Part shown: positions 1 to 64,000 of the stretch, piece by piece
Layout of the letters: each line of letters starts with the position of its first letter
Position numbering within the stretch: position 1 is the stretch's first letter
Assembly (NCBI RefSeq): GCF_000006985.1
Contig: NC_002932.3
Span: forward strand, 1,771,292 to 1,835,291
Origin: Chlorobaculum tepidum TLS
Lineage (GTDB): Bacteria; Bacteroidota; Chlorobiia; Chlorobiales; Chlorobiaceae
Direction of reading: 5' to 3'
Length of the DNA: 64,000 bases
Position numbers and translations under genes: made by a program
Notes under the pieces: model-generated
Databases searched by the model: none
What the model saw: the letters and a program-made list of their open reading frames with translations, nothing else
What the model was told of the DNA's origin: nothing

Positions 1-845
1 GAACGCAGAACTTTCGCTTTCTCGTCGCGGATCGAATCGGCGCTGAGATCGACCGGCGGCTCCATCGCGATGGCCGTGAGCAACTGCAAGCCGTGGTTCT
101 GGATGATGTCACGCAAAAGTCCCGACTCCTCGTAGTACGCGCCGCGATCCCGGATGCCGAAATCCTCGGCGATGGTGATCTGCACCTGCGCGATATACTG
201 CCGGTTCCAGAGCGGCTCGAAAATACCGTTCGAGAAGCGGAACACCATGATGTTCTGCACCGGCTCCTTGCCGAGGTAGTGGTCGATGCGATAGACCTGG
301 TTCTCCTCGAACACCTCGTTGATAACGCGGTTCAGCTCGCGGGCGCTTTCGAGATCGTGGCCGTAGGGCTTTTCGGCGATGAGCTTGCGCCACCCGGTGC
401 ACGACTGTTCACGTCCACCCAGCCCGGCCTTGCCGAGATTGCGCACCACGGCAGGCGCAAGGCTCGGCGGTATCGACAGATAGAACATCAGGTTGCGGCA
501 AGTGCTCCCTCCCACTTTTTCCTCGCGCATGATCTCGTCGCGCAGCACTTCGTAGCTCGCCGGATCGTCCAGATCGACGCGGGCATAAAAGAGGCGGAGG
601 CAGAAGGCGTCGAGCCGCGCGGCGTCACCGGCGGCTTCGGGCGAGTGCTCCAGCAGGCGACTGCGGACGAACGCGCGGAACTCCTCGTGGCTTTGCTCCT
701 GCCGCCCGACGCCAATCAGCCGGAAGCTCTCAGGCATGTGCCCCCACCGCGCGAGCTGGAAAATCGACGGAAAAAGCTTGCGCGAAGCCAGGTCGCTGCT
801 CGCGCCGAAGATGACGATGGTGAAGTTGTCGAGAGTGCCGCTCAT
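1..845 (-). CDS. zwf: Glucose-6-phosphate 1-dehydrogenase, 3' end outside window
   Basis: Oxidises glucose-6-phosphate to 6-phosphogluconolactone with NAD(P)+, the first step of the oxidative pentose phosphate pathway. The reading frame on the minus strand starts at the ATG at 845-843 ([19 protein letters not shown]), with the Rossmann glycine motif GASSDL near residue 14. The active-site segment RIDHYLGKE lies near residue 185. The frame is still open at base 1, so roughly the last 200 residues are missing. The start overlaps the stop of gnd by four bases (ATGA), so the two genes are very probably co-transcribed and translationally coupled. Confidence 0.95.
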
Positions 846-1759
846 GCTTTGCCCTCCCCTTCGCCAGGTTTCTCGTAGGCGTGCCCGCCGAACTCGTGGC
901 GAAGCGCAGCAACCACCTTGTCAGAAAAGTGTTCTTCGTTCTGCGACTGGAAGCGCCGGAACAGCGAACCAGAGATGATCGGTACCGCCACGCCGAGTTC
1001 GATGGCCGCCTCGACCGTCCAGCGCCCCTCGCCAGAATCGGCCACCTTGCCGCCAAGCCAGCCGAGATCGTTACCCTGAGCGAACGCCTTGCCCGCCAGA
1101 TCCATGAGCCAGCCACGGATGACCGAACCGTTCGACCAGACCCGCGCCACATTCTGGTTATCGAGGTCGTAGCCGCTGGCCCGGAGCAGCTCGAACCCTT
1201 CGCCGATCGCCTGCATCATGCCGTATTCGATGCCGTTGTGCACCATCTTCACGAAGTGCCCGGAGCCAGACGCGCCCATATAGCCGTAGCCGTTCTCGAC
1301 GCAGAGGTCGCGCAGCACCGGCTCGACGTGCTCATAGGCCTCGCGGTCGCCCCCGGCCATCATGCACGCCCCGTGCCGGGCGCCGTCCAGCCCGCCGCTG
1401 GTACCGATGTCGAGCATCCGGATGCCCTGCTTGCGAAGCTTTTCCGCTCGGGCGACCGAGTCGGTGTAGCGCGAGTTGCCGCCGTCGATAACGATGTCAC
1501 CCGCTCTGAGAAACGGCGTGAGACCGTCGATCACCGCATCGACCGGACGACCGGCAGGCACCATCATCCACACGACGCGCGGCGCGGCAAGTTCACCGAC
1601 CAGATGCTGCAACGAACTGGCCGCCGTCGCCCCTTTGGCCGCAATCGCTTTGACCGCTTCCGCCGAGAGATCGAATGCAACTACTTCGTGACCAAGTTCA
1701 AGCAGATGCTCGACCATATTGGAGCCCATCTTGCCGAGGCCTACAAAGCCTATCTTCAT
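842..1759 (-). CDS. gnd: 6-phosphogluconate dehydrogenase, short (about 300 aa) form
   Basis: Oxidative decarboxylation of 6-phosphogluconate to ribulose-5-phosphate. The 305-aa product begins [20 protein letters not shown], a dinucleotide-binding GxGxxG motif. It has the substrate-binding [14 protein letters not shown] segment near residue 117 and the catalytic-region motif [17 protein letters not shown] near residue 167. At about 300 aa it belongs to the short GndA-like class, not the 470-aa class. Cofactor preference cannot be read from the sequence. It lies upstream of zwf in the same direction with an ATGA overlap, giving a two-gene pentose phosphate operon. Confidence 0.93.
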
Positions 1760-1867
1760 ATGAAATCTCCGTTTTTAGGAGTTGTTACCCCCTTCGTTGA
1801 TTATTGGTTCCGCCCTCCTGTTAACAACCCGAAAACCAGCGCGACAGAAACATCGAATCAAACGTTG

Positions 1868-1922
1868 CATCTGGTGTGTCATGTCATTTTGAACGAAGTG
1901 AAGAATCCGGTACCCGGAAAAT
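1868..1922. repeat. Dispersed VILNEVKNP-type short repeat in a gene-poor gap
   Basis: The 1760-2070 gap between gnd and the next gene holds no convincing gene. It contains a stretch reading tgtcattttgaacgaagtg and then aagaatccggt. On the plus strand this encodes VILNEVKNP, a dispersed repeat phrase that recurs between genes in green sulfur bacteria and Bacteroidetes. That attribution rests on general familiarity, since only one copy is visible here. A minus-strand ORF at 1775-2029 is the reverse reading of the same DNA and was not accepted. Confidence 0.45.
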
Positions 1923-2070
1923 AACAATAACCGAATGACCACAATATCTTGCACACTCCCTCCGGATTTTTCGTCCGACTTTGTCGGGCAAAGAAGCAAA
2001 GGCCACGACAAATCATTTGCAACTGACAAACCGGTTGTTCAAATTCATGCAATTCACTAATGATTCATCA

Positions 2071-3504
2071 ATGAGCAGCAACATCGCAAAAACAGAGTTC
2101 AGCGAACAGGATTTCCGGCAGTTTCAGCAGAATCTCAGAAAAGAGACGCTGATGCTGATGGAGTGGTTTTCCGAAGACGTGTTCGAGAACCGCCAGGTAA
2201 TGTGCGGCTTCGAACTCGAAGGATGGCTTGTCGATCAGAATTGCAATCCGGCGGCGCGAAACGAAGAGCTCCTCGCAAGGGTCAACAACCCGCTCGTGAT
2301 GGCAGGGCTGTCGAAATACAACTTCGAACTCAACGTCGCACCCCATCCCCTCAATCACTGCCTTCCGGAGTTCCTGCGCGGCGAGCTTCAGACGCTCTGG
2401 GACTCCTGTTCCCGCCACGCCCGCGAAATGGGTTGCCAGACCCTGATGGTCGGCATTCTGCCCACCTTGCAAGACAGGATGCTGACCCTCCAGAACATGT
2501 CGTCGATGCAGCGCTTTCACGCCCTGAACCGTGAAATCCTGCGCACCAGATCATGCCATCCGCTCAAAATAAACATCGAAGGGCCGAATGACCGGCTGGA
2601 GGTGGTGCATAATGACGTCATGGCAGAGGCGGCGGCCACGTCGCTGCAGATTCACTTTCAGGTTCCGCTCAGCAAAACCGCTGCATTTTACAACGTCGCG
2701 CATGTGCTCTCGGCGCCAATGGCCGCCCTCTCGGCAAACTCGCCGTTCCTGTTCGGCAGGGAGCTGTGGGACGAGACCCGCATTCCGCTCCTCGAGCAGG
2801 CCGCGCACACCCCGTCGTTCGTCGATCCTACCGGCAGGCCGGTGTCGCGCGTCACCTTCGGGCGCGATTACGTACGCGATTCGCTGAAGGAGGTATTCCT
2901 CGAAAACCTCGATGGCTACCCGGTGCTCCTGCCGGTCACTTTCAACCACGATCCCGGCATGATGAACCATCTGCGGCTGCACAACGGCACCATCTGGCGC
3001 TGGAACCGTCCACTGATCGGCTTCGGTGAGAATGGCCGTCCACACCTGCGCATCGAACACCGGGTTCCAGCGGCGGGGCCGTCGATCCCCGACATCATCG
3101 CCAACATCCTCTTTTTCTACGGCGCGATGCTGCACCTGCAACCGGAGGTTCCGCAGGCCAGCATTTCGTTCGAAGAGGCCCGGACGAATTTCTACGCCGC
3201 CGCCCGCTCCGGCCTCGACGCGCAAGTCAGATGGACGTCGGGGAACTCGATGCCGGTCGAGACGCTCATTTTGCAGCACCTGATCCCCGGCGCGATTCTG
3301 GCGCTTGCCGCGGCGGGATTCAGAAGCAGCGACCTGCGCTATTACCTCGTCGATATTCTGGCGCAACGGGTGGCTTCGCACCGCAACGGCGCATGGTGGC
3401 AGAAGGCCTTCGTCAAAAAGCACGGCCCCGACTTCAGGATGCTGACGCAGGCATACCTCGAAAACCAGAACCTCGGAACTCCCGTCCACGAATGGAGCAT
3501 CTGA
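2071..3504 (+). CDS. Glutamate-cysteine ligase (GCS2) family protein
   Basis: About 477 residues from the ATG at 2071; an in-frame ATG at 2047 is the alternative start. Neither has a clear Shine-Dalgarno site. The protein resembles the GCS2-type carboxylate-amine ligases. It has an early acidic GFELEGWLVD motif (about residues 45-55), a NFELNVAPHP segment, and a later HLRIEHRVPAAGPS segment of the active-site fold. Family members join glutamate to cysteine or make related ATP-dependent amide bonds, so a role in low-molecular-weight thiol or gamma-glutamyl metabolism is likely. The exact substrate cannot be assigned. A small ORF overlaps its 3' end. Confidence 0.7.
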   Translation: MSSNIAKTEFSEQDFRQFQQNLRKETLMLMEWFSEDVFENRQVMCGFELEGWLVDQNCNPAARNEELLARVNNPLVMAGLSKYNFELNVAPHPLNHCLPEFLRGELQTLWDSCSRHAREMGCQTLMVGILPTLQDRMLTLQNMSSMQRFHALNREILRTRSCHPLKINIEGPNDRLEVVHNDVMAEAAATSLQIHFQVPLSKTAAFYNVAHVLSAPMAALSANSPFLFGRELWDETRIPLLEQAAHTPSFVDPTGRPVSRVTFGRDYVRDSLKEVFLENLDGYPVLLPVTFNHDPGMMNHLRLHNGTIWRWNRPLIGFGENGRPHLRIEHRVPAAGPSIPDIIANILFFYGAMLHLQPEVPQASISFEEARTNFYAAARSGLDAQVRWTSGNSMPVETLILQHLIPGAILALAAAGFRSSDLRYYLVDILAQRVASHRNGAWWQKAFVKKHGPDFRMLTQAYLENQNLGTPVHEWSI

Positions 3505-3770
3505 ACCAACTCCCCGTTCCGGCGCTCCACCGCTTCGAGCGCGTGCCTGAAGGTACGACGCTTGGAAGTTATCGCGACACCGAGACACCTCTTTTGGTGA
3601 TCGACAATGAGGAGCGTGACGTCACCAGCCGCTCCCTCGATTTCAGCGGGCAACGCATCATTACGAAGCTGCCGGTCGTCCCCTCGATGTTCATCCGCAA
3701 CGTGCGCGTCGTCATGCAGGACTGCCTCGGCTACATCATGGAGCCGTACAAAGTGAAGGAGAAAGTTTAA
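3492..3770 (+). CDS. Small hypothetical protein, overlaps the GCS2 gene
   Basis: A 92-aa frame begins at the ATG at 3492, thirteen bases inside the end of the GCS2-like gene, and ends at TAA 3768-3770. The product begins MEHLNQLPVPALHRFE. It has no signal peptide or membrane segment, is mixed beta-like in composition, and ends in a charged tail (YKVKEKV). The overlap suggests translational coupling to the ligase and a linked function. I do not recognise the family. It could be a spurious frame, but its position and plausible composition favour a real gene. Confidence 0.5.
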   Translation: MEHLNQLPVPALHRFERVPEGTTLGSYRDTETPLLVIDNEERDVTSRSLDFSGQRIITKLPVVPSMFIRNVRVVMQDCLGYIMEPYKVKEKV

Positions 3771-3857
3771 GCGGAGCGGACAGACAGTACCGGATCAGAC
3801 GGTTCGGTAGAACGTTCAAGCTCACCGGCAGCAATGGAGCGCAGCGGAATTGCCTTT

Positions 3858-6800
3858 TTAAACCTGCCCACCCACACCTTTGAACTTCTCAACAAAAGCC
3901 GCGATTTTCTGGAACACGCTTTGTTTTTTCGTCAGGTACTGCGGGTTGAGCGGGCTCATCCTGGGCAAGACGGCGTTGAGATCGGTACCGGTGTCGCTGG
4001 CAAATTCGCGCTTGAGTGAGGTGGCGATGTAGCGCCGGGCGGCTTCGGCGTTGAGCTTCTCGGCCTCGATCAGTTCCTGCGCCTCGCGCTGCAGCTCGGC
4101 GCGGGCAAAGGTGAAAAAGGCTTCGATCACGCTGGCCTTGTCGGCAAGCTGCTCTAAATCGGTCTGGTTGATGAAGTCCACCACCAGACTCTCCTTGGCG
4201 CGGTGTCCCAGGCTCGCGCGAATGACGCGGCGCACCTCCTCCACCAGCTCGGCCTTGCTCCGGGTCTCTTTGTTGCGCTCGAAGATCAGCTCCAGGATGT
4301 AGTCCAGGTTGATTTCCTGCGACTTGAGCAAATCCACCTCGAACACCACGTCATCCCAGTCGATGGTGGACTTCTCTTTCTCGACCCCCGCCTGTTCTCG
4401 GCGCAGCCAGTCGCGGATGTCGTTGTAGGTCGAGCGGTAATCCTGCATCGTGCGCTCAGGGGGCAGCTTGATCGCCTGCAGTGCGGCCAGATCCTCATCG
4501 CTCAAATAGTGTTGGGCCTTGAACGCCTCCACCGCCGCCGGGTCGCCTGTGTTCACGCTTTGCAGCGCCTTGAGCGCGGCGAACTCGTCGAAGTTCTGCA
4601 ACACGTTCTCGGCGCGCAGATACTCGCCAAACAGCCTCACAAAGGCTTTCTTGTCGGCTTCCTTCTCGAGAGCCGCAGGATCGGGGAAGCGCGCTTGCAG
4701 CTCCTGCACCACCTCCACAAAGCCGCGCCGCGCCTGGCCGGTGAGCGCATCGGTGTAGCCCTCCATGTACTCGCGGTAGCTCTTTTCCAGCACCACGTTG
4801 CGGGTGTTCTTGTCGCCGAACAGGGTGATGGCGTCGATCGTTGCCTGCTCCAGGTCGCGGAAGGTGACGATGTTGCCGAAGGTCTTGGTGGCGTCAAAAA
4901 TGCGGTTGGTGCGCGAATAGGCTTGCAGCAGGCCGTGGTAGCGCAGGTTCTTGTCCACGAACAGGGTGTTGAGCGTGGGCGCGTCAAAGCCGGTAAGGAA
5001 CATGCCCACCACGATCAACAGGTCCACTTGCTCATCCGCGGGCAGTCTCTTGCCGCTGTCGTCTGTACCCTTCACGCGCTTGGCCAGGTCGCGGTAGTAG
5101 TTCTGAAAGCCCTGGCTGTCCACGCTGAAGTTCGTTTTGAAGAGCGCGTTGTAGTCGGCAATGGCCGCGTTCAGAAATTCCTTGGCGCTGCTGTTCAAGG
5201 CCGACACCTCAAAACCCTCGTCGGCAATGTCGCCCACCGCGTCCTGCGCCTCGTTGGCGGCATAGGAGAAGATGGTGGCCACCTTCAAGGGCTTGGCACT
5301 GTCTTTTTGCTGGGTCTTGAAGGCTTCGTAATACAGCTTGGCCGCCTCCACGCTGCTGACGGCAAACAGGGCATTGAACCCCTTGGCACCGGGCTGCAGG
5401 CGGTGGGTTTTTTGCCGGTAGTGGGTGAGGATGTACTGGGTGATCTCGCGGATGCGCTCGGGGTGCAACAGCGCCTGCCGGTTCTCGGCGGCGCTGAGCT
5501 TCTTTTCATCCCGCTCGGTCTCGATGGCCTTGAAGCGCGGGCGCACATCGTTGTAATCGACCTTGAATTTGAGCACCTTCTCGTCGCGGATGGCGTCGGT
5601 AATCACATAGGAATGCAGCTCGCGGCCAAAGACGCTGGCCGTAGTCTCCGCGCCCAGCGCGTTCTCGGGGAAGATGGGCGTGCCGGTGAAGCCAAACTGA
5701 AGGTAGCGCTTGAACTTTTTTCGCAGATTCTTCTGCGCCTCCCCAAACTGGCTGCGGTGGCACTCATCGAAGATGAACACCACCTGCTTGTGATAGATCG
5801 GCAGGTCGGGCTCGCTCTTCATCAGGTTGTTGAGCTTCTGGATGGTGGTGACGATGATGCGGTTGTCGTCTTTCTCCAGGTTGCGCTTCAAGCCCGCCGT
5901 GCTGTCTGAGCCGTTGACGCTGTCGGGCGAGAAGCGCTGGTATTCCTTCATGGTCTGGTAATCCAGATCCTTGCGGTCCACCACGAAAAACACCTTGTCG
6001 ATGAAGTCCAGCTCGGTGCCCAGCCGCGCTGCCTTGAAGCTGGTGAGCGTCTTGCCGCTGCCGGTGGTGTGCCAGATGTAGCCACCGCCCTCTGGGGTGC
6101 TCCAGGTCTTGGCCTGGTGGCTGCTCTTGATCTTCCACAAAATCCGCTCGGTGGCGGCGATCTGGTAGGGGCGCATCACCAGCAGCGTGTTGCTGACGTC
6201 GAACACCGAGTAATGCAGCAGCACGGAAAGCAGGGTGTGCTTCTGGAAAAAGGTGGCGGCAAAGTCCTTCAGATCGCGGATGGGCGTGTTGTCCGCCTTC
6301 GCCCAGTGCATGGTGAAGTCGAAACTGTTTTTGTCGCGCCGGGTGGTGTTGGCAAAGTAGCGGGTGTCGGTGCCGTTGGAGATGACAAACAGTTGCAGGT
6401 ACTTGAACAGCGAATGCGCGCTGTTGAAGCTCTCTTTGCTGTAGCGGTGCACCTGGTTGAAGGCCTCGCGAATGGCCACGCCCCGCCGCTTCAATTCCAC
6501 CTGCACCAGCGGCAGGCCGTTGACCAGAATGGTGACGTCGTAGCGGTTATAACCACCCCGCCCTACGGGCACCCCTCCAAAGGAGGGGAATTGATCCCAC
6601 AATTGCTCACCACCTGAAAAATTCCCCTCCCGTGGAGGGGTGGCGCAAAGCGCCGGGGTGGTCACAAACTGCCGAATCACCTGCACCTTGTTGCGGACCA
6701 GGGTCTTCTTATCCACCAGATGGATGTTCTGGATGCGGCCATCATCAAACACAAAGTCGTGGATGTAGTCGTCGTGAATCTTGCGGGTTTTTTCGACGAT

Positions 6801-7085
6801 GCCGTCGCTGGGCTTGTCCAGCCAGGTTTCCACGAAACGCGCCCACTCGCCGTCGGAAAACTGCACGTCGTTGAGCGCCTGCAACTGCACCCGGACATTT
6901 GCGAGCATTGCCTCGGGCGTTTTGATAGCGGGCAGAAACTCATAGCCTTGGCGGCGCAAGTCGTCGATTAGCTCGCGCTCCAGATCGGCCTCGCTCTGGT
7001 AGCCCTCCGCCACCCTCCAATCGGGCATGTAGCGGTCGAGGACAATGAAGTTGTTCGATTCGGCGATGGTTTTGTAGTCAGTCAT
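3858..7085 (-). CDS. hsdR: Type I restriction enzyme R subunit, EcoR124I-like
   Basis: Motor and nuclease subunit of the type I system. The start is taken at ATG 7085 ([19 protein letters not shown]), which matches the EcoR124I-type N-terminus; ATG 7097 is possible. The PDDEXK nuclease motif is D183, E197 and K199 (YDVTILV...VELKRRG), with the same spacing as in EcoR124I. Walker A HTTGSGKT is at about 339-346, and the DECH helicase motif ([12 protein letters not shown]) is near 435. The C-terminus ends [12 protein letters not shown]. At 1075 aa it is slightly longer than EcoR124I HsdR because a 111-bp palindromic element (6552-6662) adds 37 codons just before the catalytic Asp. It is the last gene of the hsd operon, starting about 20 bp after the DUF559 gene. 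Confidence 0.95.
6552..6662. repeat. 111-bp GC-rich palindromic element inside hsdR
   Basis: Bounded by the 9-bp inverted repeat ACCACCCCG / CGGGGTGGT. It contains nested palindromic modules (cccctccaaaggagggg and cccctcccgtggagggg). Its length is exactly 37 codons and it sits in codon phase, adding residues 142-178 of HsdR. The same end and core modules recur in hsdS and at both ends of the DUF559 gene. The EcoR124I relative has about seven unrelated residues at this place. Confidence 0.85.
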
Positions 7086-7104
7086 ACGAGACACCATTCC
7101 TTCA

Positions 7105-7686
7105 TTATTCCCTTGCTTCTGTGAGAGTGGTTTTATTCCCCTCCTCTGGAGGGGTGCCCGTCAGGGCAGTTTTATTCCCCTCCTCTGGAGGGGTGCCCGT
7201 CAGGGCAGTTTTATTCCCCTCCTCTGGAGGGGTGCCCGTCAGGGCAGTTTTATTCCCCTCCTCTGGAGGGGTGCCCGTCAGGGCAGTTTTATTCCCCTCC
7301 TCTGGAGGGGTGCCCGTCAGGGCGGGGTGGTCCTTCAAAAACTCAACAACCCCTTCCAAATTCCGCAAAACATCTTTTGCCAATACCCGAATCACCGTTA
7401 GCCCCAGACCATTTAAATACGCATCCCTCTCCCTATCCTCAATCTGTTTACTGTCGTGCGAACTACCATCCACTTCGATGACAACGGATCTTTCAGCACA
7501 GTAAAAATCTACGATGTAGTTGCCGATGATTTTTTGTCGGTCAAAATCCAGTCCATTGAGCTTATTACTTTTCAACTCAAACCAAAGTAAGGCTTCGTGC
7601 AATATACCCGCTTTACGTAAGGCTTTTGCCCTATCCCTTAAAGCAGGGTTATAGGGTAAGGATTTGTAGGTTTGGGTTTTACGCAT
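7105..7686 (-). CDS. DUF559 (Vsr-like) endonuclease-domain protein
   Basis: A 193-aa protein starting at ATG 7686 ([20 protein letters not shown]), eight bases inside the 3' end of hsdS. Residues 1-125 form a typical DUF559 domain related to very-short-patch-repair nucleases. The core shows [18 protein letters not shown], followed by [11 protein letters not shown], which carries the probable metal-binding acidic residues. The last about 65 residues are five copies of a 13-residue unit ([13 protein letters not shown]) encoded by 39-bp tandem repeats. DUF559 proteins are predicted nucleases with no firmly established role. Its place inside the hsd operon, between hsdS and hsdR, is unusual. Confidence 0.8.
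7131..7331. repeat. Five 39-bp tandem repeats in the DUF559 gene
   Basis: Units start at 7131, 7170, 7209, 7248 and 7287, each exactly 39 bp and essentially identical. Each contains the palindrome cccctcctctggagggg followed by tgcccgtcagggc. The array ends in CGGGGTGGT at 7323-7331, the same terminus as the element in hsdR. Because 39 is divisible by 3, every unit is read in frame as 13 residues of the DUF559 C-terminus. There are no unique spacers, so this is not a CRISPR array. Confidence 0.95.
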
Positions 7687-9103
7687 TGAGACCACCCCGC
7701 CCTTCGGGCACCCCTCCAAAGGAGGGGAATTGATCCCGCCCTTCGGGCACCCCTCCAAAAGATGCTTTGGGGAAGCTGAACAGCAGATCGCGGTAGTAGG
7801 CGTATTGCTTCTGCCGCAGTTCGATCTCGCGCGGCAGCCCCTCGGTAAGGGAGTTGGTGAGGGCGTCGAATTGGTCGAGGATTGCAACGATGCGCTCTTG
7901 CTCGGCGAGTGGTGGGATGGGGATTAGGATTTTTGCCAGATTGTCGCCAGATATGCGACGTACCTTTGTTCCGGTGATGTAAGGCTTCTTTTGCTCCTGA
8001 AACATATCCGTTTGAAAAAAATAGGACATGTATTTGGGGTTTGCCGTATGCCGAAAAATATAAGCGTCGGTGCTGACGGCGACATCCTCAGTTCCTATCC
8101 ATGCGACAGCTTTGGCAACCGCATCATCGTCTTCGCTCGTTGTGGCAATGACCAGATCGCCGGGTTTTGCCTTTTTTAGCCGATTTGCAAACTCTGGATC
8201 AATGAACGACTTGGTTTCGGTGGTCCATGTGCCGTAATGCGTATGAATCTGCCCGTAGTGAATGCATCCAACGCCGGAGGCTTTGAAGTCAGATTTCTGA
8301 ATTCCAGAACCACGAATAAAATGACCAACCTCCCCCAACGTCTTCCACTCCACAGGAACTACCCCGTCAGGCTGCGCCTGCCACCCCTTCAGAGAAGGGG
8401 AATTTAATTCTCTTTCCTCAACAGAGTGCCCGTAGGGCGTGAACAATTCCCCTCCCTCGGAGGGGTGCCCGAAGAGCGAGAACAGTTCCCCTCCTTTGGA
8501 GGGGTGCCCGTAGGGCGGGGTGGTAAAAGTCAACAACCGATCCCGGTAGTAAGCATATTGTTTTTTGCGGGCGGTCAGCTCGGCGGTCAGCTCGGCGGTC
8601 AGCTCGGTGAAGGCGTCCAGAATGCGGACGATTTCAGCCTGGATGGCCAGCGATTTTTTAGGATTGTCGGGGCAGGGGATGGGGATTTTGAGACTAGTTA
8701 TTTCGCTCGCTCGTAACGCTGGTATTCCTGCACCATGCTGGCAGCTGGTTAGTCTTTCCTCATTCAGTTTTAGGAAATGGTAGATGTAGCGATTGTCGAC
8801 TACTTCGGTATCGGGCAGCACCACATAGCAGTGCGCATTTGCGTAGAACTTCGTGGTAACGAAGTTCACAAAACCTGCGGAGGCGCCACCCTGGCTAATA
8901 ATTGTTTTATTTTCGCTATAGTTATAACTGTCGGTAAAGCCAGAGTAAGACATTCCACCGTTATATGCTGGGTAGCGACCGCTAGAAGAGAGCAGATCCT
9001 TATTTAACTGCCTGCCTTTTTCCAGTTGAATAATCTCCCCCAGCGCCTTCCACTCCACTCGCTCCCCATCCAGCAGCTTCTGCAAAAACTCCCTGCCGCT
9101 CAT
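7679..9103 (-). CDS. hsdS: Type I restriction-modification specificity subunit, EcoR124I-like
   Basis: The 474-aa DNA recognition subunit starts at ATG 9103, preceded by a strong aaggaggt site. Two target recognition domains begin at about residue 17 (EWKALGEIIQLEKG) and 250 (EWKTLGEVGHFIRG). Each is followed by a conserved helix ending in KQYAYYRDRLLTF or KQYAYYRDLLFSF. The first spacer helix carries three TAEL-type 4-residue repeats (about residues 167-178). Two palindromic elements extend the protein: one of about 56 codons between the halves and one forming the C-terminal tail. EcoR124I HsdS is about 404 aa, so the extra length is largely repeat-derived. The frame overlaps the DUF559 start by 8 bp. 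Confidence 0.93.
   Translation of the reverse strand: MSGREFLQKLLDGERVEWKALGEIIQLEKGRQLNKDLLSSSGRYPAYNGGMSYSGFTDSYNYSENKTIISQGGASAGFVNFVTTKFYANAHCYVVLPDTEVVDNRYIYHFLKLNEERLTSCQHGAGIPALRASEITSLKIPIPCPDNPKKSLAIQAEIVRILDAFTELTAELTAELTARKKQYAYYRDRLLTFTTPPYGHPSKGGELFSLFGHPSEGGELFTPYGHSVEERELNSPSLKGWQAQPDGVVPVEWKTLGEVGHFIRGSGIQKSDFKASGVGCIHYGQIHTHYGTWTTETKSFIDPEFANRLKKAKPGDLVIATTSEDDDAVAKAVAWIGTEDVAVSTDAYIFRHTANPKYMSYFFQTDMFQEQKKPYITGTKVRRISGDNLAKILIPIPPLAEQERIVAILDQFDALTNSLTEGLPREIELRQKQYAYYRDLLFSFPKASFGGVPEGRDQFPSFGGVPEGRGGLNA
7691..7760. repeat. Palindromic repeat element at the hsdS/DUF559 junction
   Basis: Begins ACCACCCCG at 7691 and contains two copies of the module cgcccttcgggcacccctcc (from 7697 and 7736). 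It encodes the last about 25 residues of HsdS (two copies of FGGVPEGR) and lies just upstream of the DUF559 start. It appears to be a partial member of the family seen at 6552-6662, lacking the closing CGGGGTGGT end. Confidence 0.8.
8358..8524. repeat. 167-bp composite palindromic element inside hsdS
   Basis: Bounded by ACTACCCCG (8358-8366) and CGGGGTGGT (8516-8524). It contains several copies of the core cccctcc...ggaggggtgcccg. It encodes a low-complexity linker ([21 protein letters not shown] and similar) between the first spacer helix and the second target recognition domain of HsdS, without breaking the frame. Confidence 0.85.
8570..8605. repeat. Three 12-bp tandem repeats encoding TAEL units in hsdS
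   Basis: Three identical copies of GGCGGTCAGCTC (plus strand) at 8570-8581, 8582-8593 and 8594-8605 encode consecutive TAEL/ELTA units in the HsdS spacer helix. The equivalent repeats in EcoR124I and EcoR124/3I (two versus three copies) determine the length of the non-specific spacer in the DNA recognition sequence. Confidence 0.95.
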
Positions 9104-9273
9104 GCTGCACCTCCTTGCAATTCGCGCTCGATCTGCTCGATGCTGGGCAGGCTGGTCTTGAGCGGGCCAGGAAGCGCCGCGGCCAGTTTGTAGAACAAAG
9201 GCAATTGGGCAACGACCTGTTGCACAAATTTGGCAACGCACCAGCAGACCCCTATCACAACTTGCCCGCTCAT
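9100..9273 (-). CDS. 57-aa ORF coupled between hsdM and hsdS
   Basis: ATG 9273 overlaps the hsdM stop (ATGA) and its TGA stop (9102-9100) overlaps the hsdS ATG (ATGA), so all three are translationally coupled. The product begins [20 protein letters not shown] and contains VQQVVAQLP and [12 protein letters not shown]; it is largely helical. Its last codons contain the ribosome binding site of hsdS. The VQQVVAQLP string recalls the N-terminal region of YhcG/DUF1016 nucleases, but the match is short. It may be a real small subunit, a domain remnant, or simply a leader that couples hsdS translation. Confidence 0.55.
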
Positions 9274-10826
9274 GCCTCATCCTCCTCGCCCTCGATTTCG
9301 GCCACGATGGCGTCGATCTGTTTGCGCAACTCATCGATGCGCGCCACGGTGGTCTTCAGCTCGGCGTTGAGCTGGGCAATGTCCACCACCTCGCGGGTGT
9401 CTCGGGCTTCGACGTAGCTGCTGACGGACAGGTTGTAGTTGTTGGCGGCAATGCGTTCCAGCGGCACGGACTGGGCAACGTGCGGCACCTCCTCCTTGCT
9501 GGCAAAGACGGCCATGATCTGCTCGATGTGCTCGTCCAGCAGCACGTTGTTGTTGGTTTCTTTCTTGAACAGGGCGCTGGCGTCGATGAACTGGGTGGTG
9601 GTGTCGGGCTTGTGTTTGGAGAGCACCAGAATGTTGACGGCGATGGTGGTACCAAAAAAGAGATTGGGGGCAAGCGCAATCACCGTCTCGACGTAGTTGT
9701 TGTCCACCAGGTACTGGCGGATTTTGGCTTCCGCCCCGCCCCGGTAGAAGATGCCCGGAAAGCAAACGATGGCCGCTCTGCCTTTTGCTGAGAGGTAATG
9801 CAGCGCGTGCAGCACAAAGGCAAAGTCGGCCTTGGATTTGGGGGCCAGCACGCCCGCCGGGGCAAAGCGTTCGTCGTTGATGAGGGTGGGGTCGTCGCTG
9901 CCGATCCACTTCACCGAATACGGCGGGTTGGAGACGATGGCATCAAAGGGCTTTTCGTCGGCGAAGTGCGGCTCCAGCAAGGTGTTGCCGAGCTGGATGT
10001 TGAACTTGTCGTAGTTGATGTTGTGCAGGAACATGTTCATCCGCGCCAGGTTGTAGGTGGTGTGGTTGCTTTCCTGCCCAAAAAAACCGTCTTCGATGAG
10101 GCGTTCATCGAACGGTTTTTTGGCTTGCAAGAGCAGCGAGCCGGAGCCGCAGGCCGGGTCATAAATCTTGTTGACGCTCTTTTGCCCGTGCAGGGCGAGC
10201 CGTGCGATCAGCCGCGAGACGTGCTGCGGCGTGAAGAACTCGCCGCCCGATTTACCCGCGTTGGCGGCGTAGTTGGAGATGAGGAATTCGTAGGCGTCGC
10301 CGAACAGGTCGATGTGGGCATCGTCGAAGGGGCCGAAATCCAGCTCGGCCACGCCCTTGAGCACAGCGGCGAGACGTTGGTTTTTGTCTTTGACCGTATT
10401 GCCCAGGCGGTTGCTGGTGGTGTCGAAGTCGGCAAACAGCCCCTTGATGTCCTGCTCCGACGGATAACCGTTGGCCGAGCTTTCAATGGCGGTAAAGATG
10501 GCGGCGAGGTCGGTGTTGAGGCTGTCGTTGGTGTTGGCCCTGGCCACGACGTTTGCGAACAACTGGCTGGGGTAGATGAAGTAGCCCTTGGTCTTGATGG
10601 CGTCATCCTTGAGTTCGGGGGTGATGACGCTGTCGGGCAGCTCGGCGTAGCGGATGCCGTCGTCCCCGGCTTCCATGTGGGCGGCAAAGTTCTCGCTGAT
10701 GAAGCGGTAGAACAGCGCCCCGAGCACATATTGCTTGAAATCCCAGCCATCGACGGTGCCACGCACATCGTTGGCGATCTGCCAGATGCGGCGTTGCAGT
10801 TCGGCGCGTTGTTGGATGCTGGTCAT
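9270..10826 (-). CDS. hsdM: Type I restriction-modification DNA methyltransferase subunit
   Basis: A 518-aa adenine-N6 methyltransferase subunit, the same size as EcoR124I HsdM. It has the N-terminal helical domain ([20 protein letters not shown]), the SAM-binding motif [10 protein letters not shown] at 223-232 and the catalytic motif NPPYS at 300-304. The start at ATG 10826 is preceded by ggggagg at good spacing. It is the first gene of the operon hsdM - 57-aa ORF - hsdS - DUF559 - hsdR. With HsdS it would methylate, and with HsdR it would form the restriction complex. No palindromic repeat is seen in this gene. Confidence 0.96.
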
Positions 10827-10888
10827 TTATTTCCTCCCCGGGTACGGTCGAATATGCGATTGATGTAATGCATAACAATAGTTACAGC

Positions 10889-12019
10889 TCACCGTCTGGC
10901 TTTGGCGGCGATCAGCTCAAGATAACGGTCGATGAGCTTGCCGTTGACTGCCGCCCATGACTTGTCTTTGGCAAAGGCGAGGCCCCGTTCACGCATGGAG
11001 CGGAAAAGTTCGCCATCCTGCATGAGCTTTGTACAGCAGGCATAGAAATCCCCGACATCTCCCGCTTTGGCGACGAAGCCACCGCCGGAGCGTTCGACCA
11101 GCTCCTGACAGCCGCCAACGTCCGACACCACGGCGGGCAGACCGGTAGCAAGCGCTTCGAGCGTCACGTTGCAAAACGCCTCGGTGGTCGAGGGAAAGAG
11201 AAAAAGGTCGCCGCTGGCGTAGGCCTCGGGCAGCGTTGTACCGGTGAGGTAACCGGTGAACACCGCCTCCGGCATCCGCGCCCGCATCTGCGCCTCCTCG
11301 GGGCCGGAGCCGATCATCACAAAGCGCACTCTGTCACCCAGTCCTTCGTCTGCAAAGCGCTGGTAAAGGCTCATCACCACCTCGATGTCCTTGTAGAGCA
11401 CGAAGCGCCCGGCGTAGATGATGACCGTCCGCCCCTCCGCGTCCCACGCTCGGCGCAGTTTTGCGGAGCGGCGCGACGGGTCGAACAGCTCTTTGTCGAT
11501 GCCGCGCGACCAGAGCTCCACCCGCTCGATCCCCTTGCCGGTGAGCCGCTCGCGAACGCTCTCGTTCGGCGCGAGCGTCACGTCGCAGGCGTTGTAGAAT
11601 TTCCGCAGGAAACGCCACACCGCCGGTTCGGCAAAACCGAGGCGGTAATAGCTCAGGTAGGAGGGAAAATCGGTGTGGTAGGCCGAGCCGACCGGAAGGC
11701 CCTTGCGTTTGGCATAGTGGAGGAATTTGCGGCCAACGATGTCGGGGGTCGAGATGTGAACGATGTCCGGCGCGAACTCGTCAAGCTGCCGTTCGGTGAC
11801 GGCGTTATAGAACCCAAGCTTGTAGTCGGGATAGAGGGGAATGGGCACCGACGGCGTCAGGTTGACCGGCACCGAGGCGTTCGCTTCGGGCGTGAAATCG
11901 GGCGTCCAGACCACGACCTGGTGGCCATTTTTGATCATGGACGAGACAAGCTGGTAGATCGACCGGACAGCGCCATCCTTGTCCTTCACATAGGTCCCGG
12001 CATACAAGGCTACCTTCAT
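10889..12019 (-). CDS. Glycosyltransferase, GT4 family
   Basis: 376-aa GT-B fold glycosyltransferase related to MgtA-type mannosyl- or glucosyltransferases of the cell envelope. It starts MKVALYAGTYVKDKDGAVRS, the N-terminal acceptor domain. It has the EX7E donor-binding motif in EAFCNVTLEALATGLPAVVS (about residues 285-305), and the linker segment IIYAGRFVLYKDIEVV near 195. Donor and acceptor sugars cannot be told. It is separated from hsdM by about 60 bp, which contains no recognisable structure. Confidence 0.85.
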   Translation of the reverse strand: MKVALYAGTYVKDKDGAVRSIYQLVSSMIKNGHQVVVWTPDFTPEANASVPVNLTPSVPIPLYPDYKLGFYNAVTERQLDEFAPDIVHISTPDIVGRKFLHYAKRKGLPVGSAYHTDFPSYLSYYRLGFAEPAVWRFLRKFYNACDVTLAPNESVRERLTGKGIERVELWSRGIDKELFDPSRRSAKLRRAWDAEGRTVIIYAGRFVLYKDIEVVMSLYQRFADEGLGDRVRFVMIGSGPEEAQMRARMPEAVFTGYLTGTTLPEAYASGDLFLFPSTTEAFCNVTLEALATGLPAVVSDVGGCQELVERSGGGFVAKAGDVGDFYACCTKLMQDGELFRSMRERGLAFAKDKSWAAVNGKLIDRYLELIAAKARR

Positions 12020-12190
12020 ATCGTGGCGGCAAAAAGCTGAAAATCATTGCGTCTGACATATGGAACATCGAACCGCACAGGCAAAAACCGGCAGACCGTT
12101 CCACTCCCATACAGGATGAGCCAAGGTAATATTTCCCTCATAAAAAGCCGCGTTGCCACCGAAGTTTGCACGATCCGCCGACAGGAAGCA

Positions 12191-12658
12191 TTACCGGATC
12201 GAGGCGATCCTGCCCATCACCGGGTTGACCAGTCTTTTGTAATCGAACCAGGAGAGCCGGAGCAGCTCGCGGTGGGTTCCTGCGTTGAAAACAATATCCA
12301 TGCTCTCGTCAAGCTCTTCGTCCGCATAGACCTTCATGCCGTACAGGTTGCCAAACGGCGGCATCGCTCCGATTTCACACTCGGGAAAAAGTCCACTGAA
12401 CGCTATCTCTTCAGCAAGAGTGACATCGCGCGAACCACAAAGTTCGCGAAGCAGATCGAAATCGAGATGTCGCGGAGCGTGCAAAAGCGCCATCGCCATT
12501 TTGCCATCGATGGAAACCATGACCGTCTTGACCAGCTCGTTGCCCGATACATGCGCGGCGGCAGCGATGTCCTGAGCCGTGTAAGCCGGAGAGTGGCTGA
12601 TAACGAAGTACTTGACCTGATGACTGTCGAGGAACTCCCGTAACCTGCGGATAGGCAT
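12191..12658 (-). CDS. YbaK/EbsC-type aminoacyl-tRNA deacylase domain protein
   Basis: 155-aa single-domain protein of the YbaK/ProX superfamily, which hydrolyses mischarged aminoacyl-tRNAs in trans. Visible family features are the N-terminal YFVISHSPAYTAQDIAAAAH, the conserved LVKTVMVSIDGKMAMALLHA strand with its lysine at about residue 44, and the glycine-rich PPFGNLYGMKVYAD segment near residue 100. Substrate class (Ala, Cys or Pro errors) cannot be decided. It is monocistronic by spacing: 171 bp follow it, and 208 bp lie between its start and the patatin stop with no gene seen. Confidence 0.85.
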   Translation of the reverse strand: MPIRRLREFLDSHQVKYFVISHSPAYTAQDIAAAAHVSGNELVKTVMVSIDGKMAMALLHAPRHLDFDLLRELCGSRDVTLAEEIAFSGLFPECEIGAMPPFGNLYGMKVYADEELDESMDIVFNAGTHRELLRLSWFDYKRLVNPVMGRIASIR

Positions 12659-12866
12659 TGCGTCCTCCCTGGTTTTGTGTTGAACCGCTGATGTTTACAG
12701 AGCACAAATTCCAGTCTGTCGAACCGGCAAGGAATGAAAAAAAACCGGCCCGTCATGTCATGGATACCGGAAGGAACCGGCCATGAATAAGTCGAAAGGA
12801 AACAATTATCATTGTACAAAAAAGAGCAGACCGACGCAAACCGCATGGGCGAACAGGCCCGGAGGC

Positions 12867-13649
12867 TCACCGGTGCGCGTCTCGCCAGGATTCGAGCAAG
12901 GGCAGTGCCTCCCTGTATCCCGTGTCGAGAATCTCCGGCACGGCTGACATATCGACCAGGCTGAAGCGGGAGAGATCGGGAGCGATGACCAGATCGGCTT
13001 TGCTGATCTGAATCTGCGAAATGGCGCGCATGGCGCTGTAAAAAGCGTTAAGCAACAAATCGGACAGATGCTCTGGCCGGCGGAAGGAGTGGCGGCCAAA
13101 AAGGTCGATGCACGCGATCCGGCTCGCGCCCATCTCCTTGAGCGGAGAAACCGGCACATTCTCGGTCAGCACGCCATCGACCAGCAGCATCTCTCCCTGC
13201 TCCACCGGCTTGAAAATGCCCGGAATCGACGAGCTGGCCATCACCGCCGTGGCCACGTCGCCCTCGCGCAGCACCACCTCGTTTCCGGTGCAGATGTCGG
13301 TGGCGACGATGGCGAGAGGAAGCGGCGCATCCTCGATGCGGCGGGAACCGAGCTGGGCGCGGACGATCTTGCCAAACTTGCGGATCGAGAGCAGTCCGTA
13401 GCCGGAGAGGGTGAGGCCCGACAGATCAGACCAGTCCAGCTCGAGGGCGACTGCTTCGATCTCCCGCCAGCTCTTGCCGAAAGCGTACATCGCCGCGATG
13501 AACGAACCGATGCTGGTGCCCGACACGCACTCTGCCCTGAAGCCGGTCTCCTCCATCGCCTTGAGCACGCCGATGTGCGCCGCGCCAAGCACCACGCCGC
13601 CGCCGAAGGCCAGGCCGGTTCGTTCCGATACGTTCTCTGTTGTACTCAT
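12867..13649 (-). CDS. Patatin-like phospholipase
   Basis: 260-aa serine hydrolase of the patatin/RssA type. The start chosen is ATG 13649 (MSTTENVSERTGLAFGGGVV), because the oxyanion-hole motif GGGVVLGAAHIGVL follows at once. The nucleophile motif GTSIGSF is near residue 45 and the catalytic Asp is in LLVDGVLTENVP near residue 165. It would cleave acyl groups from membrane lipids. It begins 4 bp after the aldehyde dehydrogenase stop, so the two are probably one operon. Confidence 0.87.
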   Translation of the reverse strand: MSTTENVSERTGLAFGGGVVLGAAHIGVLKAMEETGFRAECVSGTSIGSFIAAMYAFGKSWREIEAVALELDWSDLSGLTLSGYGLLSIRKFGKIVRAQLGSRRIEDAPLPLAIVATDICTGNEVVLREGDVATAVMASSSIPGIFKPVEQGEMLLVDGVLTENVPVSPLKEMGASRIACIDLFGRHSFRRPEHLSDLLLNAFYSAMRAISQIQISKADLVIAPDLSRFSLVDMSAVPEILDTGYREALPLLESWRDAHR

Positions 13650-13653
13650 AAGC

Positions 13654-15036
13654 CTATGAAAAGAGGGTGACAATTTTTTTGAGCAGGTCAAAACGGCCTG
13701 AACTGTAGGGTGGATAACGCAGATCCGGGTCGGGAAAACCGCCCCGGTCGAGCACGCTCCGCTCCGTGGTAAAGGTATCAAATCCTGCCTTGCCGTGATA
13801 GCGCCCCATGCCGCTCATGCCGCGCCCGCCGAACGGCAGGCCGGGGATCGATGCCTGAAAAAGCAGGTCATTGCAACAGACACCGCCGCTCCGGGTCTGC
13901 TCGATCAGGTAACGGAGTTCGGAACGGTCGCGGGAAAAAAGATAGACGGCGAGAGGAGCGTCGAGCGCCCGGACCATGCTGACAGCCTCCTCAAGCGTCG
14001 TAAACGAACGCACCGGCAGCACCGGGCCAAAAATCTCCTCCTTCATGAGATCGGAATCTTCGGGAACGTCATGAAGAATCGTCGGCGCGATATAGCGCGA
14101 CGCTTTGTTCGAGCCCCCCCCTTCGACGAGCGATCCCTCGCACAGCAACGCTTCGAGCCGTCGGAAGTTTCGGTCATCGACGATGCGGCCATAGTCAGCA
14201 CTCGCCTCGGGATCACTTCCATAATAGAGCCGGAGCGCCTCTTTCATCAGCCCTTGCAACGGCTCCTTGACCCCTTCCTGCACCAGCAGGTAGTCAGGCG
14301 CCACACAGGTCTGACCAGCATTGAGGAATTTGGCCCACGCGATCCGCCGGGCAGCCAGGCGCAGGTCGGCCTTTTCGGTTACGATGACCGGGCTTTTGCC
14401 ACCGAGTTCGAGCGTTACCGGCGTGAGGTGGCGCGCCGCCGACTGCATCACGGCCTGACCGGTCCGGCGACTGCCTGTAAAGAAAATATGGTCGAAGCAG
14501 TGCTCCAGAAGCCGGGCCGAAGCCTCGCCATCCCCCTCGACAATCCTGACCGCCTGCGGATCGACATAGCGGCCCAGCTCCGAGGCCAGGAGAGCCGAAG
14601 TAGCCGGAGCCATCTCCGAAGGCTTCACAACCGAAACGTTACCCCCAGCCAGAGCGCCGATGAGCGGAGCGAGGCAAAGCTGCAACGGATAGTTCCATGC
14701 GCCGATGATGAGCACAACGCCAAGGGGATCGCGTTCGACGAATGCACGCGCAGGCTGGTAGTGCAGCGGCACACCGACCTTTTTCGGGCGCATCCAGCGG
14801 TGGAGGCGTTTCAGCACGAACCGGATTTCGCTCCTGAGCCACGCAGTTTCGGTTAGCCAGGTCTCGGCAACCGGCTTGCGAAGATCGGCATGAACTGCGG
14901 CGGCGATTTCATGTTCCCGTTCACGAAGAAACGCATCGAGCCCGCGAAGCTGCGCACGACGCCATTCGAACGGGCGGGTTTGCCCGCTGTCGAAATAGCA
15001 CCGGAGTCCGGCATGGGTTGAGGCGTCGTAGGTCAT
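13654..15036 (-). CDS. Aldehyde dehydrogenase (class 3-like)
   Basis: About 460 aa from ATG 15036 (MTYDASTHAGLRCYFDSGQT); ATG 15060 would add eight residues. It has the general-base segment LELGGKSPVIV near residue 210 and the catalytic cysteine in FLNAGQTCVAPDYLL near residue 245. The C-terminal oligomerisation segment is also present (LPFGGRGMSGMGRYHGKAGF). The length and lack of an extended N-terminus fit class 3 fatty aldehyde dehydrogenases. Proximity to the patatin-like lipase suggests a role in lipid-derived aldehyde removal, which is an inference. A run of eight C at about 14114-14121 lies in the coding sequence. Confidence 0.9.
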   Translation of the reverse strand: MTYDASTHAGLRCYFDSGQTRPFEWRRAQLRGLDAFLREREHEIAAAVHADLRKPVAETWLTETAWLRSEIRFVLKRLHRWMRPKKVGVPLHYQPARAFVERDPLGVVLIIGAWNYPLQLCLAPLIGALAGGNVSVVKPSEMAPATSALLASELGRYVDPQAVRIVEGDGEASARLLEHCFDHIFFTGSRRTGQAVMQSAARHLTPVTLELGGKSPVIVTEKADLRLAARRIAWAKFLNAGQTCVAPDYLLVQEGVKEPLQGLMKEALRLYYGSDPEASADYGRIVDDRNFRRLEALLCEGSLVEGGGSNKASRYIAPTILHDVPEDSDLMKEEIFGPVLPVRSFTTLEEAVSMVRALDAPLAVYLFSRDRSELRYLIEQTRSGGVCCNDLLFQASIPGLPFGGRGMSGMGRYHGKAGFDTFTTERSVLDRGGFPDPDLRYPPYSSGRFDLLKKIVTLFS

Positions 15037-15184
15037 GGATTGGGTTCGATTGATGAACATCCCGCCTCATCGGGAACGGCATTGCTCAATAATGTGTTCA
15101 ATCTCCATCATTATGAACCGTAATTTTGCCGATCCGGTTCTGCGGAGGTAACTTCCGGAAAATCAAACGATAACTCTCGACAAT

Positions 15185-15940
15185 ATGGAATGGATTTTCA
15201 GCCCGGAGGCGTGGATCGCGCTCTTGACGCTGACGACGCTTGAAATCGTCCTCGGCATCGACAATATCATTTTTCTGACGATCATTGTGAGCCGGATGCC
15301 CGCCAAGCAGCAGAAACCGGGACGCATACTCGGCCTCGGGCTGGCCATGCTTAGCCGCATCGCGCTCCTGCTCTCGATCACTTGGGTCATGCGCCTCACC
15401 AACGAGCTGTTCACCGCTTTCGGCCACGCCGTCACGGGCCGCGACCTCATCCTGCTCGGCGGCGGCCTGTTCCTGCTCGCAAAAAGCACCCACGAAATTC
15501 ACCAAAGCCTCGAAGGCACCGAAGAGGTCGTCAAGGAGCGCTCCGCTTCGAACTTCGTCATGACGCTCATCCAGATCGCCCTCATCGACATCGTCTTCTC
15601 GCTCGACTCGGTCATTACCGCTGTCGGCCTTGCCAAAGATATTCCGGTCATGATTCTGGCCATCATGATAGCCGTGGGCATCATGATGGTGGCCGCGCAA
15701 ACCATCGGCGAGTTCGTCGAGCGACACCCGACCATCAAGATGCTCGCCCTGAGCTTTTTGATTCTGGTCGGCGCGACGCTGGTGGCCGAGGGGGCCGGAT
15801 TCGAGTTTCCGCGCGGCTACATCTACTTCGCTATGGCCTTCTCGGTCTCGGTGGAGATGCTCAACCTCCGCCTGCGCAAGAAAGAGGCCGAGCCGCCGGT
15901 GCATCTGCGCAAGGCGCTGGAGGAGGAAGAGACGCTCTGA
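15185..15940 (+). CDS. TerC-family integral membrane protein
   Basis: 251-aa membrane protein with about seven hydrophobic segments. It shows the two TerC signature motifs: TLEIVLGIDNIIFL (residues 17-30) and IDIVFSLDSVITAVG (about 138-152), whose acidic residues are thought to bind metal. Family members take part in metal ion or tellurite-related homeostasis and export-linked metalation. It is transcribed divergently from the aldehyde dehydrogenase across a 148-bp gap. The 268 bp downstream (15941-16208), before a convergent gene, hold no recognisable gene. Confidence 0.88.
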   Translation: MEWIFSPEAWIALLTLTTLEIVLGIDNIIFLTIIVSRMPAKQQKPGRILGLGLAMLSRIALLLSITWVMRLTNELFTAFGHAVTGRDLILLGGGLFLLAKSTHEIHQSLEGTEEVVKERSASNFVMTLIQIALIDIVFSLDSVITAVGLAKDIPVMILAIMIAVGIMMVAAQTIGEFVERHPTIKMLALSFLILVGATLVAEGAGFEFPRGYIYFAMAFSVSVEMLNLRLRKKEAEPPVHLRKALEEEETL

Positions 15941-16208
15941 GCGCGGCTTGAGGGCACCATTTCCGAGCAGTTGAAAGTTCTCTAAAAAAGAGACAACCAG
16001 ACGCTAACCGTGCGTCCAGACAGGCGGCTTTCCGATTCCGGCGAATGGCCGCTTCCGGTTGAGACCTTTTCGCCATCCGGAAAAAGGAGCGCACACCATG
16101 CCGGTTCCTGCAACACTCCTCCCCGCGCAGCACCCCGGGAGCACCGAGCTCCAGCCCGGCAAGAACAACAGGGCGGACATACCGGTGCGCCCTGACAGAA
16201 TTCATCAA

Positions 16209-17000
16209 TTATCCATGTATCGTCGCCATCAGAATTCCCGCTGACACCGAGGCGTTGAGGGATTCTACGGCAGGTCTTGCTCCGGCGGGGGGAATGAGCA
16301 GCCGGCGGTCGGCGAGGGCGAGAATTTCGGCGCTGATGCCGTTGGCTTCGTTGCCGATGACGAGGACGCGGCGGGCGGGCCACTCAGCAAAGAAGCGGTA
16401 GTCCTGCCCGTCGAGCGCTGACGCCGCGACCGTGAAGCCATCGGCTTGCAGGCGGCGTAGCGTTTTGGCGAGGTCAGGCGTGGTGTCAATTGCGAGCGCG
16501 AAGATGCTGCCCGCACTCGACCGGACCGATTTGGCGTTGTACGGATCGGCGGTGCCGCGCCCGCAAATGACCGCCTCCGCGCCGAACCAGGCCGCCGTGC
16601 GGATGATCGTGCCGACGTTGCCCGGATCCTGCACGTCGTCGAGCGCCACGACGAACGAACGGGCGGATGCGGGCCGAAACTCGCCACTCTCCGGTTTCCG
16701 GAACGCCGCAACCACGCCCTGCGGCGAGGTGGTCTGTGCGAGACGTTTGAACTCATTCGGCCCGGCGAGCCACGCCTTTCCGGCGAAACGCTCCAGGCCA
16801 TCGAGCTGGCCCGCCGCCTTTTCGTCGAACACAAGCGCGTGCAGCATCGACGGATCGGAAAGACTCTGAAGCAACTCACTGACCGTGCGCAACCCCTCGG
16901 CAAGAAACAGGCCTTCGCTGTCGCGATGCTTCTTTTGCCCGAGTCGCGCCAGACGACCCAGCATTGCCTTGCTCAGCGGCGGAAAGGATTCACGCCTCAT
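16209..17000 (-). CDS. TrmH/SpoU-family RNA 2'-O-methyltransferase
   Basis: 263 aa. The N-terminal substrate-binding domain is followed by a SPOUT (knotted) domain with the three expected motifs: DDVQDPGNVGTIIRTAAWFG (about residues 119-138), VLVIGNEANGIS (about 210-221), and PAVESLNASVSAGILMA near the C-terminus. It would methylate rRNA or tRNA ribose with SAM. The start overlaps the stop of the upstream membrane protein gene (ATGA), so the two form an operon. The target nucleotide is unknown. Confidence 0.92.
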   Translation of the reverse strand: MRRESFPPLSKAMLGRLARLGQKKHRDSEGLFLAEGLRTVSELLQSLSDPSMLHALVFDEKAAGQLDGLERFAGKAWLAGPNEFKRLAQTTSPQGVVAAFRKPESGEFRPASARSFVVALDDVQDPGNVGTIIRTAAWFGAEAVICGRGTADPYNAKSVRSSAGSIFALAIDTTPDLAKTLRRLQADGFTVAASALDGQDYRFFAEWPARRVLVIGNEANGISAEILALADRRLLIPPAGARPAVESLNASVSAGILMATIHG

Positions 17001-17791
17001 CGTTTCTCCGTCGAGCGTTTGAAGCGCTCCATGACCGCTTTCGGATCATGGGAAAATTCGGTTGGCGGCGTACCCGGCCTCGACGACAGGTCGCTCGCGT
17101 CGAGCCCCACCGAAAAGCCTTCGCTGTCGGTTGCATCATCGTCGATGCAGACCTCTGGTTCAGTCATGCAGCGCTTGATGTAGTCGTCGAACGACTCCTT
17201 GTCGATGGAGAGCGACAGGGCTGGCGATTCATCGCTTTTGGTCGGCCCTTGCGCTGAAACCATTTCAACCACGAGAGCCAGCACTCGTTCGCGCGTTACG
17301 CCACCCATACCGGCCTTGCGTGCCATCGACAAAAAAGCGGAGTCGTCCATCGACTCGATGGTTTCACGCAGAGTGACAATGCCGCCGACCATGCCAGCAT
17401 AGGCCGTGACGGCAGCCTTCAGCTCCTCGTCATCAGGAATCCGTTCCTTCGAAGCACCCGATGAAGAAGAAGGTGATGGTTTTTTGGATCTTGGTTTACG
17501 CACACCGCGCCCGAGAAACTCCTCGTCGATCTCGTAGTCATCGAGCAGATTGCCCACAAGCCCGTCGCGCCGAGCCCGCGCACGACGCTCCGAGACGCTC
17601 TCGACCTCCTCGCGACGCCCCTCCAACAAGGTGGACAAACCGAACAGCAGACCGACAAATCCGGCATAGAGAGAAAGGAACAGCACCATCCAGCCCTGAT
17701 CGAAACTGCCAAACACGGCAACCAGAATTTCGGCGGCGATAAATGCTACGGAAATGCCGACAAGCAGAGCGGCTGTGAGGCGTTGGTTCAT
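16997..17791 (-). CDS. Hypothetical protein with two N-terminal membrane segments
   Basis: 264 aa. Two hydrophobic helices (about residues 8-28 and 34-55) are followed by a basic RRxxRARRDG stretch, a serine-rich linker (KKPSPSSSSG) and an acidic, mostly helical cytoplasmic tail ending in SHDPKAVMERFKRSTEKR. I do not recognise a named family. It is co-transcribed with the RNA methyltransferase through an ATGA overlap. The TM pair plus a long soluble tail suggests a membrane-anchored adaptor, which is speculative. Confidence 0.65.
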   Translation of the reverse strand: MNQRLTAALLVGISVAFIAAEILVAVFGSFDQGWMVLFLSLYAGFVGLLFGLSTLLEGRREEVESVSERRARARRDGLVGNLLDDYEIDEEFLGRGVRKPRSKKPSPSSSSGASKERIPDDEELKAAVTAYAGMVGGIVTLRETIESMDDSAFLSMARKAGMGGVTRERVLALVVEMVSAQGPTKSDESPALSLSIDKESFDDYIKRCMTEPEVCIDDDATDSEGFSVGLDASDLSSRPGTPPTEFSHDPKAVMERFKRSTEKR

Positions 17792-17855
17792 ATCGTCAAA
17801 TGAGTTGTTATATTTTGACCACTAAAGTAACGAATAATTCGCTTTTCGCCCCGAC

Positions 17856-19091
17856 ATGCCCGCCAAGCCTCAACTGATCTCGCCCGCCGGCGACTGGACT
17901 TCGATGCGCGCCGCACTCGATGCCGGAGCGGACGCAGTCTATTTCGGGGCCGAGGGATTCAACATGCGCGCCGCGAGCAAAGGCTTTTCACCAGGCGACT
18001 TCGGCGGCATCGCGCGGCTCTGCCGCAGCCATGGCGCAAAGGCGTACCTCGCGCTGAACTCGGTGATCTACGACGCCGAGCTCGACGAGGTTGACCGCAC
18101 CGCCGCCGCCGCAAAAGCCGCCGGGCTCGACGCCGTGATCTGCTGGGACTTGGCGGTCATCGAGGCGTGCCGCCGCCACGAGATGCCGATCCACCTCTCG
18201 ACACAGGCCTCGGTGAGCAACATCAATGCGCTCCGCTTTTACGCCTCACTCGGCGCGAGGATGATCGTGCTGGCCCGCGAACTGACGCTGGAGCAGACGG
18301 CGGCCATCACAAAATGCATCGCCGCCGAAAAGCTGCCGGTGACAGTCGAGAGCTTCGTGCACGGCGCGATGTGCGTGGCGATCTCCGGGCGCTGCTTCCT
18401 CTCACAGGAACTGTTCGGGCGCTCGGCCAATCGCGGCGAGTGCGTGCAGCCCTGCCGCCGTTCATACCGGATCGCCGACGTCGAGGAGGGCTTCGAACTG
18501 GAACTCGGTTCCAACTATGTGATGAGTCCGAAAGACCTCTGCGCACTGCCGTTCCTCGACAAGCTCTTCGACGCAGGCATCGGCGCGTTCAAAATCGAAG
18601 GCCGCAACCGCAGCCCCGAATACGTCGCCACCACCACCGCCGCTTACCGCAAGGCCATCGACTTCATCGCGGCGCACCGGAATGACAAGGATTTCGACGA
18701 GGCGTACCGCTCGCTGACCGACAGACTTCAGAACGATCTCGTGCGGGTTTACAACCGCGGCTTCTCCGAAGGCTTCTTCTTCGGCAAACCGGCGGATGCG
18801 TGGACAAAACACTCCGGATCGGCGGCGACCGAAACCAAGAGTTATGTCGGTGTCGTGCGCAAATACTTCCCTAAAGCAGGCGTGGCGGAAATCCTCGTCC
18901 ACGCGCCCAGCGTTGATTCCGGCGTGAGGCTCTCGATTCAGGGCCCGGCGACCGGCCTCGTCACCGTGCCGGACGCGGAGTTGCACCTCGACGGCCAGCT
19001 CGCGAACCGAATCGAACAGGGCCAGATTTTCACCGTCCGGTGCGACCGTGTGCGCAAAAACGACAAAGTGTATGTTTTGTTAAAAAATTAA
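17856..19091 (+). CDS. Peptidase U32-family protein (RNA hydroxylation type)
   Basis: 411 aa. It begins [20 protein letters not shown] and contains the U32 signature [18 protein letters not shown] (about residues 164-181), followed by a cysteine cluster [15 protein letters not shown]. Family members once called collagenase-like are now known in part as prephenate-dependent tRNA or rRNA hydroxylases (TrhP, RlhA), with these cysteines possibly holding an Fe-S cluster. The C-terminal beta domain (about 330-411) is present. A gap of 107 bp separates it from the hydrogenase operon. Confidence 0.9.
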
Positions 19092-19198
19092 CAACTCGTC
19101 TGTTTCCGGTCTCCCCCTTTTGTGTACTTTTACAGAAACGGCCCCAGCTTCACCGCAGATGCGTCGATAGCGGGCCACGCCAAAACGGGAGACAGCGA

Positions 19199-20278
19199 AT
19201 GATCTACAAAGTCATCTCCAAAGACGAGTTCCGCAATTTCGTCGATGCCCTCGTCAGGGCGAACACCTCTTATGGGCCGCGCCAGGTTGATACCGACCGC
19301 AACGGCGAGCCGATCTACCAGTTCATGCCGGTCTCGTCGGCAAGCGAGATCGCCTTCGACTACACCGTCACCACCTCCTCGGCCAAACATTTCCTGATGC
19401 CCTTTCGCGAAGAGCTGTCGAAGTTCAGCTTCCGCGATGGCGACTGGGATCAGGAGGTGAAGTACGACGCGCCGCCCATCGTGCTCGTCGGCCTGCGTCC
19501 GTGCGACATCAACGCCATCAACATCCTCGACGAGGTGATGCTGAAAGGGCCGTATCCGTCGCCCTACTACCTGGCGCGGCGCAAGAATACCTTCATCATC
19601 GGCATGGATCACCTGCCGCTGCCGGACTGCTTCTGCCGCTCGATGAACCGGCACACGACCGACCACGGCTTCAACCTCTTCGCCTCGGACATCGGCGAGA
19701 GCTACTTCCTGTCGATCAACTCCTCGAAAGCCTTCAACTTCCTCAAGGAGTTCGAGACCACCGAGCCGACCGAAGAGGACGACTGCAAGCTCATCGAACG
19801 GCGCAAGCTGATCAAGCAGAGCTTCAAGACCAACGTCGAGGTGACCGGCCTGCCGGTGTTCCTCGACTTGGAGTTCGACTCGCCGATCTGGAAAAAGTGG
19901 GGAGACAAGTGCCTGAACTGCGGCTCCTGCGCGATGGTCTGCCCGACCTGCTACTGCTACAACGTCGAGGAACACTTCGAAACGAATCTCGAAAGCTCCA
20001 GCCGACAGAGGCGGCTCTATTCGTGCAACCTGATCGATTTCGCCGAAGTAACCGGCGGGCACAACTTCCGCCCGAAAAATGGCGACCGGCTCAAGTACCG
20101 TTACTACCACCACTACCGGGGGTTTGCGGTCAACGACAACCAGCAGATTTGCGTTGGCTGCAACCGCTGCGGACGCGCCTGCCTGGCCGGCATCAATCCG
20201 AAGGACGTCATCAACGACCTCAGACTGGAAAAAGAATCATGCGTGACCTGCGTTTCACCATCACCGGCGAAGACCTGA
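19199..20278 (+). CDS. Sulfhydrogenase (group 3b [NiFe] hydrogenase) beta subunit, Fe-S protein
   Basis: 359 aa from ATG 19199, with ggag upstream. Electron-transfer subunit homologous to HydB/HyhB and to anaerobic sulfite reductase subunit A. Two ferredoxin-type cluster motifs lie near the C-terminus: [16 protein letters not shown] (about residues 237-252) and [17 protein letters not shown] (about 318-334). First gene of a four-gene plus-strand operon (beta, gamma, delta, alpha). Its stop overlaps the start of the gamma subunit by 40 bases. Confidence 0.9.
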
Positions 20279-21156
20279 ACCGCGAGCCGTTCGCCCGCAC
20301 GAGCCCCGATTTCGGCAAGAAGTCGGAGGTAATGGTGACCGACCACGGCTACAAGTGCCGCATCACCAACATCGTGCCGCTATCGGAGCACGAAAAGCTC
20401 TTTCAGCTCCGCATCGTCGATCCGCGCGAGCGCGAGCTGTTCACCTTCAGGCCGGGCCAGTTCCTGATGCTCGAAGTGCCGGGCTACGGCGAAGCGCCGA
20501 TCTCGATTTCGAGTGCCACGAGCAACCGCGAATTCATCGAGCTGTGCATCCGCAAGGCGGGCCACGTCACCTCGGCGCTGTTCGAGGCAAAGCAAGGCGC
20601 GTTTGTCGCCGTTCGCGGGCCGTTCGGCACCTCGTTTCCGATGGAGGCAATGCAGGATCACGACGTGCTGCTCATCGCGGGCGGCCTCGGCATCGCCCCG
20701 TTGCGCGCGCCGCTCTTCTGGATCAACGACCACCGCGACCACTACCGCAACGTGAGCTTTCTGTACGGCGCAAAGGAGCCGTCGCAGATGCTCTTCACCT
20801 ACCAGTTTGAGGAGTGGAAGACCGTCAGCCACATCGACCTGCACACCATCGTCGAAAAACCGGATGACCAGTGGACGGGACGCACGGGAATGATTACCTT
20901 GCTCTTCGACGAGATCACGATCGACCCGAAGAACACCTGGGCGATTGTCTGCGGCCCGCCGGTGATGTTCAAATTCGTCTGCACGCACCTCGACAAACTC
21001 GGCATTCCGATGAACCGGATGTTCGTGTCGCTGGAGCGCCACATGAATTGCGGCATGGGCAAGTGCTGCCGCTGCATGGTCGGCTCGACCTTCACCTGCC
21101 TCGACGGCCCGGTATTCGACTACTGGAGCGTCATGAATCTCAAGGAAGCGATTTAA
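20239..21156 (+). CDS. Sulfhydrogenase gamma subunit, FAD/NAD(P)-binding
   Basis: 305 aa from ATG 20239. It is a ferredoxin-reductase fold: FAD-binding segments [20 protein letters not shown] (about residues 73-92), the NAD(P) site [18 protein letters not shown] near 145, and a C-terminal [2Fe-2S]-type cysteine cluster [17 protein letters not shown] near 275. In P. furiosus type enzymes this subunit passes electrons between NADP(H) and the Fe-S chain. It overlaps the beta gene by 40 bp and is followed by the delta gene after 12 bp. Confidence 0.92.
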
Positions 21157-21168
21157 GGATTGACCACC

Positions 21169-21936
21169 ATGAACCACCTCGGATTCGATAGAGAGAAAAT
21201 CAGGATCGGCTCCTTCGACTTCACCTGCTGCGAAGGGTGCCAGCTCCAGCTCGCCAACAAGGAATCGACCCTGCCGGAGTTCCTCGCCCTGCTCGACATC
21301 AGGAACTTCCGCGAAATCTCCTCGGAGCGGCTGGACGATTACGACATCGCGCTGGTCGAAGGAAGCATCACGCGCCAGGATGAGGTCGAGCGACTGAAGG
21401 CGATCCGCGCCCAGGCCAAGACGCTCGTCGCCTACGGAACCTGCGCCTGCTTCGGCGGCATGAACGCGCAGAAAAACAAGTTCGACAAGGAGGAGTGCAT
21501 CCGCACGGTCTATGGCGATAAAGAGATCGACACCATGCAAGAGTCGCACAAGATCAGCGACTTCGTGCAGGTCGATTACTCGATTCCCGGCTGCCCGGTG
21601 AACAAGGAGGAGGTCGAGCGCATCGTGGTGAGCATCGCCACCCGCTCGCCCATCTCGCTGCCGAAGTACCCGGTATGCGTCGAGTGCAAGCAGCGGCTCA
21701 ACACCTGCCTGTTCGACCTCGGCGAGGTGTGCCTCGGCCCGATTTCACGCGCCGGATGCAACGCGGTCTGCCCAACCGGCAAGACAGTCTGCCTCGGCTG
21801 CCGAGGCCCGGCGGACGGCATCAACTACGACTCGTTCGTGCAGCTCGTTAAAGAGCACGGACTGAGCGAGAACGAAATGAACGAAAAGCTCGCATTTTAC
21901 AACGGTTTCGCAGAGTATCTGAGCCATGAAGGTTGA
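21169..21936 (+). CDS. [NiFe] hydrogenase small (delta) subunit, group 3b
   Basis: 255 aa, start ATG 21169 with an aaggat site upstream. The proximal cluster ligands are in [10 protein letters not shown] (about residues 18-27), GTCACFGG near 90 and PGCPVNKEE near 143. Further cysteines ([26 protein letters not shown]) bind the medial and distal clusters. There is no Tat signal, so the complex is cytoplasmic. It relays electrons from the Ni-Fe site in the alpha subunit to the gamma/beta module. It overlaps the alpha gene by 11 bp. Confidence 0.94.
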
Positions 21937-23200
21937 CTTCAACATAGACATCCACCACCTGCCGAGGGTCGAAGGCCACGGCGATATTCGCATTTCAGTC
22001 AGGGACGGCAAGCTCGTTGACGCCAAATGGGCGGTGGTCGAAACGCCGCGCTTTTTCGAGGTGATGGTGAAGGGACTCTCCGCCGAGCGGGTGCCGTTCC
22101 TCACCTCGCGCATCTGCGGCATCTGCTCGATCAGCCACTCGCTGGCCAGCATCCGCTCGCTCGAACGCGCCATGCAGATCACGCCGCCCGAAACGGCGCG
22201 AATCATCCGCCTGCTCGCCATGCACGGCGAGACGCTGCAAAGCCACGCGTTGCACCTCTTCTTCCTCGCCGCGCCGGACTTCATGGGCACGCCGAGCGTC
22301 GTGCCGCTCATGCAATCGCACCCGGAGGTGGTCGAGGCGGGCCTCTTGCTCAAGGAGCTGGGCAACGAACTGAGCATCGCCACCACGGGCCGCGCAACGC
22401 ATCCGGTCAGCCTCGTGCTCGGCGGCGTCAGCAAAGCCCCCGCGAAGCAGCGTTTGGCGGAGATCAAACAGATGATCGCCGACCGCAAGCCGATGCTCGA
22501 CCGGGCCACCGACTTTTTCATGACGCTCCGCGTGCCGGAGTTCGTGCGTGAAACCGAGTTCATCTCACTGCACGACGGCAAAAGCTACCCCTACATCGGC
22601 GGCAACCTTGTTTCGACCGACGGCGTGAAGCGCGACGAGAACGACTATCTGGCGATGACCAACGAGTACACGGTGGATTTTTCGACCTCGAAGTTCACAA
22701 GGCTCAGCCGCGAGTCCTCAGCCGCCGGAGCGCTGGCGCGGTTCAACAACAACTACGCCCAGCTCCATCCGCGAGCCAAAGAGGCAGCGGCGGCGTTCGG
22801 CCTCGAACCGGTCTGTCACAACCCGTTCATGAACAACATCGCCCAGCTCGTCGAGTGTCACCACCTCGTGGCCGACGCCGAAGAGCTCATCGACCGCCTG
22901 CTCGACGACGACCTGCGCAACATCAAGGCCGACTACAAGCCGCGAGCCGGAGCCGCCACCGGAGCCGTCGAAGCGCCGCGCGGCGTGCTCTACCACTACA
23001 TGGAGACCGACGAGAGCGGCAAGGTGGTCAAAGGCGACTGCATCATCCCCACAACGCAGAACAACGCCAACATCCACTACGACCTCCACGCCCTCGCCGA
23101 GCAATCGCTGGCGCAAGGCATGGGCGAAAAAGAGGTTGAAAAGCTCTGCGAAATGCTGGTGCGCTCCTACGACCCCTGCATTTCATGCTCGGTGCACTGA
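21926..23200 (+). CDS. [NiFe] hydrogenase large (alpha) subunit, group 3b
   Basis: 424 aa. Ni-Fe site ligands are the N-terminal CxxC in [10 protein letters not shown] (C64, C67) and the C-terminal DPCISCSVH (C418, C421). The protein ends exactly at the last His of that motif, so the C-terminal extension normally removed by a maturation protease is absent. It would interconvert H2 and protons, with electrons from or to NAD(P)H, and possibly reduce polysulfide. Last gene of the operon; a hairpin terminator follows about 30 bp later. Confidence 0.95.
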
Positions 23201-23206
23201 GCATCT

Positions 23207-23740
23207 TTAAGCCACGTTCTCAATGACAAAAGACCCGAAAAATCGGGGCTTTTGCTTTGGTATTTCATTCTCCTGCCGGGCAGCAGGGGCTCTGGCAACT
23301 GATGAGCAGATTGCGGGCCGGGCGTTCTCGAAGTACTCGCCGTTATAGCCGTGCCTTGCAATCTCTATCACCGTCTCGAAAACATCGTCGCCGCCGACCG
23401 AAACCTCGTCACCGGCGAGAGACCATCCGGCGTGCAGCAGCTTGGTGGTGATCACGCCGGGATCGAGCGAATTGGAACGAACGGCATTGTCGCCGCTCGA
23501 CAAGTCGAGGGTGAACATGATGTTGAAGAGCTTGCTCCGTGCATAGGCCTCGTAGCCCGACCAGCTTCGCTCGCCCTGCATGTTGCCGGGGTCGAACACG
23601 GAGCTGTTATGATCCATTGAACTCACATGCAGCACCGATCCGCCGTTGGCAATCAGTGCCGGTTTGACGACGCTCGTCAGCAGCACAGGAGCGAAGGCAT
23701 CAAAAACGCCGTTCCGCCCGGGGAATTTGCGGAACGGAAC
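23207..23740 (-). pseudogene. Short-chain dehydrogenase remnant, N-terminus missing
   Basis: An open minus-strand frame encodes the middle and C-terminal part of an SDR protein. It has the serine strand GGSVLHVSSMDHNS, the catalytic YARSK (YxxxK) motif within YEAYARSKLF, and the SLDPGVITTKLLHAG segment that follows. The N-terminal nucleotide-binding fold with its TGxxxGIG motif is absent. The C-terminal end runs through the hydrogenase terminator and appears non-native (QKPRFFGSFVIENVA). It is best read as a decayed gene; whether it is expressed cannot be seen. Confidence 0.65.
23228..23253 (+). terminator. Rho-independent terminator of the hydrogenase operon
   Basis: Hairpin aaaagacccga / tcggggctttt with a short A-rich loop and a T-run, 28 bp after the alpha-subunit stop. 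On the opposite strand the decayed dehydrogenase frame reads through it. Confidence 0.75.
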
Positions 23741-23756
23741 GGCGCCCGGGATGAAA

Positions 23757-24185
23757 TCAGAGGATTTCGACCAGTTCAAGTTCGAAGTTCAGGTCGAGAC
23801 CAGCCATCGGGTGGTTGGCGTCGAGCGTGACGGTGGTGTCGGTCAGATCGACGATCATCACGATCACTTCGCCGCCGTCGGCGAGGCTGAGTTGCAACTG
23901 CTGGCCGATTTCAAGCGGAATTTCGGCAGGAATCCGCTCACGCGGAACTTCGGCGATAAGCTCTTCGGCTCTCGGGCCATACGCGTCGTCAACGGGAATG
24001 TTGACCGTCTTCTTCTGGCCCGGCTCCATGTCGAGCAGCGCGCGGTCGAAGCCGGGAATCACCATGCCGGTGCCGATGGTAACCTCCAGCGGCCCGCGCT
24101 CCACGGAGCTGTCGAAAACCGTGCCGTCATCATAGGTGCCGGTGTAGTGAACCAGAACCTTGTCGCCTTTTTTGGCCTGTGCCAT
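23757..24185 (-). CDS. FKBP-type peptidyl-prolyl isomerase, SlyD-like
   Basis: 142 aa, start ATG 24185 with gaaggag upstream. The FKBP core (VLVHYTGTYDDGTVFDSS, residues 10-27; GTGMVIPGFDRALLDM, about 39-54) is interrupted by an insert-in-flap segment, as in SlyD proteins (KKTVNIPVDDAYGPR...LADGGEVIVMIVDL). It ends TLDANHPMAGLDLNFELELV. It would catalyse prolyl isomerisation and act as a chaperone. It lacks the His-rich SlyD tail, so no nickel role is implied. Confidence 0.93.
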   Translation of the reverse strand: MAQAKKGDKVLVHYTGTYDDGTVFDSSVERGPLEVTIGTGMVIPGFDRALLDMEPGQKKTVNIPVDDAYGPRAEELIAEVPRERIPAEIPLEIGQQLQLSLADGGEVIVMIVDLTDTTVTLDANHPMAGLDLNFELELVEIL

Positions 24186-24374
24186 AACTCGTTCTCCTTC
24201 TATCATTTAAAATCGGGACATCCGCCAGAAAGACCATCAACTCTCCAAAGAACCGAAAGCCAACGACTGCCCACACAAAAAAATTAACGTCCCAAGATAA
24301 CACTTTTTGCCGGAGGTGACGGAAATAATGGGAAAAAGCGCTGCTATGATTGACCGAGCGACGTGCCCCCCGGC

Positions 24375-25421
24375 TCACTCCACCGGCAGCACCACGGCGT
24401 CTTCCTCGCCTTCGAGGGTTTGTGGGGGGAAAATAAAGGCGATCAGTTTTTCGCGGACGTGGCAGCGAAGGTTCCAGAGGTCAGTGGCGTTGGCGGCGCT
24501 GACAAGGGCGCGGAGTTCCATGGTGGCGTCGCCCGAATCGGTGACGTCGAGCCGGGCGATGCGTTTGTCCCAGAGCGGGCTTTTGGCGATGATCCGCTCG
24601 AACTCGCGGCGCACCTCAGCGACCGGAACATGGTAGCCAACCCGGAGCGTCACCGCGCCGGTCAGCTCCAGAGAGGTGCGCGTCCAGTTCTGGAACGGTT
24701 TGTCGATGAACCAGGTGATCGGCACAATGATGCGCCGCTCGTCCCAGAGGCGTACGACGACGTAGGTGAGCGTGATCTCCTCGACGCGCCCGTTCTCATT
24801 TTCGACCACCACGATGTCGCCAAGGCGCACCGGCTGCGTGATGGCGATCTGGATGCCCGCAATGAGCGTCTGAAGGCTGCGCTGGGCGGCGAAACCGATC
24901 ACGATGCCCGCCAGCCCTGCCGAGGCGAGAATGCTCAGGCCGATCTGCCGCACGGTCTGGAAGGTCATGAGCACGCCGGCGATGGCCAAAATAACGACCA
25001 GCACGTTGACGATCTTCCGGAGCAGGCTGACGTTGGTGGTGATGCGCCGCGCCTCGATATCGCCCTTTCCGGCATCGCGGTAACGCTGCTGGATCACCCC
25101 TTCGACGACGGCAAACCCCCTGAGCGCGAACCACGAAACGCCGACAATCGAGCTGATGGAGAGGATGTGAGTCAGAAGCTCCTTGATCTCACCCGGCATC
25201 CGGACATAGTACACGATTCCGGCGAGGGCGATCAGAACAAAAAGCAGCCGGATTGGCATGAGAAGCCGGACAAGTACCGGAGCGCTTCCCGCTACGGTTT
25301 GCCTGATGCGTTCAAGAATCCGTTTCAGAACAGCATTGCCAAACAGATACAGCAGTACCGCCAGCACGGTAGCGGCCACCGGCATCATCCACGATTCGAT
25401 CAGAGTCTCTGCGTTCATCAT
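24375..25421 (-). CDS. MscS-family mechanosensitive ion channel
   Basis: 348 aa with about five hydrophobic segments in the first 190 residues. The pore helix is rich in Gly and Ala (LGILASAGLAGIVIGFAAQ-like region at about 180-200). It is followed by the MscS beta domain (VRLGDIVVVENENGRVEEI, about 214-232; ITWFIDKPFQNWTR near 252) and an alpha/beta C-terminal domain. It would open under membrane tension to release solutes. Confidence 0.92.
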   Translation of the reverse strand: MMNAETLIESWMMPVAATVLAVLLYLFGNAVLKRILERIRQTVAGSAPVLVRLLMPIRLLFVLIALAGIVYYVRMPGEIKELLTHILSISSIVGVSWFALRGFAVVEGVIQQRYRDAGKGDIEARRITTNVSLLRKIVNVLVVILAIAGVLMTFQTVRQIGLSILASAGLAGIVIGFAAQRSLQTLIAGIQIAITQPVRLGDIVVVENENGRVEEITLTYVVVRLWDERRIIVPITWFIDKPFQNWTRTSLELTGAVTLRVGYHVPVAEVRREFERIIAKSPLWDKRIARLDVTDSGDATMELRALVSAANATDLWNLRCHVREKLIAFIFPPQTLEGEEDAVVLPVE

Positions 25422-25500
25422 CGTCCGTTGATTGGTTCCTGGCGTTCGGCCCGATTCATAGCAAAAAGGTAGTGATGAACTCTAATGCCTGCAAACGCAA

Positions 25501-25530
25501 ACGTCCCGAAGGGGGCTGCCTTCGGGACGT
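25501..25530 (-). terminator. Perfect 12-bp hairpin after the PPOX-like gene
   Basis: ACGTCCCGAAGG and CCTTCGGGACGT form a perfect stem with a 6-base loop, about 27 bp after the minus-strand stop at 25557. The following T-tract is weak (ttgcgtttgc). Confidence 0.6.
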
Positions 25531-25556
25531 TCGGAAAGGGGTGGGGCGAGATGCCT

Positions 25557-26756
25557 TCAGCGCGAAATTTTCATGCGGTCGAACTCTTCGCGGGATCGGC
25601 TGACGCAGTCCTCGATGGCCATGCCGCCATAATAATTGCCAGTCATATAGAGGTTACGCACGTTGCCGAGCATCTGGTCGGTCTTCGAGGCCCAATCCTT
25701 GTGGCCAACGCGCAATGAAGGCACCACATTCTTTTTGGTGATCGTGTGCTCAATCTTCGACAGGCTGACGCCGAGCACCTCGGTGATTCGCTTGAATTTG
25801 GCGTTGTCGTCAAGGCCCGGGCGAAAGTGGAATGCAAAACCGCGGAAATTGTCGTCGGGCACGGTGTCGCGAGACACCATCGAGAAGAAGATGTCGTTCG
25901 GCGAAATGATCGCCGCCACAGGCTTGAGCGACACGTTGCTCTTGCGGATCACCACGCCAACCGAGTCAACATCAGCGTACCTGAGTTTGGTAAAGTGATC
26001 GGCAAGTCCCGGATTGATGTCGTGCACCAGCCTCGCTGCCGGAGCCGAGGGCAGCGCAATGACGAGTGCGTCACCGGCATACTCCTGACCGTCAGCGGTT
26101 TTGACGACATACTTGCCGCCGGAGGTCGAAACCGACTGCGCTGGCGAGCCGGTGTGCACTTCGATCCCCTTCTGGGCAGCGATGGTGAGGGCCACGCTCT
26201 GCAGGCCATTCTTGAAAGTATAGTTCTTGAGCACATCCTTCCGTTTCTCGCGGCTCTTGAACATCATGTCGGCCGGAAAATCGTCGGTCGGCTGCGACGG
26301 CACGGCGTTGAAGAAGTGGCTCACCGTGTTGCGGTAGTTGTTCTCTCCAACGATTTTGGAGTAATAGGCGCGCACCGACATGTTCTCCTTTTTGAGGAAA
26401 AAGAGGTTCGGAGCGGAACGGAGCAACTCGAAAATATTGAGCCCCGACATGATCGACGACACCTTCCCGTTCTTGAGCAGCGTGAAGGGTACCTTTGCGC
26501 GAGGAATAATGGTATCGGCGATACCGCAGCCTTCGACAATGCCGAGCAGGTTCTGGTAGGAGCTGTAGCAGGTGTGCGCACCCATCTCCAGCCAGAACTT
26601 GTCGCTGTTGCTCGAAAACTGGGGAGAAAAGAACGAACCGCCGACGGCGTTCTCTTTTTCGATCAGTGTGGTTTTCATGCCGGCCTGCGAACAGTAAAAT
26701 GCCATGCTGAGTCCGCTGATGCCGCCGCCGATAATGACTACCTCTTTTTGCGCCAT
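25557..26756 (-). CDS. Protoporphyrinogen-oxidase-like FAD enzyme
   Basis: 399 aa flavoprotein of the amine oxidase / PPOX (HemY, HemG in some annotations) family. The FAD-binding VVIIGGGISGLSMAFYCSQAG lies at residues 6-26, with an IEKENAVGGSF second dinucleotide motif. The C-terminal FAD site is NLYMTGNYYGGMAIEDCV (about 369-386). It probably oxidises protoporphyrinogen IX to protoporphyrin IX for heme and bacteriochlorophyll synthesis, which fits a phototroph. The assignment to PPOX rather than another FAD amine oxidase is by overall resemblance. Confidence 0.75.
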   Translation of the reverse strand: MAQKEVVIIGGGISGLSMAFYCSQAGMKTTLIEKENAVGGSFFSPQFSSNSDKFWLEMGAHTCYSSYQNLLGIVEGCGIADTIIPRAKVPFTLLKNGKVSSIMSGLNIFELLRSAPNLFFLKKENMSVRAYYSKIVGENNYRNTVSHFFNAVPSQPTDDFPADMMFKSREKRKDVLKNYTFKNGLQSVALTIAAQKGIEVHTGSPAQSVSTSGGKYVVKTADGQEYAGDALVIALPSAPAARLVHDINPGLADHFTKLRYADVDSVGVVIRKSNVSLKPVAAIISPNDIFFSMVSRDTVPDDNFRGFAFHFRPGLDDNAKFKRITEVLGVSLSKIEHTITKKNVVPSLRVGHKDWASKTDQMLGNVRNLYMTGNYYGGMAIEDCVSRSREEFDRMKISR

Positions 26757-26842
26757 GAGAAAGCTGGTGATGGTTCGTAGAAAAAAATGATGTGTAATGT
26801 AGTGAAATCATGACAGAAGATCATGGCAAAACGTAACGGGCT

Positions 26843-27373
26843 TTACCGGCCCTCATAGCCCTCTTCACGATAGTGCGCCACGTAACGCACGTAATTTTCC
26901 GGCGACTCGGCGATATTGGCACGCTCCTCCTCGGTGATCGGACGGATCACCTTGGCCGGAACTCCGGCGACCAGCATTCCCGAAGGCACCCGAAAGCCCT
27001 GCTTGACCAGTGACCCGGCAGCCACGATCGACCAGGGTTCGACGACGCAATGATCAAGCAGGGTAGCGCTCATGCCAATCAGCACGTTATCCTCCACCGT
27101 GCAGGCGTGCAGCGTGGCCGCATGGCCGATCGTGACGTTGCTGCCGATCTTCAGCGGGCCGGTATCGTGCGTCACGTGTAGCGTCGCATTATCCTGCACG
27201 CTGGTTTTTTCGCCGATGGTGATCGGGCAGACATCACCCCTAACCACCGCGTTGAACCAGATACTCGAATGCGCGCCAATCTTGACGTCGCCGATGACGT
27301 AGGAGCCTTCTGCCAGAAAAACAGAATCGTGAATCTCCGGGTGCATCCCCCGATATGACATGACCTTTCTCAT
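26843..27373 (-). CDS. Gamma-class carbonic anhydrase-like hexapeptide-repeat protein
   Basis: 176 aa left-handed beta-helix protein of the YrdA/PaaY/gamma-CA family. Hexapeptide repeats run through residues 18-140, e.g. GDVKIGAHSSIWFNAVVRGD. Metal-binding histidines are visible in LHVTHDTGPLKIGSNVTIGH followed by LHAC. Members bind Zn or Fe and may hydrate CO2 or transfer acyl groups. It stands alone, with 87 bp separating it from the PPOX-like gene. Confidence 0.88.
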   Translation of the reverse strand: MRKVMSYRGMHPEIHDSVFLAEGSYVIGDVKIGAHSSIWFNAVVRGDVCPITIGEKTSVQDNATLHVTHDTGPLKIGSNVTIGHAATLHACTVEDNVLIGMSATLLDHCVVEPWSIVAAGSLVKQGFRVPSGMLVAGVPAKVIRPITEEERANIAESPENYVRYVAHYREEGYEGR

Positions 27374-27577
27374 GAGACGGATAATTGAAATTTTGGACGA
27401 TTACAAACTCAAGTTTCAGGTTACCGTTTTTTCACCCAACTTGAAAGGGCGCCACGTAAAATAGAGGATACATCGATGCACCCTCTTCGGCCCGGGTTCA
27501 TTTTTCGTTGTAAACTGGCGTTTCCGGTGCTTACATTTCAAGGCAAGCATCACCATCAGTAACACAAGCGGAAGCAC

Positions 27578-28723
27578 ATGAAAAAGATTTTGCTCTCTCT
27601 GGCGCTTCTTTCAGCGGCCATGCTTTCAACGCGGCCATCGTTCGCTTTCGGGCATGAACTTCTGGATGAACCTCTGGCAATAATTGCCGACCAGCAGGCA
27701 AGTCTGGAGCAGACCGCAAAAAACAGCACTTACGAACTCCTGGTGGCCAAAAGGAGCATCACTCTGAAAAACGGAGTCTTCAAGGCTGGCGACAATCCGG
27801 ACAATTTCATCGAGGCCAGACTGGTGCGTTCTGTGATCTGCGACCTGAACAAAGACAACAAACCCGACATCGCGGTCATCATCGAGCACCACGGTATGGG
27901 CAGCGCCGGATTTTTCGAACTGTCCGCCCTGCTTTCCGGAGCAAAGGGTTTCACGCAGACCAGGCCGGTGCTGCTTGGTGAAAACATCGAAATCAAAGAG
28001 TTCAGCGTTTCCTCAAACATGTGGCGACCGGAAGAGCTGGACATTGTGTATCTCGGTCACCAGGAGTCCGACTCCCACGCAAACCCGACCGAACAGAAAC
28101 GCGCACGCTATTTCCTCGACGACGACGGCCAGCTCAGCAACGATTTTTCGCACATCCAGATCGTCAAAAAACCGGCGCTCTATCTCTATCCCGTCAGAAC
28201 CACAAAGATCGAGGTGCGCCTGTCGCCGAAAGGCAAAGTCATCCGGACGATTCCCGACTACAATAACCGCTGGCGCGTTACGGTACAGAAGGACGGAATG
28301 ATCGATGGCCAGTACCATTATCTCTTCTACGAAGCCGCGCTCGACAAAAAGATCGAATTGCCCCGCCGCGGCTGGTCGGTCCGGTATGGTGATCTCGCCG
28401 GCTGGTTCGACAGCCATCTGCATGAGATGGGGCTCAACCGGGCGGAAGCTGAAGACCTGAAAGAGTACTGGCTCAAGAACCTTCCGGATAGCCCGTATTA
28501 CACCATCAGGCTGATTGAGCCTGATGTCGTGAACAAGCGTCTCGGCCTGAAGATACACCCGAAACCGGACAGCGAGCTCAGGGTGCTGCTCAATTTCACC
28601 CCAACCGAAAAACCCGAGAAAATCAAGGCGCCAAAGCTCACCAGCTTCCGGAGAAAAGGGTTCACTGCGGTCGAATGGGGCGGCATCCTCGATGATGGCC
28701 GCATGGCTGAGAACGTTCACTGA
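27578..28723 (+). CDS. Secreted hypothetical protein with a KPxxYLYP domain
   Basis: 381 aa with an N-terminal signal peptide (MKKILLSLALLSAAMLSTRP, probable cleavage after SFA, about residue 23). Residues 80-180 resemble a repeat-like VCDLNKDNKPDIAVI domain. A second domain starts at KKPALYLYPVRTTKIEVRLS (about residue 196) and includes the DGQYHYLFYEA segment. This domain resembles proteins carrying a conserved K-P-x-x-Y-L-Y-P motif followed by YyLFwE, of unknown function. Probably periplasmic or surface-exposed. No enzyme activity is claimed. Confidence 0.75.
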   Translation: MKKILLSLALLSAAMLSTRPSFAFGHELLDEPLAIIADQQASLEQTAKNSTYELLVAKRSITLKNGVFKAGDNPDNFIEARLVRSVICDLNKDNKPDIAVIIEHHGMGSAGFFELSALLSGAKGFTQTRPVLLGENIEIKEFSVSSNMWRPEELDIVYLGHQESDSHANPTEQKRARYFLDDDGQLSNDFSHIQIVKKPALYLYPVRTTKIEVRLSPKGKVIRTIPDYNNRWRVTVQKDGMIDGQYHYLFYEAALDKKIELPRRGWSVRYGDLAGWFDSHLHEMGLNRAEAEDLKEYWLKNLPDSPYYTIRLIEPDVVNKRLGLKIHPKPDSELRVLLNFTPTEKPEKIKAPKLTSFRRKGFTAVEWGGILDDGRMAENVH

Positions 28724-28879
28724 CCGGTAATTTCCCGGACTCTGAGCTTGCGGCGACGGGTTCGGGGATGTTTCAGCGTCATGACAGCAGAAGGATCGCT
28801 CTCTCTATTAAAAAAAGAATGAACAGGCAAAGCCAACTGGCCGCGCCGACACTGACAGGCAATTTTTGAGTTGAATGTT

Positions 28880-29614
28880 ATGGGTTCGATACTGAGCTGT
28901 ACCAATCTCAAGAAAGTTTACAACAAGCGCGAGGTGGTCAAAAGCTCGACCCTCGAAGTAAAACAGGGCGAGATCGTTGGCCTGCTCGGCCCCAACGGCG
29001 CGGGCAAAACCACCACGTTTTACATGATCGTCGGGCTGGTCAAGCCCGATGCGGGCCAGGTGCTGCTCGACCAGGAGGAGATCACCAAGCTGCCAATGTA
29101 CAAGCGCGCACGCAAAGGCATCGGCTACCTGCCGCAGGAGGCCTCGGTATTCCGCAAGCTGACCGTTGAGCAGAATATTCTCGGCGTGCTCGAATTCACC
29201 ACGCTCTCCAAAGCCGAGCGGCAGGAAAAAACCGAGCAGATGCTCGAAGACCTGAACATCGCCCACATCCGCAACAGCATGGGTTACGCGCTGTCGGGAG
29301 GCGAGCGCCGACGCACGGAGATCGCCCGCGCACTGGCGCTCGACCCGCGCTTCATTCTGCTCGACGAGCCGTTCGCGGGCGTCGATCCGATTGCCGTCGA
29401 GGACATCCAGCAGATCGTCGAGGACCTGGTGAAGCGTAACATCGGTGTGCTCATCACCGACCACAACGTGCACGAAACGCTCTCGATCACCGATCACGCC
29501 TACCTGCTCTTCGACGGCAGCATCTTCATGCACGGCACGCCTGAAGAGATCGCCGAAAACACCGAAGCCCGCAAGCTCTATCTCGGTGAAAAGTTCTCGC
29601 TCAACCGGTATTGA
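28880..29614 (+). CDS. lptB: LPS export ABC transporter ATP-binding protein LptB
   Basis: 244 aa. Walker [10 protein letters not shown] (37-45), Q-loop [17 protein letters not shown] near 80, signature [15 protein letters not shown] near 139, Walker [21 protein letters not shown] near 160, and H-loop [12 protein letters not shown] near 190. These match LptB closely. It powers extraction of lipopolysaccharide from the inner membrane by LptFG. The ATG at 28880 was chosen over TTG 28871. No lptA or lptC is recognised beside it; the neighbours are unrelated. Confidence 0.93.
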
Positions 29615-29762
29615 AAAAGGCTGAACGCAAGAGTTTTCTTCTTTTTGACAAACCTGTTTCTGAACTTGACCTGACGTTGAACCGGTGGCTCTCACGCCCG
29701 GCACCGGACGCTTTGCCCCGGCTCGAATGACCAATCCGCAACGCTATCGGAAAGAGAAGCCT

Positions 29763-31265
29763 ATGAACATTCTGCTGCTCTATCCGGAATTTCCGGACAC
29801 CTTCTGGAGTTTCAAGCACGCCCTCAAGTTCGTCAGAAAAAAGGCATCGCTGCCGCCGCTCGGCCTCCTGACCGTGGCTTCAATGCTTCCGCCCGCCTGG
29901 CAGCGGCGGCTGGTCGATCTCAACGTCCGCAAGCTCCGCAGTGAGGATATTGCCTGGGCTGACCTTGCATTCGTCAGCGCGATGGCCGTGCAGCAGGATT
30001 CCGCTCGCGAGGCAATCGCACGCTGCAAGGCTGCCGGATTGCCGGTGGTCGCCGGAGGCCCGCTTTTCACCACCGGTTATGCCGAATTTCCCGAGGTTGA
30101 CTATTTCGTGCTGAACGAGGCTGAAATCACCCTTCCACGCTTCATCGCGGATCTCGAAAACGGAGTTCCGGAGCGCTACTATACCGCCGATGAATTCCCG
30201 GCGCTTGGTTGCACACCGGTACCGGAGTGGAAGCTGCTCGACATGAAACAGTACGCCTCAATGGCCATACAGTTTTCGCGCGGCTGCCCATACCGCTGCG
30301 ATTTCTGCAACGTCACGGCCCTGTTCGGCCACAAAATCCGCACCAAAACCAGCTCACAGATCATCGCCGAGCTGGAGGAACTTCGACGGCACGGATGGCA
30401 GGATAGCGTCTTTTTCGTGGACGACAACTTCATCGCCCACCGCGCCTACCTCAAAAAAGAGCTGCTTCCGGCGCTGATCGAATGGCGAAAAACGAAAGGC
30501 GCAACCAACGAGTTCTACACGGAGTGCTCAATCAATCTGGCCGATGATGCCGAACTGATGAAGCTGATGGTAGACGCGGGTTTCAACCGGGTGTTCATCG
30601 GCATCGAAACGCCGGAAGTCACCGCTTTGCAAGCATGCGGCAAACAGCACAACACCTCGCGCGACATGCTCGACAACATCCGCAAAATCCAGAATGCAGG
30701 CCTCGAGGTGCAAGGAGGCTTTATCGTGGGCTTCGACAGCGACACACCGTCGATCTTCCAGAAACAGATCGAGTTCATCCAGAAGAGCGGCATCGTCACC
30801 GCGATGGTTGGCATTTTACAGGCCCTGCCTGGCACGAAGCTTTATGAGCGACTGAAAAACGAGGGACGCCTGTTGCCCCATTCAAGCGGCGACAATGCAG
30901 ACGGCAACACCAACATCGTGCCGATGATGGATCCCGAAATCCTGCGCAGGGGGTACAGGGAGATGATGAAGCACCTCTATGCTCCGAAATACTACTACCA
31001 GCGCATCCGCACGCTGCTGGAGGCGTACCGGGCCCCACAACTGAAAAGCCGTTTCAGGATGAGCCAGTTCATGGCTTTCATGCGCTCGACAGTGATGCTT
31101 GGCGTCATTGGCAGGGAACGTTTCCAGTACTGGAAAATGCTCGCCTGGACGGCCGTAAACCGTCGGCAGGCACTGCCGCTGGCGGTAACGCTTGCCATCT
31201 ACGGCCACCATTTCCGGAAGGTCTGCTCCCTGCATCTGAAAGAACGGCAACATGGAAGTATATGA
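29763..31265 (+). CDS. B12-binding radical SAM protein
   Basis: 500 aa from ATG 29763 (MNILLLYPEFPDTFWSFKHA). The N-terminal cobalamin-binding fold covers about residues 1-150. The radical SAM cluster motif is CPYRCDFCNVTALFG (about 178-192), and a DUF4070-like C-terminal domain follows. Many relatives are methyltransferases that act on unactivated carbons. In green sulfur bacteria two members of this class (BchQ, BchR) methylate bacteriochlorophyll c side chains. I cannot tell whether this is one of those or a generic member. It is monocistronic by spacing. Confidence 0.82.
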   Translation: MNILLLYPEFPDTFWSFKHALKFVRKKASLPPLGLLTVASMLPPAWQRRLVDLNVRKLRSEDIAWADLAFVSAMAVQQDSAREAIARCKAAGLPVVAGGPLFTTGYAEFPEVDYFVLNEAEITLPRFIADLENGVPERYYTADEFPALGCTPVPEWKLLDMKQYASMAIQFSRGCPYRCDFCNVTALFGHKIRTKTSSQIIAELEELRRHGWQDSVFFVDDNFIAHRAYLKKELLPALIEWRKTKGATNEFYTECSINLADDAELMKLMVDAGFNRVFIGIETPEVTALQACGKQHNTSRDMLDNIRKIQNAGLEVQGGFIVGFDSDTPSIFQKQIEFIQKSGIVTAMVGILQALPGTKLYERLKNEGRLLPHSSGDNADGNTNIVPMMDPEILRRGYREMMKHLYAPKYYYQRIRTLLEAYRAPQLKSRFRMSQFMAFMRSTVMLGVIGRERFQYWKMLAWTAVNRRQALPLAVTLAIYGHHFRKVCSLHLKERQHGSI

Positions 31266-31418
31266 ACTTCAGATCATCACGGATTTGTATGTTCACATAA
31301 TAAAGATTATTATAAACTTTCTGGACAACGGTTGGGCCAGAGGCTTTCAAGTGATTTGTGCTTTTGATTATTTGGCAGCTTTTCTCTTTCTATCAAAGCA
31401 CCAAGACCTTTAAAAAGC

Positions 31419-31691
31419 ATGAACATCTACATCGGCAATCTCGACTATAACGTCACTGAAGCAGACCTGAGCGGCGCATTTGGCGAATTCGGCACGGTTT
31501 CCAAAGCAAACGTCATCATCGACAAGTTCACTGGCCGTTCAAAAGGATTCGGATTCGTTGAAATGCCTGACGACGCAGAGGCAAACGAAGCGATTTCCCA
31601 GCTGAACGAAAGCAGCCTCAACGGAAGAAAAATCAGGGTGAACGAAGCAAAGCCTCGTGAAGAGCGCCCGGCTGCCCGCCCCAGGTACTGA
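31419..31691 (+). CDS. RRM-type RNA-binding protein
   Basis: 90 aa single RRM domain. RNP2 is MNIYIGNLDYNVTEADL (residues 2-7 core) and RNP1 is KGFGFVEM (about 42-49). A short basic C-tail RPAARPRY follows. It binds single-stranded RNA, and small bacterial RRM proteins are often cold- or stress-linked. The 153-bp leader is AT-rich. A strong terminator follows. Confidence 0.93.
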   Translation: MNIYIGNLDYNVTEADLSGAFGEFGTVSKANVIIDKFTGRSKGFGFVEMPDDAEANEAISQLNESSLNGRKIRVNEAKPREERPAARPRY

Positions 31692-31712
31692 GCACTGACC
31701 GGAATACAAGCC

Positions 31713-31743
31713 AAAAGCTGCTGTCGAAAACGGCAGCTTTTTT
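31713..31743 (+). terminator. Rho-independent terminator of the RRM gene
   Basis: Stem aaaagctgc / gcagctttt with an 11-base loop and a run of T, 21 bp after the stop codon. Confidence 0.85.
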
Positions 31744-31833
31744 ATTGCCCTGCCATTCCCGACCCATCATGTCTTGCCGAGAGAAGGGCTCGTGCGTATC
31801 TTGCGCGAGACACTGTCAATCATCCCCTGCATC

Positions 31834-33246
31834 ATGATCGCCGAGCCGTTTCTTTTCCGCTCCGAAGGCGGGTTTATCCGCATTCCCATCTGGGGCCACA
31901 TCCCGCTGAGCGCGCCGCTCAAGAAAATTCTCGCCCATCCGTCGTTCCTGCGGCTCAAGGGCATCCGGCAGCTTTCATTCGCCCAGCAGGTCTACCCCGG
32001 CGCGAACCACACGCGCTTCGAACACTCCATCGGCGTCTATCACCTGATGAAGATGATTTTGCAGCGCATGGTGAGCAATCCTCTGGCGCTTGAATTGCAG
32101 GATGAACGATTGCAGTTCGACGACGAGACCTGCCGCACGCTGCTGGCCACCTGTCTGTTGCACGACATCGGACACTATCCCCACGCGCATGTACTTGAGG
32201 AGATCACCCCGGCAGGCGACAGCTCCGCCGTGTTCGCGCACCACGAATCGCTGACCGGCCAGTTTCTGAACGAGGAGCATCGCGACACTCCCTCCATCGC
32301 GGCCATCCTGCACGACGACTGGCAGGTCAATCCCGACACCGTCACCGAAATCATCGCCGGAAAAACAGCGCACCGGCTCGGCAAGCTGGTGAGCGGCACG
32401 CTCGATCCCGACAAGATGGACTACCTCATGCGTGACGCACACCACTGCAACATTCCGTACGGCAGCATCGACATCGAGCGGCTCATCGAATCGTTCGTGC
32501 CCGACCCGGAACGCCAGCGCCTCGCGATCACCGAAAAAGGGATCGCGCCGCTCGAAAGCCTGCTGTTTGCCAAGTACATGATGATGCGCAATGTTTACTG
32601 GCACCACACGAGCCGCACCTTCTCGACCATGCTCCGGCGGCTGTTGCAGGACGTCGCCGACGAGAGCGCCCTGCCAATGGAAACCTTGCGCGAACTCTTC
32701 TATTTCAACTCCGACGACCGGGTGCTTTTCGAACTTGAGCGGGCGATTCGCGGGCTTGGCTTGCCAGCGGCAGAGCTGCTCGATGCAATTCTGGAGCGTC
32801 GCGTCTACAAACGCGCCATGACCATCCGGCCCTATCACGAACCATCAATGGAGATCGATCCGGTCTGGTTCGCCTACAACACCAGCCACCGACGCCGCAA
32901 AGAGAAAGAGCTGGAAATCTGCGCCATGCTCGCCGGAAAAACCGGTAAAAGACTTGCAGGCCACGAAGTGCTGATCGATGCGCCGCCATCGAAGGATGTG
33001 TTCGACTACAGCGACTTCCGCGAGCTGCGCATCTGGCCGACCAAAAGCGAGCACCGGCACCTGGTGCAGCCCACGGACTCGAACGGATACGTCCGGTTCG
33101 ACGATTTCCGGGAATCGGTGTTTGGCTCCGACTTCATCCTTTCGTTTGAACAGTACACCAAGAAGTTCAGGCTACTGTGCCGTCACGACCTCGTCGATAC
33201 GCTCTCCGGCCTCGAAGAGGCGGTGGTGGAAATCCTGCGGCGCTGA
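31834..33246 (+). CDS. HD-domain phosphohydrolase (dGTPase/SamHD1-like)
   Basis: 470 aa from ATG 31834 (MIAEPFLFRSEGGFIRIPIW). The HD metal-binding motifs are NHTRFEHSIGVYHL (about residues 52-65), LLHDIGHYPHAH (about 109-120) and LDPDKMDYLMRDAHHC near 192. This is the layout of the YwfO/SamHD1-type dNTP triphosphohydrolases. It may control dNTP pools. Upstream TTG or GTG starts are possible but less likely. It ends 40 bp before a YtxH-like gene. Confidence 0.85.
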   Translation: MIAEPFLFRSEGGFIRIPIWGHIPLSAPLKKILAHPSFLRLKGIRQLSFAQQVYPGANHTRFEHSIGVYHLMKMILQRMVSNPLALELQDERLQFDDETCRTLLATCLLHDIGHYPHAHVLEEITPAGDSSAVFAHHESLTGQFLNEEHRDTPSIAAILHDDWQVNPDTVTEIIAGKTAHRLGKLVSGTLDPDKMDYLMRDAHHCNIPYGSIDIERLIESFVPDPERQRLAITEKGIAPLESLLFAKYMMMRNVYWHHTSRTFSTMLRRLLQDVADESALPMETLRELFYFNSDDRVLFELERAIRGLGLPAAELLDAILERRVYKRAMTIRPYHEPSMEIDPVWFAYNTSHRRRKEKELEICAMLAGKTGKRLAGHEVLIDAPPSKDVFDYSDFRELRIWPTKSEHRHLVQPTDSNGYVRFDDFRESVFGSDFILSFEQYTKKFRLLCRHDLVDTLSGLEEAVVEILRR

Positions 33247-33286
33247 TTTTTGTTATATTTCTTTTTTACAACAAAATCCCGAGATC

Positions 33287-33613
33287 ATGGAAAATCAGGA
33301 CAAATACTACAAGGGACTCTTTTTCGGAGCCATACTCGGCGCCGCAGTCGGCACCATCATGGGTCTTTTGTTCGCTCCGCGCAAAGGCGAAGACACCCAG
33401 ATGATCATCAGCGGCAAGGTCAAGCGCGCCATTGACCGTGCAACGGAATTGTACGAGGGTTCGGAACACGAAGCGGCATACAGCAACGAGGCCAAGCACC
33501 GCTCGCAAGAGATCATCGACAGCGCCCGTGACGAGGCCCGCAAGATTCTCGATGAGGCCAACAACATCATCCGCGACATTCGCGGCAGCCAGGCCAAAGC
33601 GCAGGAGAACTAA
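33287..33613 (+). CDS. YtxH-like membrane-anchored small protein
   Basis: 108 aa. A glycine-rich membrane segment (YKGLFFGAILGAAVGTIMGL, residues 8-27) is followed by the LLFAPRKGED motif typical of YtxH/gas-vesicle-like stress proteins. A long amphipathic helix follows. Usually linked to envelope stress, with no enzymatic role. Its stop is 3 bp before the hydrolase start, so the two are probably co-transcribed. Confidence 0.85.
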   Translation: MENQDKYYKGLFFGAILGAAVGTIMGLLFAPRKGEDTQMIISGKVKRAIDRATELYEGSEHEAAYSNEAKHRSQEIIDSARDEARKILDEANNIIRDIRGSQAKAQEN

Positions 33614-33616
33614 GTC

Positions 33617-34387
33617 ATGCTGACGTTCAATGGAGCAGCGGGCGGTGACGCCGGTAATGTTTTGCTATTGCACGCCTTCCCGGTCTCGTCGCAGATGTGG
33701 GAGCCGCAGCTCGCGCCGCTGGCCGAGTCGGGCTACCGGGTGATCGCCCCCGCCGTGTACGGATTCGAGTCAACGCCGTCACGCCCCGGCTGGAGCATGG
33801 ATGATTACGCGCACGACCTCGCCCGCCTCATGGAAGCGCTCGGCTGGAAGAGCGCGACCATCGTTGGCCTCTCGATGGGCGGCTATCAGGCGATGGCCTT
33901 CTACCGGCTCTACCCGGAGCTGACAAAATCGCTGGTGCTCTGCGACACGCGCGCCAACGCCGACACGCCGCAGGCTTTCTCCGTACGGCAGGAGTTTCGG
34001 AAAGCGGTGATGGAGAAAGGAGCCGAAGAGGCGGCGGCGAGGATGGTGCCGAACTTCTTCGCCAAGGAGACCTACGAATCGAACCCATCGCTCGTCGAGA
34101 AAACGCGGGAGAGCATCGTCCGCCAGGCGCCGGAGGAGATCAGCGAAGCGATGCGGGCGATCGCCGAACGCGAAGACTCGACAGAAATGCTGACCGAAAT
34201 CACCTGCCCGACGCTTATCGTCAACGGCATGGAAGACATCGTCACCACGCCGGAAATCGCCGCCACCATGCACGCCCTGATTCCCGGCTCGAAGCTCGAA
34301 CTGATTCCCGACGCGGGCCACCTCTCAAACCTCGACCAACCCGCGATCTTCAACGGAATTCTGCTGGAGCATTTGCGGAGTTTGTAA
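33617..34387 (+). CDS. Alpha/beta-fold hydrolase
   Basis: 256 aa. The oxyanion segment LLLHAFPVSSQMW is at residues 15-27. The nucleophile motif is GLSMGGYQAM (about 88-97, Ser90). The acid is in NGMEDIVTTPE near 200 and the catalytic His in DAGHLSNLDQP near 235. Substrate unknown (ester, lactone or similar). It is the last backbone gene before the AT-rich island. A run of ten G (34420-34429) lies 33 bp after the stop. Confidence 0.9.
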   Translation: MLTFNGAAGGDAGNVLLLHAFPVSSQMWEPQLAPLAESGYRVIAPAVYGFESTPSRPGWSMDDYAHDLARLMEALGWKSATIVGLSMGGYQAMAFYRLYPELTKSLVLCDTRANADTPQAFSVRQEFRKAVMEKGAEEAAARMVPNFFAKETYESNPSLVEKTRESIVRQAPEEISEAMRAIAEREDSTEMLTEITCPTLIVNGMEDIVTTPEIAATMHALIPGSKLELIPDAGHLSNLDQPAIFNGILLEHLRSL

Positions 34388-34483
34388 AAAAGGAAACCCT
34401 CAACCGGTGCGAACTTGTTGGGGGGGGGGTTGATTTTCATCTCCTGTACAGCGAACATTCTAACGCTAAAAATACTTATTTAT

Positions 34484-34600
34484 TATAACGGCTGAGGCTA
34501 AGTGCAGTAAGGGATTGCGGGCGATTTCCTGTCAAGTTACACGAAAAGTTTAAGCGGGCTACAAACCTTGATTTTACTACTGTTTCGGCTTATTATTTTT
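34484..34600. repeat. Inter-cassette repeat, copy 1
   Basis: Begins ataacggctgaggc and contains gggattgcgggcgatttcct, followed later by ctacaaacct. The same blocks (gggatt, gcgatttcct, acaaac) recur in the same order at 36671-36815. The 34388-34617 stretch holds no gene. Confidence 0.55.
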
Positions 34601-34617
34601 ATACATTGTCATGGGCT

Positions 34618-35454
34618 TTAATTCTTTGTCAAAACTAATAATGAAAATCCTCCTAATATTTTTGCTGCAATATCTTCATTTGCTTTAAACATTAATTTTC
34701 TTGGTAAAACTGCAATTTTTGATTTCAGTGTCTTTCTTGGTAAATCCAATGAACCTGCAGTATAAAAGAAATCTACAATATCATAACCAGAATCAACTAA
34801 TGTCGCAATTGCTGTTTCCTTCATAAAATAATGCAAATGACCAACAGAATTTCGTCCAGACATTAGTGTCACGTCACCACAAAACTGTCTCATCAAAAAT
34901 TACAAAAACTGATTAATCTCTTTATTTTTATAGGCTTATGAGCAGGCCCGCATCCTCTCTCCGCAAGTTTATCCGTCAATATAGCGGAGACGTGACATTA
35001 GTTTATTTCTCAATATCGCCTGAACCGAAATATCCAATGGAATATGAAATATTGTATTTTTCGCTTTGCTTTTGCTCAATTTCAAGAACCCCAAATAATC
35101 ATCAACATGTTCAAAAACATCAATCATTAGTAATAAATCGAACCTTGCACTTGTCTCCAAAAAATTTTCATGCTTAAATTCTAACCTTTCTTTTTCCCGT
35201 GTCTTAGCAAGCCTTATTGCATCACTCGAAATATCATATCCCGTAAAGCTTACATAATTTGGCATTGATAAATGCAACTGATTTAATATTTCACCGGCAC
35301 CACAGCCTATTTCTGCAATAGATTTTGGATTTATCGGATTGCTGTTTAACATCTTTAAAATTTGTTTTGCTTTCCAAGGCGAATCTTCAACATGCCAAGT
35401 TGGATTGTTTTTTAAATATTCGCCATTTTCTTCTGTGTAAATTTTTTCTGTCAT
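34618..35454 (-). pseudogene. SAM methyltransferase gene broken by a MITE-like insertion
   Basis: Two minus-strand pieces (35454-35002 and 34866-34618) encode one class I SAM-dependent methyltransferase resembling MetW or ubiquinone-type enzymes. The N-terminal piece has motif I AEIGCGAGEILNQL and LLMIDVFEHVDDYLGF. The C-terminal piece has RNSVGHLHYFMKETAIATL. Deleting 34867-35001 restores one continuous frame of 234 codons (233 aa) joining ...RNKLMSGRNSV.... The substrate is unknown. Base composition is strongly AT-rich, unlike the neighbouring hydrolase, so the gene was probably acquired before it was disrupted. Confidence 0.82.
34867..34997. mobile_element. 131-bp MITE-like element in the methyltransferase gene
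   Basis: Terminal inverted repeats TGTCACGTCACCAC (34867-34880) and TGTCACGTCTCCGC (complement of 34984-34997) match at 12 of 14 positions. It is flanked by TTAG direct repeats; the flanks share GACATTAG at 34859-34866 and 34994-35001, so the duplication could be read as 4 or 8 bp. No transposase is encoded. A hairpin (TCTCCGC / GCGGAGA, 34958-34990) lies near one end. The parent transposon family is not identified. Confidence 0.8.
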
Positions 35455-35488
35455 AGTTTTTGTTTTTTATTATTGCCCATAACGTTTT

Positions 35489-35600
35489 GCGGCTTGGCGA
35501 AGGTGGCGATTTTCACCACAAATGTTGATGCGGAGAACCAATGTTTGATTAACCACAAATGTGTCTGCGGAGCAATGAACCGCCACTTTTGCCAAACCGC
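35489..35600. repeat. Large imperfect palindrome between island genes
   Basis: Arms GCGGCTTGGCGAAGGTGGCG (35489-35508) and CGCCACTTTTGCCAAACCGC (35581-35600) pair at 17 of 20 positions. The interior has two direct copies of ccacaaatg...tgcggag. The outer flanks read cccataacg and tgttaccagc. This is the general look of inter-cassette recombination sites, but no integrase is present in the window. Confidence 0.6.
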
Positions 35601-35617
35601 TGTTACCAGCAGTATTT

Positions 35618-36661
35618 CTATTTGTCAATGTCAAAATATTTTTTAGTTGCAAAACCCGATTTTGGTTCTCCAGTTTCCTTGTCAATGTATGAAATTAGAA
35701 GGTGTTTGTGTCTTATTTCAATAACAGTAACTTGCTGTCCGAGTTTGACAAGACCAATTATTTTTGAATTTTTCTTGTCTGAGTACCTTAAATTAACATT
35801 AGTCCTTGCGGTTCTTGTCTTGTTAAGTTTGTTCAGTTCCGATTCAATTTTTGATGAAAATTCTTTACTTATTTTTTCAATTTCTCTTTTGGTTTCTATG
35901 ATAACTTCAGAATTGCTTTTATCTGTCGGTATAACAAAAGGATTATAGAATATTAAAAGAAAGCTAATTGTTGAAATTAATTCAAAGATAAACTGTCGAG
36001 CCTTATCTGTTTTGGTTTTCCCAAGTAGTCCCAGAAGTTCTGTAACAATTGACTGTCTTAAATTGTCAAGGTCTTGAACGGTAACTTGCGCTGTATTATT
36101 TAGTAATTCGTCCGCAATGTTTGCAATTGTTTCGTTCGCTTCTTCTGCAACTGATATGTCTTCCCAGTTACGAGTCAAGGCAATATTCTTCAAATAAGTT
36201 TTAGAAATGCCTTGCAAAGCAATATCTATAGTATTGAACTTATTTAAGTGAGATTGGCTTAATGTCTTTGCAATCTCTGTCAAGTTTTTTGAAAGTAATA
36301 GCTGACTTGTTGCAAACCCTGAAAGTCTGTCTGAGGCAATTTGATTTGTTTTTGCAAGTTCTGCAAGTGTGGAAGTCAATCCGAATAACGCTGAATGATT
36401 TTTCGGATATTGAATTGCAGCCAATTGTGCTTGAATACTATTTCCTAAAACTAATGATGTAGCGTTTAATGGCTTCATCTGTTGGGAAATTGTCCTAGCA
36501 ATATCTGTCAAACCACTTAGTCCCGAAAAATTGAACTGTGCTTTGTTTTGTTTTTCTATTGCCGCTGCTATTCCTTGTAGCGAATTCAGTCCGAATGCGC
36601 TTTGCATAGTCTGATTTTGCTTTTGAATTCCTTTGATTATGTCTTGTAGGTTTGTTGTCAT
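35618..36661 (-). CDS. Hypothetical membrane protein with C-terminal SH3-like domain
   Basis: 347 aa from ATG 36661 (MTTNLQDIIKGIQKQNQTMQ). The N-terminal 200 residues are a helical, Asn/Gln/Leu-rich region with irregular repeats. One membrane helix lies at about residues 224-244 (FIFELISTISFLLIFYNPF). It is followed by a charged helix and a bacterial SH3-like domain (NLRYSDKKNSKIIGLVKLGQ to the C-terminus). The layout suggests a membrane sensor or effector with a ligand-binding SH3b end. It is bounded on both sides by palindromes, so it looks like a separate cassette from the HerA-NurA operon. Confidence 0.7.
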   Translation of the reverse strand: MTTNLQDIIKGIQKQNQTMQSAFGLNSLQGIAAAIEKQNKAQFNFSGLSGLTDIARTISQQMKPLNATSLVLGNSIQAQLAAIQYPKNHSALFGLTSTLAELAKTNQIASDRLSGFATSQLLLSKNLTEIAKTLSQSHLNKFNTIDIALQGISKTYLKNIALTRNWEDISVAEEANETIANIADELLNNTAQVTVQDLDNLRQSIVTELLGLLGKTKTDKARQFIFELISTISFLLIFYNPFVIPTDKSNSEVIIETKREIEKISKEFSSKIESELNKLNKTRTARTNVNLRYSDKKNSKIIGLVKLGQQVTVIEIRHKHLLISYIDKETGEPKSGFATKKYFDIDK

Positions 36662-36670
36662 ACTAATATT

Positions 36671-36815
36671 GCTGGTAACGGTTGATGGTATGGTGTCGTG
36701 CGGGATTACGAGGCGATTTCCTTTCAGTTTACATAGACTTTTTTTACGAGCCACAAACGCTCGAAAACCACTGAAACCCGCATGCACTATACCATGTGCT
36801 GTGCGTTCGGTGTTC
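36671..36815. repeat. Inter-cassette repeat, copy 2
   Basis: Starts gctggtaacggttgatgg and contains gggattacgaggcgatttcct, then ccacaaacgctcg. Arms ggtatggtgtcgtgcggg and cccgcatgcactataccat pair imperfectly. It is homologous in block order to the 34484-34600 copy. The gap 36662-36930 has no gene. Confidence 0.6.
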
Positions 36816-36854
36816 TTGTTTTGTCTTGATTGTCTGCCAGTTGTGCGCAGGAAC

Positions 36855-36917
36855 AGACACACTCTTTGCCAAGTTTTGGCTTGTGGGTTGGCTTGTGCGA
36901 CTTGGCAATGTGTGTGG
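36855..36917. repeat. Palindrome downstream of the methyltransferase gene
   Basis: acacactctttgccaag (36857-36873) and cttggcaatgtgtgt (36901-36915) are near-perfect inverted arms. It lies between the DNA methyltransferase stop (36931) and the next cassette, so it may also serve as a terminator. Confidence 0.55.
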
Positions 36918-36930
36918 CTGTTGAGTTGGC

Positions 36931-38058
36931 TCATTTTCTCGACATTATTATATCAACTTCTCCTGGCTTCATTGTCTTGTCCCCGAAGAGTTTTGTTTGA
37001 GTTTTTGTGTCCTTTGTCAAAGGTTTTTCGACAATCTTAACTGAATGATTTGGGAAATGCCTTTTCAGTATTTCAAGTGTAGAGTTGAAAGTAAATTCTC
37101 TCTTGTCTGTCCGAACATAAACAGTGCTTTCTCTTTTCATCATTTTGGCACAAAGTCCAAAAACGTTGTCCAGTAAGTCATAATATTCTTGTTTATTTAC
37201 AAATCGCCCTTTATGCTTATCTTTTAGTGATTGAGGATTTTCTGAACCACCTAAAAGCCACAGTCGCAACCACTGGTCCGCGTGATAGTCAGTAATCGAG
37301 TAATAGGGTGGTGAAGTAAACAGCAAAGAAAATTTTATATCATTGTTTATTGCTCTTTCTGCAATGCTTATTAATTTATTTGAACTATCACCGAACACAA
37401 CGGCACTCTCAGAAACTTTTGGTTTACCTTTCTCGTAACGCCATTCGATTTTTTTGAGAATGAAATCGCAGGGGTTTATTTCAGGCGGTGTGGTCATATT
37501 GTTTTTCTTCCACCATTGCACAGAGTAATTCATCCCCATTGATTTAGTCATTCTCATTTGATTGGAAAGTCCTTCGCCAATTTTTGCGTGTAGGTAAATC
37601 AGAAGTATTGACATCAAAGTCGCATCAACTTTATTGTTTCTCCAATCTAAATGAGTTCGGGCGGCTAACAGGAATTTAAGAACTTCGTCACAGTAACAAA
37701 TGCGATAAAATTCGGGCATTTTTTGGATTGCTCGGTTATAATAGTTTCTCTTACTGTAAATTTCAAGTAGTCGGTCAATGACTTCTTCTTTTTCTGCTGG
37801 ATGCAGTTTTACAGTTCCATACAACCAACCAACAGGGTTAATTTCTAATCCTAAACTATTTCTTCCTAAAACGCCACCAGCATATATACTACTGCATCTA
37901 CCCGCAAAAGGGTCAATTATATAATCACCGTTCTTTGAGTATTTCTCAACTACATCAAATGCAAATTCTAAAGGAAACATTGCATAGTATGGTCCAAACC
38001 TTGCCCAACGTGCTTCGGCAGTTTCAAAACCTTTCAATATTTTTTCCTTTGCTATCAT
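36931..38058 (-). CDS. DNA methyltransferase (N4-C/N6-A type) of the HerA-NurA operon
   Basis: 375 aa. The SAM-binding motif DPFAGRCSS is at residues 49-57 and the catalytic motif TSPPYYSITDYHAD is at 248-261. About 190 residues separate them, probably including target recognition. The motif types are those of beta-class amino methyltransferases, but the order (I then IV) is like the alpha or gamma class. The start overlaps the NurA stop (ATGA), so it is translationally coupled to a nuclease. It would modify DNA, presumably marking the host genome. Confidence 0.82.
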   Translation of the reverse strand: MIAKEKILKGFETAEARWARFGPYYAMFPLEFAFDVVEKYSKNGDYIIDPFAGRCSSIYAGGVLGRNSLGLEINPVGWLYGTVKLHPAEKEEVIDRLLEIYSKRNYYNRAIQKMPEFYRICYCDEVLKFLLAARTHLDWRNNKVDATLMSILLIYLHAKIGEGLSNQMRMTKSMGMNYSVQWWKKNNMTTPPEINPCDFILKKIEWRYEKGKPKVSESAVVFGDSSNKLISIAERAINNDIKFSLLFTSPPYYSITDYHADQWLRLWLLGGSENPQSLKDKHKGRFVNKQEYYDLLDNVFGLCAKMMKRESTVYVRTDKREFTFNSTLEILKRHFPNHSVKIVEKPLTKDTKTQTKLFGDKTMKPGEVDIIMSRK

Positions 38059-39422
38059 TCTTTTGATTTCTCTCTTATTTCTCTTGCAATGTCTTCAAAA
38101 ATTCGCTTGCCTAAGTTCAAAGGAATTGCTGCTTCTGCGTGTGCTGAAACTAACGGAGAAACAGAATTCGGGTATCTGCTTGAAACAAGTAGGTCTAGCA
38201 AATTCATAACATCTGCTAATCTTGTAAATTGGTCAGGATTTGCTGTATTAAGATTTCTTTGATACTCGTTGAAACAAGCTACGACAGGAACAATTTTTTG
38301 ACCTGATGCCGCTTTGTAGAAAAGTTTTCTTCCAAAATAAGTGTCTTGACCGTAAGGTTTGATACTCTCAGAAAAAATGATATTTCGTTTTATGTAGCCG
38401 TCATTTAAGAGTAAGGCAGATTGTTTTGGAAATTTATCAGTTACGCCATCTTTGGTAGTGTCTATCTCAATGAAGTGATTGAAGAATGTTCCTGATTTTT
38501 CAATTCCAATGATTAAAAGGTCTTGACCATTTATTTTCCGTTGAAGGTCATTCAGCCGAGTTAATTCGTGACTTATAACTTTTGTTAACCAAGATGAAGT
38601 GCTAAATACGGCTAAAGGTCCATCCATTATAAAAGCAACTCTGCGAAGTGTTGCTAACCAACCTTTGCGTTCAAATGCTCTTAGAATGTGAACAAGCCAA
38701 AGTTTTTCAAGAGTGGACATTATTTGCCCAAACATTTCACCATTGCTCCCGCCTGGGTTCATAAGTTCGTGTAAACGCAAAGCATCAGTTGAGAAAAGCG
38801 GCTCGCCTGAATGAGGACAAGTATATTCCCCAAAGTCATAAGTCATTTCTTCTTCAACTCCCTCAATTGGGCTTCTTGGTAAATTTCTTTCTTGAAAATG
38901 TTCACGTTTTATTCTAAAAAGATGCTCGTAGGTATCAAGCAAACTTTCTCCATCTGAAAAAATGGTGTTGCTGCGTAACTCTTCAAATAAAGCTCTCCGT
39001 AAGGAAGACTTAGCATTTTTTTCTGTATCGAGAATTACATTACAACCGGGAAAAACGCTTTCAATGGTTGATGCTTTTTCGGTTTCACGAAATTTCTTTG
39101 GTTCAACAAATTCCTTTTTTTCTAACTCTCCAATTAATTTCAAGTCAATTAATACGGAAGCAATGGTAATGTAACCAAATTCAGCACCAGGAAATCCGTT
39201 TTCTGCTTTAGCAGCTAAATTGCTTCCATCAATTGCAAGAACTAAATCAGGTTGTAAGGTACTTTCGGTCAAATCAGATTTTTTGACTATTGAACCTTCA
39301 AAGTCTTCTGTTTCTTCTTCCTGTTGCCTTATTTTAAGTCGGTTTTGAAGTGATTTAACTTTTTCACTATCAAGTAACCGTCTTAAAGGCTCGTAACTGG
39401 CAAATTCTCCTTCAAAACTCAT
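38055..39422 (-). CDS. NurA-domain nuclease
   Basis: 455 aa. The NurA-type active site is suggested by VLAIDGSNLAAK (Asp65), FIMDGPLAVFSTSSWL (Asp267) and GIEKSGTFFNHF (about 306-317). The C-terminal NurA-like segment is SPLVSAHAEAAIPLNLGKRI. In archaea NurA is a 5'-3' exonuclease/endonuclease that works inside the HerA hexamer to resect DNA ends. Here it sits 11 bp after the HerA-like gene and overlaps the methyltransferase start by 4 bp. It is longer than archaeal NurA (about 340 aa), mainly in the 100-240 region. Confidence 0.83.
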   Translation of the reverse strand: MSFEGEFASYEPLRRLLDSEKVKSLQNRLKIRQQEEETEDFEGSIVKKSDLTESTLQPDLVLAIDGSNLAAKAENGFPGAEFGYITIASVLIDLKLIGELEKKEFVEPKKFRETEKASTIESVFPGCNVILDTEKNAKSSLRRALFEELRSNTIFSDGESLLDTYEHLFRIKREHFQERNLPRSPIEGVEEEMTYDFGEYTCPHSGEPLFSTDALRLHELMNPGGSNGEMFGQIMSTLEKLWLVHILRAFERKGWLATLRRVAFIMDGPLAVFSTSSWLTKVISHELTRLNDLQRKINGQDLLIIGIEKSGTFFNHFIEIDTTKDGVTDKFPKQSALLLNDGYIKRNIIFSESIKPYGQDTYFGRKLFYKAASGQKIVPVVACFNEYQRNLNTANPDQFTRLADVMNLLDLLVSSRYPNSVSPLVSAHAEAAIPLNLGKRIFEDIAREIREKSKE

Positions 39423-39433
39423 ATGATAGTGTG

Positions 39434-41539
39434 TTAAACTTCAAACCTGTCCACTTGAACTGGAATGACAAATAGGTTACTTAAAGTCTTTACTCTTAAA
39501 AACCCTTTATCTTGGGCTCGTCTTATGGATGGTTCAAAGTCTGCAAAGTCGTAATACTTGCAAAGTTCTTTTGTCTCATCGGTATTGTTCAAATGGCTAA
39601 TAAACCAATTGGCAGTGTTTTTAAGAATGTTCTTTTGAATGCTGCTTACTTCTTGCGTGGCGTAAACCATTCCGATGCGATACTTAGAACCTTCTTTTGC
39701 AGTCCTTACCCAAATGTCTGATAAATCTAAATCATTACCTGCAGGCAAAATATTGTGGGCTTCTTCAACATAAACTAAAATTTCAGGAATGTTTGTTTCG
39801 CCTTGAACAAATTTTCTTTGATTTTCTTTGAAAATCTTTGTCATTATTCTGGTCGCAGAAGATTTGTTGAGTTCGGGTTCTCCACTTGATTGGTCAATTA
39901 TTACCAATTTACCTTGAACAAGGTGGTTGTAAATATCTTCTGCATAATCACTTGTTGTGTCGGCACTATGTTGTTCTGCCGCTTTGCCGATTTTTCTAGT
40001 TCCGTTGGAATATTGAAAAATGCCAATAATTTTTTTCAAATCTTCATCAGCCCATCTGTCGCCTGAACCATTAGGACGACTTACATAAGCATTTTCAAAT
40101 GCGGTGTAATTACTACTGCTGTCTCGAATGAATTTATCTAATGCTTCAAAAGCGTTAGCAAGTTGACCCCAAGCAGGATTTGGGTTTGAGAATACTTGTG
40201 CTGCTGAAACATATTCAGGGGTTGGCGGATTATTATTTCTTCCCGTTTGAAGGGCGGTAATCAAGTCTTGATTAAATAGACCCCTTGTGCTTGCCCTTAA
40301 ACTTGGTGGAACTTGAAAACCTGCTCTGGCTAATACTGAACGATAGGCTAATAATCGTCTGTTATAACGTGTAGTTGCACTTCGGTCATTTGGGTCAGGT
40401 TCATCAAAGCTTACTTGGCAGAATTGTTTGATGTAATTAGTGCTATCTTCTGATAGGATGCTATCAATAATACTTTTTCCAATCTGCGTATTACTTGTTT
40501 CAAAGAAGTTTAAAAGCATTAAGGTTCTTTCAAGGTCATTTGGATGTCTTGTAATTCCATAGGTAATAACTTCGTTTGCCTTTACACCATTAGGCAAAAG
40601 TTGCCAAACATTTTTAAGAGCGGAATTATTGTCCTGAACATTTTCATTTGCATACTCACCATTTGGGTCAAAAATAATTTGCCCTATTCGTAGCGGTCTG
40701 TCATTAGGATTTTCATTTTTTCTTAATTCAAATACTGATTTGGCGATAATTTTAGTGGTGTTTGATTTACCCGTTCTTGTCATACCGAACAATGCAGATT
40801 TTTGAGATAGCAAGTCCGCAGGATATATATAAACTGGAACATCATCTACTTGCTGATATTTACGATTTGTTGAAGCATAGCGAACAAATCCAAGTTTCAC
40901 TCTCTCTGTGTTTCCGTATTTCTCTGTGTGAGCCTGAATACTTGTAGGGTCTGCGTAATTTACGATTTGTTCAAGTGCTTTTCCGTTTGGCTTATAAACT
41001 TTCAAGCCCCTGTTTGGGTAATAATTAGAAATATCGCTACCAAATTTCAGGTTAAGAGGGGCGTCACCATTTTGACCGTTTTCTTCAAGAAAGAATGTTC
41101 CAATAATTCGGCATTGAACACCAGCAAATCCAAGAATGTTTTTTGTTCGCAAGTCCATTGAACCTGCATCATCCCAATGTTTTTCAGTTTCTCCGCTTAT
41201 TCTTTGAGCCGTTTCAACTCTAATTCTTTCTGCTTCTTTGTCTTGTGGTAAAGCTGCTGCATCCATTACTCGTAAAAGAACAAATGAAGCATCTTCCTTT
41301 TTAAAGTCAATATCTGTTTTACTTGGGTCAACTCGTGTCGCAATTAGAAAACTTAAACTTGGTATTCCACCAACTTTCTCTCTGTAAAAGTCGTGAATGA
41401 TTACTCTTGCTGTCTCATAGTTGATAGAGTAAATGTCACCAACATACTGGTCTGCTTGAATAAGCTTTTGAAACCATTGTTGGCTTTCAACTTGTTTGTC
41501 GTTTTCTCGTCTTGAGTTAAGTCCCTGTTCTATACTCAT
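39434..41539 (-). CDS. HerA/FtsK-type DNA-translocating ATPase
   Basis: 701 aa. Walker [11 protein letters not shown] (252-261), IIFDPNGEY (288-296), Walker [13 protein letters not shown] (587-598), a [10 protein letters not shown] sensor segment (626-635) and a C-terminal [11 protein letters not shown] motif (649-659). This is the HerA-type DUF87 pattern. The first 250 residues form a beta-rich HAS-like domain plus a variable N-terminus. It would form a hexameric ring that moves double-stranded DNA. First gene of the HerA-NurA-methyltransferase operon; codon use is AT-rich like the rest of the island. Confidence 0.9.
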
Positions 41540-41579
41540 ATTGTCAATTTATTAGTTGTCAAATTTATTAATTTCTGTC

Positions 41580-41695
41580 GGTGCGTTGGCAAAAAAATGA
41601 CTCTTTTGGTTTTTTGAGTTTTGGCTCATGTGTAGGCAAAAACCAAATGTGCCATTTGCGTGTCGGCTGTCTTTTTTACACTGACGCACAACTTG
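41580..41695. repeat. Imperfect palindrome upstream of the HerA operon
   Basis: Outer arms gtgcgttggc (41580) and ctgacgcac (41685-41694) enclose T- and G-rich repeats (ttttggtttttt, gttttggctc). The sequence is similar in style to the other inter-cassette structures. The 41540-42243 gap also holds the hairpin at 41703-41761, the aroA terminator at 42102-42127 and one doubtful ORF. Confidence 0.45.
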
Positions 41696-41702
41696 CTTAT
41701 AT

Positions 41703-41761
41703 GCGCTACTCTATTGCGCCTTACATCCCATATCAGACCAATAAGCGCAACAAAGTAGCGC
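41703..41761. repeat. 17-bp stem hairpin at the island border
   Basis: GCGCTACTCTATTGCGC (41703-41719) and GCGCAACAAAGTAGCGC (41745-41761) pair at 15 of 17 positions around a 25-base loop. It follows attatgcgc-like sequence and lies at the right border of the AT-rich island. Confidence 0.65.
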
Positions 41762-42085
41762 GTTATTGCCCGGTGTTCTCTTGTCGTGTTTATTACAAAT
41801 CATCAAATGGGCTTTTAATTCTCTCCAAACTTTGTTGGCTCCATTCCCCCCATCCGCATCCGAGACAACCCAACGACCGCAACTCCGCCAAACGCCTGAC
41901 AGCAGCGGCTTTACACCTGCGAATTCGAGCAGCGCGTTCTTTATGGAAGTACTTGCGTGAGGCATTTGCTGTGGGAGAAAGGTGAAACTACCTTGTACTT
42001 CAGCCAACACATTCATTGAAAGTAAAAAATCTGTTCCGCCGCGCAAACAAATCAGGGAAACTTGCCACAGGATTTCCTTTTTCAT
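41711..42085 (-). CDS. Doubtful 124-aa ORF at the island border
   Basis: Frame from ATG 42085 (MKKEILWQVSLICLRGGTDF) to 41711, 124 aa. It has no recognised domain, and its last residues run into the 41703-41761 hairpin, which argues against a native C-terminus. It has no good ribosome binding site and sits 17 bp after the aroA terminator hairpin. It may be a decayed gene or chance frame. Listed only because the 700-bp gap has no better candidate. Confidence 0.25.
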   Translation of the reverse strand: MKKEILWQVSLICLRGGTDFLLSMNVLAEVQGSFTFLPQQMPHASTSIKNALLEFAGVKPLLSGVWRSCGRWVVSDADGGNGANKVWRELKAHLMICNKHDKRTPGNNALLCCAYWSDMGCKAQ

Positions 42086-42101
42086 CTCCCCCCAGAAACG
42101 C

Positions 42102-42127
42102 AAAAAACCGGGCGATGCCCGGCTTTT
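42102..42127 (-). terminator. Rho-independent terminator downstream of aroA
   Basis: Minus-strand hairpin ccgggc / gcccgg with a 3-base loop followed by six T, about 120 bp after the aroA stop. It marks the boundary between the backbone and the island. Confidence 0.7.
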
Positions 42128-42243
42128 GCAATGGTGTCGATTGTCGAAAGAATCGTAAAAGCATGATGCGGAGCCTCCAGCTCCATTGCCGAGCAGGCGC
42201 TCGGCGCTCCCAGGGAAAATTCCCGCCCCTACCCTTCTCCCCC

Positions 42244-43548
42244 CTACTGCCGCAGCGAGTCGATCAGGGCGAAGAAATTCGGGAACGACACGCCCGCCAC
42301 GTCGCGATCCGAGAGGCGCAGCGATGCGCCGGCGGCTTCGGCGGCGATGGTGAAGCTCATGGCGATGCGGTGGTCGTCGAAGCACTCGATCTCAACCTCT
42401 TCTGAAGCGACGGTTTTCCGTCCCTTCACCACAAAGCCATCGGCGTACTGCTCGCACTCGAAGCCGAGACGCTGAAGATTCACCACCAGCGCGTCGATGC
42501 GGTCGCTCTCCTTGGTGCGCAGCTCGGCGGCGTTGTGCAGCTCGAACTCGCCCGAGGCGAAGGCCGAGAGCACGGCAAGCATCGGCACCTCGTCGATCAC
42601 CCCAGCCACAACGCCGTGGTCGCTGATGCGCAGCGGCTTCAAGCCGGAGCAGCTCCGGACGACGATATCACCCACCGGCTCGCCGCCCTCCGAACGCACG
42701 TTCTCGATGCCGAGGCCCGCGCCCGCCTCCTGCAACACGTCGATGTAGGCCACGCGCGTCGGATTGAGGCAGACGTTGCGCAGCACGATCTCCGAGCGCT
42801 CGCCGAGCAGGCCGAGGGCGATCATGAAGCAGGCCGCCGAGGGATCGGCGGGTACCTTGAACGGTTTGGCGGCAATCGGCTTGCGCCCGTCGATGATGAT
42901 CTCGCGAACGCCGTCGGGCCGATCGATGGTTGCGAGGCCCAGCATCAGCTCGGTATGGTCGCGCGAACGGATCGGCTCGATGATTTTCGACTGGCCATCG
43001 GCGTGCAGCGCCGCAAAGGCCACGAGCGACTTCACCTGCGCCGAGGGCACCGGCAGACGGTACTCGATCGTCTTCAGCGCTTTGGTGCCGTGGATGACGA
43101 CCGGCGCGGTTCCGGCGTCGGAAAGCGAAATTTCGGCGCCCATCTGCCGCAGCGGATCGGCGACGCGCTTCATCGGGCGCTTCATCAGCGAAGCGTCACC
43201 CACCAGCTCGCTCCGGAAAGGCTGCGCGGCCATAATACCCGCCATCATGCGCATCGTACTGCCGGAGTTGTTGCACATCAGCGGCACGGAGGGCTCACGG
43301 AAACTCCAGAGGCCGTTCGACTCGATCACCACGCGCCGCTCGATCCGCCCGTCACCGGCGGAAAGCTCCTCCTGTCGAATGGAAATACCGGCATCGCGCA
43401 GCACCGACAGGGTTGACTGGTTATCGTATCCACCCGAAAAGTTGGAAATCTCGGTCGTGCCTTCGGCGAGCGCGCCGATAAGCGCGGCGCGATGCGAAAT
43501 CGATTTGTCCGGCGGAAGGGTCGTCACCTCGCCCTGAAAAGTGCTCAT
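42244..43548 (-). CDS. aroA: 3-phosphoshikimate 1-carboxyvinyltransferase
   Basis: 434-aa EPSP synthase of the shikimate pathway, which joins shikimate-3-phosphate and PEP. Signature segments are [20 protein letters not shown] (residues 11-30), [19 protein letters not shown] (about 90-108) with the family NSGTxxR-like motif, and [21 protein letters not shown] near 345 (KESDR). Complete, with normal length. Upstream is the rpsU gene and its terminator. Confidence 0.95.
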
Positions 43549-43571
43549 TGCTGGCTGTTTTTGAGTTCGAT

Positions 43572-43601
43572 AAAAAAAGCAGCCCCAAGGGAGCTGCTTT
43601 T
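43572..43601 (-). terminator. Rho-independent terminator of rpsU
   Basis: Minus-strand stem aaaagcagc / gctgctttttt, starting about 20 bp after the rpsU stop. Confidence 0.8.
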
Positions 43602-43622
43602 CAATACTGAATTCCTGAAAAA

Positions 43623-43820
43623 TCAGGAGTTGCGCTCTTCGTTAGCGCGCTGTGCGCGACGCTTGCTTCTTGAACGCTTCAGACGTTTTTCGATCGAAGG
43701 CTTCACGAAGTACGCCTTTTTACGAAACTCCTTCAGAACGCCTGCTCTCTCGTATTTCTTTTTGAAACGTTTGAGCAGCTTGTCAATCGATTCGTTTTCA
43801 TTCACCTGAACGCTGACCAA
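43623..43820 (-). CDS. rpsU: 30S ribosomal protein S21
   Basis: 65 aa, [20 protein letters not shown] with the basic C-terminus [17 protein letters not shown]: a standard S21. The frame has no ATG or GTG near its start. The most plausible start is TTG at 43820-43818, with aagggggtg seven bases upstream. S21 is in the small ribosomal subunit near the anti-Shine-Dalgarno region. Confidence 0.92.
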
Positions 43821-43852
43821 TGAAATTCACCCCCTTGCCTGTGATTCGACTC

Positions 43853-44413
43853 TTAACGCCGTAATTTAAGTTTGATAATATCCGTAACCGACTCGGTGCT
43901 TTTCGGCTTGCCCTGGTTGAGCTGCACGTTTTCGAGAAGCTGCTTCCGGCCGCTTTTGCAAAATTCCACGATGATAACATGCGCGCCGCTTCCGGTCGCA
44001 TGTTTTTCACGAACAACGCCCACTTCATCAAGGGATTTGTGATACAAAGCATCCCCCTGCGCATAGATTCCATGAGGAGTATAGAGCTGGCAATCCTCGG
44101 GCTTCAGCTCGTCGGGGCTCAGCTCCTTGTCGATCTGTATCTGCCACTCCTTGAGAAGATGCACCTGGTTGCAGGAGGTGCACCGGATCCAGTACTGGTT
44201 TTCGGCAGCCGAAGCCTCCTCTTCCGCGGCCGGATTCTTCTCCTTCGACTTTTTATCGGACAATCCGAAAAGCGGATCCTCATCCTTAGGCTTGTCGCTC
44301 GGCTTCCATTCACCAACAAACACCCGCTCGGTGACACAACCACAGCCATCGCAAAAACCAGGTTTGATCTTGCCTTCGAGTATGTACTGCCTTTTTCTGG
44401 ACTCTACCTTCAT
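43853..44413 (-). CDS. Hypothetical protein with zinc-ribbon-like cysteines
   Basis: 186 aa. Two cysteine pairs, CDGCGC (about residues 21-26) and CTSC (about 78-81), could bind one zinc. They are separated by an acidic, Lys-rich segment (DKKSKEKNPAAEEEASAAEN). The C-terminal half (GIYAQGDALYHKSLDEVGVV to KQLLENVQL) looks like a small beta domain of the CarD/Tudor type, which could bind nucleic acid or polymerase. Family not recognised. The 44414-44669 gap upstream contains no gene I trust. Confidence 0.65.
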   Translation of the reverse strand: MKVESRKRQYILEGKIKPGFCDGCGCVTERVFVGEWKPSDKPKDEDPLFGLSDKKSKEKNPAAEEEASAAENQYWIRCTSCNQVHLLKEWQIQIDKELSPDELKPEDCQLYTPHGIYAQGDALYHKSLDEVGVVREKHATGSGAHVIIVEFCKSGRKQLLENVQLNQGKPKSTESVTDIIKLKLRR

Positions 44414-44669
44414 AAATGTCGCTGTTGTTGGAGTGCATGTCCCTGCCCTCTGTCATGCGCTTGCACAAGGTTCGGAAGTACTTTCCTGAACAGGTTCCGG
44501 GGACGTTACCCGGTTTAGGCCATCGATCATGCCTCATGTCCAAGGAAATATGGCTTCAGCAGAGACGTACAGGAACCATAGCTGATGATGGTTCCGTAAA
44601 GCTCTCTGCTCAGGAGTGCTTAGATAAGTAAATCACCCCAAAAAAACAACCATATAATTCAGACAGACA

Positions 44670-46040
44670 TCACTTGCGAGTCAGCACATCGATAAGGTCT
44701 GATTTGTTAATCAGTTGCAAGCGGCCATCGCTGAGGCTGATGAGCACGCCGGATGCATTTGTCTGCAATTTTTCCGACAGTTCGGAAATGGTTGCATCGG
44801 GCTGGCAGACCGGGAACGGCTTTTCCATGAAGGCAACCACCTTGGCGTTCATGGCCGAATCGTTCTCAATGAGAATCGAGAGAATCCTGTTTTCACTGAT
44901 GCTGCCGATGGGCGCGCCGAACGAAACAATGGGCATCTGGGAAACGTCGTTCTGCTTCATTGTTTCGAAAACCTCGGCAAGCGTCTGCTCAGGCTGGGCG
45001 AAGATGAGGTCTTTGTGGGCCTTGCGTTGCAGAATGTCGTCCGCCGTGATCTGGTCGAGCGCGGTCTTGGATTTCCGGTAAAATCCCTGACGCCGCATCC
45101 AGTCATCGTTGTACATGCGCGACAGGTCGTAGCCGCCAAAGTCGGTCATCATCACCACCACCAGCGCGTCATCGCCGTACGCCTCGCCCTCCCGGAGAGC
45201 CGCAGCCATCGCCGCGCCGGAGGCTCCGCCCGCGAAGACCGCTTCGGCACGCAGCAACTCGCGGCCGCAGTTGAATGCGTCGGCATCGCTGACCTGCACG
45301 ATCCGGTCGATCACGTTGGGGTCCCAGAAAGAGGTCGGCCTGACCGCGCCGATATCTTCGAGCTGGAACGCGGAGGGAGTGCCTTGGCTCTTGCCGCCAT
45401 GCAGATCGCCGTAAACCGAACCCTCCGGCTCAACGCCAATGATCTGAACCTCCGGATTGACCGATTTGAAGTAGCGGCCGATCCCGGAGATCATCGCGCC
45501 CGAAGCCATCGGCACGAAGAGGTGCGTCACCTTGCCCTCAGTCTGCCGGAAAATCTCTGGCCCCGTGCCATCCTGATGCACCTGGCGGCTGACCGGATTT
45601 TGGTACATGTTGGCAAACCAGGCATTCGGCAGCGTGCGGACAAGGTTCTCGGCTACATCGACGCAGCTTTGCAGATCGCCCGGCAGCGCCTCGGACGGGG
45701 TGAGCACCAGCTCCGCGCCCAGCGCCCGAAGGACCTCCTGCTTCTCGCGGCAGATGCTCTCCGGCGCGGCGAGCAACACTTTGTAGCCCCGGCTGACGGC
45801 GGCCATCGCGAGCGCGATGCCGCTGGTGCCGAAGGTCCAGTCCACGAGCGTCATGCCGGGATGAATCGCCCCGCGCTCCTCGGCGTCACGCACGATGGCC
45901 CCCGAAACCCGGCAATAGTGCGAAAAGCAGGGGCTCATGTATTCGAGCTTCGCCATGAACCGTGCGCGCTTCTGCCGGGTAAGCTGCTTCATGAGAACCA
46001 GCGGAGTGTTGTCCGAGATGTCAAAAATGTCGTTGGTCAT
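44670..46040 (-). CDS. Cystathionine beta-synthase-like protein lacking PLP-binding residues
   Basis: 456 aa with the full CBS layout: an N-terminal fold type II PLP-enzyme domain (about 1-320) and two C-terminal CBS domains (about 328-390 and 400-456). However, the PLP lysine motif SxKDR is S40-H-Y-C-R44, with Tyr42 in place of Lys. The TSGNTG loop is TFGTSG (69-74), and the GTGGT phosphate loop is ASGAM (179-183). PLP chemistry is therefore unlikely, and it may be a sensor or scaffold. It is transcribed divergently from alr. Confidence 0.85.
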   Translation of the reverse strand: MTNDIFDISDNTPLVLMKQLTRQKRARFMAKLEYMSPCFSHYCRVSGAIVRDAEERGAIHPGMTLVDWTFGTSGIALAMAAVSRGYKVLLAAPESICREKQEVLRALGAELVLTPSEALPGDLQSCVDVAENLVRTLPNAWFANMYQNPVSRQVHQDGTGPEIFRQTEGKVTHLFVPMASGAMISGIGRYFKSVNPEVQIIGVEPEGSVYGDLHGGKSQGTPSAFQLEDIGAVRPTSFWDPNVIDRIVQVSDADAFNCGRELLRAEAVFAGGASGAAMAAALREGEAYGDDALVVVMMTDFGGYDLSRMYNDDWMRRQGFYRKSKTALDQITADDILQRKAHKDLIFAQPEQTLAEVFETMKQNDVSQMPIVSFGAPIGSISENRILSILIENDSAMNAKVVAFMEKPFPVCQPDATISELSEKLQTNASGVLISLSDGRLQLINKSDLIDVLTRK

Positions 46041-46204
46041 GGTGCTCGATACTCTGATAATGGTTTTTCCGTGAATAATAATACATAGAACAATAATTGT
46101 CCATTCCCGTCAGTTAATCGCCATTGTTTTGAAAATCATGGGCAAAAAGCGTTTTTTAGAGCATGTCCGGCTTCCAGCCTGAACCTCAACCATAAATCAC
46201 CCTT

Positions 46205-47356
46205 GTGAGCGCCAGTCACGAACAGAACTCCGCCGCCGCGCCGAACGGCCCTAACCTTTCGGAAGCGCTCATTTCACTCGGCAATCTCCGCCACAACCTC
46301 GCCTGCATCCGCGCCATCACCGGGCCGCAATGCCGTGTCATGGGCATCGTCAAGGCCAACGCCTATGGTCACGGAGCCACGCAGGTCACGGCAACGCTCG
46401 AAGCAGAGGGAGTGCGGGATTTCGGCGTGGCCAACATTTACGAAGCGATCGAACTTCTTCAGGAGCACCGGATGCTGCCGGACTCGCGCATCCTCGCTTT
46501 CGCCTCGCCTCTCGCCGGACATATCGATCTGTATCTGCAACACGGCGTGGAAATGACCGTCTGCGACCACGAAACTGCCCGAGCTGCCGAATCGATTGCC
46601 GCCGCATGCGGTAGACGGCTCCAGGTGCAGCTCAAGGTCGATACCGGCATGGGGCGGCTCGGCGTCACGCCCGAAGAAGCAGCGGAACTGCTGGAGCTGA
46701 TCGAGGCCTGCCCGAACCTTGAGTTGACCGGCATCTACACCCATTTCGCTGAAAGCGACAAGCCTGAAGGATTCACTGCCCGGCAACTCGAACGTTTCCT
46801 GCACGTAACCGGCGCTTACGAGCGTCGAACGGGCAAAACCGTGACGAAGCATGCGGCAAACAGCGGAGCCATTATCTCGATGCCAGACGCACGGCTCGAC
46901 ATGGTGCGCCCGGGGATTCTGCTCTATGGCTGCCATCCGGTTGACGCCGCACCCTCGACCGTTCCCGTCAGGCCGGTGATGCAGTTCCAGAGCCGTGTGA
47001 TCTTCGTCAAGGAGGTGCCCGCAGGCACGGCCATCAGCTACAACCGCACATGGAGCGCGCCTAAAGCGACACGAATCGCGACGATCTCCGCCGGATATGC
47101 CGACGGCTTCCATCGCGCGCTTTCCAACCAAGCGCGGGTGAGCATCGGCGGCAAAAGCTTCCCGCAGGTCGGCACGATCACAATGGATCAGACGATGGTC
47201 AATCTGGGTAGTGATGATTCGGTCAAGGTCGGCGACACGGCAGTGCTCTTCGGCTGGGACGGCCCGTCGGCAGGTGAGCAGGCCCTCGCCGCCGGAACGA
47301 TCAGCTACGAACTGCTCTGTTCGGTTTCCCGCCGCGTCAGAAGAATAGTTGTTTAA
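46205..47356 (+). CDS. alr: Alanine racemase
   Basis: 383 aa, GTG start at 46205. It is a PLP enzyme making D-alanine for peptidoglycan. The PLP-lysine motif is IVKANAYGHGATQV (about 48-61, Lys50). The catalytic tyrosine is in ISAGYADGFHRALSNQARVS near 295, and the C-terminal beta domain includes VGTITMDQTMVNLG. Complete. The gene is divergent from the CBS-like gene across 164 bp. A HhH gene follows after 52 bp. Confidence 0.94.
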   Translation: MSASHEQNSAAAPNGPNLSEALISLGNLRHNLACIRAITGPQCRVMGIVKANAYGHGATQVTATLEAEGVRDFGVANIYEAIELLQEHRMLPDSRILAFASPLAGHIDLYLQHGVEMTVCDHETARAAESIAAACGRRLQVQLKVDTGMGRLGVTPEEAAELLELIEACPNLELTGIYTHFAESDKPEGFTARQLERFLHVTGAYERRTGKTVTKHAANSGAIISMPDARLDMVRPGILLYGCHPVDAAPSTVPVRPVMQFQSRVIFVKEVPAGTAISYNRTWSAPKATRIATISAGYADGFHRALSNQARVSIGGKSFPQVGTITMDQTMVNLGSDDSVKVGDTAVLFGWDGPSAGEQALAAGTISYELLCSVSRRVRRIVV

Positions 47357-47408
47357 CAAGCATCGCCATTGCGATGACCTGAATCCCCTAACAGAAAATT
47401 CAACCCCT

Positions 47409-47924
47409 ATGAATTTTCTCAACAACATCGCCGTCAAACTCGGCATCACCAGAGCGGAAATAACCGCCGTCACACTGCTCACCTTCTTCCTGCTGCTCGG
47501 AGGAGCGCTGAAGTACAGCGGTTCGGTGCAGAATACCGACAAGGCGATCAAAAAAGCCGAAACGGCCCGCTACTCCGAAGCCGAGGTGGACAGTCTGCTC
47601 AGCCTCGCCATGAAGCCCGGCGATACGGTGGCGGCTGAAACCTCCGGCGTCGTTGCGGAAAATGCGGAACAGGAGGAGACAGCGCCGAAATCTTCGGCAA
47701 GGCGTACATCGAAAAAACAGTTTTCCGGAACCATCGTTTTCAGAACGGCGTCGGCTTCGCAACTCCAGATGATCCCCGGCGTCGGTCCGATGATGGCCAA
47801 GCGCCTTATCGAGTTCCGAAAACAGAATGGGGGAAAAGTCGAACATTTTAACGATTTTCTGAAAGTCAAGGGAATCGGCAAGAAAAAACTCGAACTCCTC
47901 CAAAAGCATCTTACCCTCAACTGA
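47409..47924 (+). CDS. ComEA-like helix-hairpin-helix protein
   Basis: 171 aa from ATG 47409. One N-terminal membrane segment (TAVTLLTFFLLLGGALKYS, about 19-37), a linker rich in Ala, Glu and Lys, and a C-terminal HhH domain (ASASQLQMIPGVGPMMAKRL and FNDFLKVKGIGKKKLELLQK). It resembles the DNA-binding competence protein ComEA. Its stop overlaps the next start (TGATG), so both genes are one operon. Confidence 0.85.
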   Translation: MNFLNNIAVKLGITRAEITAVTLLTFFLLLGGALKYSGSVQNTDKAIKKAETARYSEAEVDSLLSLAMKPGDTVAAETSGVVAENAEQEETAPKSSARRTSKKQFSGTIVFRTASASQLQMIPGVGPMMAKRLIEFRKQNGGKVEHFNDFLKVKGIGKKKLELLQKHLTLN

Positions 47925-48787
47925 TGAGCCGGAGCCAGACAGCCTGTGCGTTCGACGCGAACAGCACCACCATAGCGCGAGTCAAATCGACCGGTCACGG
48001 CTCGTTTACGATGACCATGTGCCGCACCATCGAGGGAGGGCTTGACGATCTGGGCAGTCCGAGAGGTTCGAAGCTCGCCGGAAAGCTCCTCTCAGCGCTC
48101 AAAGAGTGGCGAAACGAACCGGTCGCCCTCAGCTTTTCCCCCGCAGAACTCATGACCCTGCCGGCCTGGTTCCCGTCCGGAAGTTCTGCCGAATACTGCG
48201 ACAGCCTGTGCAGGATAGAGGCTGGCTATTTTCTCCATGAGGCCGATAGATGGCAATGGCACGATATGGTGCTGGAACCAACCCCTGACCAGCCCTCCGG
48301 ACTGGATCGGCGGATGCTGCTCTTCTATCCGGTCAAACCGGCGCAATTCATCGAAAACGAGCTATTAAAACATGCTCGTGTTGGCTGGCGGGGAGTACAT
48401 GTCGAAGCAGTGGCCCGCCTGTCCTCCGTGACAGGAGAAACACTGGCAGTCCTGGAGCTCGAAGAACGCTATGCGGCGCTCTCTATTTCGACAAACGGTA
48501 AAATCAGCTATTTCCGGTACTGGCCGGTAAAGGATGGGAGTGAACGGGAATACTTTGCCATCAGAGAGCTGACCTCGGCTCCCATCGATGGAGCACCTGT
48601 TAAAGTGACCGGCTCGGCTGCGAGCGCAAAAGTCATTGAGCGCATCGGCCGGGAAACTGCCTGTGCTATCGAGCCGCTCGAACTGCACCCGTGGGTATCA
48701 GTAGAAAAAGGCGCCAGCAAAGGAAAATCACCAACCGCCACCATTCGCGCCGTCAGCACAGCCATCATGGCGCTGAACGGCGGGTGA
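47924..48787 (+). CDS. Hypothetical protein, possibly PilM-like
   Basis: 287 aa overlapping the ComEA-like stop by one base. The opening MSRSQTACAFDANSTTIARV and the alternating beta/alpha pattern resemble the ASKHA-fold PilM/ComA-type assembly proteins. The phosphate-binding loops are not clearly preserved. Coupling to a ComEA-like gene supports a role in DNA uptake or pilus assembly, which is an inference. No PilN- or PilO-like genes follow, because an ISL3 insertion and decayed sequence come next. Confidence 0.5.
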   Translation: MSRSQTACAFDANSTTIARVKSTGHGSFTMTMCRTIEGGLDDLGSPRGSKLAGKLLSALKEWRNEPVALSFSPAELMTLPAWFPSGSSAEYCDSLCRIEAGYFLHEADRWQWHDMVLEPTPDQPSGLDRRMLLFYPVKPAQFIENELLKHARVGWRGVHVEAVARLSSVTGETLAVLELEERYAALSISTNGKISYFRYWPVKDGSEREYFAIRELTSAPIDGAPVKVTGSAASAKVIERIGRETACAIEPLELHPWVSVEKGASKGKSPTATIRAVSTAIMALNGG

Positions 48788-48929
48788 TCCACTATTTTTG
48801 ACGAACTGCTAATGTTGTTTAGATTTGAAGAGTTGGTGGTTTCATTTTTCTGAATCCAGAGGGTGGTCGCTATCATGGATCGAAATTCATCGCGAAGAAA
48901 AAAACCACTTCTAATCAAGGGACTTGACC

Positions 48930-49050
48930 AGTGAGAATTGCAGAAGTTAATCCGCAACCGGATTGGGCGTTGTCGATTGTCGCGGAAGATGGCCGCCTTG
49001 ACCTGTTGGATGTCGCTCCTTGTCTGGATGATAAAGCCTTTGAAAAGTTT
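48930..49050 (+). pseudogene. DUF2442 remnant, frameshifted and cut by an ISL3 element
   Basis: From GTG 48930 the frame reads MRIAEVNPQP. A one-base shift near 48960 then gives DWALSIVAEDGR and LDLLDVAPCLDDKAFEKF. This matches the start of DUF2442 proteins (ends of the antitoxin-like partner family). The frame stops where the ISL3 element begins at 49051. The rest of 48788-49050 shows no gene. Confidence 0.55.
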
Positions 49051-50413
49051 GGCTCTTCGCAGAATATCGTGGAAAGCTGTGGCTGTAATGGGTAACTTGG
49101 CGTAGTCGTGCAATTCAAGCAAGCTAACCACATTGATCCGCCCATGCAGAGCCTGTCAAGCCATTACCACCAACTGTTAGGTCTTCCCTCAAACTGGGAA
49201 GTCGAGAACGTCAACTTGTCGATGAGTAGCCGGCAAGTGGAGATCAGACTGGCCTTTACCGGCAAGCAGGGCGAGTGTCCAATCTGCGGCCAATCATGCC
49301 TCATCTATGACCATGCCGCTGAGCAGCGGTGGCGTCATCTTGATACGATGCAGTTCGAGACGATTCTGGTGGCCCGTTTGCCTCGTTGCCAATGCAAGGA
49401 GCATGGAGTCAAAACCGTTCAGGCGCCATGGGCGGCACGGCATTCTCGTTTCACGTTGCTGTTCGAGAGCTTCGCCGTCGAGCTGTTGTTGCACTGTGCC
49501 AATATCAAGGCGGCGTCGCGCCTGTTGCGCTTGAACTGGCATACCGTCAATCAAATCATGCGACGCGCCGTTCAGCGAGGATTGGTTCGCCGGAAAACCG
49601 AAACCGTCGAGTATCTGGGCATCGATGAAAAAAGCTTCAAGGCGGGCCAGCATGACGTCACAACGCTGACTGATCTCGGCGAAAGGCGCGTGCTTGAGGT
49701 GGTCGAGCATCGCACGACCGAGGCGACCAAAGAGCTGCTTGCATCGCTGAACGACAGCCAGCAAGCAGGGGTCAAGGCGGTCTCGGTCGATATGTGGAAA
49801 CCCTTTATCCATGCCGTTCAAGAGCTGTTGCCGAAGGCCGATCTGGTGCATGATCGCTTTCATATCAGCAAGTATCTCAATGAGGCTGTCGATCTGGTGC
49901 GTCGCAAGGAGTGTCGCCAACTCGACAAGGCCGGAGACAAACGCCTGATCGGCTCAACATATGTCTGGCTGCGTAATCCGGAAAACATGGGTGAGCAGCA
50001 ACAGGCCGAGCTGGGCAAGCTGATGGACGCGGAGTTCAGAACCGGGAAGGCGTGGTCGTTGAAAAATATGTTTCGAGCCTTCTGGCAGCTTGGTTGCGCT
50101 GATGCCGGGACGTTTTTTTTCGAGTACTGGTCGAAGCGGATCGATGAGGTTGGTCTGGTTCCGTTGACGAAGGTCAAAGAGCTGCTTCAGCGCCATTTCG
50201 GCAACGTCTTGACCTGGTTCAAACACCCGATCACCAACGCAGTTTCCGAAGGCTTGAACAGCAAGATTCAGATCGTCAAGGCCTCTGCAAGAGGGTTTCA
50301 CCGGTTCGAGAGTTACCGAATCCGGATTTTGTTTTACTGCGGAAAACTCAACATGGCTATCGGATCATGACGTAACCCAGCGCTCCTTTACCCACGATAT
50401 TCTGCGAAGAACC
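49051..50413 (+). mobile_element. ISL3-family insertion sequence
   Basis: Terminal inverted repeats start GGCTCTTCGCAGAATATCGT at 49051 and, on the other strand, GGTTCTTCGCAGAATATCGT from 50413. They match at all but one of 20 positions. It encodes one transposase. AAAGCCTT occurs on both sides (49033-49040 and 50418-50425), but not immediately adjacent to both ends, so a clean target duplication is not shown. Confidence 0.85.
49144..50370 (+). CDS. ISL3-family transposase
   Basis: 408 aa from ATG 49144 (GTG 49108 possible). The N-terminal zinc-binding region is CPICGQSC...RCQCKEHG (about residues 40-95). The DDE-type core follows, with the first acidic motif in YLGIDEKSFKAGQHDV (about 160-175) and the second in KAVSVDMWKPFIHAV near 211. 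The final segment is PITNAVSEGLNSKIQIVKAS (Glu near 377). No stop or shift interrupts it, so the element may be active. Confidence 0.93.
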   Translation: MQSLSSHYHQLLGLPSNWEVENVNLSMSSRQVEIRLAFTGKQGECPICGQSCLIYDHAAEQRWRHLDTMQFETILVARLPRCQCKEHGVKTVQAPWAARHSRFTLLFESFAVELLLHCANIKAASRLLRLNWHTVNQIMRRAVQRGLVRRKTETVEYLGIDEKSFKAGQHDVTTLTDLGERRVLEVVEHRTTEATKELLASLNDSQQAGVKAVSVDMWKPFIHAVQELLPKADLVHDRFHISKYLNEAVDLVRRKECRQLDKAGDKRLIGSTYVWLRNPENMGEQQQAELGKLMDAEFRTGKAWSLKNMFRAFWQLGCADAGTFFFEYWSKRIDEVGLVPLTKVKELLQRHFGNVLTWFKHPITNAVSEGLNSKIQIVKASARGFHRFESYRIRILFYCGKLNMAIGS

Positions 50414-50498
50414 CAAAAAAGCCTTCAATCTCTCCTGTCGCAGGCTCTGGAATATATTTTCATGACAATTCAGATCGTATCGGAAATAATTTTAATAA

Positions 50499-50777
50499 TT
50501 ATTTATATATCACCCGTGCATCAGCAACAAGCGGAAAGCGTTCCGGATTTTCTATAATTTCCTCCGTCAAATCGACATCCAGATCGGGCCACCAGAAATG
50601 ACCGGGCGACTGCTCCTTGACGTTGAGAATCGATTTTACCGTCTGATCCCTAAACCACGGAAAATCAGCATACGACAAAAAAAGCTCTTTCCCGTGAGCA
50701 AGAAGCCAGATGCCGTGCTGTGATATATTCGACACCTCAACTGCTGAAATGCTTTCTCCATGCTTTAACAAGTTCAT
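50499..50777 (-). CDS. DUF2442 protein (toxin-antitoxin-like pair)
   Basis: 92 aa, MNLLKHGESISAVEVSNISQ, with the DUF2442 pattern GIWLLAHGKELFLSYADFPW and FWWPDLDVDLTEEIIENPE. It overlaps the DUF4160 gene upstream by 41 bp. DUF2442 and DUF4160 genes are often paired and have been suggested to be toxin-antitoxin-like, without firm evidence. The gap 50371-50498 behind it has no gene. Confidence 0.75.
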   Translation of the reverse strand: MNLLKHGESISAVEVSNISQHGIWLLAHGKELFLSYADFPWFRDQTVKSILNVKEQSPGHFWWPDLDVDLTEEIIENPERFPLVADARVIYK

Positions 50778-50976
50778 CGCTGTGCGCCTCCACTATTGAT
50801 TCAATCTGCTTCAACTGAATTCTGGAATATCCATGATTCTTTGCAAGTTCAAGTTCAGGTTCCAGCCAAAACTTCGCCTCGCCGTCCCCCGATATAACGT
50901 GCACATGCATCCTTTTCTCTTCACGCAAAAAGAAGAAAAATCGAAATCCCTGCTCACAAAAAACGGTAGGACTCAT
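50737..50976 (-). CDS. DUF4160 protein (toxin-antitoxin-like pair)
   Basis: 79 aa from ATG 50976 (MSPTVFCEQGFRFFFFLREE). It matches the DUF4160 core: an N-terminal FFFFLREE strand, HVHV (KRMHVHVISGDGEAKFWLEP) and a C-terminal helical VEAHSDELVKAWRKHF. It forms an overlapping pair with the DUF2442 gene on the same strand and lies just outside the ISL3 element. The function of either partner is not established here. Confidence 0.75.
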   Translation of the reverse strand: MSPTVFCEQGFRFFFFLREEKRMHVHVISGDGEAKFWLEPELELAKNHGYSRIQLKQIESIVEAHSDELVKAWRKHFSS

Positions 50977-51149
50977 ACACGCTCCCCAAGATTTGGATTC
51001 CTCAACCGCAGAACAATATAACAATCCCTCTCCTCCCTCACCAAAAGCCAAAAACGCCCGCCCCTGCTGTCCTTGCCGTCCTGTCCTCCCAAATAAAAAG
51101 AGCGGCCACAAGAACCGCCCCTACAAGAAATTCAGTCACACATCAATCC

Positions 51150-52166
51150 TCACAGATTCCCCACCAGCAGCTCAGCAATCTGCACGGCATTGGTGGCGGC
51201 GCCTTTGCGGAGGTTGTCGGCAACGACCCAGAGATTCAGGGTGCGCGGGTGCCAGTAGTCGGGGCGCAGACGGCCCACGAACACCTCATCGCGCTCGTAG
51301 GAGGTCATCGGCATCGGGTAAAGACGCGCCGACGGGTCGTCCTGCATGACGATGCCCGGTGATCCCGCGAGCAGAGCACGCACCTGGTCGATATCGAAAT
51401 CGCTCCTCAGCTCGACGTTCAGCGCTTCTCCGTGGCCGCCATAAACCGGAATGCGCACGGTGGTCGGCGAGACCTGGATGGTGTCGTCACCCATGATCTT
51501 TTTCGTCTCGTTAACCATCTTCATCTCCTCTTTGGTGTAGCCGTTCTCGGTGAAGGCGTCGATCTGCGGTACGGCGTTGAAGGCGATCTGGTGGAAGTGG
51601 GTGAACTCGTCGGGGATGTTGCCCGCCAGCTCGCTTTCGAGCGCATCGCGTCCGGCCTTGCCCTTGCCCGTCACCGACTGGTAGGTCGAAACCACCACGC
51701 GGCGGATGCCGTAGGCGTCGTAGAGCGGCTTGAGCACCACAACCATCTGGATGGTCGAGCAGTTGGGATTGGCGATGATCGGAGCCGCCTTGCCTTCGCG
51801 GTCGAAGATAGTTTCAGGATTGACCTCCGGGACAACAAGCGGAATTCCCTCGTCCATACGGAAAGCCGAGGAGTTGTCGATCACGATCGCGCCTGCCTCG
51901 GCGGCCACGGGCGCCCACTCCTTGCTCACCGTCGCGCCAGCCGAGAAGAGCGCAATGTCAACGCCTTTGAAAATCTCCGCCGACGGCACTTCGGTCACGA
52001 ACTCGCGCCCATTGAAGGTGATCACTTCGCCCCGGCTCCGCGGAGAGGCGAGTGGCACCAGCTCGCTGACCGGAAAATTGCGCTCTTCGAGCACCTTGAT
52101 CATGGTTCTGCCAACCAGGCCGGTTGCGCCAAGAACGGCTACTCGATAGCCTGCTTCACTGCTCAT
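51150..52166 (-). CDS. asd: Aspartate-semialdehyde dehydrogenase
   Basis: 338 aa. It makes aspartate semialdehyde for the lysine, threonine, methionine and diaminopimelate branches. NADP-binding VAVLGATGLVGRTMIKVL (residues 8-25). The catalytic cysteine is in IIANPNCSTIQMVVVL (about residues 128-143). The substrate segment IPVYGGHGEALNVELRSDF lies near 242. Complete. Followed 23 bp upstream (transcriptionally) by the dusB gene. Confidence 0.95.
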   Translation of the reverse strand: MSSEAGYRVAVLGATGLVGRTMIKVLEERNFPVSELVPLASPRSRGEVITFNGREFVTEVPSAEIFKGVDIALFSAGATVSKEWAPVAAEAGAIVIDNSSAFRMDEGIPLVVPEVNPETIFDREGKAAPIIANPNCSTIQMVVVLKPLYDAYGIRRVVVSTYQSVTGKGKAGRDALESELAGNIPDEFTHFHQIAFNAVPQIDAFTENGYTKEEMKMVNETKKIMGDDTIQVSPTTVRIPVYGGHGEALNVELRSDFDIDQVRALLAGSPGIVMQDDPSARLYPMPMTSYERDEVFVGRLRPDYWHPRTLNLWVVADNLRKGAATNAVQIAELLVGNL

Positions 52167-52188
52167 ATACGTAAGAATGGATGATGGT

Positions 52189-53247
52189 TTAGTAATTGAG
52201 AATCAGTCTGGGCGAGTGATCGTTCAGGTTTTCACCCCCCTCCTTCAGAAGCCCCTCGCGGTCGAGCGCTTCGCACGCAGCCTCGAACTCCCGGAGCAAT
52301 TCGACGATCACCGCCGGATCGGGTTCGCGCACCAGCAGGTTGCGCACTTTCGAAACACCGGGAAGTCCTTTCAGATAAGTCGAGTAGTGGCGGCGCATCT
52401 CAAGCACACCGTATTTCTCGCCCTTGTACTCCAGTGAAAGCCGAAGATGATCGACAGCAGCCTGAATCCGCTGACGATAGGACGGAGCCGAAAGGCGCAC
52501 GCCCTCTTTGACAAGACTTTTCGCCTGCTCGAAAATGAAGGGGTTGCCGATCGAGCCGCGCCCGATCATGATGCCATCCGCACCGGTGCGCTCGAACATG
52601 GCCACCGCGTCTTCCGGCAGCCAGACGTCGCCATTAGCGATCACCGGAATGCTGCACGCCTGCTTCGCTTCGGCGATGCGTCCCCAGTCGGCCCGCCCCT
52701 TGTACATATCGCTGCGCGTCCGCCCATGCACCGCCACCGCCCGGATACCCGCATCTTCGAGCCGCCGCACAGTGTCGGTGATGTTGATCGAGTCGTGATC
52801 CCAGCCGATACGGGTCTTGGCCGTCACCGGCAGCGAGACCGCGTTGACCACTGCCGAGGCGATCTCCGAAAGCTTTTCCGGCTCCTTCAGCAGCGCAGCT
52901 CCGGCGCCGCGACCGGCAACCTTTTTCACCGGACAGCCAAAGTTGATGTCGAGGTAATCCGGCTCGTACGTCTCGGCAATCGCCGCCGCCTCGACCATCG
53001 ACTCGACCGTGTTGCCGAAAATCTGCACCGCAACCGGCCGTTCGTGGTCGGCCACAGTGATCTTGCGAATCGATTTCTCCACGCCGCGCCGCAGTGCCTC
53101 CGCGCTGATGAACTCGGTATAGACGATATCCGCCCCGTGCTGCTTGCAGAGCTGCCGGAAGGCCCGATCGGTCACATCCTCCATGGGCGCGAGAATGATC
53201 GGGCGGTCGATGTCGATGGTTCCGATGCGCATGGCGCTTTGTTCCAT
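52189..53247 (-). CDS. dusB: tRNA-dihydrouridine synthase
   Basis: 352 aa. FMN-dependent reductase that reduces uridines in tRNA. The FMN barrel starts at IILAPMEDVTDRAFRQLCKQ. The active-site cysteine is in LDINFGCPVKKVAGRGAGAA (about residues 99-118, Cys105), and the tRNA-binding segment is VHGRTRSDMYKGRADWG. It starts immediately at the recA stop (TAAATG), so they form a recA-dusB operon. An internal ATG at 53232 is an alternative start. Confidence 0.92.
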   Translation of the reverse strand: MEQSAMRIGTIDIDRPIILAPMEDVTDRAFRQLCKQHGADIVYTEFISAEALRRGVEKSIRKITVADHERPVAVQIFGNTVESMVEAAAIAETYEPDYLDINFGCPVKKVAGRGAGAALLKEPEKLSEIASAVVNAVSLPVTAKTRIGWDHDSINITDTVRRLEDAGIRAVAVHGRTRSDMYKGRADWGRIAEAKQACSIPVIANGDVWLPEDAVAMFERTGADGIMIGRGSIGNPFIFEQAKSLVKEGVRLSAPSYRQRIQAAVDHLRLSLEYKGEKYGVLEMRRHYSTYLKGLPGVSKVRNLLVREPDPAVIVELLREFEAACEALDREGLLKEGGENLNDHSPRLILNY

Positions 53248-54288
53248 TTATGCGGTTGGCGCTCCGGTGAGCATGTCGCGAACCTGCTGGCGGATCGTAT
53301 TGCGCAGGGTCTCATCCTCCTTCAGCAGCTTCTTGACGTTCTCGCGCCCCTGACCGAGCTTTTCAGTGCCATAACTGAACCACGCGCCAGATTTCTTGAT
53401 GATGCCGAACTCGACAGCCAGGTCGATCAGCTCACCCAGCACCGAAATGCCTTCACCATAGAGAATGTCGAACTCGGCGGTCTTGAAGGGCGGAGCGACC
53501 TTGTTCTTGACCACCTTGACCTTGGTTCGGTTGCCAACCAACTCTTCGCCATCCTTGATCTGCGCAATCTTGCGGATATCGAGCCGGACTGACGAGTAGA
53601 ACTTCAGCGCCTTGCCGCCGGTGGTGGTTTCGGGGCTGCCGTACATCACGCCGATCTTGTCGCGAAGCTGGTTGATGAAGAGGCAGACGCTGCTCGACTT
53701 GGAGATCGCCCCGGTGAGCTTGCGCAACGCCTGGCTCATGAGGCGGGCCTGAAGGCCAACCACGCTGTCGCCCATCTCGCCTTCGAGTTCGGCCTGCGGC
53801 ACCAGCGCCGCCACCGAGTCGATAACGATGATGTCAACCGCACCGCTGCGCACAAGCGTCTCGACGATGGAGAGCGCCTGCTCGCCCGATTCGGGCTGGC
53901 TGACCAGCAGCGCATTGATATCGACGCCGAGCTTCCGGGCGTAGGTCGGATCGAAAGCGTGCTCCGCATCGACCAGCGCCGCAATACCGCCGTTTTTCTG
54001 TGCCTCGGCGATGGCGTGCAGGGCGAGCGTGGTCTTGCCAGAGGATTCGGGGCCGTAAATCTCGGTCACGCGGCCTCGCGGCAAGCCGCCCACGCCAAGG
54101 GCGTAGTCGAGCGCCATCGAACCGGTGGAAATCACCTGCACGTGCATGACCGCCGAGTCGTCGCCAAGACGCATGATTGCACCTTTGCCGAACTGCTTTT
54201 CAAGTGTCTCTATCGCAAGATTGAGCTGTTTGAGCCTGGCCGGATCGACGACCGGCGGCTGTTGCTGCGGTGTTGCCTCTTTTTCCAT
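53248..54288 (-). CDS. recA: Recombinase RecA
   Basis: 346 aa. Walker [10 protein letters not shown] (79-87), Walker B with [20 protein letters not shown] near 150, and the C-terminal domain ending LTGAPTA. It drives strand exchange and LexA cleavage. It is directly followed by dusB without a gap. No LexA box was identified. Confidence 0.97.
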
Positions 54289-54326
54289 AGGGGTATGCTC
54301 TGAATTTGTAAAAGTATGGTCCTGGT

Positions 54327-55328
54327 TTACTGCATAATAGCGCTTCGAAGCGTCTCCTCGAATGGGCGGTACGACATGCCTAGCTCGCGCACCGAACGCT
54401 GGTTGCTGTAGCGGGACAAATGCGCAGCCTGCCTGAGACTCTCGATGCTGATGAACGATGGCCGTTTCGTCAGAAGCGAAAAGAGTTCACCGCCGACGCC
54501 AGCCAGCATCCTGGCAACTCGGTTAACACGAAACACCTTGCCGCTCCGGCTGCCGGGCAGCGCGGCGATCCGCTCGAAAAGCTCTCTGAAAGAGAGATTC
54601 TCGCCAACGATGATGTAGCGCTCTCCCGCTTTTCCCTTCTGCCATGCGGCGATATGGGCGTCGGCCACGTCGCGCACATCGACGAATCCTGTCGCGCCAT
54701 CGGGGCAAAGCGGCAGGCGGCCCTCGTAGATCATCCGGAGCACCTCGTTGGAACTGCTGCCAGACATCCCCGGCTCGGAATTCTTGCCGATCACCACGCC
54801 TGGATTGACCATCACCACGTCAAGCCCTTCGGCCACGCCGCGGCGGCATTCGAGCTCGGCCAGATACTTGGACTCCATGTACACGTTGTGACGCTGCCAC
54901 TCGGTGAAGGGGGTCTGCTCGTTCGACTCCCGAATACCACTCTTCGCGTCGGACGAACCGACGGCGGCAATCGAGCTGGTGGCGACCAACCGCTTTACGC
55001 CCGCCTCCAGACAGGCATCGACAATGTGGCGGGTGCCGAGCACATTGGTATCGTAAAGCCGGTTGCGGAAATTTCTGGTGTAGGCGATCAGACCTGCGCA
55101 GTGGAAGACGACCTCCGCACCTTTGACCGCCTCGTTGACAGCGATCGGATCGTGCATGTCAGCCTGGGCGATCTCGACCGGCAAATTGCGGAGAAACGAT
55201 GCGTCCGATCCCTCCCGAACGGTGACCCGGCAGCGGACGGAGTCGCCGTACCGTGCGATCATATCGACGAGAAGCCGTGCCCCTATGTAGCCGGTTGCAC
55301 CGGTGATGAGAATCGGTATACCTGACAT
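54327..55328 (-). CDS. NAD(P)-dependent epimerase/dehydratase-like protein
   Basis: 333 aa extended short-chain dehydrogenase, starting at ATG 55328 ([20 protein letters not shown]). It has the GATGYIG nucleotide motif (residues 9-15), the YMESKYLAE (YxxxK) motif near 149 and the VVIGKNSEP segment near 180. The substrate could be a nucleotide sugar, a carotenoid or a hydroxysteroid-like compound, and is not resolved. It is divergent from the M16 peptidase gene. Confidence 0.85.
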
Positions 55329-55500
55329 GAAAAAATGGCGTGTCTGCAAAACCTTCCGTTTGGTTCTCCGTCCGCTTGTGGCGGCACGGGAGATACCGCG
55401 GAACCGGCTGGAGCGCAATCCATGCAGATGCGGCCCAGAGCCAATTTGTGCTTAATAATAAGAAGAATAACTTACATTGCACCCAAATCCATCCGCAATC

Positions 55501-56805
55501 GTGAGAAAAAATATCGTATCGCCCTCCATCGGCAACGCCACACACCCTGCAGAACGCCTCTCAACCGGCATTGTCGAAAGTGGAACCCTTCCCAACGGCC
55601 TGCGCATCGTCAGCAATCAGGTGCCCTGGATTCACAGCGTCACGCTTGGCTTGTGGATCAACGCCGGTTCGCGCGAAGATCCCGAAGGATTCGAGGGTAT
55701 GGCCCATTTCATCGAACACGCACTTTTCAAGGGCACGCAAAAGCGTGACTACGTCGAGATTGCCCGCTGCGTCGAAGAAACCGGTGGCTATATCGACGCC
55801 TGGACCACCAAGGAGCAGACCTGCCTGTGCGTCAGGTGCCTCCGGGAGCATCTGCATCTGGCTTTTGACCTGCTCGCCGATCTCTGCTGTAATCCGGTTT
55901 TTCCGCCCGACGAGATCGAGAAAGAAAAAGAGGTGGTGCTCGAAGAGATCGCCAGTGTGAACGACACCCCGGAAGAGCTGATCTTCGAGGATTTCGACCG
56001 CCGCGCCTTTTCCCGGCATCCCCTCGGCACAGCGATTCTCGGCACCGAAGAGAGCGTCGAAAGGCTCACCGGCAAAGAGATCAGAGACTTCATGCGCCGC
56101 CACTACGTGCCATCGAAAATGCTCGTCACCGCCATCGGCAACATCGAGCACGATGCAGTGACCGGGCTGGCGGAATCGTTTTGGGGCCACCTGAAGGACT
56201 CGCCGCAGGAAGATTCGGTGAGGCGGCTGTTCGATCTATCGGCGTACAGGCCATTTACAAAAACGCTGAAAAAAAGTGTCTTCCAGTCGCAGATTCTGCT
56301 CGGCACGATCTTCCCGCGAGACGACCGTCGCTTCTGGGGACTGATGGTGCTGAACGCCATGCTGTCGAGCGGCATGAGTTCGATCCTGAACCTCGAACTG
56401 CGCGAGAAGCGCGGACTGGTCTATCAGGCGTACTCTTCGGTCTCTTTCTACGACGAGGTCACTGAATTCAATGTTTATGCGGGCACCGACAAGGGCAAAA
56501 CCTCGAAAACCCTCGACACGATCGCCGAACTCCTGACCGGCAACGTGCTGAAGGAACCCGATCCCTTCGAACTCGCGGCAGCCAAATCGAAGATGCTCGG
56601 TTCGATGATCCTCGGCATGGAAAAGATGACCCGGCGCATGTCGCACATAGCGCAGGATATGTTCTATTTCGGGCGATACCTTTCACCTTCTGAAAAGGCT
56701 GGAATGATTGATGGGGTGACGGCTGAAGATGTGGCGGTGGCTGCCGCCGCACTCGGCATCCCCGAGCAAATATCGACTCTGGTCTACAAGCCCGGCGGCA
56801 GGTAA
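55501..56805 (+). CDS. M16-family zinc peptidase
   Basis: 434 aa from GTG 55501; TTG 55477 would add 8 residues. The inverted zinc motif is HFIEH (69-73), with a downstream Glu in the VVLEEIASVNDTPEE region. The inactive C-terminal half contains the RxxxxRGLVYQAYSSVSF segment. Family members (PqqL, YmxG-like) degrade peptides. Cytoplasmic, as no signal peptide is seen. Confidence 0.88.
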   Translation: MRKNIVSPSIGNATHPAERLSTGIVESGTLPNGLRIVSNQVPWIHSVTLGLWINAGSREDPEGFEGMAHFIEHALFKGTQKRDYVEIARCVEETGGYIDAWTTKEQTCLCVRCLREHLHLAFDLLADLCCNPVFPPDEIEKEKEVVLEEIASVNDTPEELIFEDFDRRAFSRHPLGTAILGTEESVERLTGKEIRDFMRRHYVPSKMLVTAIGNIEHDAVTGLAESFWGHLKDSPQEDSVRRLFDLSAYRPFTKTLKKSVFQSQILLGTIFPRDDRRFWGLMVLNAMLSSGMSSILNLELREKRGLVYQAYSSVSFYDEVTEFNVYAGTDKGKTSKTLDTIAELLTGNVLKEPDPFELAAAKSKMLGSMILGMEKMTRRMSHIAQDMFYFGRYLSPSEKAGMIDGVTAEDVAVAAAALGIPEQISTLVYKPGGR

Positions 56806-57001
56806 CTTTCGGCACTTGACGACGAAGTGTGGCCACGTTGAACGAAGTACGGAAAAACCCGTTGAACGATCCGTTTTAAAAAAGCCTGAAAAAATAGTAT
56901 AATTCAGGCTTTAAAATTTCAGGGATACTCTCTGTACCGATCCACGCTTTCCGGCTCACCGGAAACGGAGAGACCCGCAACTTAACCGGTCACGAAAAGC
57001 C

Positions 57002-58282
57002 TTGCAAAAGAATATCACGAATGTCAGCGAAATCGCGCAGGAACTTGAAATTATTCTGACTGCCGAAGAGTACCAGCCCGAATATGACCAGCAGCTCGAA
57101 GAAGCGCGCAAGTCCGTCAGAATTAAAGGCTTCAGGCAGGGGCACGTGCCCGTGGGCATGCTCAAGCGCATTATCGGACCCTCCATCGAGGCCGAGGTTG
57201 CCGAGAAGATGGCCTCGAAGTATTTCGCAGCCATCGCCGAGGAGGAGAAGATCAACCCAGCCAGCCGCGCCCAGATCGAGAGCTACAACTACGAGGATGG
57301 CAAACTGACCATCAAAATTTCTTACGAAATCCACCCCGAATTCGAGTTGAAGGATTTCAGCGAATACACCTTCACACAGGCAGAATACACCATCTCCGAC
57401 GAGGATGTCGATCGTGAAATCAAACTGATCCTGCGTGGTCACGGCACCATGGTAACCAGCGAAGATGCTGCAGCCGAGGGCGACACGGTCATCGGCGACG
57501 TTACGAAGCTTGACGCCGATGGTGCTGACATTGAAGGCTCGAAGAATGAAAACCACCATTTCAACCTCGAATACCTCCCGGCTGACAACCCGTTCCGCAT
57601 GGCCCTCGAAGGCAAGAAAGCCGGGGATGTGGTCGATGTCACCGTCAAGCCAAAGGAAGAGGGCGGCGAAACGAACCGCTTCCGCATCGAAATCAAAGAG
57701 GTCAAACACCTCGAACTGCCCGAACTGGACGACGAACTGGTCAAGGAGATCAGCCAGCAGCGCTTCGAGAAGGTCGAGGACTTCAGAAACGACATCCGTT
57801 TGCAGCTCCAGGCACATTTCTCCGACAAATCCGAGTATGATCTGCTCGAAGCCATTTCGTCAAAGCTTATCGAAGAGCATCCGGTGCCCACGCCAAGCGC
57901 CATGGTGGCCCATTTCCAAAATATACTGCTCGAAAACGCCAAGCGCCAGGTTGGCGGCCAGTTCCCTAAAGGCTTTGACGAGAGAGAGTTCTTCAACGCC
58001 ATGAAGCCGAATGCTGAAAAGCACGCCCGCTGGCTTCTGATCAGCCAGAAGATCGCCAAAGAGAACAATCTTGAGGTAACTGACGAGGATATCAAGGCAT
58101 TTGCCGAAAAAGAGGCAGAAAAGGAACCGTCACTGACTGTGGATCAGCTTCTCAACACCTACCTGTCCACCGAGTTCAAGGACTACATCATCGACACGAT
58201 CCTGAAAGAGAAAATCTACGATGTGATCAAATCGAAGGTGACCATCACCAAAGAAGCTACACCGGTTCCGGCGCACAACTGA
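57002..58282 (+). CDS. tig: Trigger factor
   Basis: 426 aa ribosome-associated chaperone/prolyl isomerase. The ribosome-binding domain contains the conserved [19 protein letters not shown] (about residues 40-58). A PPIase domain (about 155-250) and C-terminal helical arms follow. The start is TTG 57002, giving [20 protein letters not shown], which fits the family. It is followed by a strong terminator. The gap 56806-57001 before it holds no gene. Confidence 0.93.
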
Positions 58283-58311
58283 AGTAATCGAAAAATAAGG
58301 CTTTCTGAAGC

Positions 58312-58343
58312 AAAAAGGCTCATCGACTGATGAGCCTTTTTTT
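58312..58343 (+). terminator. Rho-independent terminator of tig
   Basis: Stem aaaaaggctcat / atgagcctttttt with loop cgactg, 30 bp after the stop. The hairpin is symmetrical enough to serve the convergent acpS gene as well. Confidence 0.85.
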
Positions 58344-58370
58344 ATGCGCGACGGGGAAATTGCCGGATGC

Positions 58371-58724
58371 TCAGCGCGGCTCAAAGAGCGCCATCGCCAC
58401 TGCGGAGTAGCGGTCGTGGGAGATTGAAATACTGACTCTACCGGAAAAGGAGGGCGCGTAAACGCTCACACAGGGTTTGCCCGTCTCGTCGTTCAACACC
58501 TCGATGGAGTGCCAGGTCAGGCCTTTGGCGATGCCAGTACCGAGAGCTTTCGAAACAGCCTCTTTGGCTGCAAAACGTCCGGCAAGGCTCGCCACGGGAT
58601 CGGGTTTGGAAAGGCACTGGGCCATCTCGGCCGAGGTCAGAATTTTCTTCATGAAGGCCTCTCCGAAACGGTCATAACTCGAACGGATACGAGCTATCTC
58701 GACGATGTCAACCCCGATCTCCAT
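58371..58724 (-). CDS. acpS: Holo-[acyl-carrier-protein] synthase
   Basis: 117 aa. It transfers phosphopantetheine from CoA to ACP. Metal-binding GVDIVEIARIRSSYDRFGEA (residues 4-23, Asp6) and the second motif RFAAKEAVSKALGTGI (about 49-64, Glu53, Lys57). The C-terminal SISHDRYSAVAMALFE is typical. It starts 9 bp after nadC. Confidence 0.94.
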   Translation of the reverse strand: MEIGVDIVEIARIRSSYDRFGEAFMKKILTSAEMAQCLSKPDPVASLAGRFAAKEAVSKALGTGIAKGLTWHSIEVLNDETGKPCVSVYAPSFSGRVSISISHDRYSAVAMALFEPR

Positions 58725-58732
58725 CGACGGGA

Positions 58733-59626
58733 TCAGGCACGTTCGATCTTCATGGACATATCGAGCGCCTTGACGCTATGAGTCAGCTCGCCGATTGAAA
58801 TAAAATCGACGCCGGTCATGGCGACTTCGGAAACATTGTGCAGACCGATGTTTCCCGACGCTTCAAGCAGAATGTTGCCAAAACCGTTCGCCTTGATCCA
58901 GCGCACCGCTTCGGCCAGGTCATCAACCATGAAGTTGTCGAGAAGAATCATGTCCGGGCGGCTGGCACAGGCGCGAACCAGCTCGGAGATGCTGCGGACT
59001 TCAGTTTCAATCTTCGCTGAAACCCCCTGCTCCTGGCAATATGCCTTCGCCCGTCTTATGGCCTCCTCCACACTTCCGGCAGCATCAATGTGATTGTCCT
59101 TGATCAGGATCATATCGAAAAGCCCAAAGCGGTGATTGGTCCCGCCCCCGATCCGGACGGCTTCCTTGTCGTAATAACGCAGAGCTGGCGCTGTCTTCCG
59201 GGTATCGAGAATAGATGCGTTGGTGTGGCTGACCCGTTCGACATACATGTTCGTGCGGGTGGCGATGCCGGACATGCGCTGCATGAAATTGAGCGCCGTA
59301 CGTTCACCAATCAGAATCGAGGCTATACGTCCCTTTACCTCGAGCACTCGTTCTCCAGGATAAACCCTCTTGCCATCCTTGACGTACGCCGTGAATTCAA
59401 GCGCGGCATCCAGTGACTGGAACACCTGTCTGGCGACCTCCACTCCGGCAATGATCCCTTCAGATTTGACCTCGATGTAACCAAGACCAAGCTGATTCTG
59501 ATCGACAGTCGCCTCGGTAGTGATATCCCCCTGGAAACGGTCCTCTTCGAGTGCAAGTTGCATGGCCTTCAACCTGCATGTCTCAAAAAACTCCCTGAAC
59601 GCATGATTGGTTCTTTTTTCTGCCAT
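58733..59626 (-). CDS. nadC: Nicotinate-nucleotide pyrophosphorylase (carboxylating)
   Basis: 297 aa from ATG 59626. It makes nicotinate mononucleotide from quinolinate and PRPP in de novo NAD synthesis. Conserved segments are EDRFQGDITTEATV (about 25-38), ERTALNFMQRMSGIAT (about 105-120), DTRKTAPALRYYDKEAVRIG near 138 and HRFGLFDMILIKDNH near 160. It is followed by acpS 9 bp later. The 59636-59843 stretch upstream has no gene. Confidence 0.94.
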   Translation of the reverse strand: MAEKRTNHAFREFFETCRLKAMQLALEEDRFQGDITTEATVDQNQLGLGYIEVKSEGIIAGVEVARQVFQSLDAALEFTAYVKDGKRVYPGERVLEVKGRIASILIGERTALNFMQRMSGIATRTNMYVERVSHTNASILDTRKTAPALRYYDKEAVRIGGGTNHRFGLFDMILIKDNHIDAAGSVEEAIRRAKAYCQEQGVSAKIETEVRSISELVRACASRPDMILLDNFMVDDLAEAVRWIKANGFGNILLEASGNIGLHNVSEVAMTGVDFISIGELTHSVKALDMSMKIERA

Positions 59627-59843
59627 AACTGCCAAATCAGAAAGAGGTTAGAGGAATCCGGAAAACGCTCTGAGAACGTTAAATCCTTCTCATGCAAGGT
59701 AATACTTTTTTGGTATTCGCAATGTCTCACGGTACACGCCATTGCCATTTATACCGGCTGTCAGGAACCGTTTTGCAATGAAGTTGCGAATAGGTTACAT
59801 TCTTGCAGATTCCTCCTGAATACTGATCTCTCGCCGCGCGACC

Positions 59844-60224
59844 ATGAAGCTTCATCATCGTTCCTGTATCAGGCTTGTCAACGCCGTTTTTTACGCCCGG
59901 CACGGTGTCCACGAAGAGGAACGCCGTCTTGGCGGACGGTATGAGGTCGATGCCGAGCTTTTTTTTGACAGCACTGAGGCCGCCGCTGCCGATGATCTCT
60001 TGAAAACCATCGATTACGGGCAGGCATATACCATCATCAGCGAGGTTATGATTGCTGGTGAACCGGCGGCACTCATCGAGACGCTGGCCGCAAGAGCCGC
60101 CGCAAGGCTGATTGAGGAGCTGGCCCTCGCGGAGAAAGTCACCGTGAAGGTGCGCAAGCGAGCGCTGCCTCTCGGCGGGCTGTGCGATTATGCTGAAGCC
60201 GAACACGTGATTGAAAGGCACTGA
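59844..60224 (+). CDS. folB: Dihydroneopterin aldolase
   Basis: 126 aa. It cleaves dihydroneopterin to 6-hydroxymethyldihydropterin for folate synthesis. The segment VFYARHGVHEEERRLGGRYE and the DLLKTIDYGQAYTII strand match FolB; the catalytic Glu-Glu and Lys (LALAEKVTVKVRKRALPLGG) are visible. It lies 3 bp before folK, so folB-folK form an operon. Confidence 0.94.
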   Translation: MKLHHRSCIRLVNAVFYARHGVHEEERRLGGRYEVDAELFFDSTEAAAADDLLKTIDYGQAYTIISEVMIAGEPAALIETLAARAAARLIEELALAEKVTVKVRKRALPLGGLCDYAEAEHVIERH

Positions 60225-60227
60225 ACA

Positions 60228-60743
60228 ATGGCGCCAGTTACCGCCTATATCGGCATCGGCTCGAATGTCGGAGACCGGCTCGGCTACCTTCAGCAGGCCG
60301 TTGACCACCTTGCACAACTGCCTGGCATGAGGGTGAGCGGAGCCTCACGGGTGTATATGACCGAGCCGTTCGGTGATCCCAACCAGGAACGCTATTTCAA
60401 CGCCGTCATTGCAGTGCAGACATCGCTCGATCCGACTGACCTTCGCACCCGCTGCAAAGCAATCGAGCATGACCTGGGCCGCCCCGACCGGTACCAGCGC
60501 TGGAGTCCGAGAACCATCGATCTCGATATCCTGCTCTACAGCGATCTCTGCATCGAAAGCGATCTGCTCGTTATTCCTCATGCCGAGATGCACCACCGGA
60601 AATTCGTCCTTATACCACTGCTCGACCTCGCCAATCCGGTTCACCCCCGCCTGCGCCACTCCATCGCCGAGCTACTGAAAAGCTGCGAAGATCACTCGGT
60701 TCCTGTACGACTGGTGCAAGAGTTGAAGATCAGGCCGACCTGA
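60228..60743 (+). CDS. folK: 6-hydroxymethyl-dihydropterin pyrophosphokinase
   Basis: 171 aa. Conserved YIGIGSNVGDRLGYLQQAVD (residues 6-25), MTEPFGDPNQERYFNAV near 44, and the catalytic RTIDLDILLYSDL (about 91-103) with the two aspartates. It produces the pterin diphosphate used by dihydropteroate synthase. Second gene of the folB-folK pair. Confidence 0.95.
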   Translation: MAPVTAYIGIGSNVGDRLGYLQQAVDHLAQLPGMRVSGASRVYMTEPFGDPNQERYFNAVIAVQTSLDPTDLRTRCKAIEHDLGRPDRYQRWSPRTIDLDILLYSDLCIESDLLVIPHAEMHHRKFVLIPLLDLANPVHPRLRHSIAELLKSCEDHSVPVRLVQELKIRPT

Positions 60744-60765
60744 CTGACCCGGCTGATCTTCCAAT

Positions 60766-60800
60766 AAAAAAAGCGGACCACCGTGAAGTAGCCCGCTTTT
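60766..60800 (+). terminator. Terminator after folK
   Basis: aaaaagcgg / cccgctttt stem with an irregular loop, 22 bp after folK; the hairpin also faces the convergent ArsA-like gene. Confidence 0.6.
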
Positions 60801-60822
60801 ATATTAAAACCTCGCTTTCCGC

Positions 60823-61977
60823 TCAGTTCGCGAAAGTGATATTCAGTGTACCCTGTTCGAAATCGGCACCTTCGGTTTTGCGGCCTACCAGCACGTTGGG
60901 CAGCACGATGCTCTTACGGAAGTTGTTGATATCGACGAGCAGCTCGTCACCCTTGATGTTCACCGCGAGCTTGTCCACCTCAACGTTCGGCAGATAGAGG
61001 CTCAGTACGTACTTGCCGTTGATCTTTTCAAGCGTCTGGGTCTTGTCGTTGCTGTAGAGCACCTCCATCGGATTACGGCCACTGAAAAGCTCCTGGCTCA
61101 GGTCATACAGCCTGTCAGTACTGATAACCTCCTTGGAGGACTGCATCGCCCTGAAAATCGGCACCGGATAGAAGCAGTTGTCGATCACGCGGAGATACTT
61201 TGCCTGTTGATCGATCAGAGCCTGGAGGTAGGGATCGCTAGAGTTCGAAGGCAGCACCTTGTTGACAACCGCCGCGTCGAGCTTGTACCCAAAAAGGTTG
61301 AGATAGGTCTGAACGCGCAAAGCTTCTTTGATGACCATGTTCTCCGGATTAAGCACCACCCTGAAAGTGGTGATGCTCTTGTCCTGCAACATGCCGTGCA
61401 GCTCCTTCATGTGCTCGTTGACCTCGGGCATGAGCTTGAAGATGTTCTTCTTCGGCATGAAGCGGCTCAGAAGCGGCGCGGCAAAGCCGATCGCCTTGGA
61501 GTGCCAGCCGCCGATCTTCTCGGAGTACCAGCCGTAAGACTCGGGCATACCGAGCAGGCGCATCGTTTCGCCGGTCGGAGCGGCATCGACCACGACGGCG
61601 TCGTACTTCCCGGATTTTGCGGCTTTCCAGATGTAGCGAAGGCTGATCATCTCCTCCATGCCGGGCACGATGGCCAGCTCTTCGGCGACGATTTCATTTG
61701 TACCGTCGTGCATGAGAATCGAGGAGAAATAGGAGTACAGTTCGGTCCAGTTTTCCCTGATTTCAGCAAGAATGTTCACCTCCATGGCAAAGAGATTTTT
61801 CTCGACCTCCACAGGAGTCGAACTCAACTCGACGCCAAACGCATCGGCCAGGCTATGGGCGACATCAGTGCTCATGATCAGCACGCGCTTGCCACTGCGA
61901 GCGATCGCCGTCGCGGTGGAAGCAGATACGGTGGTCTTACCCACTCCACCTTTGCCCAAATAAAGGATGATTCTCAT
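60823..61977 (-). CDS. ArsA/Get3-family ATPase with HSP20-like C-terminal domain
   Basis: 384 aa. P-loop GKGGVGKTT (8-16), switch [13 protein letters not shown] (about 37-48), switch [19 protein letters not shown] near 131. After about residue 300 there is an all-beta domain ([20 protein letters not shown], then [16 protein letters not shown]) like the small heat-shock fold. This fusion is the ArsA_HSP20 type found in green sulfur bacteria and relatives. Some of these ATPases are associated with chlorosome or envelope functions, but no specific role is assigned here. Confidence 0.9.
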
Positions 61978-62051
61978 GGTGTTGAAAAACTATAGTGTAA
62001 ACTTGACTGTAAACTGAATGCTTGCTTCCCTCAGGCTTATCACCGTCAGAC

Positions 62052-64000
62052 TTATCTGCCGCGCCGTTTGCCGTGACTGACTTTCCCGGAAGAATGCCGG
62101 ACCTGTTCAGGCTTTTTCTCGATAACCGGCTCGCTGACCGGCTCCTTGACCGGCTCACTAACCGCTCTGCGAACCGGAATGTCGGACTCAATGATCATAT
62201 ATTCTTGTGATATACTGGAACCTTCCATCTCCTCTATTTCGCCAAGGGCTGAAAAGATAACCTCTTCAGAGATATCGATCTCTTCTTCCGGCTCAGCCTC
62301 GATTTGGCTCGCCTTCTGAACAGGCACCTCCAGTTGTGGCTCAGGCTCAAGCATGGATTTGATTTCCAATTCAGGTGATACCACCGGCAGTTCCGGCTCA
62401 GTTTCAGTTTTGATCTGAATCTTTTTTCTGGTTGGCTCTTCTGGTTCAGCTTTAACTATAGGTTCGCTCTCTTGCTCGACGTCCGCCTTAATCTGGATTT
62501 TCTTTCTCCGGAGAGGCTCTGGCTCAGACGGCTCTTCACTGGAAACGCTTCCCGGAACTTCGCCAGACAACGCAGATGTAACCGCACTGCGTGATGCTTC
62601 GTCGTAATCCATCAGTTTCCGGGCAATATCCGCCTCCGCGCCACTGCCCTCTTCGGCTTTGATCGCGATCTTCTTGCGACGAATCCCGGAACCATTTTCA
62701 GTGCTTACGGCTGATGATGCTTCGACTGGAGCAGGTGACGGTGCCTCACGCTCGGGCTCGTCGTAACTCATCAGCTTCCGGGCGATCTCGTTGTCGTCCT
62801 CCATTTTGATTGAAAGCTTCTTGCGACGCCCACCCGGTTCCGCGCCTGAATCGCTGTCATCCGGAACGCTGCTGCGGGAAACTGGTGGACGACTCTCGCG
62901 GGAAGTGATCGGCTCGTCATTGCCTGCGAATAAATCAGCACCAGTATGATTGTCATCATCTTTGATGCTGATCTTCTTGCGGCGAATCGTCGAACCGTCC
63001 TCATCCGGCTCCTCATCGACAAACGGCGATTTCCGCTCCTTCGCAGTGCTACGCTCCTCTCGAGGTGACTCGTTCGCCGGTGGCCTCGAACTCTTTTTTC
63101 CACCGCCGCTGCCGAAACCGGTCATCTTGATGATTTTGCTGAGAGAACCAAGCACCCCGTCGTTGGCTACAGCGGTTTTGATTGCGTTCATGACGAAACG
63201 CTCGGCCATAGGATTGCCTGCGATATTGGAGAGAAGCTCGTTCAGGGCGTTCAGCACCGTGGCCATGTCTCCAGGCACATGCTGCAAATCTTTCATCACC
63301 TGGTCACGCATCTTGAACGGAGCATCGCCAACCATATTCTTGATCTGTTCGGCAATCCGTTTCAGTGATGCGGGATCAGCCGGCAACATCGACTCCAGAC
63401 CACGCATGGCATCCTGCGACCCCATGGAACGGGGACTCGCCCCGCCAGTGCCCGAAGGCTGGTACGGCGGATAAGGCATTTGCGGTTGCTCATAACCAGC
63501 AGACGCACGATACTGTTCGAGCAGATCCTGCCCATAGCCAATACCAGCGTCAGGCGTGGGAGCCTGCGGAGTATCGAGCTGAAGAGCGATCTGTCTCGGC
63601 GGGCAGAGCGTCCTTGCTGCCTGAAAAATCCTGTCCGCAGTATCCTGGGGAATTTCCTGACGGTAATTGATACCGAGATAATCCTCGATAATCGATTCGA
63701 CGAGAGTCTGAAGCCTGACGATTGTATCGGCCTCACGAATCTCGACCATGTCGAAAATCACGTAGATCGGCTCCTTGCCTTCACGACGGATCTTGAGATT
63801 CATGGTCGCGAAAGCGCTGTCCTTATTGCGGCTGTTGACCGAAACAGCACCAAGGCTGAACCGGTCAAGAAAGTCTTTCGAAGCTCCTCGCGCCCAGAGG
63901 TAGAGGGCCTTGTCGGTATAGATCAGATAATCCTGATACACGATGTTGCCCACCCGTTCCTGATGAGACTCGTAAAACACCCCGTCAAAAAAAGCGATGG
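62052..64000 (-). CDS. Large charged protein with RRKKIxIK repeats, 5' end outside window
   Basis: At least 650 residues. The frame is open through base 64000, and the upstream codons read IAFFDGVFYESHQERV, so the true start lies beyond the window and the GTG at 63980 is internal. The N-terminal about 300 residues are a globular alpha/beta domain. A disordered acidic, Pro/Glu/Ser-rich region then has about five copies of RRKKxxIK (RRKKISIKDDD, RRKKLSIKMED, RRKKIAIKAEE, RRKKIQIKADV, TRKKIQIKTET). The basic C-terminus is KVSHGKRRGR. I do not recognise the family. Confidence 0.8.
   Translation of the reverse strand, partial: IAFFDGVFYESHQERVGNIVYQDYLIYTDKALYLWARGASKDFLDRFSLGAVSVNSRNKDSAFATMNLKIRREGKEPIYVIFDMVEIREADTIVRLQTLVESIIEDYLGINYRQEIPQDTADRIFQAARTLCPPRQIALQLDTPQAPTPDAGIGYGQDLLEQYRASAGYEQPQMPYPPYQPSGTGGASPRSMGSQDAMRGLESMLPADPASLKRIAEQIKNMVGDAPFKMRDQVMKDLQHVPGDMATVLNALNELLSNIAGNPMAERFVMNAIKTAVANDGVLGSLSKIIKMTGFGSGGGKKSSRPPANESPREERSTAKERKSPFVDEEPDEDGSTIRRKKISIKDDDNHTGADLFAGNDEPITSRESRPPVSRSSVPDDSDSGAEPGGRRKKLSIKMEDDNEIARKLMSYDEPEREAPSPAPVEASSAVSTENGSGIRRKKIAIKAEEGSGAEADIARKLMDYDEASRSAVTSALSGEVPGSVSSEEPSEPEPLRRKKIQIKADVEQESEPIVKAEPEEPTRKKIQIKTETEPELPVVSPELEIKSMLEPEPQLEVPVQKASQIEAEPEEEIDISEEVIFSALGEIEEMEGSSISQEYMIIESDIPVRRAVSEPVKEPVSEPVIEKKPEQVRHSSGKVSHGKRRGR

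Follow-up and report, generated by a model that had tools for sequence, protein, structure and literature searches.

Genes at the locus

The analysed window is a stretch of 64,000 nt from the green sulfur bacterium Chlorobaculum tepidum TLS (NC_002932.3, positions 1,771,292-1,835,291; assembly GCF_000006985.1). On the minus strand it carries three adjacent genes in the order herA, nurA and DNA methyltransferase (MTase):

39434..41539, minus strand, HerA/FtsK-type hexameric translocase ATPase (ORF, 701 aa; Pfam DUF87)
38055..39422, minus strand, NurA-family nuclease of a TdpB-like subfamily, with an inserted Cys-rich region (ORF, 455 aa; Pfam NurA)
36931..38058, minus strand, DNA N4-C/N6-A methyltransferase (ORF, 375 aa; Pfam N6_N4_Mtase)

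All three Pfam matches exceed the curated cut-offs (E-values of 5e-12 for DUF87/HerA, 9e-33 for NurA and 1e-12 for N6_N4_Mtase). herA and nurA are separated by 11 bp, and nurA overlaps the MTase gene by 4 bp (ATGA), so that coordinates and Pfam matches agree with the tight coupling that an earlier note on this DNA had described. The AT-rich island of that note was also recovered, with a G+C content of 37.4% in the cassette that holds the genes (see below) versus 57.6% in the remaining window. Scans for promoters and terminators gave signals no better than chance, and an Rfam search of the island gave no matches.

HerA contains a ten-residue Walker motif and a Walker B/EEAHN motif, and K258, E592 and E593 are invariant in the alignment of its relatives. 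In a profile search of the PDB the best solved relative was TdpA (2.7e-36, 128 bits), whereas other HerA proteins reached at most 75 bits.

The AlphaFold model of NurA (pLDDT 84.6) retrieved TdpB at Foldseek rank 1. Comparison with TdpB chain 8wfd_G gave a VIA Z of 18.9 (305 aligned, rmsd 4.1), while the best archaeal NurA reached Z 13.3. The earlier note had regarded NurA as the archaeal end-resection type; however, TdpB is nearer, and the nuclease belongs to a TdpB-like subfamily distinct from the archaeal end-resection NurA. The candidate catalytic residues D65, D213, E239, D267 and H316 are conserved in 57-59 of 59 sequences.

In the MTase the motifs follow the order X-I-(middle region)-IV (DPFAG ... 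TSPPY), which is permuted relative to PF01555, and N6_N4_Mtase matches two permuted stretches. The catalytic motifs are intact, DPF.G and TSPPY being invariant in 59/59 sequences. Structure searches (Foldseek/VIA) returned only a generic class I MTase fold, with E. coli Dam as the top DNA MTase match. Residues 121-210, between motifs I and IV, where the target-recognition domain is expected, show roughly the conservation of the full-length protein, and a hypervariable target-recognition region as in classical type II restriction-modification (R-M) was not seen in the MTase alignment. Therefore, the target may be common to all members. The permuted MTase family is also paired with other candidate effectors, namely SIR2 and large AAA proteins.

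An integron-like cassette at a variable site

The boundaries of the unit and the elements around it are as follows:

36680..41692, minus strand, integron-like cassette with the three genes, 5,013 bp (homology ends in unrelated DNA)
41686..41770, minus strand, attC-like (or attI-proximal) site upstream of herA, ending G^TTGTGC at 41692 (stem z -2.3; arm score 15 versus a shuffled maximum of 11.5)
36674..36800, minus strand, attC-like site of the triplet cassette, ending G^TTACC at 36679 (fold z -2.8, equalled by 2/200 shuffles; arm score 14.5 versus 13)
35475..35611, minus strand, attC-like site of the second cassette, ending G^TTATGG at 35483 (arm score 15 versus a shuffled maximum of 12.5; fold z -1.7)
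41595..41657, minus strand, hairpin upstream of herA, inside the cassette (inverted repeat I6; fold z -2.4; conserved in relatives)
36852..36922, minus strand, hairpin directly 3' of the MTase stop (inverted repeat I1; 23-nt arms, 87% complementary)
41841..42109, minus strand, remnant of an integron-integrase-like tyrosine recombinase gene, body deleted (junction 41949/41840; ends align to the intact-gene locus in G052)
35618..36661, minus strand, second cassette, 347-aa protein (weak SH3_3 match, below the Pfam cut-off)
34618..35454, minus strand, third cassette, SAM methyltransferase pseudogene interrupted by stops (ORF and Pfam)

Homology to the unrelated contig L028 starts exactly at position 41692, where G^TTGTGC has its G, and stops at 36676, inside the GTTA on the other side (36679-36676); homology to L012 likewise begins at 41692. 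attC-like inverted repeats (sought end GTTRRRY) occur at both cassette ends with arm scores of 14.5-17 versus a shuffled maximum of 13 and with partial matches to the core heptamer; a score of at least 13 was reached in 0/150 control stretches. The hairpin behind the MTase gene is kept in L012, L027, L028, L030 and L031. The genomic setting assumed in the earlier note thus had to be revised, as the unit is an integron-like cassette with attC-like boundaries and a degraded integrase alongside.

An intact copy of the recombinase gene is found at L120:8441-9589. A canonical integron integrase was not found beside the array: the window holds only the remnant, and the G052 gene reaches 196 of the 265 required by TIGR02249 and 217 of the 220 required by NF040815, leaving model segment 180-238 unmatched. 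Within the genus, canonical IntI is found in G153 and G296.

Two further cassettes occupy the remaining island (34.4-36.7 kb). An ORF from the ATG at 36934, which would fuse it to the MTase stop, was considered as a fourth operon gene and rejected, since the first ~90 codons fall in the end of the triplet cassette, with the hairpin and the attC-like site; the likely start of the 347-aa protein is therefore 36661.

The insertion site is flanked by an abhydrolase gene and aroA. In congeners the same site is either empty (88-378 bp) or occupied by defence-type genes, including Gabija GajA/GajB, ThsB-type TIR genes, a dcm-type MTase (R-M) operon and the PADLOC candidates M30 and S46. Some of these sites also carry an integron-integrase-like gene.

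Conservation of the triplet and exchange of the MTase

The earlier note had proposed a search for the triplet across genomes, and the unit proved to be conserved. Among the 80 closest HerA relatives in GTDB the triplet is present in 73/73 testable loci, i.e., those on a long enough contig, the other 7 running into a contig end. Contigs of relatives were scanned with HerA, as the NurA alignment is too divergent for such a scan. The hosts are isolates and MAGs of many phyla, both bacteria and archaea; the short-contig MAG loci L027, L028, L031 and L034 may be mis-binned and their taxonomy was not relied on. The commonest NurA-MTase arrangement is the 4-bp overlap (39 loci). Distances of HerA, NurA and MTase correlate with r 0.82-0.88, the best permutation giving 0.24. 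Together with the presence in all testable loci, this indicates that the association of the genes is not due to chance.

Outside this clade the HerA-NurA pair adjoins D12-class MTases (L015, L016, L020, L138 and the Vibrio phage L025/L128), non-permuted N6_N4 MTases (L018, L019, L134, L135), other N6_N4 MTases (L021, L024, L139) or a type I R-M operon (L017). Since distant pairs usually adjoin an MTase of another family, the modification enzyme is exchangeable and the pump-nuclease constant. The temperate-phage version adjoins a phage integrase. The cyanobacterial plasmid pairs (L022, L023, L026) lack a neighbouring MTase, and a PF01555 MTase was not found anywhere on the plasmid. Scans of viral contigs with NurA and with HerA yielded no relatives, and a search of E. 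coli genomes gave no match.

In samples from four phyla, NurA of this subfamily was found in 10/296, 1/398, 3/244 and 5/247 genomes. It is the only NurA in the C. tepidum genome, and most congeners lack it; this patchy distribution of the genome's sole NurA argues against a housekeeping role in repair. Among the PADLOC matches listed for 60 flanking proteins of scattered loci there were only PDC-M62 in 2 loci and related ATPase matches. Defence-island enrichment is seen for the Chlorobi hotspot, and the matches listed for the scattered loci do not show it more generally. PADLOC has no model that covers NurA of the TdpB-like subfamily, so that defence surveys probably count too few members of this widespread family.

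A probable restriction-like defence module

The triplet is probably a Tdp-like defence module resembling R-M, in which DNA methylation serves as the self mark. The MTase would methylate a DNA motif of the host, and HerA hexamers and NurA dimers would assemble into a nuclease that is loaded on DNA, translocates and degrades it. Methylation of the host DNA would block loading, translocation or cutting, whereas unmethylated incoming DNA of phages or plasmids would be destroyed. The module would be passed on and swapped as a unit, in the form of an integron-like cassette, within a chromosomal defence hotspot. From sequence and structure comparisons we infer complex formation, nuclease activity, methylation gating and phage resistance. 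The modification-gated, restriction-like reading of the earlier note is best supported, by the obligate triplet, the exchangeable MTases, the defence hotspot, the prophage-borne version and the kinship with TdpAB; a role in defence is favoured because the site-mates in congeners are defence systems and a phage carries a version. Against restriction count the MTase region 121-210, which is not hypervariable, unlike in classical R-M MTases, the cyanobacterial plasmid pairs lacking an adjacent MTase, the missing PADLOC model and the dispensability of the ICETh1 methylase for transfer (PMC7767461).

A selfish addiction module is unlikely. On this view HerA-NurA would bring about post-segregational killing, with the MTase as its antidote, and the module would stabilise the array of cassettes as toxin-antitoxin cassettes do in large integrons. 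This genetic logic is shared with R-M and suits the cassette setting; moreover, broken copies in the sample affect HerA or NurA and never the MTase, which is not significant in this small sample (about p 0.2 given the gene lengths). However, the site-mates are defence systems, the array is short and a module of this type is also present in a prophage. Addiction and defence are compatible and not mutually exclusive.

Slightly less probable still is a DNA-donation module as in ICETh1 of Thermus thermophilus HB27, where HerA would export DNA, NurA would trim it and the MTase would be accessory. The ICETh1 operon combines NurA, the HerA/FtsK ATPase TdtA, an N4/N6 methylase and the type IIG enzyme Tth111II (PMC5365140), and TdtA, NurA and the IIG enzyme are required for DNA donation (PMC5365140, PMC7767461), while loss of the methylase next to tdtA-nurA has a minor effect on DNA transfer (PMC7767461). 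A type IIG enzyme and an ICE-type integrase are, however, absent from the island in the window and not recurrent in relatives of the triplet; instead, HerA-NurA adjoins modification enzymes of the D12, N6_N4 or type I kind, and loci are found within a phage genome as well as at a defence hotspot.

A DNA-repair pair with the MTase in the operon by chance is very improbable: Pfam assigns both genes to the families of end resection, but most congeners lack HerA-NurA, which is patchy in other phyla, every testable close relative has the MTase, NurA is nearer to TdpB than to repair NurA (Z <=13.3), and the genes lie in a low-GC accessory cassette.

The triplet also illustrates how a system of several genes and 5 kb can travel as an integron-like cassette. 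The Chlorobi hotspot that holds it is itself integron-like, and with defence genes as its other cargo it is a place to seek more of them.

Comparison with known systems

In archaea and Deinococcus, HerA-NurA is an end-resection machine. The triplet has the same two families but differs by its separate NurA subfamily, accessory distribution and obligate MTase. With the anti-phage complexes HerA-SIR2 and HerA-DUF4297 (e.g., the ATPase-nuclease dual-enzyme complex of PMC11291478) it would share a HerA hexamer combined with an effector. Here, however, the effector is a NurA nuclease with a linked MTase, and HerA matches other HerA structures far more weakly than TdpA. Defence cassettes bounded by attC are described for integrons of both the chromosomal and the mobile type (Darracq 2025; Kieffer 2025; as cited in PMC12409362), whereas the present cassette has 5 kb and three genes, and the neighbouring recombinase falls below the canonical IntI cut-offs.

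The literature search found no description of this defence unit, in line with the earlier note, which knew of no published account of exactly these three genes; the published operon that comes nearest is tdtA-nurA-methylase of the Thermus ICETh1. In both cases a mobile element carries a single operon that encodes NurA, an ATPase of the HerA/FtsK type and an N4/N6 methylase, a likeness at family level. The ICETh1 operon differs in its order (NurA-TdtA-methylase), its type IIG enzyme and its role in DNA donation.

TdpAB carries out phosphorothioation-gated restriction, in which unmodified DNA is restricted and phosphorothioated DNA is spared. The Tdp system (TdpAB and TdpC, Thermus; PDB 8wet, 8wfd) shares with the triplet a TdpA-like HerA (by profile), a TdpB-like NurA (by structure) and a DNA-modifying third component. 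This component is a phosphorothioation enzyme in Tdp, but an N6_N4 DNA methyltransferase in all testable relatives here, with no TdpC. The NurA of the triplet is ~100 aa longer than TdpB, has a Cys-rich insertion and shares 16% identity in the structural alignment. Whether TdpAB-type HerA-NurA is a general restriction engine that captured varied self marks is in our judgement evenly balanced; the mark would be phosphorothioation in Tdp, while elsewhere DNA methyltransferases of at least three families would have been captured. On this reading there would be a distinct kind of R-M, in which a translocating nuclease with no site specificity of its own is gated by methylation, and the complete system would spread as an integron cassette of three genes. 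Such an engine would unite archaeal-type HerA-NurA, Tdp restriction gated by phosphorothioation, and common DNA methylation as one pump-nuclease with interchangeable self marks.

Gene organization and conservation of the triplet

The earlier note had described HerA, NurA and a DNA methyltransferase (MTase) as tightly coupled in an AT-rich island, and the coordinates, Pfam matches (all above cut-off), spacing and base composition agree with this description:

39434-41539, minus strand, HerA (ATPase)
38055-39422, minus strand, NurA (nuclease)
36931-38058, minus strand, DNA methyltransferase

HerA and NurA are separated by a gap of 11 bp, NurA and the MTase overlap by 4 bp, and the G+C content of the island is 37% against 58% in the background.

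Conservation across genomes had been proposed as a check on this unit. The HerA alignment was scanned against GTDB genomes, giving 526 relatives, and the best 80 of these were fetched. NurA and the same MTase family adjoin HerA in 73 of the best 80, while the remaining seven loci reach a contig edge, so that the triplet is indeed conserved. At a single locus (L058) the MTase is placed first in the gene order. Isolates carrying the triplet include Bacteroides fragilis Q1F2, Sediminibacterium roseum, Psychrobacter lutiphocae, Mucilaginibacter, Flavobacterium, Chryseobacterium, Calothrix elsteri and a Planctomycetales chromosome, and further loci are found in MAGs from many phyla, archaea included. 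The distances of HerA, NurA and MTase correlate with r of 0.82-0.88 (69 loci). The subfamily is patchy (10/296 genomes in the phylum of C. tepidum; 1/398, 3/244 and 5/247 in three other phyla, seed genomes counted in) and missing from most congeners. The NurA studied here is the sole NurA-domain gene of the C. tepidum genome.

At four loci (L064, L074, L076, L089; Flavobacterium, Chryseobacterium and an alphaproteobacterium) a gene for a protein of ~340 aa lies immediately upstream of herA; it encodes a PIN_8-domain protein in both loci checked (L064, L089).

The triplet is carried by an integron-like cassette in a defence hotspot

The insertion site and the cargo at the same site in compared loci are as follows:

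34400-42250, integron-like defence hotspot, flanked by an abhydrolase gene and aroA
L114, Gabija GajA/GajB
L113 and L115, ThsB-type TIR proteins
L112, PADLOC candidate M30
L111, PADLOC candidate S46
L120, dcm-type MTase operon beside the same triplet

In congeners the site is either a gap of 88-378 bp (L117, L118, L119) or holds 3-9 kb of varied low-GC cargo.

Hairpins resembling attC and ending G^TT bound the triplet at 41692 and 36679, and another ends at 35483. The same cassette is present on an unrelated contig (L028), where homology stops at the triplet boundary points. Flank scores of at least 13 were obtained upstream of 7/75 and downstream of 9/75 triplets, and in 0/150 coding controls. 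Three genomes (G052, G169, G153) encode, near aroA, a tyrosine recombinase that is similar to integron integrases; in the window this gene is reduced to its ends. The G052 recombinase is transcribed toward the cassettes, an orientation also reported for the 'reverse integrons' of Chlorobium phaeobacteroides (PMC6557892). Since the recombinase did not reach integron-integrase cut-offs and the attC-like sites were judged by arm scores and folding, 'integron-like' is the safe wording.

Inside the cassette, related hairpins (41595-41657 and 36852-36922) flank the triplet; their loops share AGCCAAAACT and they are kept in close relatives. A second cassette (35618-36661) encodes a weakly SH3-like protein, and a third (34618-35454) contains a SAM methyltransferase gene broken by stops.

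Protein features

The NurA model (pLDDT 84.6) has TdpB, the NurA-type nuclease of the Thermus Tdp system, as top match (Foldseek rank 1). In VIA comparisons with this model, TdpB gave a Z of 18.9 over 305 residues, Sulfolobus NurA 13.3 and Deinococcus NurA 11.9. The HerA-type ATPase TdpA is the first match of the HerA profile by a wide margin. NurA residues D65, D213, E239, D267 and H316 each recur in 57-59 of 59 sequences.

The modelled MTase adopts the class I MTase fold, and among DNA MTases its best match is E. coli Dam. Its DPF.G and TSPPY motifs are invariant, and the order, I then IV, is permuted relative to PF01555. An SPPY motif suggests m4C or m6A formation. The stretch between motifs I and IV shows no hypervariability and therefore, judged from the alignment, members of the family may share a common target.

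Exchange of the modification enzyme

Distant HerA-NurA pairs outside the triplet clade are joined to other MTases. Immediately upstream of herA lies a D12-class MTase (L015, L016, L020, L138) or a non-permuted N6_N4 MTase (L018, L019, L134, L135). An N6_N4-type or annotated DNA MTase is next to the pair on a haloarchaeal plasmid (L021), in Deferribacter (L024), where an IS element splits herA, and, in divergent orientation, in L139. The Deferribacter element, on pDF308, is an IS200/IS605 with TnpB, and MTase and NurA are intact. The HerA-NurA pair of L017 precedes type I hsdR and hsdM genes and a likely hsdS. HerA-NurA also occurs in two temperate Vibrio phages, where the pair lies next to the integrase and a D12 MTase is encoded on the opposite strand; of these phages (L025, PQ189353; L128, PQ189371) one has a split and the other an intact HerA. 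Three cyanobacterial plasmids (L022, L023, L026) have HerA-NurA without an adjoining MTase, and a search across them for a PF01555 MTase found none. In L136 and L137, which come from the same phylum as a Methanoperedens locus, HerA-NurA has an EVE protein, a ResIII helicase and a SACS/NOV_C protein as neighbours, and a PF01555 MTase is encoded at a distance of a few kb.

The permuted MTase family also adjoins other candidate effectors. Relatives lie next to a ~1415-aa AAA protein on rhizobial plasmids or to ParA-SIR2 on a Salmonella plasmid (L122, L125, L127), which are possible further MTase-effector systems. Two genes immediately 3' of nurA in L018 and L019 (9.9-13.5 kb) encode related proteins of 742/743 and 297 aa, in which a CAYC motif, recognized by eye, suggests HNH-type nucleases.

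Comparison with known systems

The Tdp system degrades unmodified DNA and spares modified DNA. Obligate yet exchangeable MTases, a TdpAB-like pump and nuclease, the defence hotspot and prophage carriage together fit a methylation-gated restriction module. No account of precisely this triplet in defence turned up in the literature searched, which takes in few subscription journals, so one may exist elsewhere. The nearest published operon, tdtA of ICETh1, was assigned a role in DNA donation (PMC5365140), and restriction is a putative function in C. tepidum. In the ICETh1 tdtA operon the methylase is almost dispensable for DNA transfer (PMC7767461).

What the first reader, a model, noticed from the sequence alone, without database searches (positions are those of the whole stretch)
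44670..46040. Cystathionine beta-synthase relative that cannot bind PLP normally
All three PLP features are changed: lysine motif (S-H-Y-C-R, Tyr in place of Lys), TSGNTG loop (TFGTSG) and GTGGT loop (ASGAM). The overall fold and both CBS domains are kept. This is a likely pseudoenzyme with a possible adenosine-nucleotide sensing role.
Basis: partly seen in the sequence, partly recalled or inferred. Interest (0 to 1): 0.6.

Follow-up and report, generated by a model that had tools for sequence, protein, structure and literature searches.

The report
Catalytically dead CBS regulator, green sulfur bacteria
Across the family of green sulfur bacteria, a sulfur-metabolism enzyme (cystathionine beta-synthase) has lost the residues that hold its vitamin B6 cofactor, yet the gene is kept and its regulatory tail is now its most strongly conserved part, which suggests it has become a sensor or regulator instead of an enzyme.

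Summary
Window 44670-46040 (-) encodes an intact 456-aa CBS-fold protein with Tyr in place of the PLP lysine. The TSGNTG and GTGGT loops are altered, and so is the Ser that contacts PLP (Ala). Among 71 full-length Chlorobiaceae sequences none has Lys (Tyr 69, Asp 1, Ser 1). The gene is found in 57 of 58 near-complete family genomes, without internal stops. Positional orthologs in sister families keep all eight PLP contacts (10/10); another class keeps the Lys (30/30). One loss on the Chlorobiaceae stem is the simplest history. The stem branch is long (1.16 substitutions/site), and evolution afterwards was constrained (median dN/dS 0.08 core, 0.04 Bateman). New result: conservation is inverted. 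In active orthologs the catalytic core is better conserved than the Bateman module (45/45 pairs; 434/435 in the other class). In Chlorobiaceae the Bateman module is better conserved (526/528). Best reading: a PLP-free pseudoenzyme kept as a regulatory protein whose Bateman module is the working part. Adenosine-ligand sensing fits (TxxD motif in CBS2) but is unproven; target and ligand are unknown. I found no description of it in the papers searched.

The parts
44670..46040 (-). CBS-like pseudoenzyme gene, 456 aa, intact ORF with ATG start
   Evidence: orthologs
45081..46028 (-). PALP / fold-type II core (residues 5-320), AlphaFold core mostly pLDDT 80-98; best PDB matches CBS/OASS-family structures (Z about 42, rmsd 1.7-1.9 over 307-315 residues)
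45909..45929 (-). Former PLP-lysine motif: C-F-S-H-Y42-C-R in place of G-G-S-x-K-D-R
45819..45836 (-). Former TSGNTG substrate/PLP loop: T-F-G-T-S-G (residues 69-74)
45492..45506 (-). Former PLP phosphate loop GTGGT: A-S-G-A-M (residues 179-183)
   Evidence: PLP contacts from PMC9232105
45222..45224 (-). Ala273 in place of the Ser that contacts PLP in MtbCbs (S269)
44673..45053 (-). Bateman module (two CBS motifs, residues 330-456); most conserved part in Chlorobiaceae; CBS2 has (T/N)-K-S-D448

Best explanation
The gene encodes a family-wide, PLP-free pseudoenzyme derived from a once-active cystathionine beta-synthase (CBS) at the base of the Chlorobiaceae. SHOWN: loss of the Schiff-base lysine in all 71 sequences and degeneration of the other PLP contacts; an intact ORF under strong purifying selection; a long stem branch followed by constraint; a shift of the strongest constraint from the catalytic core to the Bateman module; retention in nearly every near-complete genome. 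INFERRED: it neither binds PLP covalently nor does beta-replacement, and it works as a regulatory protein. In this view an adenosine-type ligand (AMP/ADP/ATP/SAM class) binds the Bateman module, most likely at the CBS2 (T/N)-K-S-D site, and changes the oligomer or exposed surface so that the dead CBS core docks to or releases a partner. A natural but untested partner is CysK, the only other O-acetylserine-sulfhydrylase/CBS-type fold-II protein in this genome, or CysE. In short, the enzyme's allosteric half was kept and its catalytic half became a scaffold.
For: Lys never present in 71 Chlorobiaceae sequences; position 179 has 7 residue types and the Ser269 equivalent is Ala in 69/71. The eight MtbCbs PLP contacts (PMC9232105) are 8/8 invariant in 10 sister-family orthologs and nearly so in 30 sequences of another class, whereas in Chlorobiaceae they are no more conserved than random core sites (P=0.63). 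Orthology: shared gene order CBS - 186 aa - rpsU - aroA in both groups and 18 residues shared by Chlorobiaceae and sister families but rare in the other class, e.g. Trp68. Tree: one clade 100/100 with stem 1.16. Between-family to within-sister distance ratio is 5.4 for this gene against 1.3 for the neighbouring aroA. dN/dS medians 0.084 core and 0.036 Bateman. Inverted conservation: Bateman above core in 526/528 Chlorobiaceae pairs, 0/45 sister-family pairs, 1/435 in the other class. Present in 57/58 genomes at least 95% complete, no internal stops. CBS2 T 67/71 and D 71/71. The Bateman model matches solved Bateman modules, including SAM-, AMP-, ATP- and c-di-AMP-bound ones. This genome has only one other CysK-type protein, with intact motifs.
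Against: No biochemical data. Lys-to-Ala mutants of this fold have been crystallised (1d6s, complexed in external aldimine linkage; 3vc3 and 3x44 also listed), so loss of Lys alone does not exclude non-covalent PLP. Asn72 is kept in 49/71. The window protein itself has Asn in place of Thr in the CBS2 TxxD motif. MtbCbs SAM residues E390, S411, D432 and W433 are not kept (hand mapping), nor are they in the intact sister orthologs, so the ligand is unknown. The Bateman model has only moderate confidence (pLDDT 69). No partner is indicated by gene order: neighbours are the divergent alr, and rpsU and aroA.
Confidence: 0.6

Rival explanations
1. Neo-enzyme: the altered pocket has gained a new PLP-independent activity or binds a different cofactor or ligand, with Tyr42 and the new aromatic residues (Phe/Tyr70, Phe301, Tyr304) as the new site.
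For: Several segments around the former site stay invariant or nearly so in Chlorobiaceae (Trp68, Gly71, Ser73, Gly74, Ser180, Phe301, Gly302), and residues 61-80 and 261-280 are the best-conserved parts of the core.
Against: The pocket positions themselves vary: residue 42 Y/D/S, 41 H/P/N/D, 43 Y/C/G/F, 70 F/Y/C/V/S/D, 72 N/T/S/D, 179 seven types. No new set of catalytic residues is fixed. The strongest constraint is in the Bateman module, not in the pocket.
Confidence: 0.15
2. Regulatory pseudo-subunit: it forms mixed oligomers with the catalytically intact CysK and gives that enzyme, which lacks a Bateman domain, adenosine-ligand control. (A specific form of the best explanation.)
For: CysK is the only other O-acetylserine-sulfhydrylase-type protein in the genome and belongs to the same fold family. 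CBS and OASS proteins dimerise through the core (general knowledge; MtbCbs). In the window's genus cysK lies next to a cystathionine gamma-synthase/lyase gene in nearly all genomes listed.
Against: No co-location of the pseudoenzyme with cysK. The two are only 35% identical, so a mixed interface is uncertain. Not tested.
Confidence: 0.2
3. It still binds PLP non-covalently and is a slow or specialised PLP protein, or a PLP carrier or sensor.
For: Lys-to-Ala relatives have been crystallised (titles of 1d6s, 3vc3, 3x44); Ser40, Ser180, Gly181 and often Asn72 remain.
Against: Phosphate-loop Gly179 is replaced by Ala, Ile, Val, Leu or Phe in most species and Thr183 by Met in 66/71; the PLP-contacting Ser is Ala in 69/71; Thr301 became Phe and Arg304 became Tyr in a conserved segment of active orthologs.
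Confidence: 0.05
4. Relic gene on its way to decay, or a sequencing or annotation artefact.
For: Active-site residues are lost.
Against: 71 genome sequences agree; 57/58 near-complete genomes keep a gene without internal stops; dN/dS is 0.04-0.08.
Confidence: 0.01

Closest known systems
Cystathionine beta-synthase with Bateman module (TIGR01137; MtbCbs Rv1077, PDB 7xnz; sister-family orthologs here)
   Same: Same domain order, length and fold (34-35% identity to 7xnz); positional ortholog of intact CBS genes in the same order
   Different: No PLP lysine; of the eight MtbCbs PLP contacts five are changed and one is conservatively changed (T to S); Bateman module more conserved than the core; MtbCbs SAM residues absent
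C. elegans CYSL-1 (CysK homolog that lost biosynthetic activity and regulates EGL-9; described in PMC5562914)
   Same: A member of the same fold family turned into a regulator
   Different: CYSL-1 has no Bateman module (own knowledge), keeps a bisulfide-binding site and works through the EGL-9 C-terminus; here the tail domain carries the constraint and no partner is known
Stand-alone Bateman regulators (e.g. B. subtilis DarB, which binds c-di-AMP and Rel)
   Same: Possible working mode: ligand-gated binding of a partner by a tandem CBS pair; structural match
   Different: Here the Bateman module is still fused to a full-length dead CBS core

Membership tests
Cystathionine beta-synthase (active enzyme, TIGR01137) | PLP Schiff-base lysine in S-x-K-D-R | tested here: not met
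   Tyr42; no Lys in 71/71 Chlorobiaceae sequences; Lys in 10/10 sister orthologs
Cystathionine beta-synthase (active enzyme, TIGR01137) | GTGGT phosphate loop, Asn of TSGNTG and PLP-contacting Ser | tested here: not met
   ASGAM, Thr72, Ala273 in the window protein
Cystathionine beta-synthase (active enzyme, TIGR01137) | NCBIfam equivalog cut-off 510.25 bits | tested here: not met
   330.7 bits; note that an intact sister ortholog scores 469 and also falls short
Cystathionine beta-synthase (active enzyme, TIGR01137) | Beta-replacement activity / cystathionine formation | not testable with these tools
   needs purified protein
Fold-type II (PALP) superfamily, by descent | PALP domain and fold | tested here: met
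   PF00291 E=7.6e-57; AlphaFold core matches CBS/OASS-family structures at Z about 42
Bateman-module (tandem CBS) proteins | Two CBS motifs in tandem | tested here: met
   two PF00571 stretches; Z 14.3 to the human CBS regulatory domain (model pLDDT 69)
Bateman-module (tandem CBS) proteins | Adenosine-ligand site, (S/T)xxD ribose motif | tested here: inconclusive
   CBS2 T 67/71, D 71/71; CBS1 has SENK without Asp; the window protein has Asn for Thr
SAM-responsive CBS (MtbCbs type) | SAM contacts E390, S411, D432, W433 | tested here: not met
   hand-mapped from the alignment: R385, E406, T427, N428; contacts, variation. The sister-family alignment does not keep them either
Pseudoenzyme (catalytically dead, conserved homolog) | Loss of catalytic residues with purifying selection and orthology to an active enzyme family | tested here: met
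   absence of activity itself not measured

The most novel reading that the evidence does not exclude
A whole bacterial family has turned its CBS into a dedicated regulator: a dead PLP-fold core gated by a Bateman module that reads adenylate charge or SAM and controls cysteine/sulfide assimilation in obligate sulfide-oxidising phototrophs, a bacterial parallel to C. elegans CYSL-1.
Probability: 0.3. Interest if true: 0.78.

Novelty: new variant of a known kind. Interest (0 to 1): 0.6.

Why it matters
Databases and pathway reconstructions can call this gene a CBS and so credit green sulfur bacteria with a transsulfuration step that this protein cannot plausibly catalyse. Because the active-to-dead change most simply happened once, with intact positional orthologs in sister families and some 70 dead descendants, it is a clean natural case of an allosteric enzyme becoming a regulator. 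The inversion of core and Bateman conservation is a simple statistic that could be used to find other such cases.

Tried and rejected
Metal or Fe-S site from the Cys-rich motif (C38, C43): rejected, since Cys is replaced by Ala38 and Tyr43 in most Chlorobium sequences. Operon-based function: the gene order downstream (186 aa, rpsU, aroA) is old and shared with the active-type orthologs, so it says nothing about the new role; alr is divergent and next to it only in Chlorobiaceae. Riboswitch control: no Rfam match in 41500-48800. Replacement by a foreign paralog: rejected by synteny and shared residues. Literature: no relevant paper for CBS with Chlorobaculum or Chlorobium, or for CBS/fold-II pseudoenzymes, in the library held; subscription journals are mostly not covered.

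Full report
OBSERVATION. The ORF at 44670-46040 (-) runs from ATG to stop and codes for 456 aa. It contains S-H-Y-C-R, T-F-G-T-S-G and A-S-G-A-M where CBS/OASS proteins have S-x-K-D-R, TSGNTG and GTGGT. Pfam assigns PALP (residues 10-300) and two CBS stretches in the C-terminal 135 aa. NCBIfam's best model is cystathionine beta-synthase, well under its cut-off (330.7 of 510.25 bits). A further change is Ala273 for the Ser that contacts PLP.

WHOSE GENE. The window lies in a single-contig genome of 2,154,946 bases. That size matches Chlorobaculum tepidum TLS as I remember it, and named Chlorobaculum records are 93-94% identical in this protein. The gene is present in 57 of 58 genomes at least 95% complete in the same family (Chlorobiaceae); the exception is a draft in about 200 contigs, and two further copies are cut short, their matches lying at contig ends. 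A scan of GTDB genomes gave 73 loci titled as Chlorobiaceae or green sulfur bacteria and one weak further match.

CONSERVED LOSS. In 71 full-length sequences the Lys position is Tyr 69, Asp 1, Ser 1, never Lys. Phosphate-loop Gly179 is Ala, Ile, Val, Gly, Ser, Leu or Phe; Thr183 is Met in 66; Ser273 is Ala in 69. Asn72 is kept in 49, so that one contact is only partly lost. Ten orthologs from sister families of the same order have all eight PLP contacts reported for MtbCbs (S42, K44, N74, G181, T182, G183, T185, S269; PMC9232105), as shown; 30 of 30 sequences from another class of the phylum have the Lys.

ORTHOLOGY AND TIMING. In Chlorobiaceae and in the sister families the gene is followed on the same strand by a 186-aa protein, ribosomal protein S21 and aroA, so this is the positional ortholog. 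Eighteen residues are shared by the two groups but rare in the other class, including Trp68. In a maximum-likelihood tree the Chlorobiaceae sequences form one clade (100/100) on a stem of 1.16 substitutions per site. Normalised to divergence within the sister families, the gene is 5.4 times as far between groups, against 1.3 for aroA next door. Within Chlorobiaceae it evolves at about the same pace as aroA. The picture is one burst, then constraint.

SELECTION AND THE INVERSION. Pairwise dN/dS (Nei-Gojobori) has medians of 0.084 for the core and 0.036 for the Bateman module. In intact sister orthologs core identity exceeds Bateman identity in 45 of 45 pairs (77% vs 65%), and in the other class in 434 of 435 (76% vs 39%). 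In Chlorobiaceae the Bateman module is the better conserved part in 526 of 528 pairs (core 63%, Bateman 82% between genera). Pairs are not independent, but the direction is uniform. The PLP-contact positions in Chlorobiaceae are no better conserved than random core positions (P=0.63). This argues that constraint has moved from catalysis to the regulatory module.

STRUCTURE. AlphaFold2 with 60 Chlorobiaceae sequences gives a confident core (most blocks pLDDT 80-98) and a poor Bateman region. The core matches CBS/OASS-family structures, e.g. Legionella CBS 6vju at Z 41.8, 1.7 A over 307 residues. The Bateman part folded alone reaches pLDDT 69 and matches human and Toxoplasma CBS regulatory domains (Z about 14) and ligand-binding Bateman proteins. 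CBS2 carries T-K-S-D (T 67/71, D 71/71); in the window protein T is N. By hand mapping from the alignment, the MtbCbs SAM contacts are not preserved, and the intact sister orthologs do not keep them either.

METABOLIC SETTING. The genome has five PALP proteins; besides this one only a single CysK-type enzyme, with intact motifs and above the cysK cut-off, encoded next to a cystathionine gamma-synthase/lyase-type gene. One CysE is present. So cysteine can come from O-acetylserine and sulfide, and CBS catalysis is dispensable in sulfide-rich habitats (inference).

INTERPRETATION. The protein is best read as a PLP-free pseudoenzyme kept for regulation. A mixed complex with CysK, a new pocket function and residual non-covalent PLP binding are the rivals. 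Known precedent for the fold as a regulator is C. elegans CYSL-1 (as described in PMC5562914).

LIMITS. No activity, ligand, partner or expression data were available; the literature search covers open-licence PMC papers only.

Noticed in passing
window 43853-44413 (-): 186-aa protein with CxxC pairs (zinc-ribbon-like) and no Pfam match, kept between the CBS gene and rpsU across the order (41-96% identity).
   Followed up: partly
window 38055-41539 (-): NurA- and HerA-type pair; among 34 compared loci only L055 carries it next to this region, so it looks like an accessory insertion.
   Followed up: partly
window 49108-50370 (+): Intact ISL3-family transposase; a 63% identical copy lies in L057 at a nearby place.
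   Followed up: partly
window 50499-51111 (-): DUF2442 and DUF4160 small gene pair, found only in L067 among the compared loci, at 97% identity, which suggests recent transfer.
   Followed up: partly
G000:C1:685342-687374 (L002): cysK directly beside a cystathionine gamma-synthase/lyase-type gene; the same adjacency occurs in nearly all genomes of this genus listed but not in the sister-family genomes looked at.
   Followed up: partly
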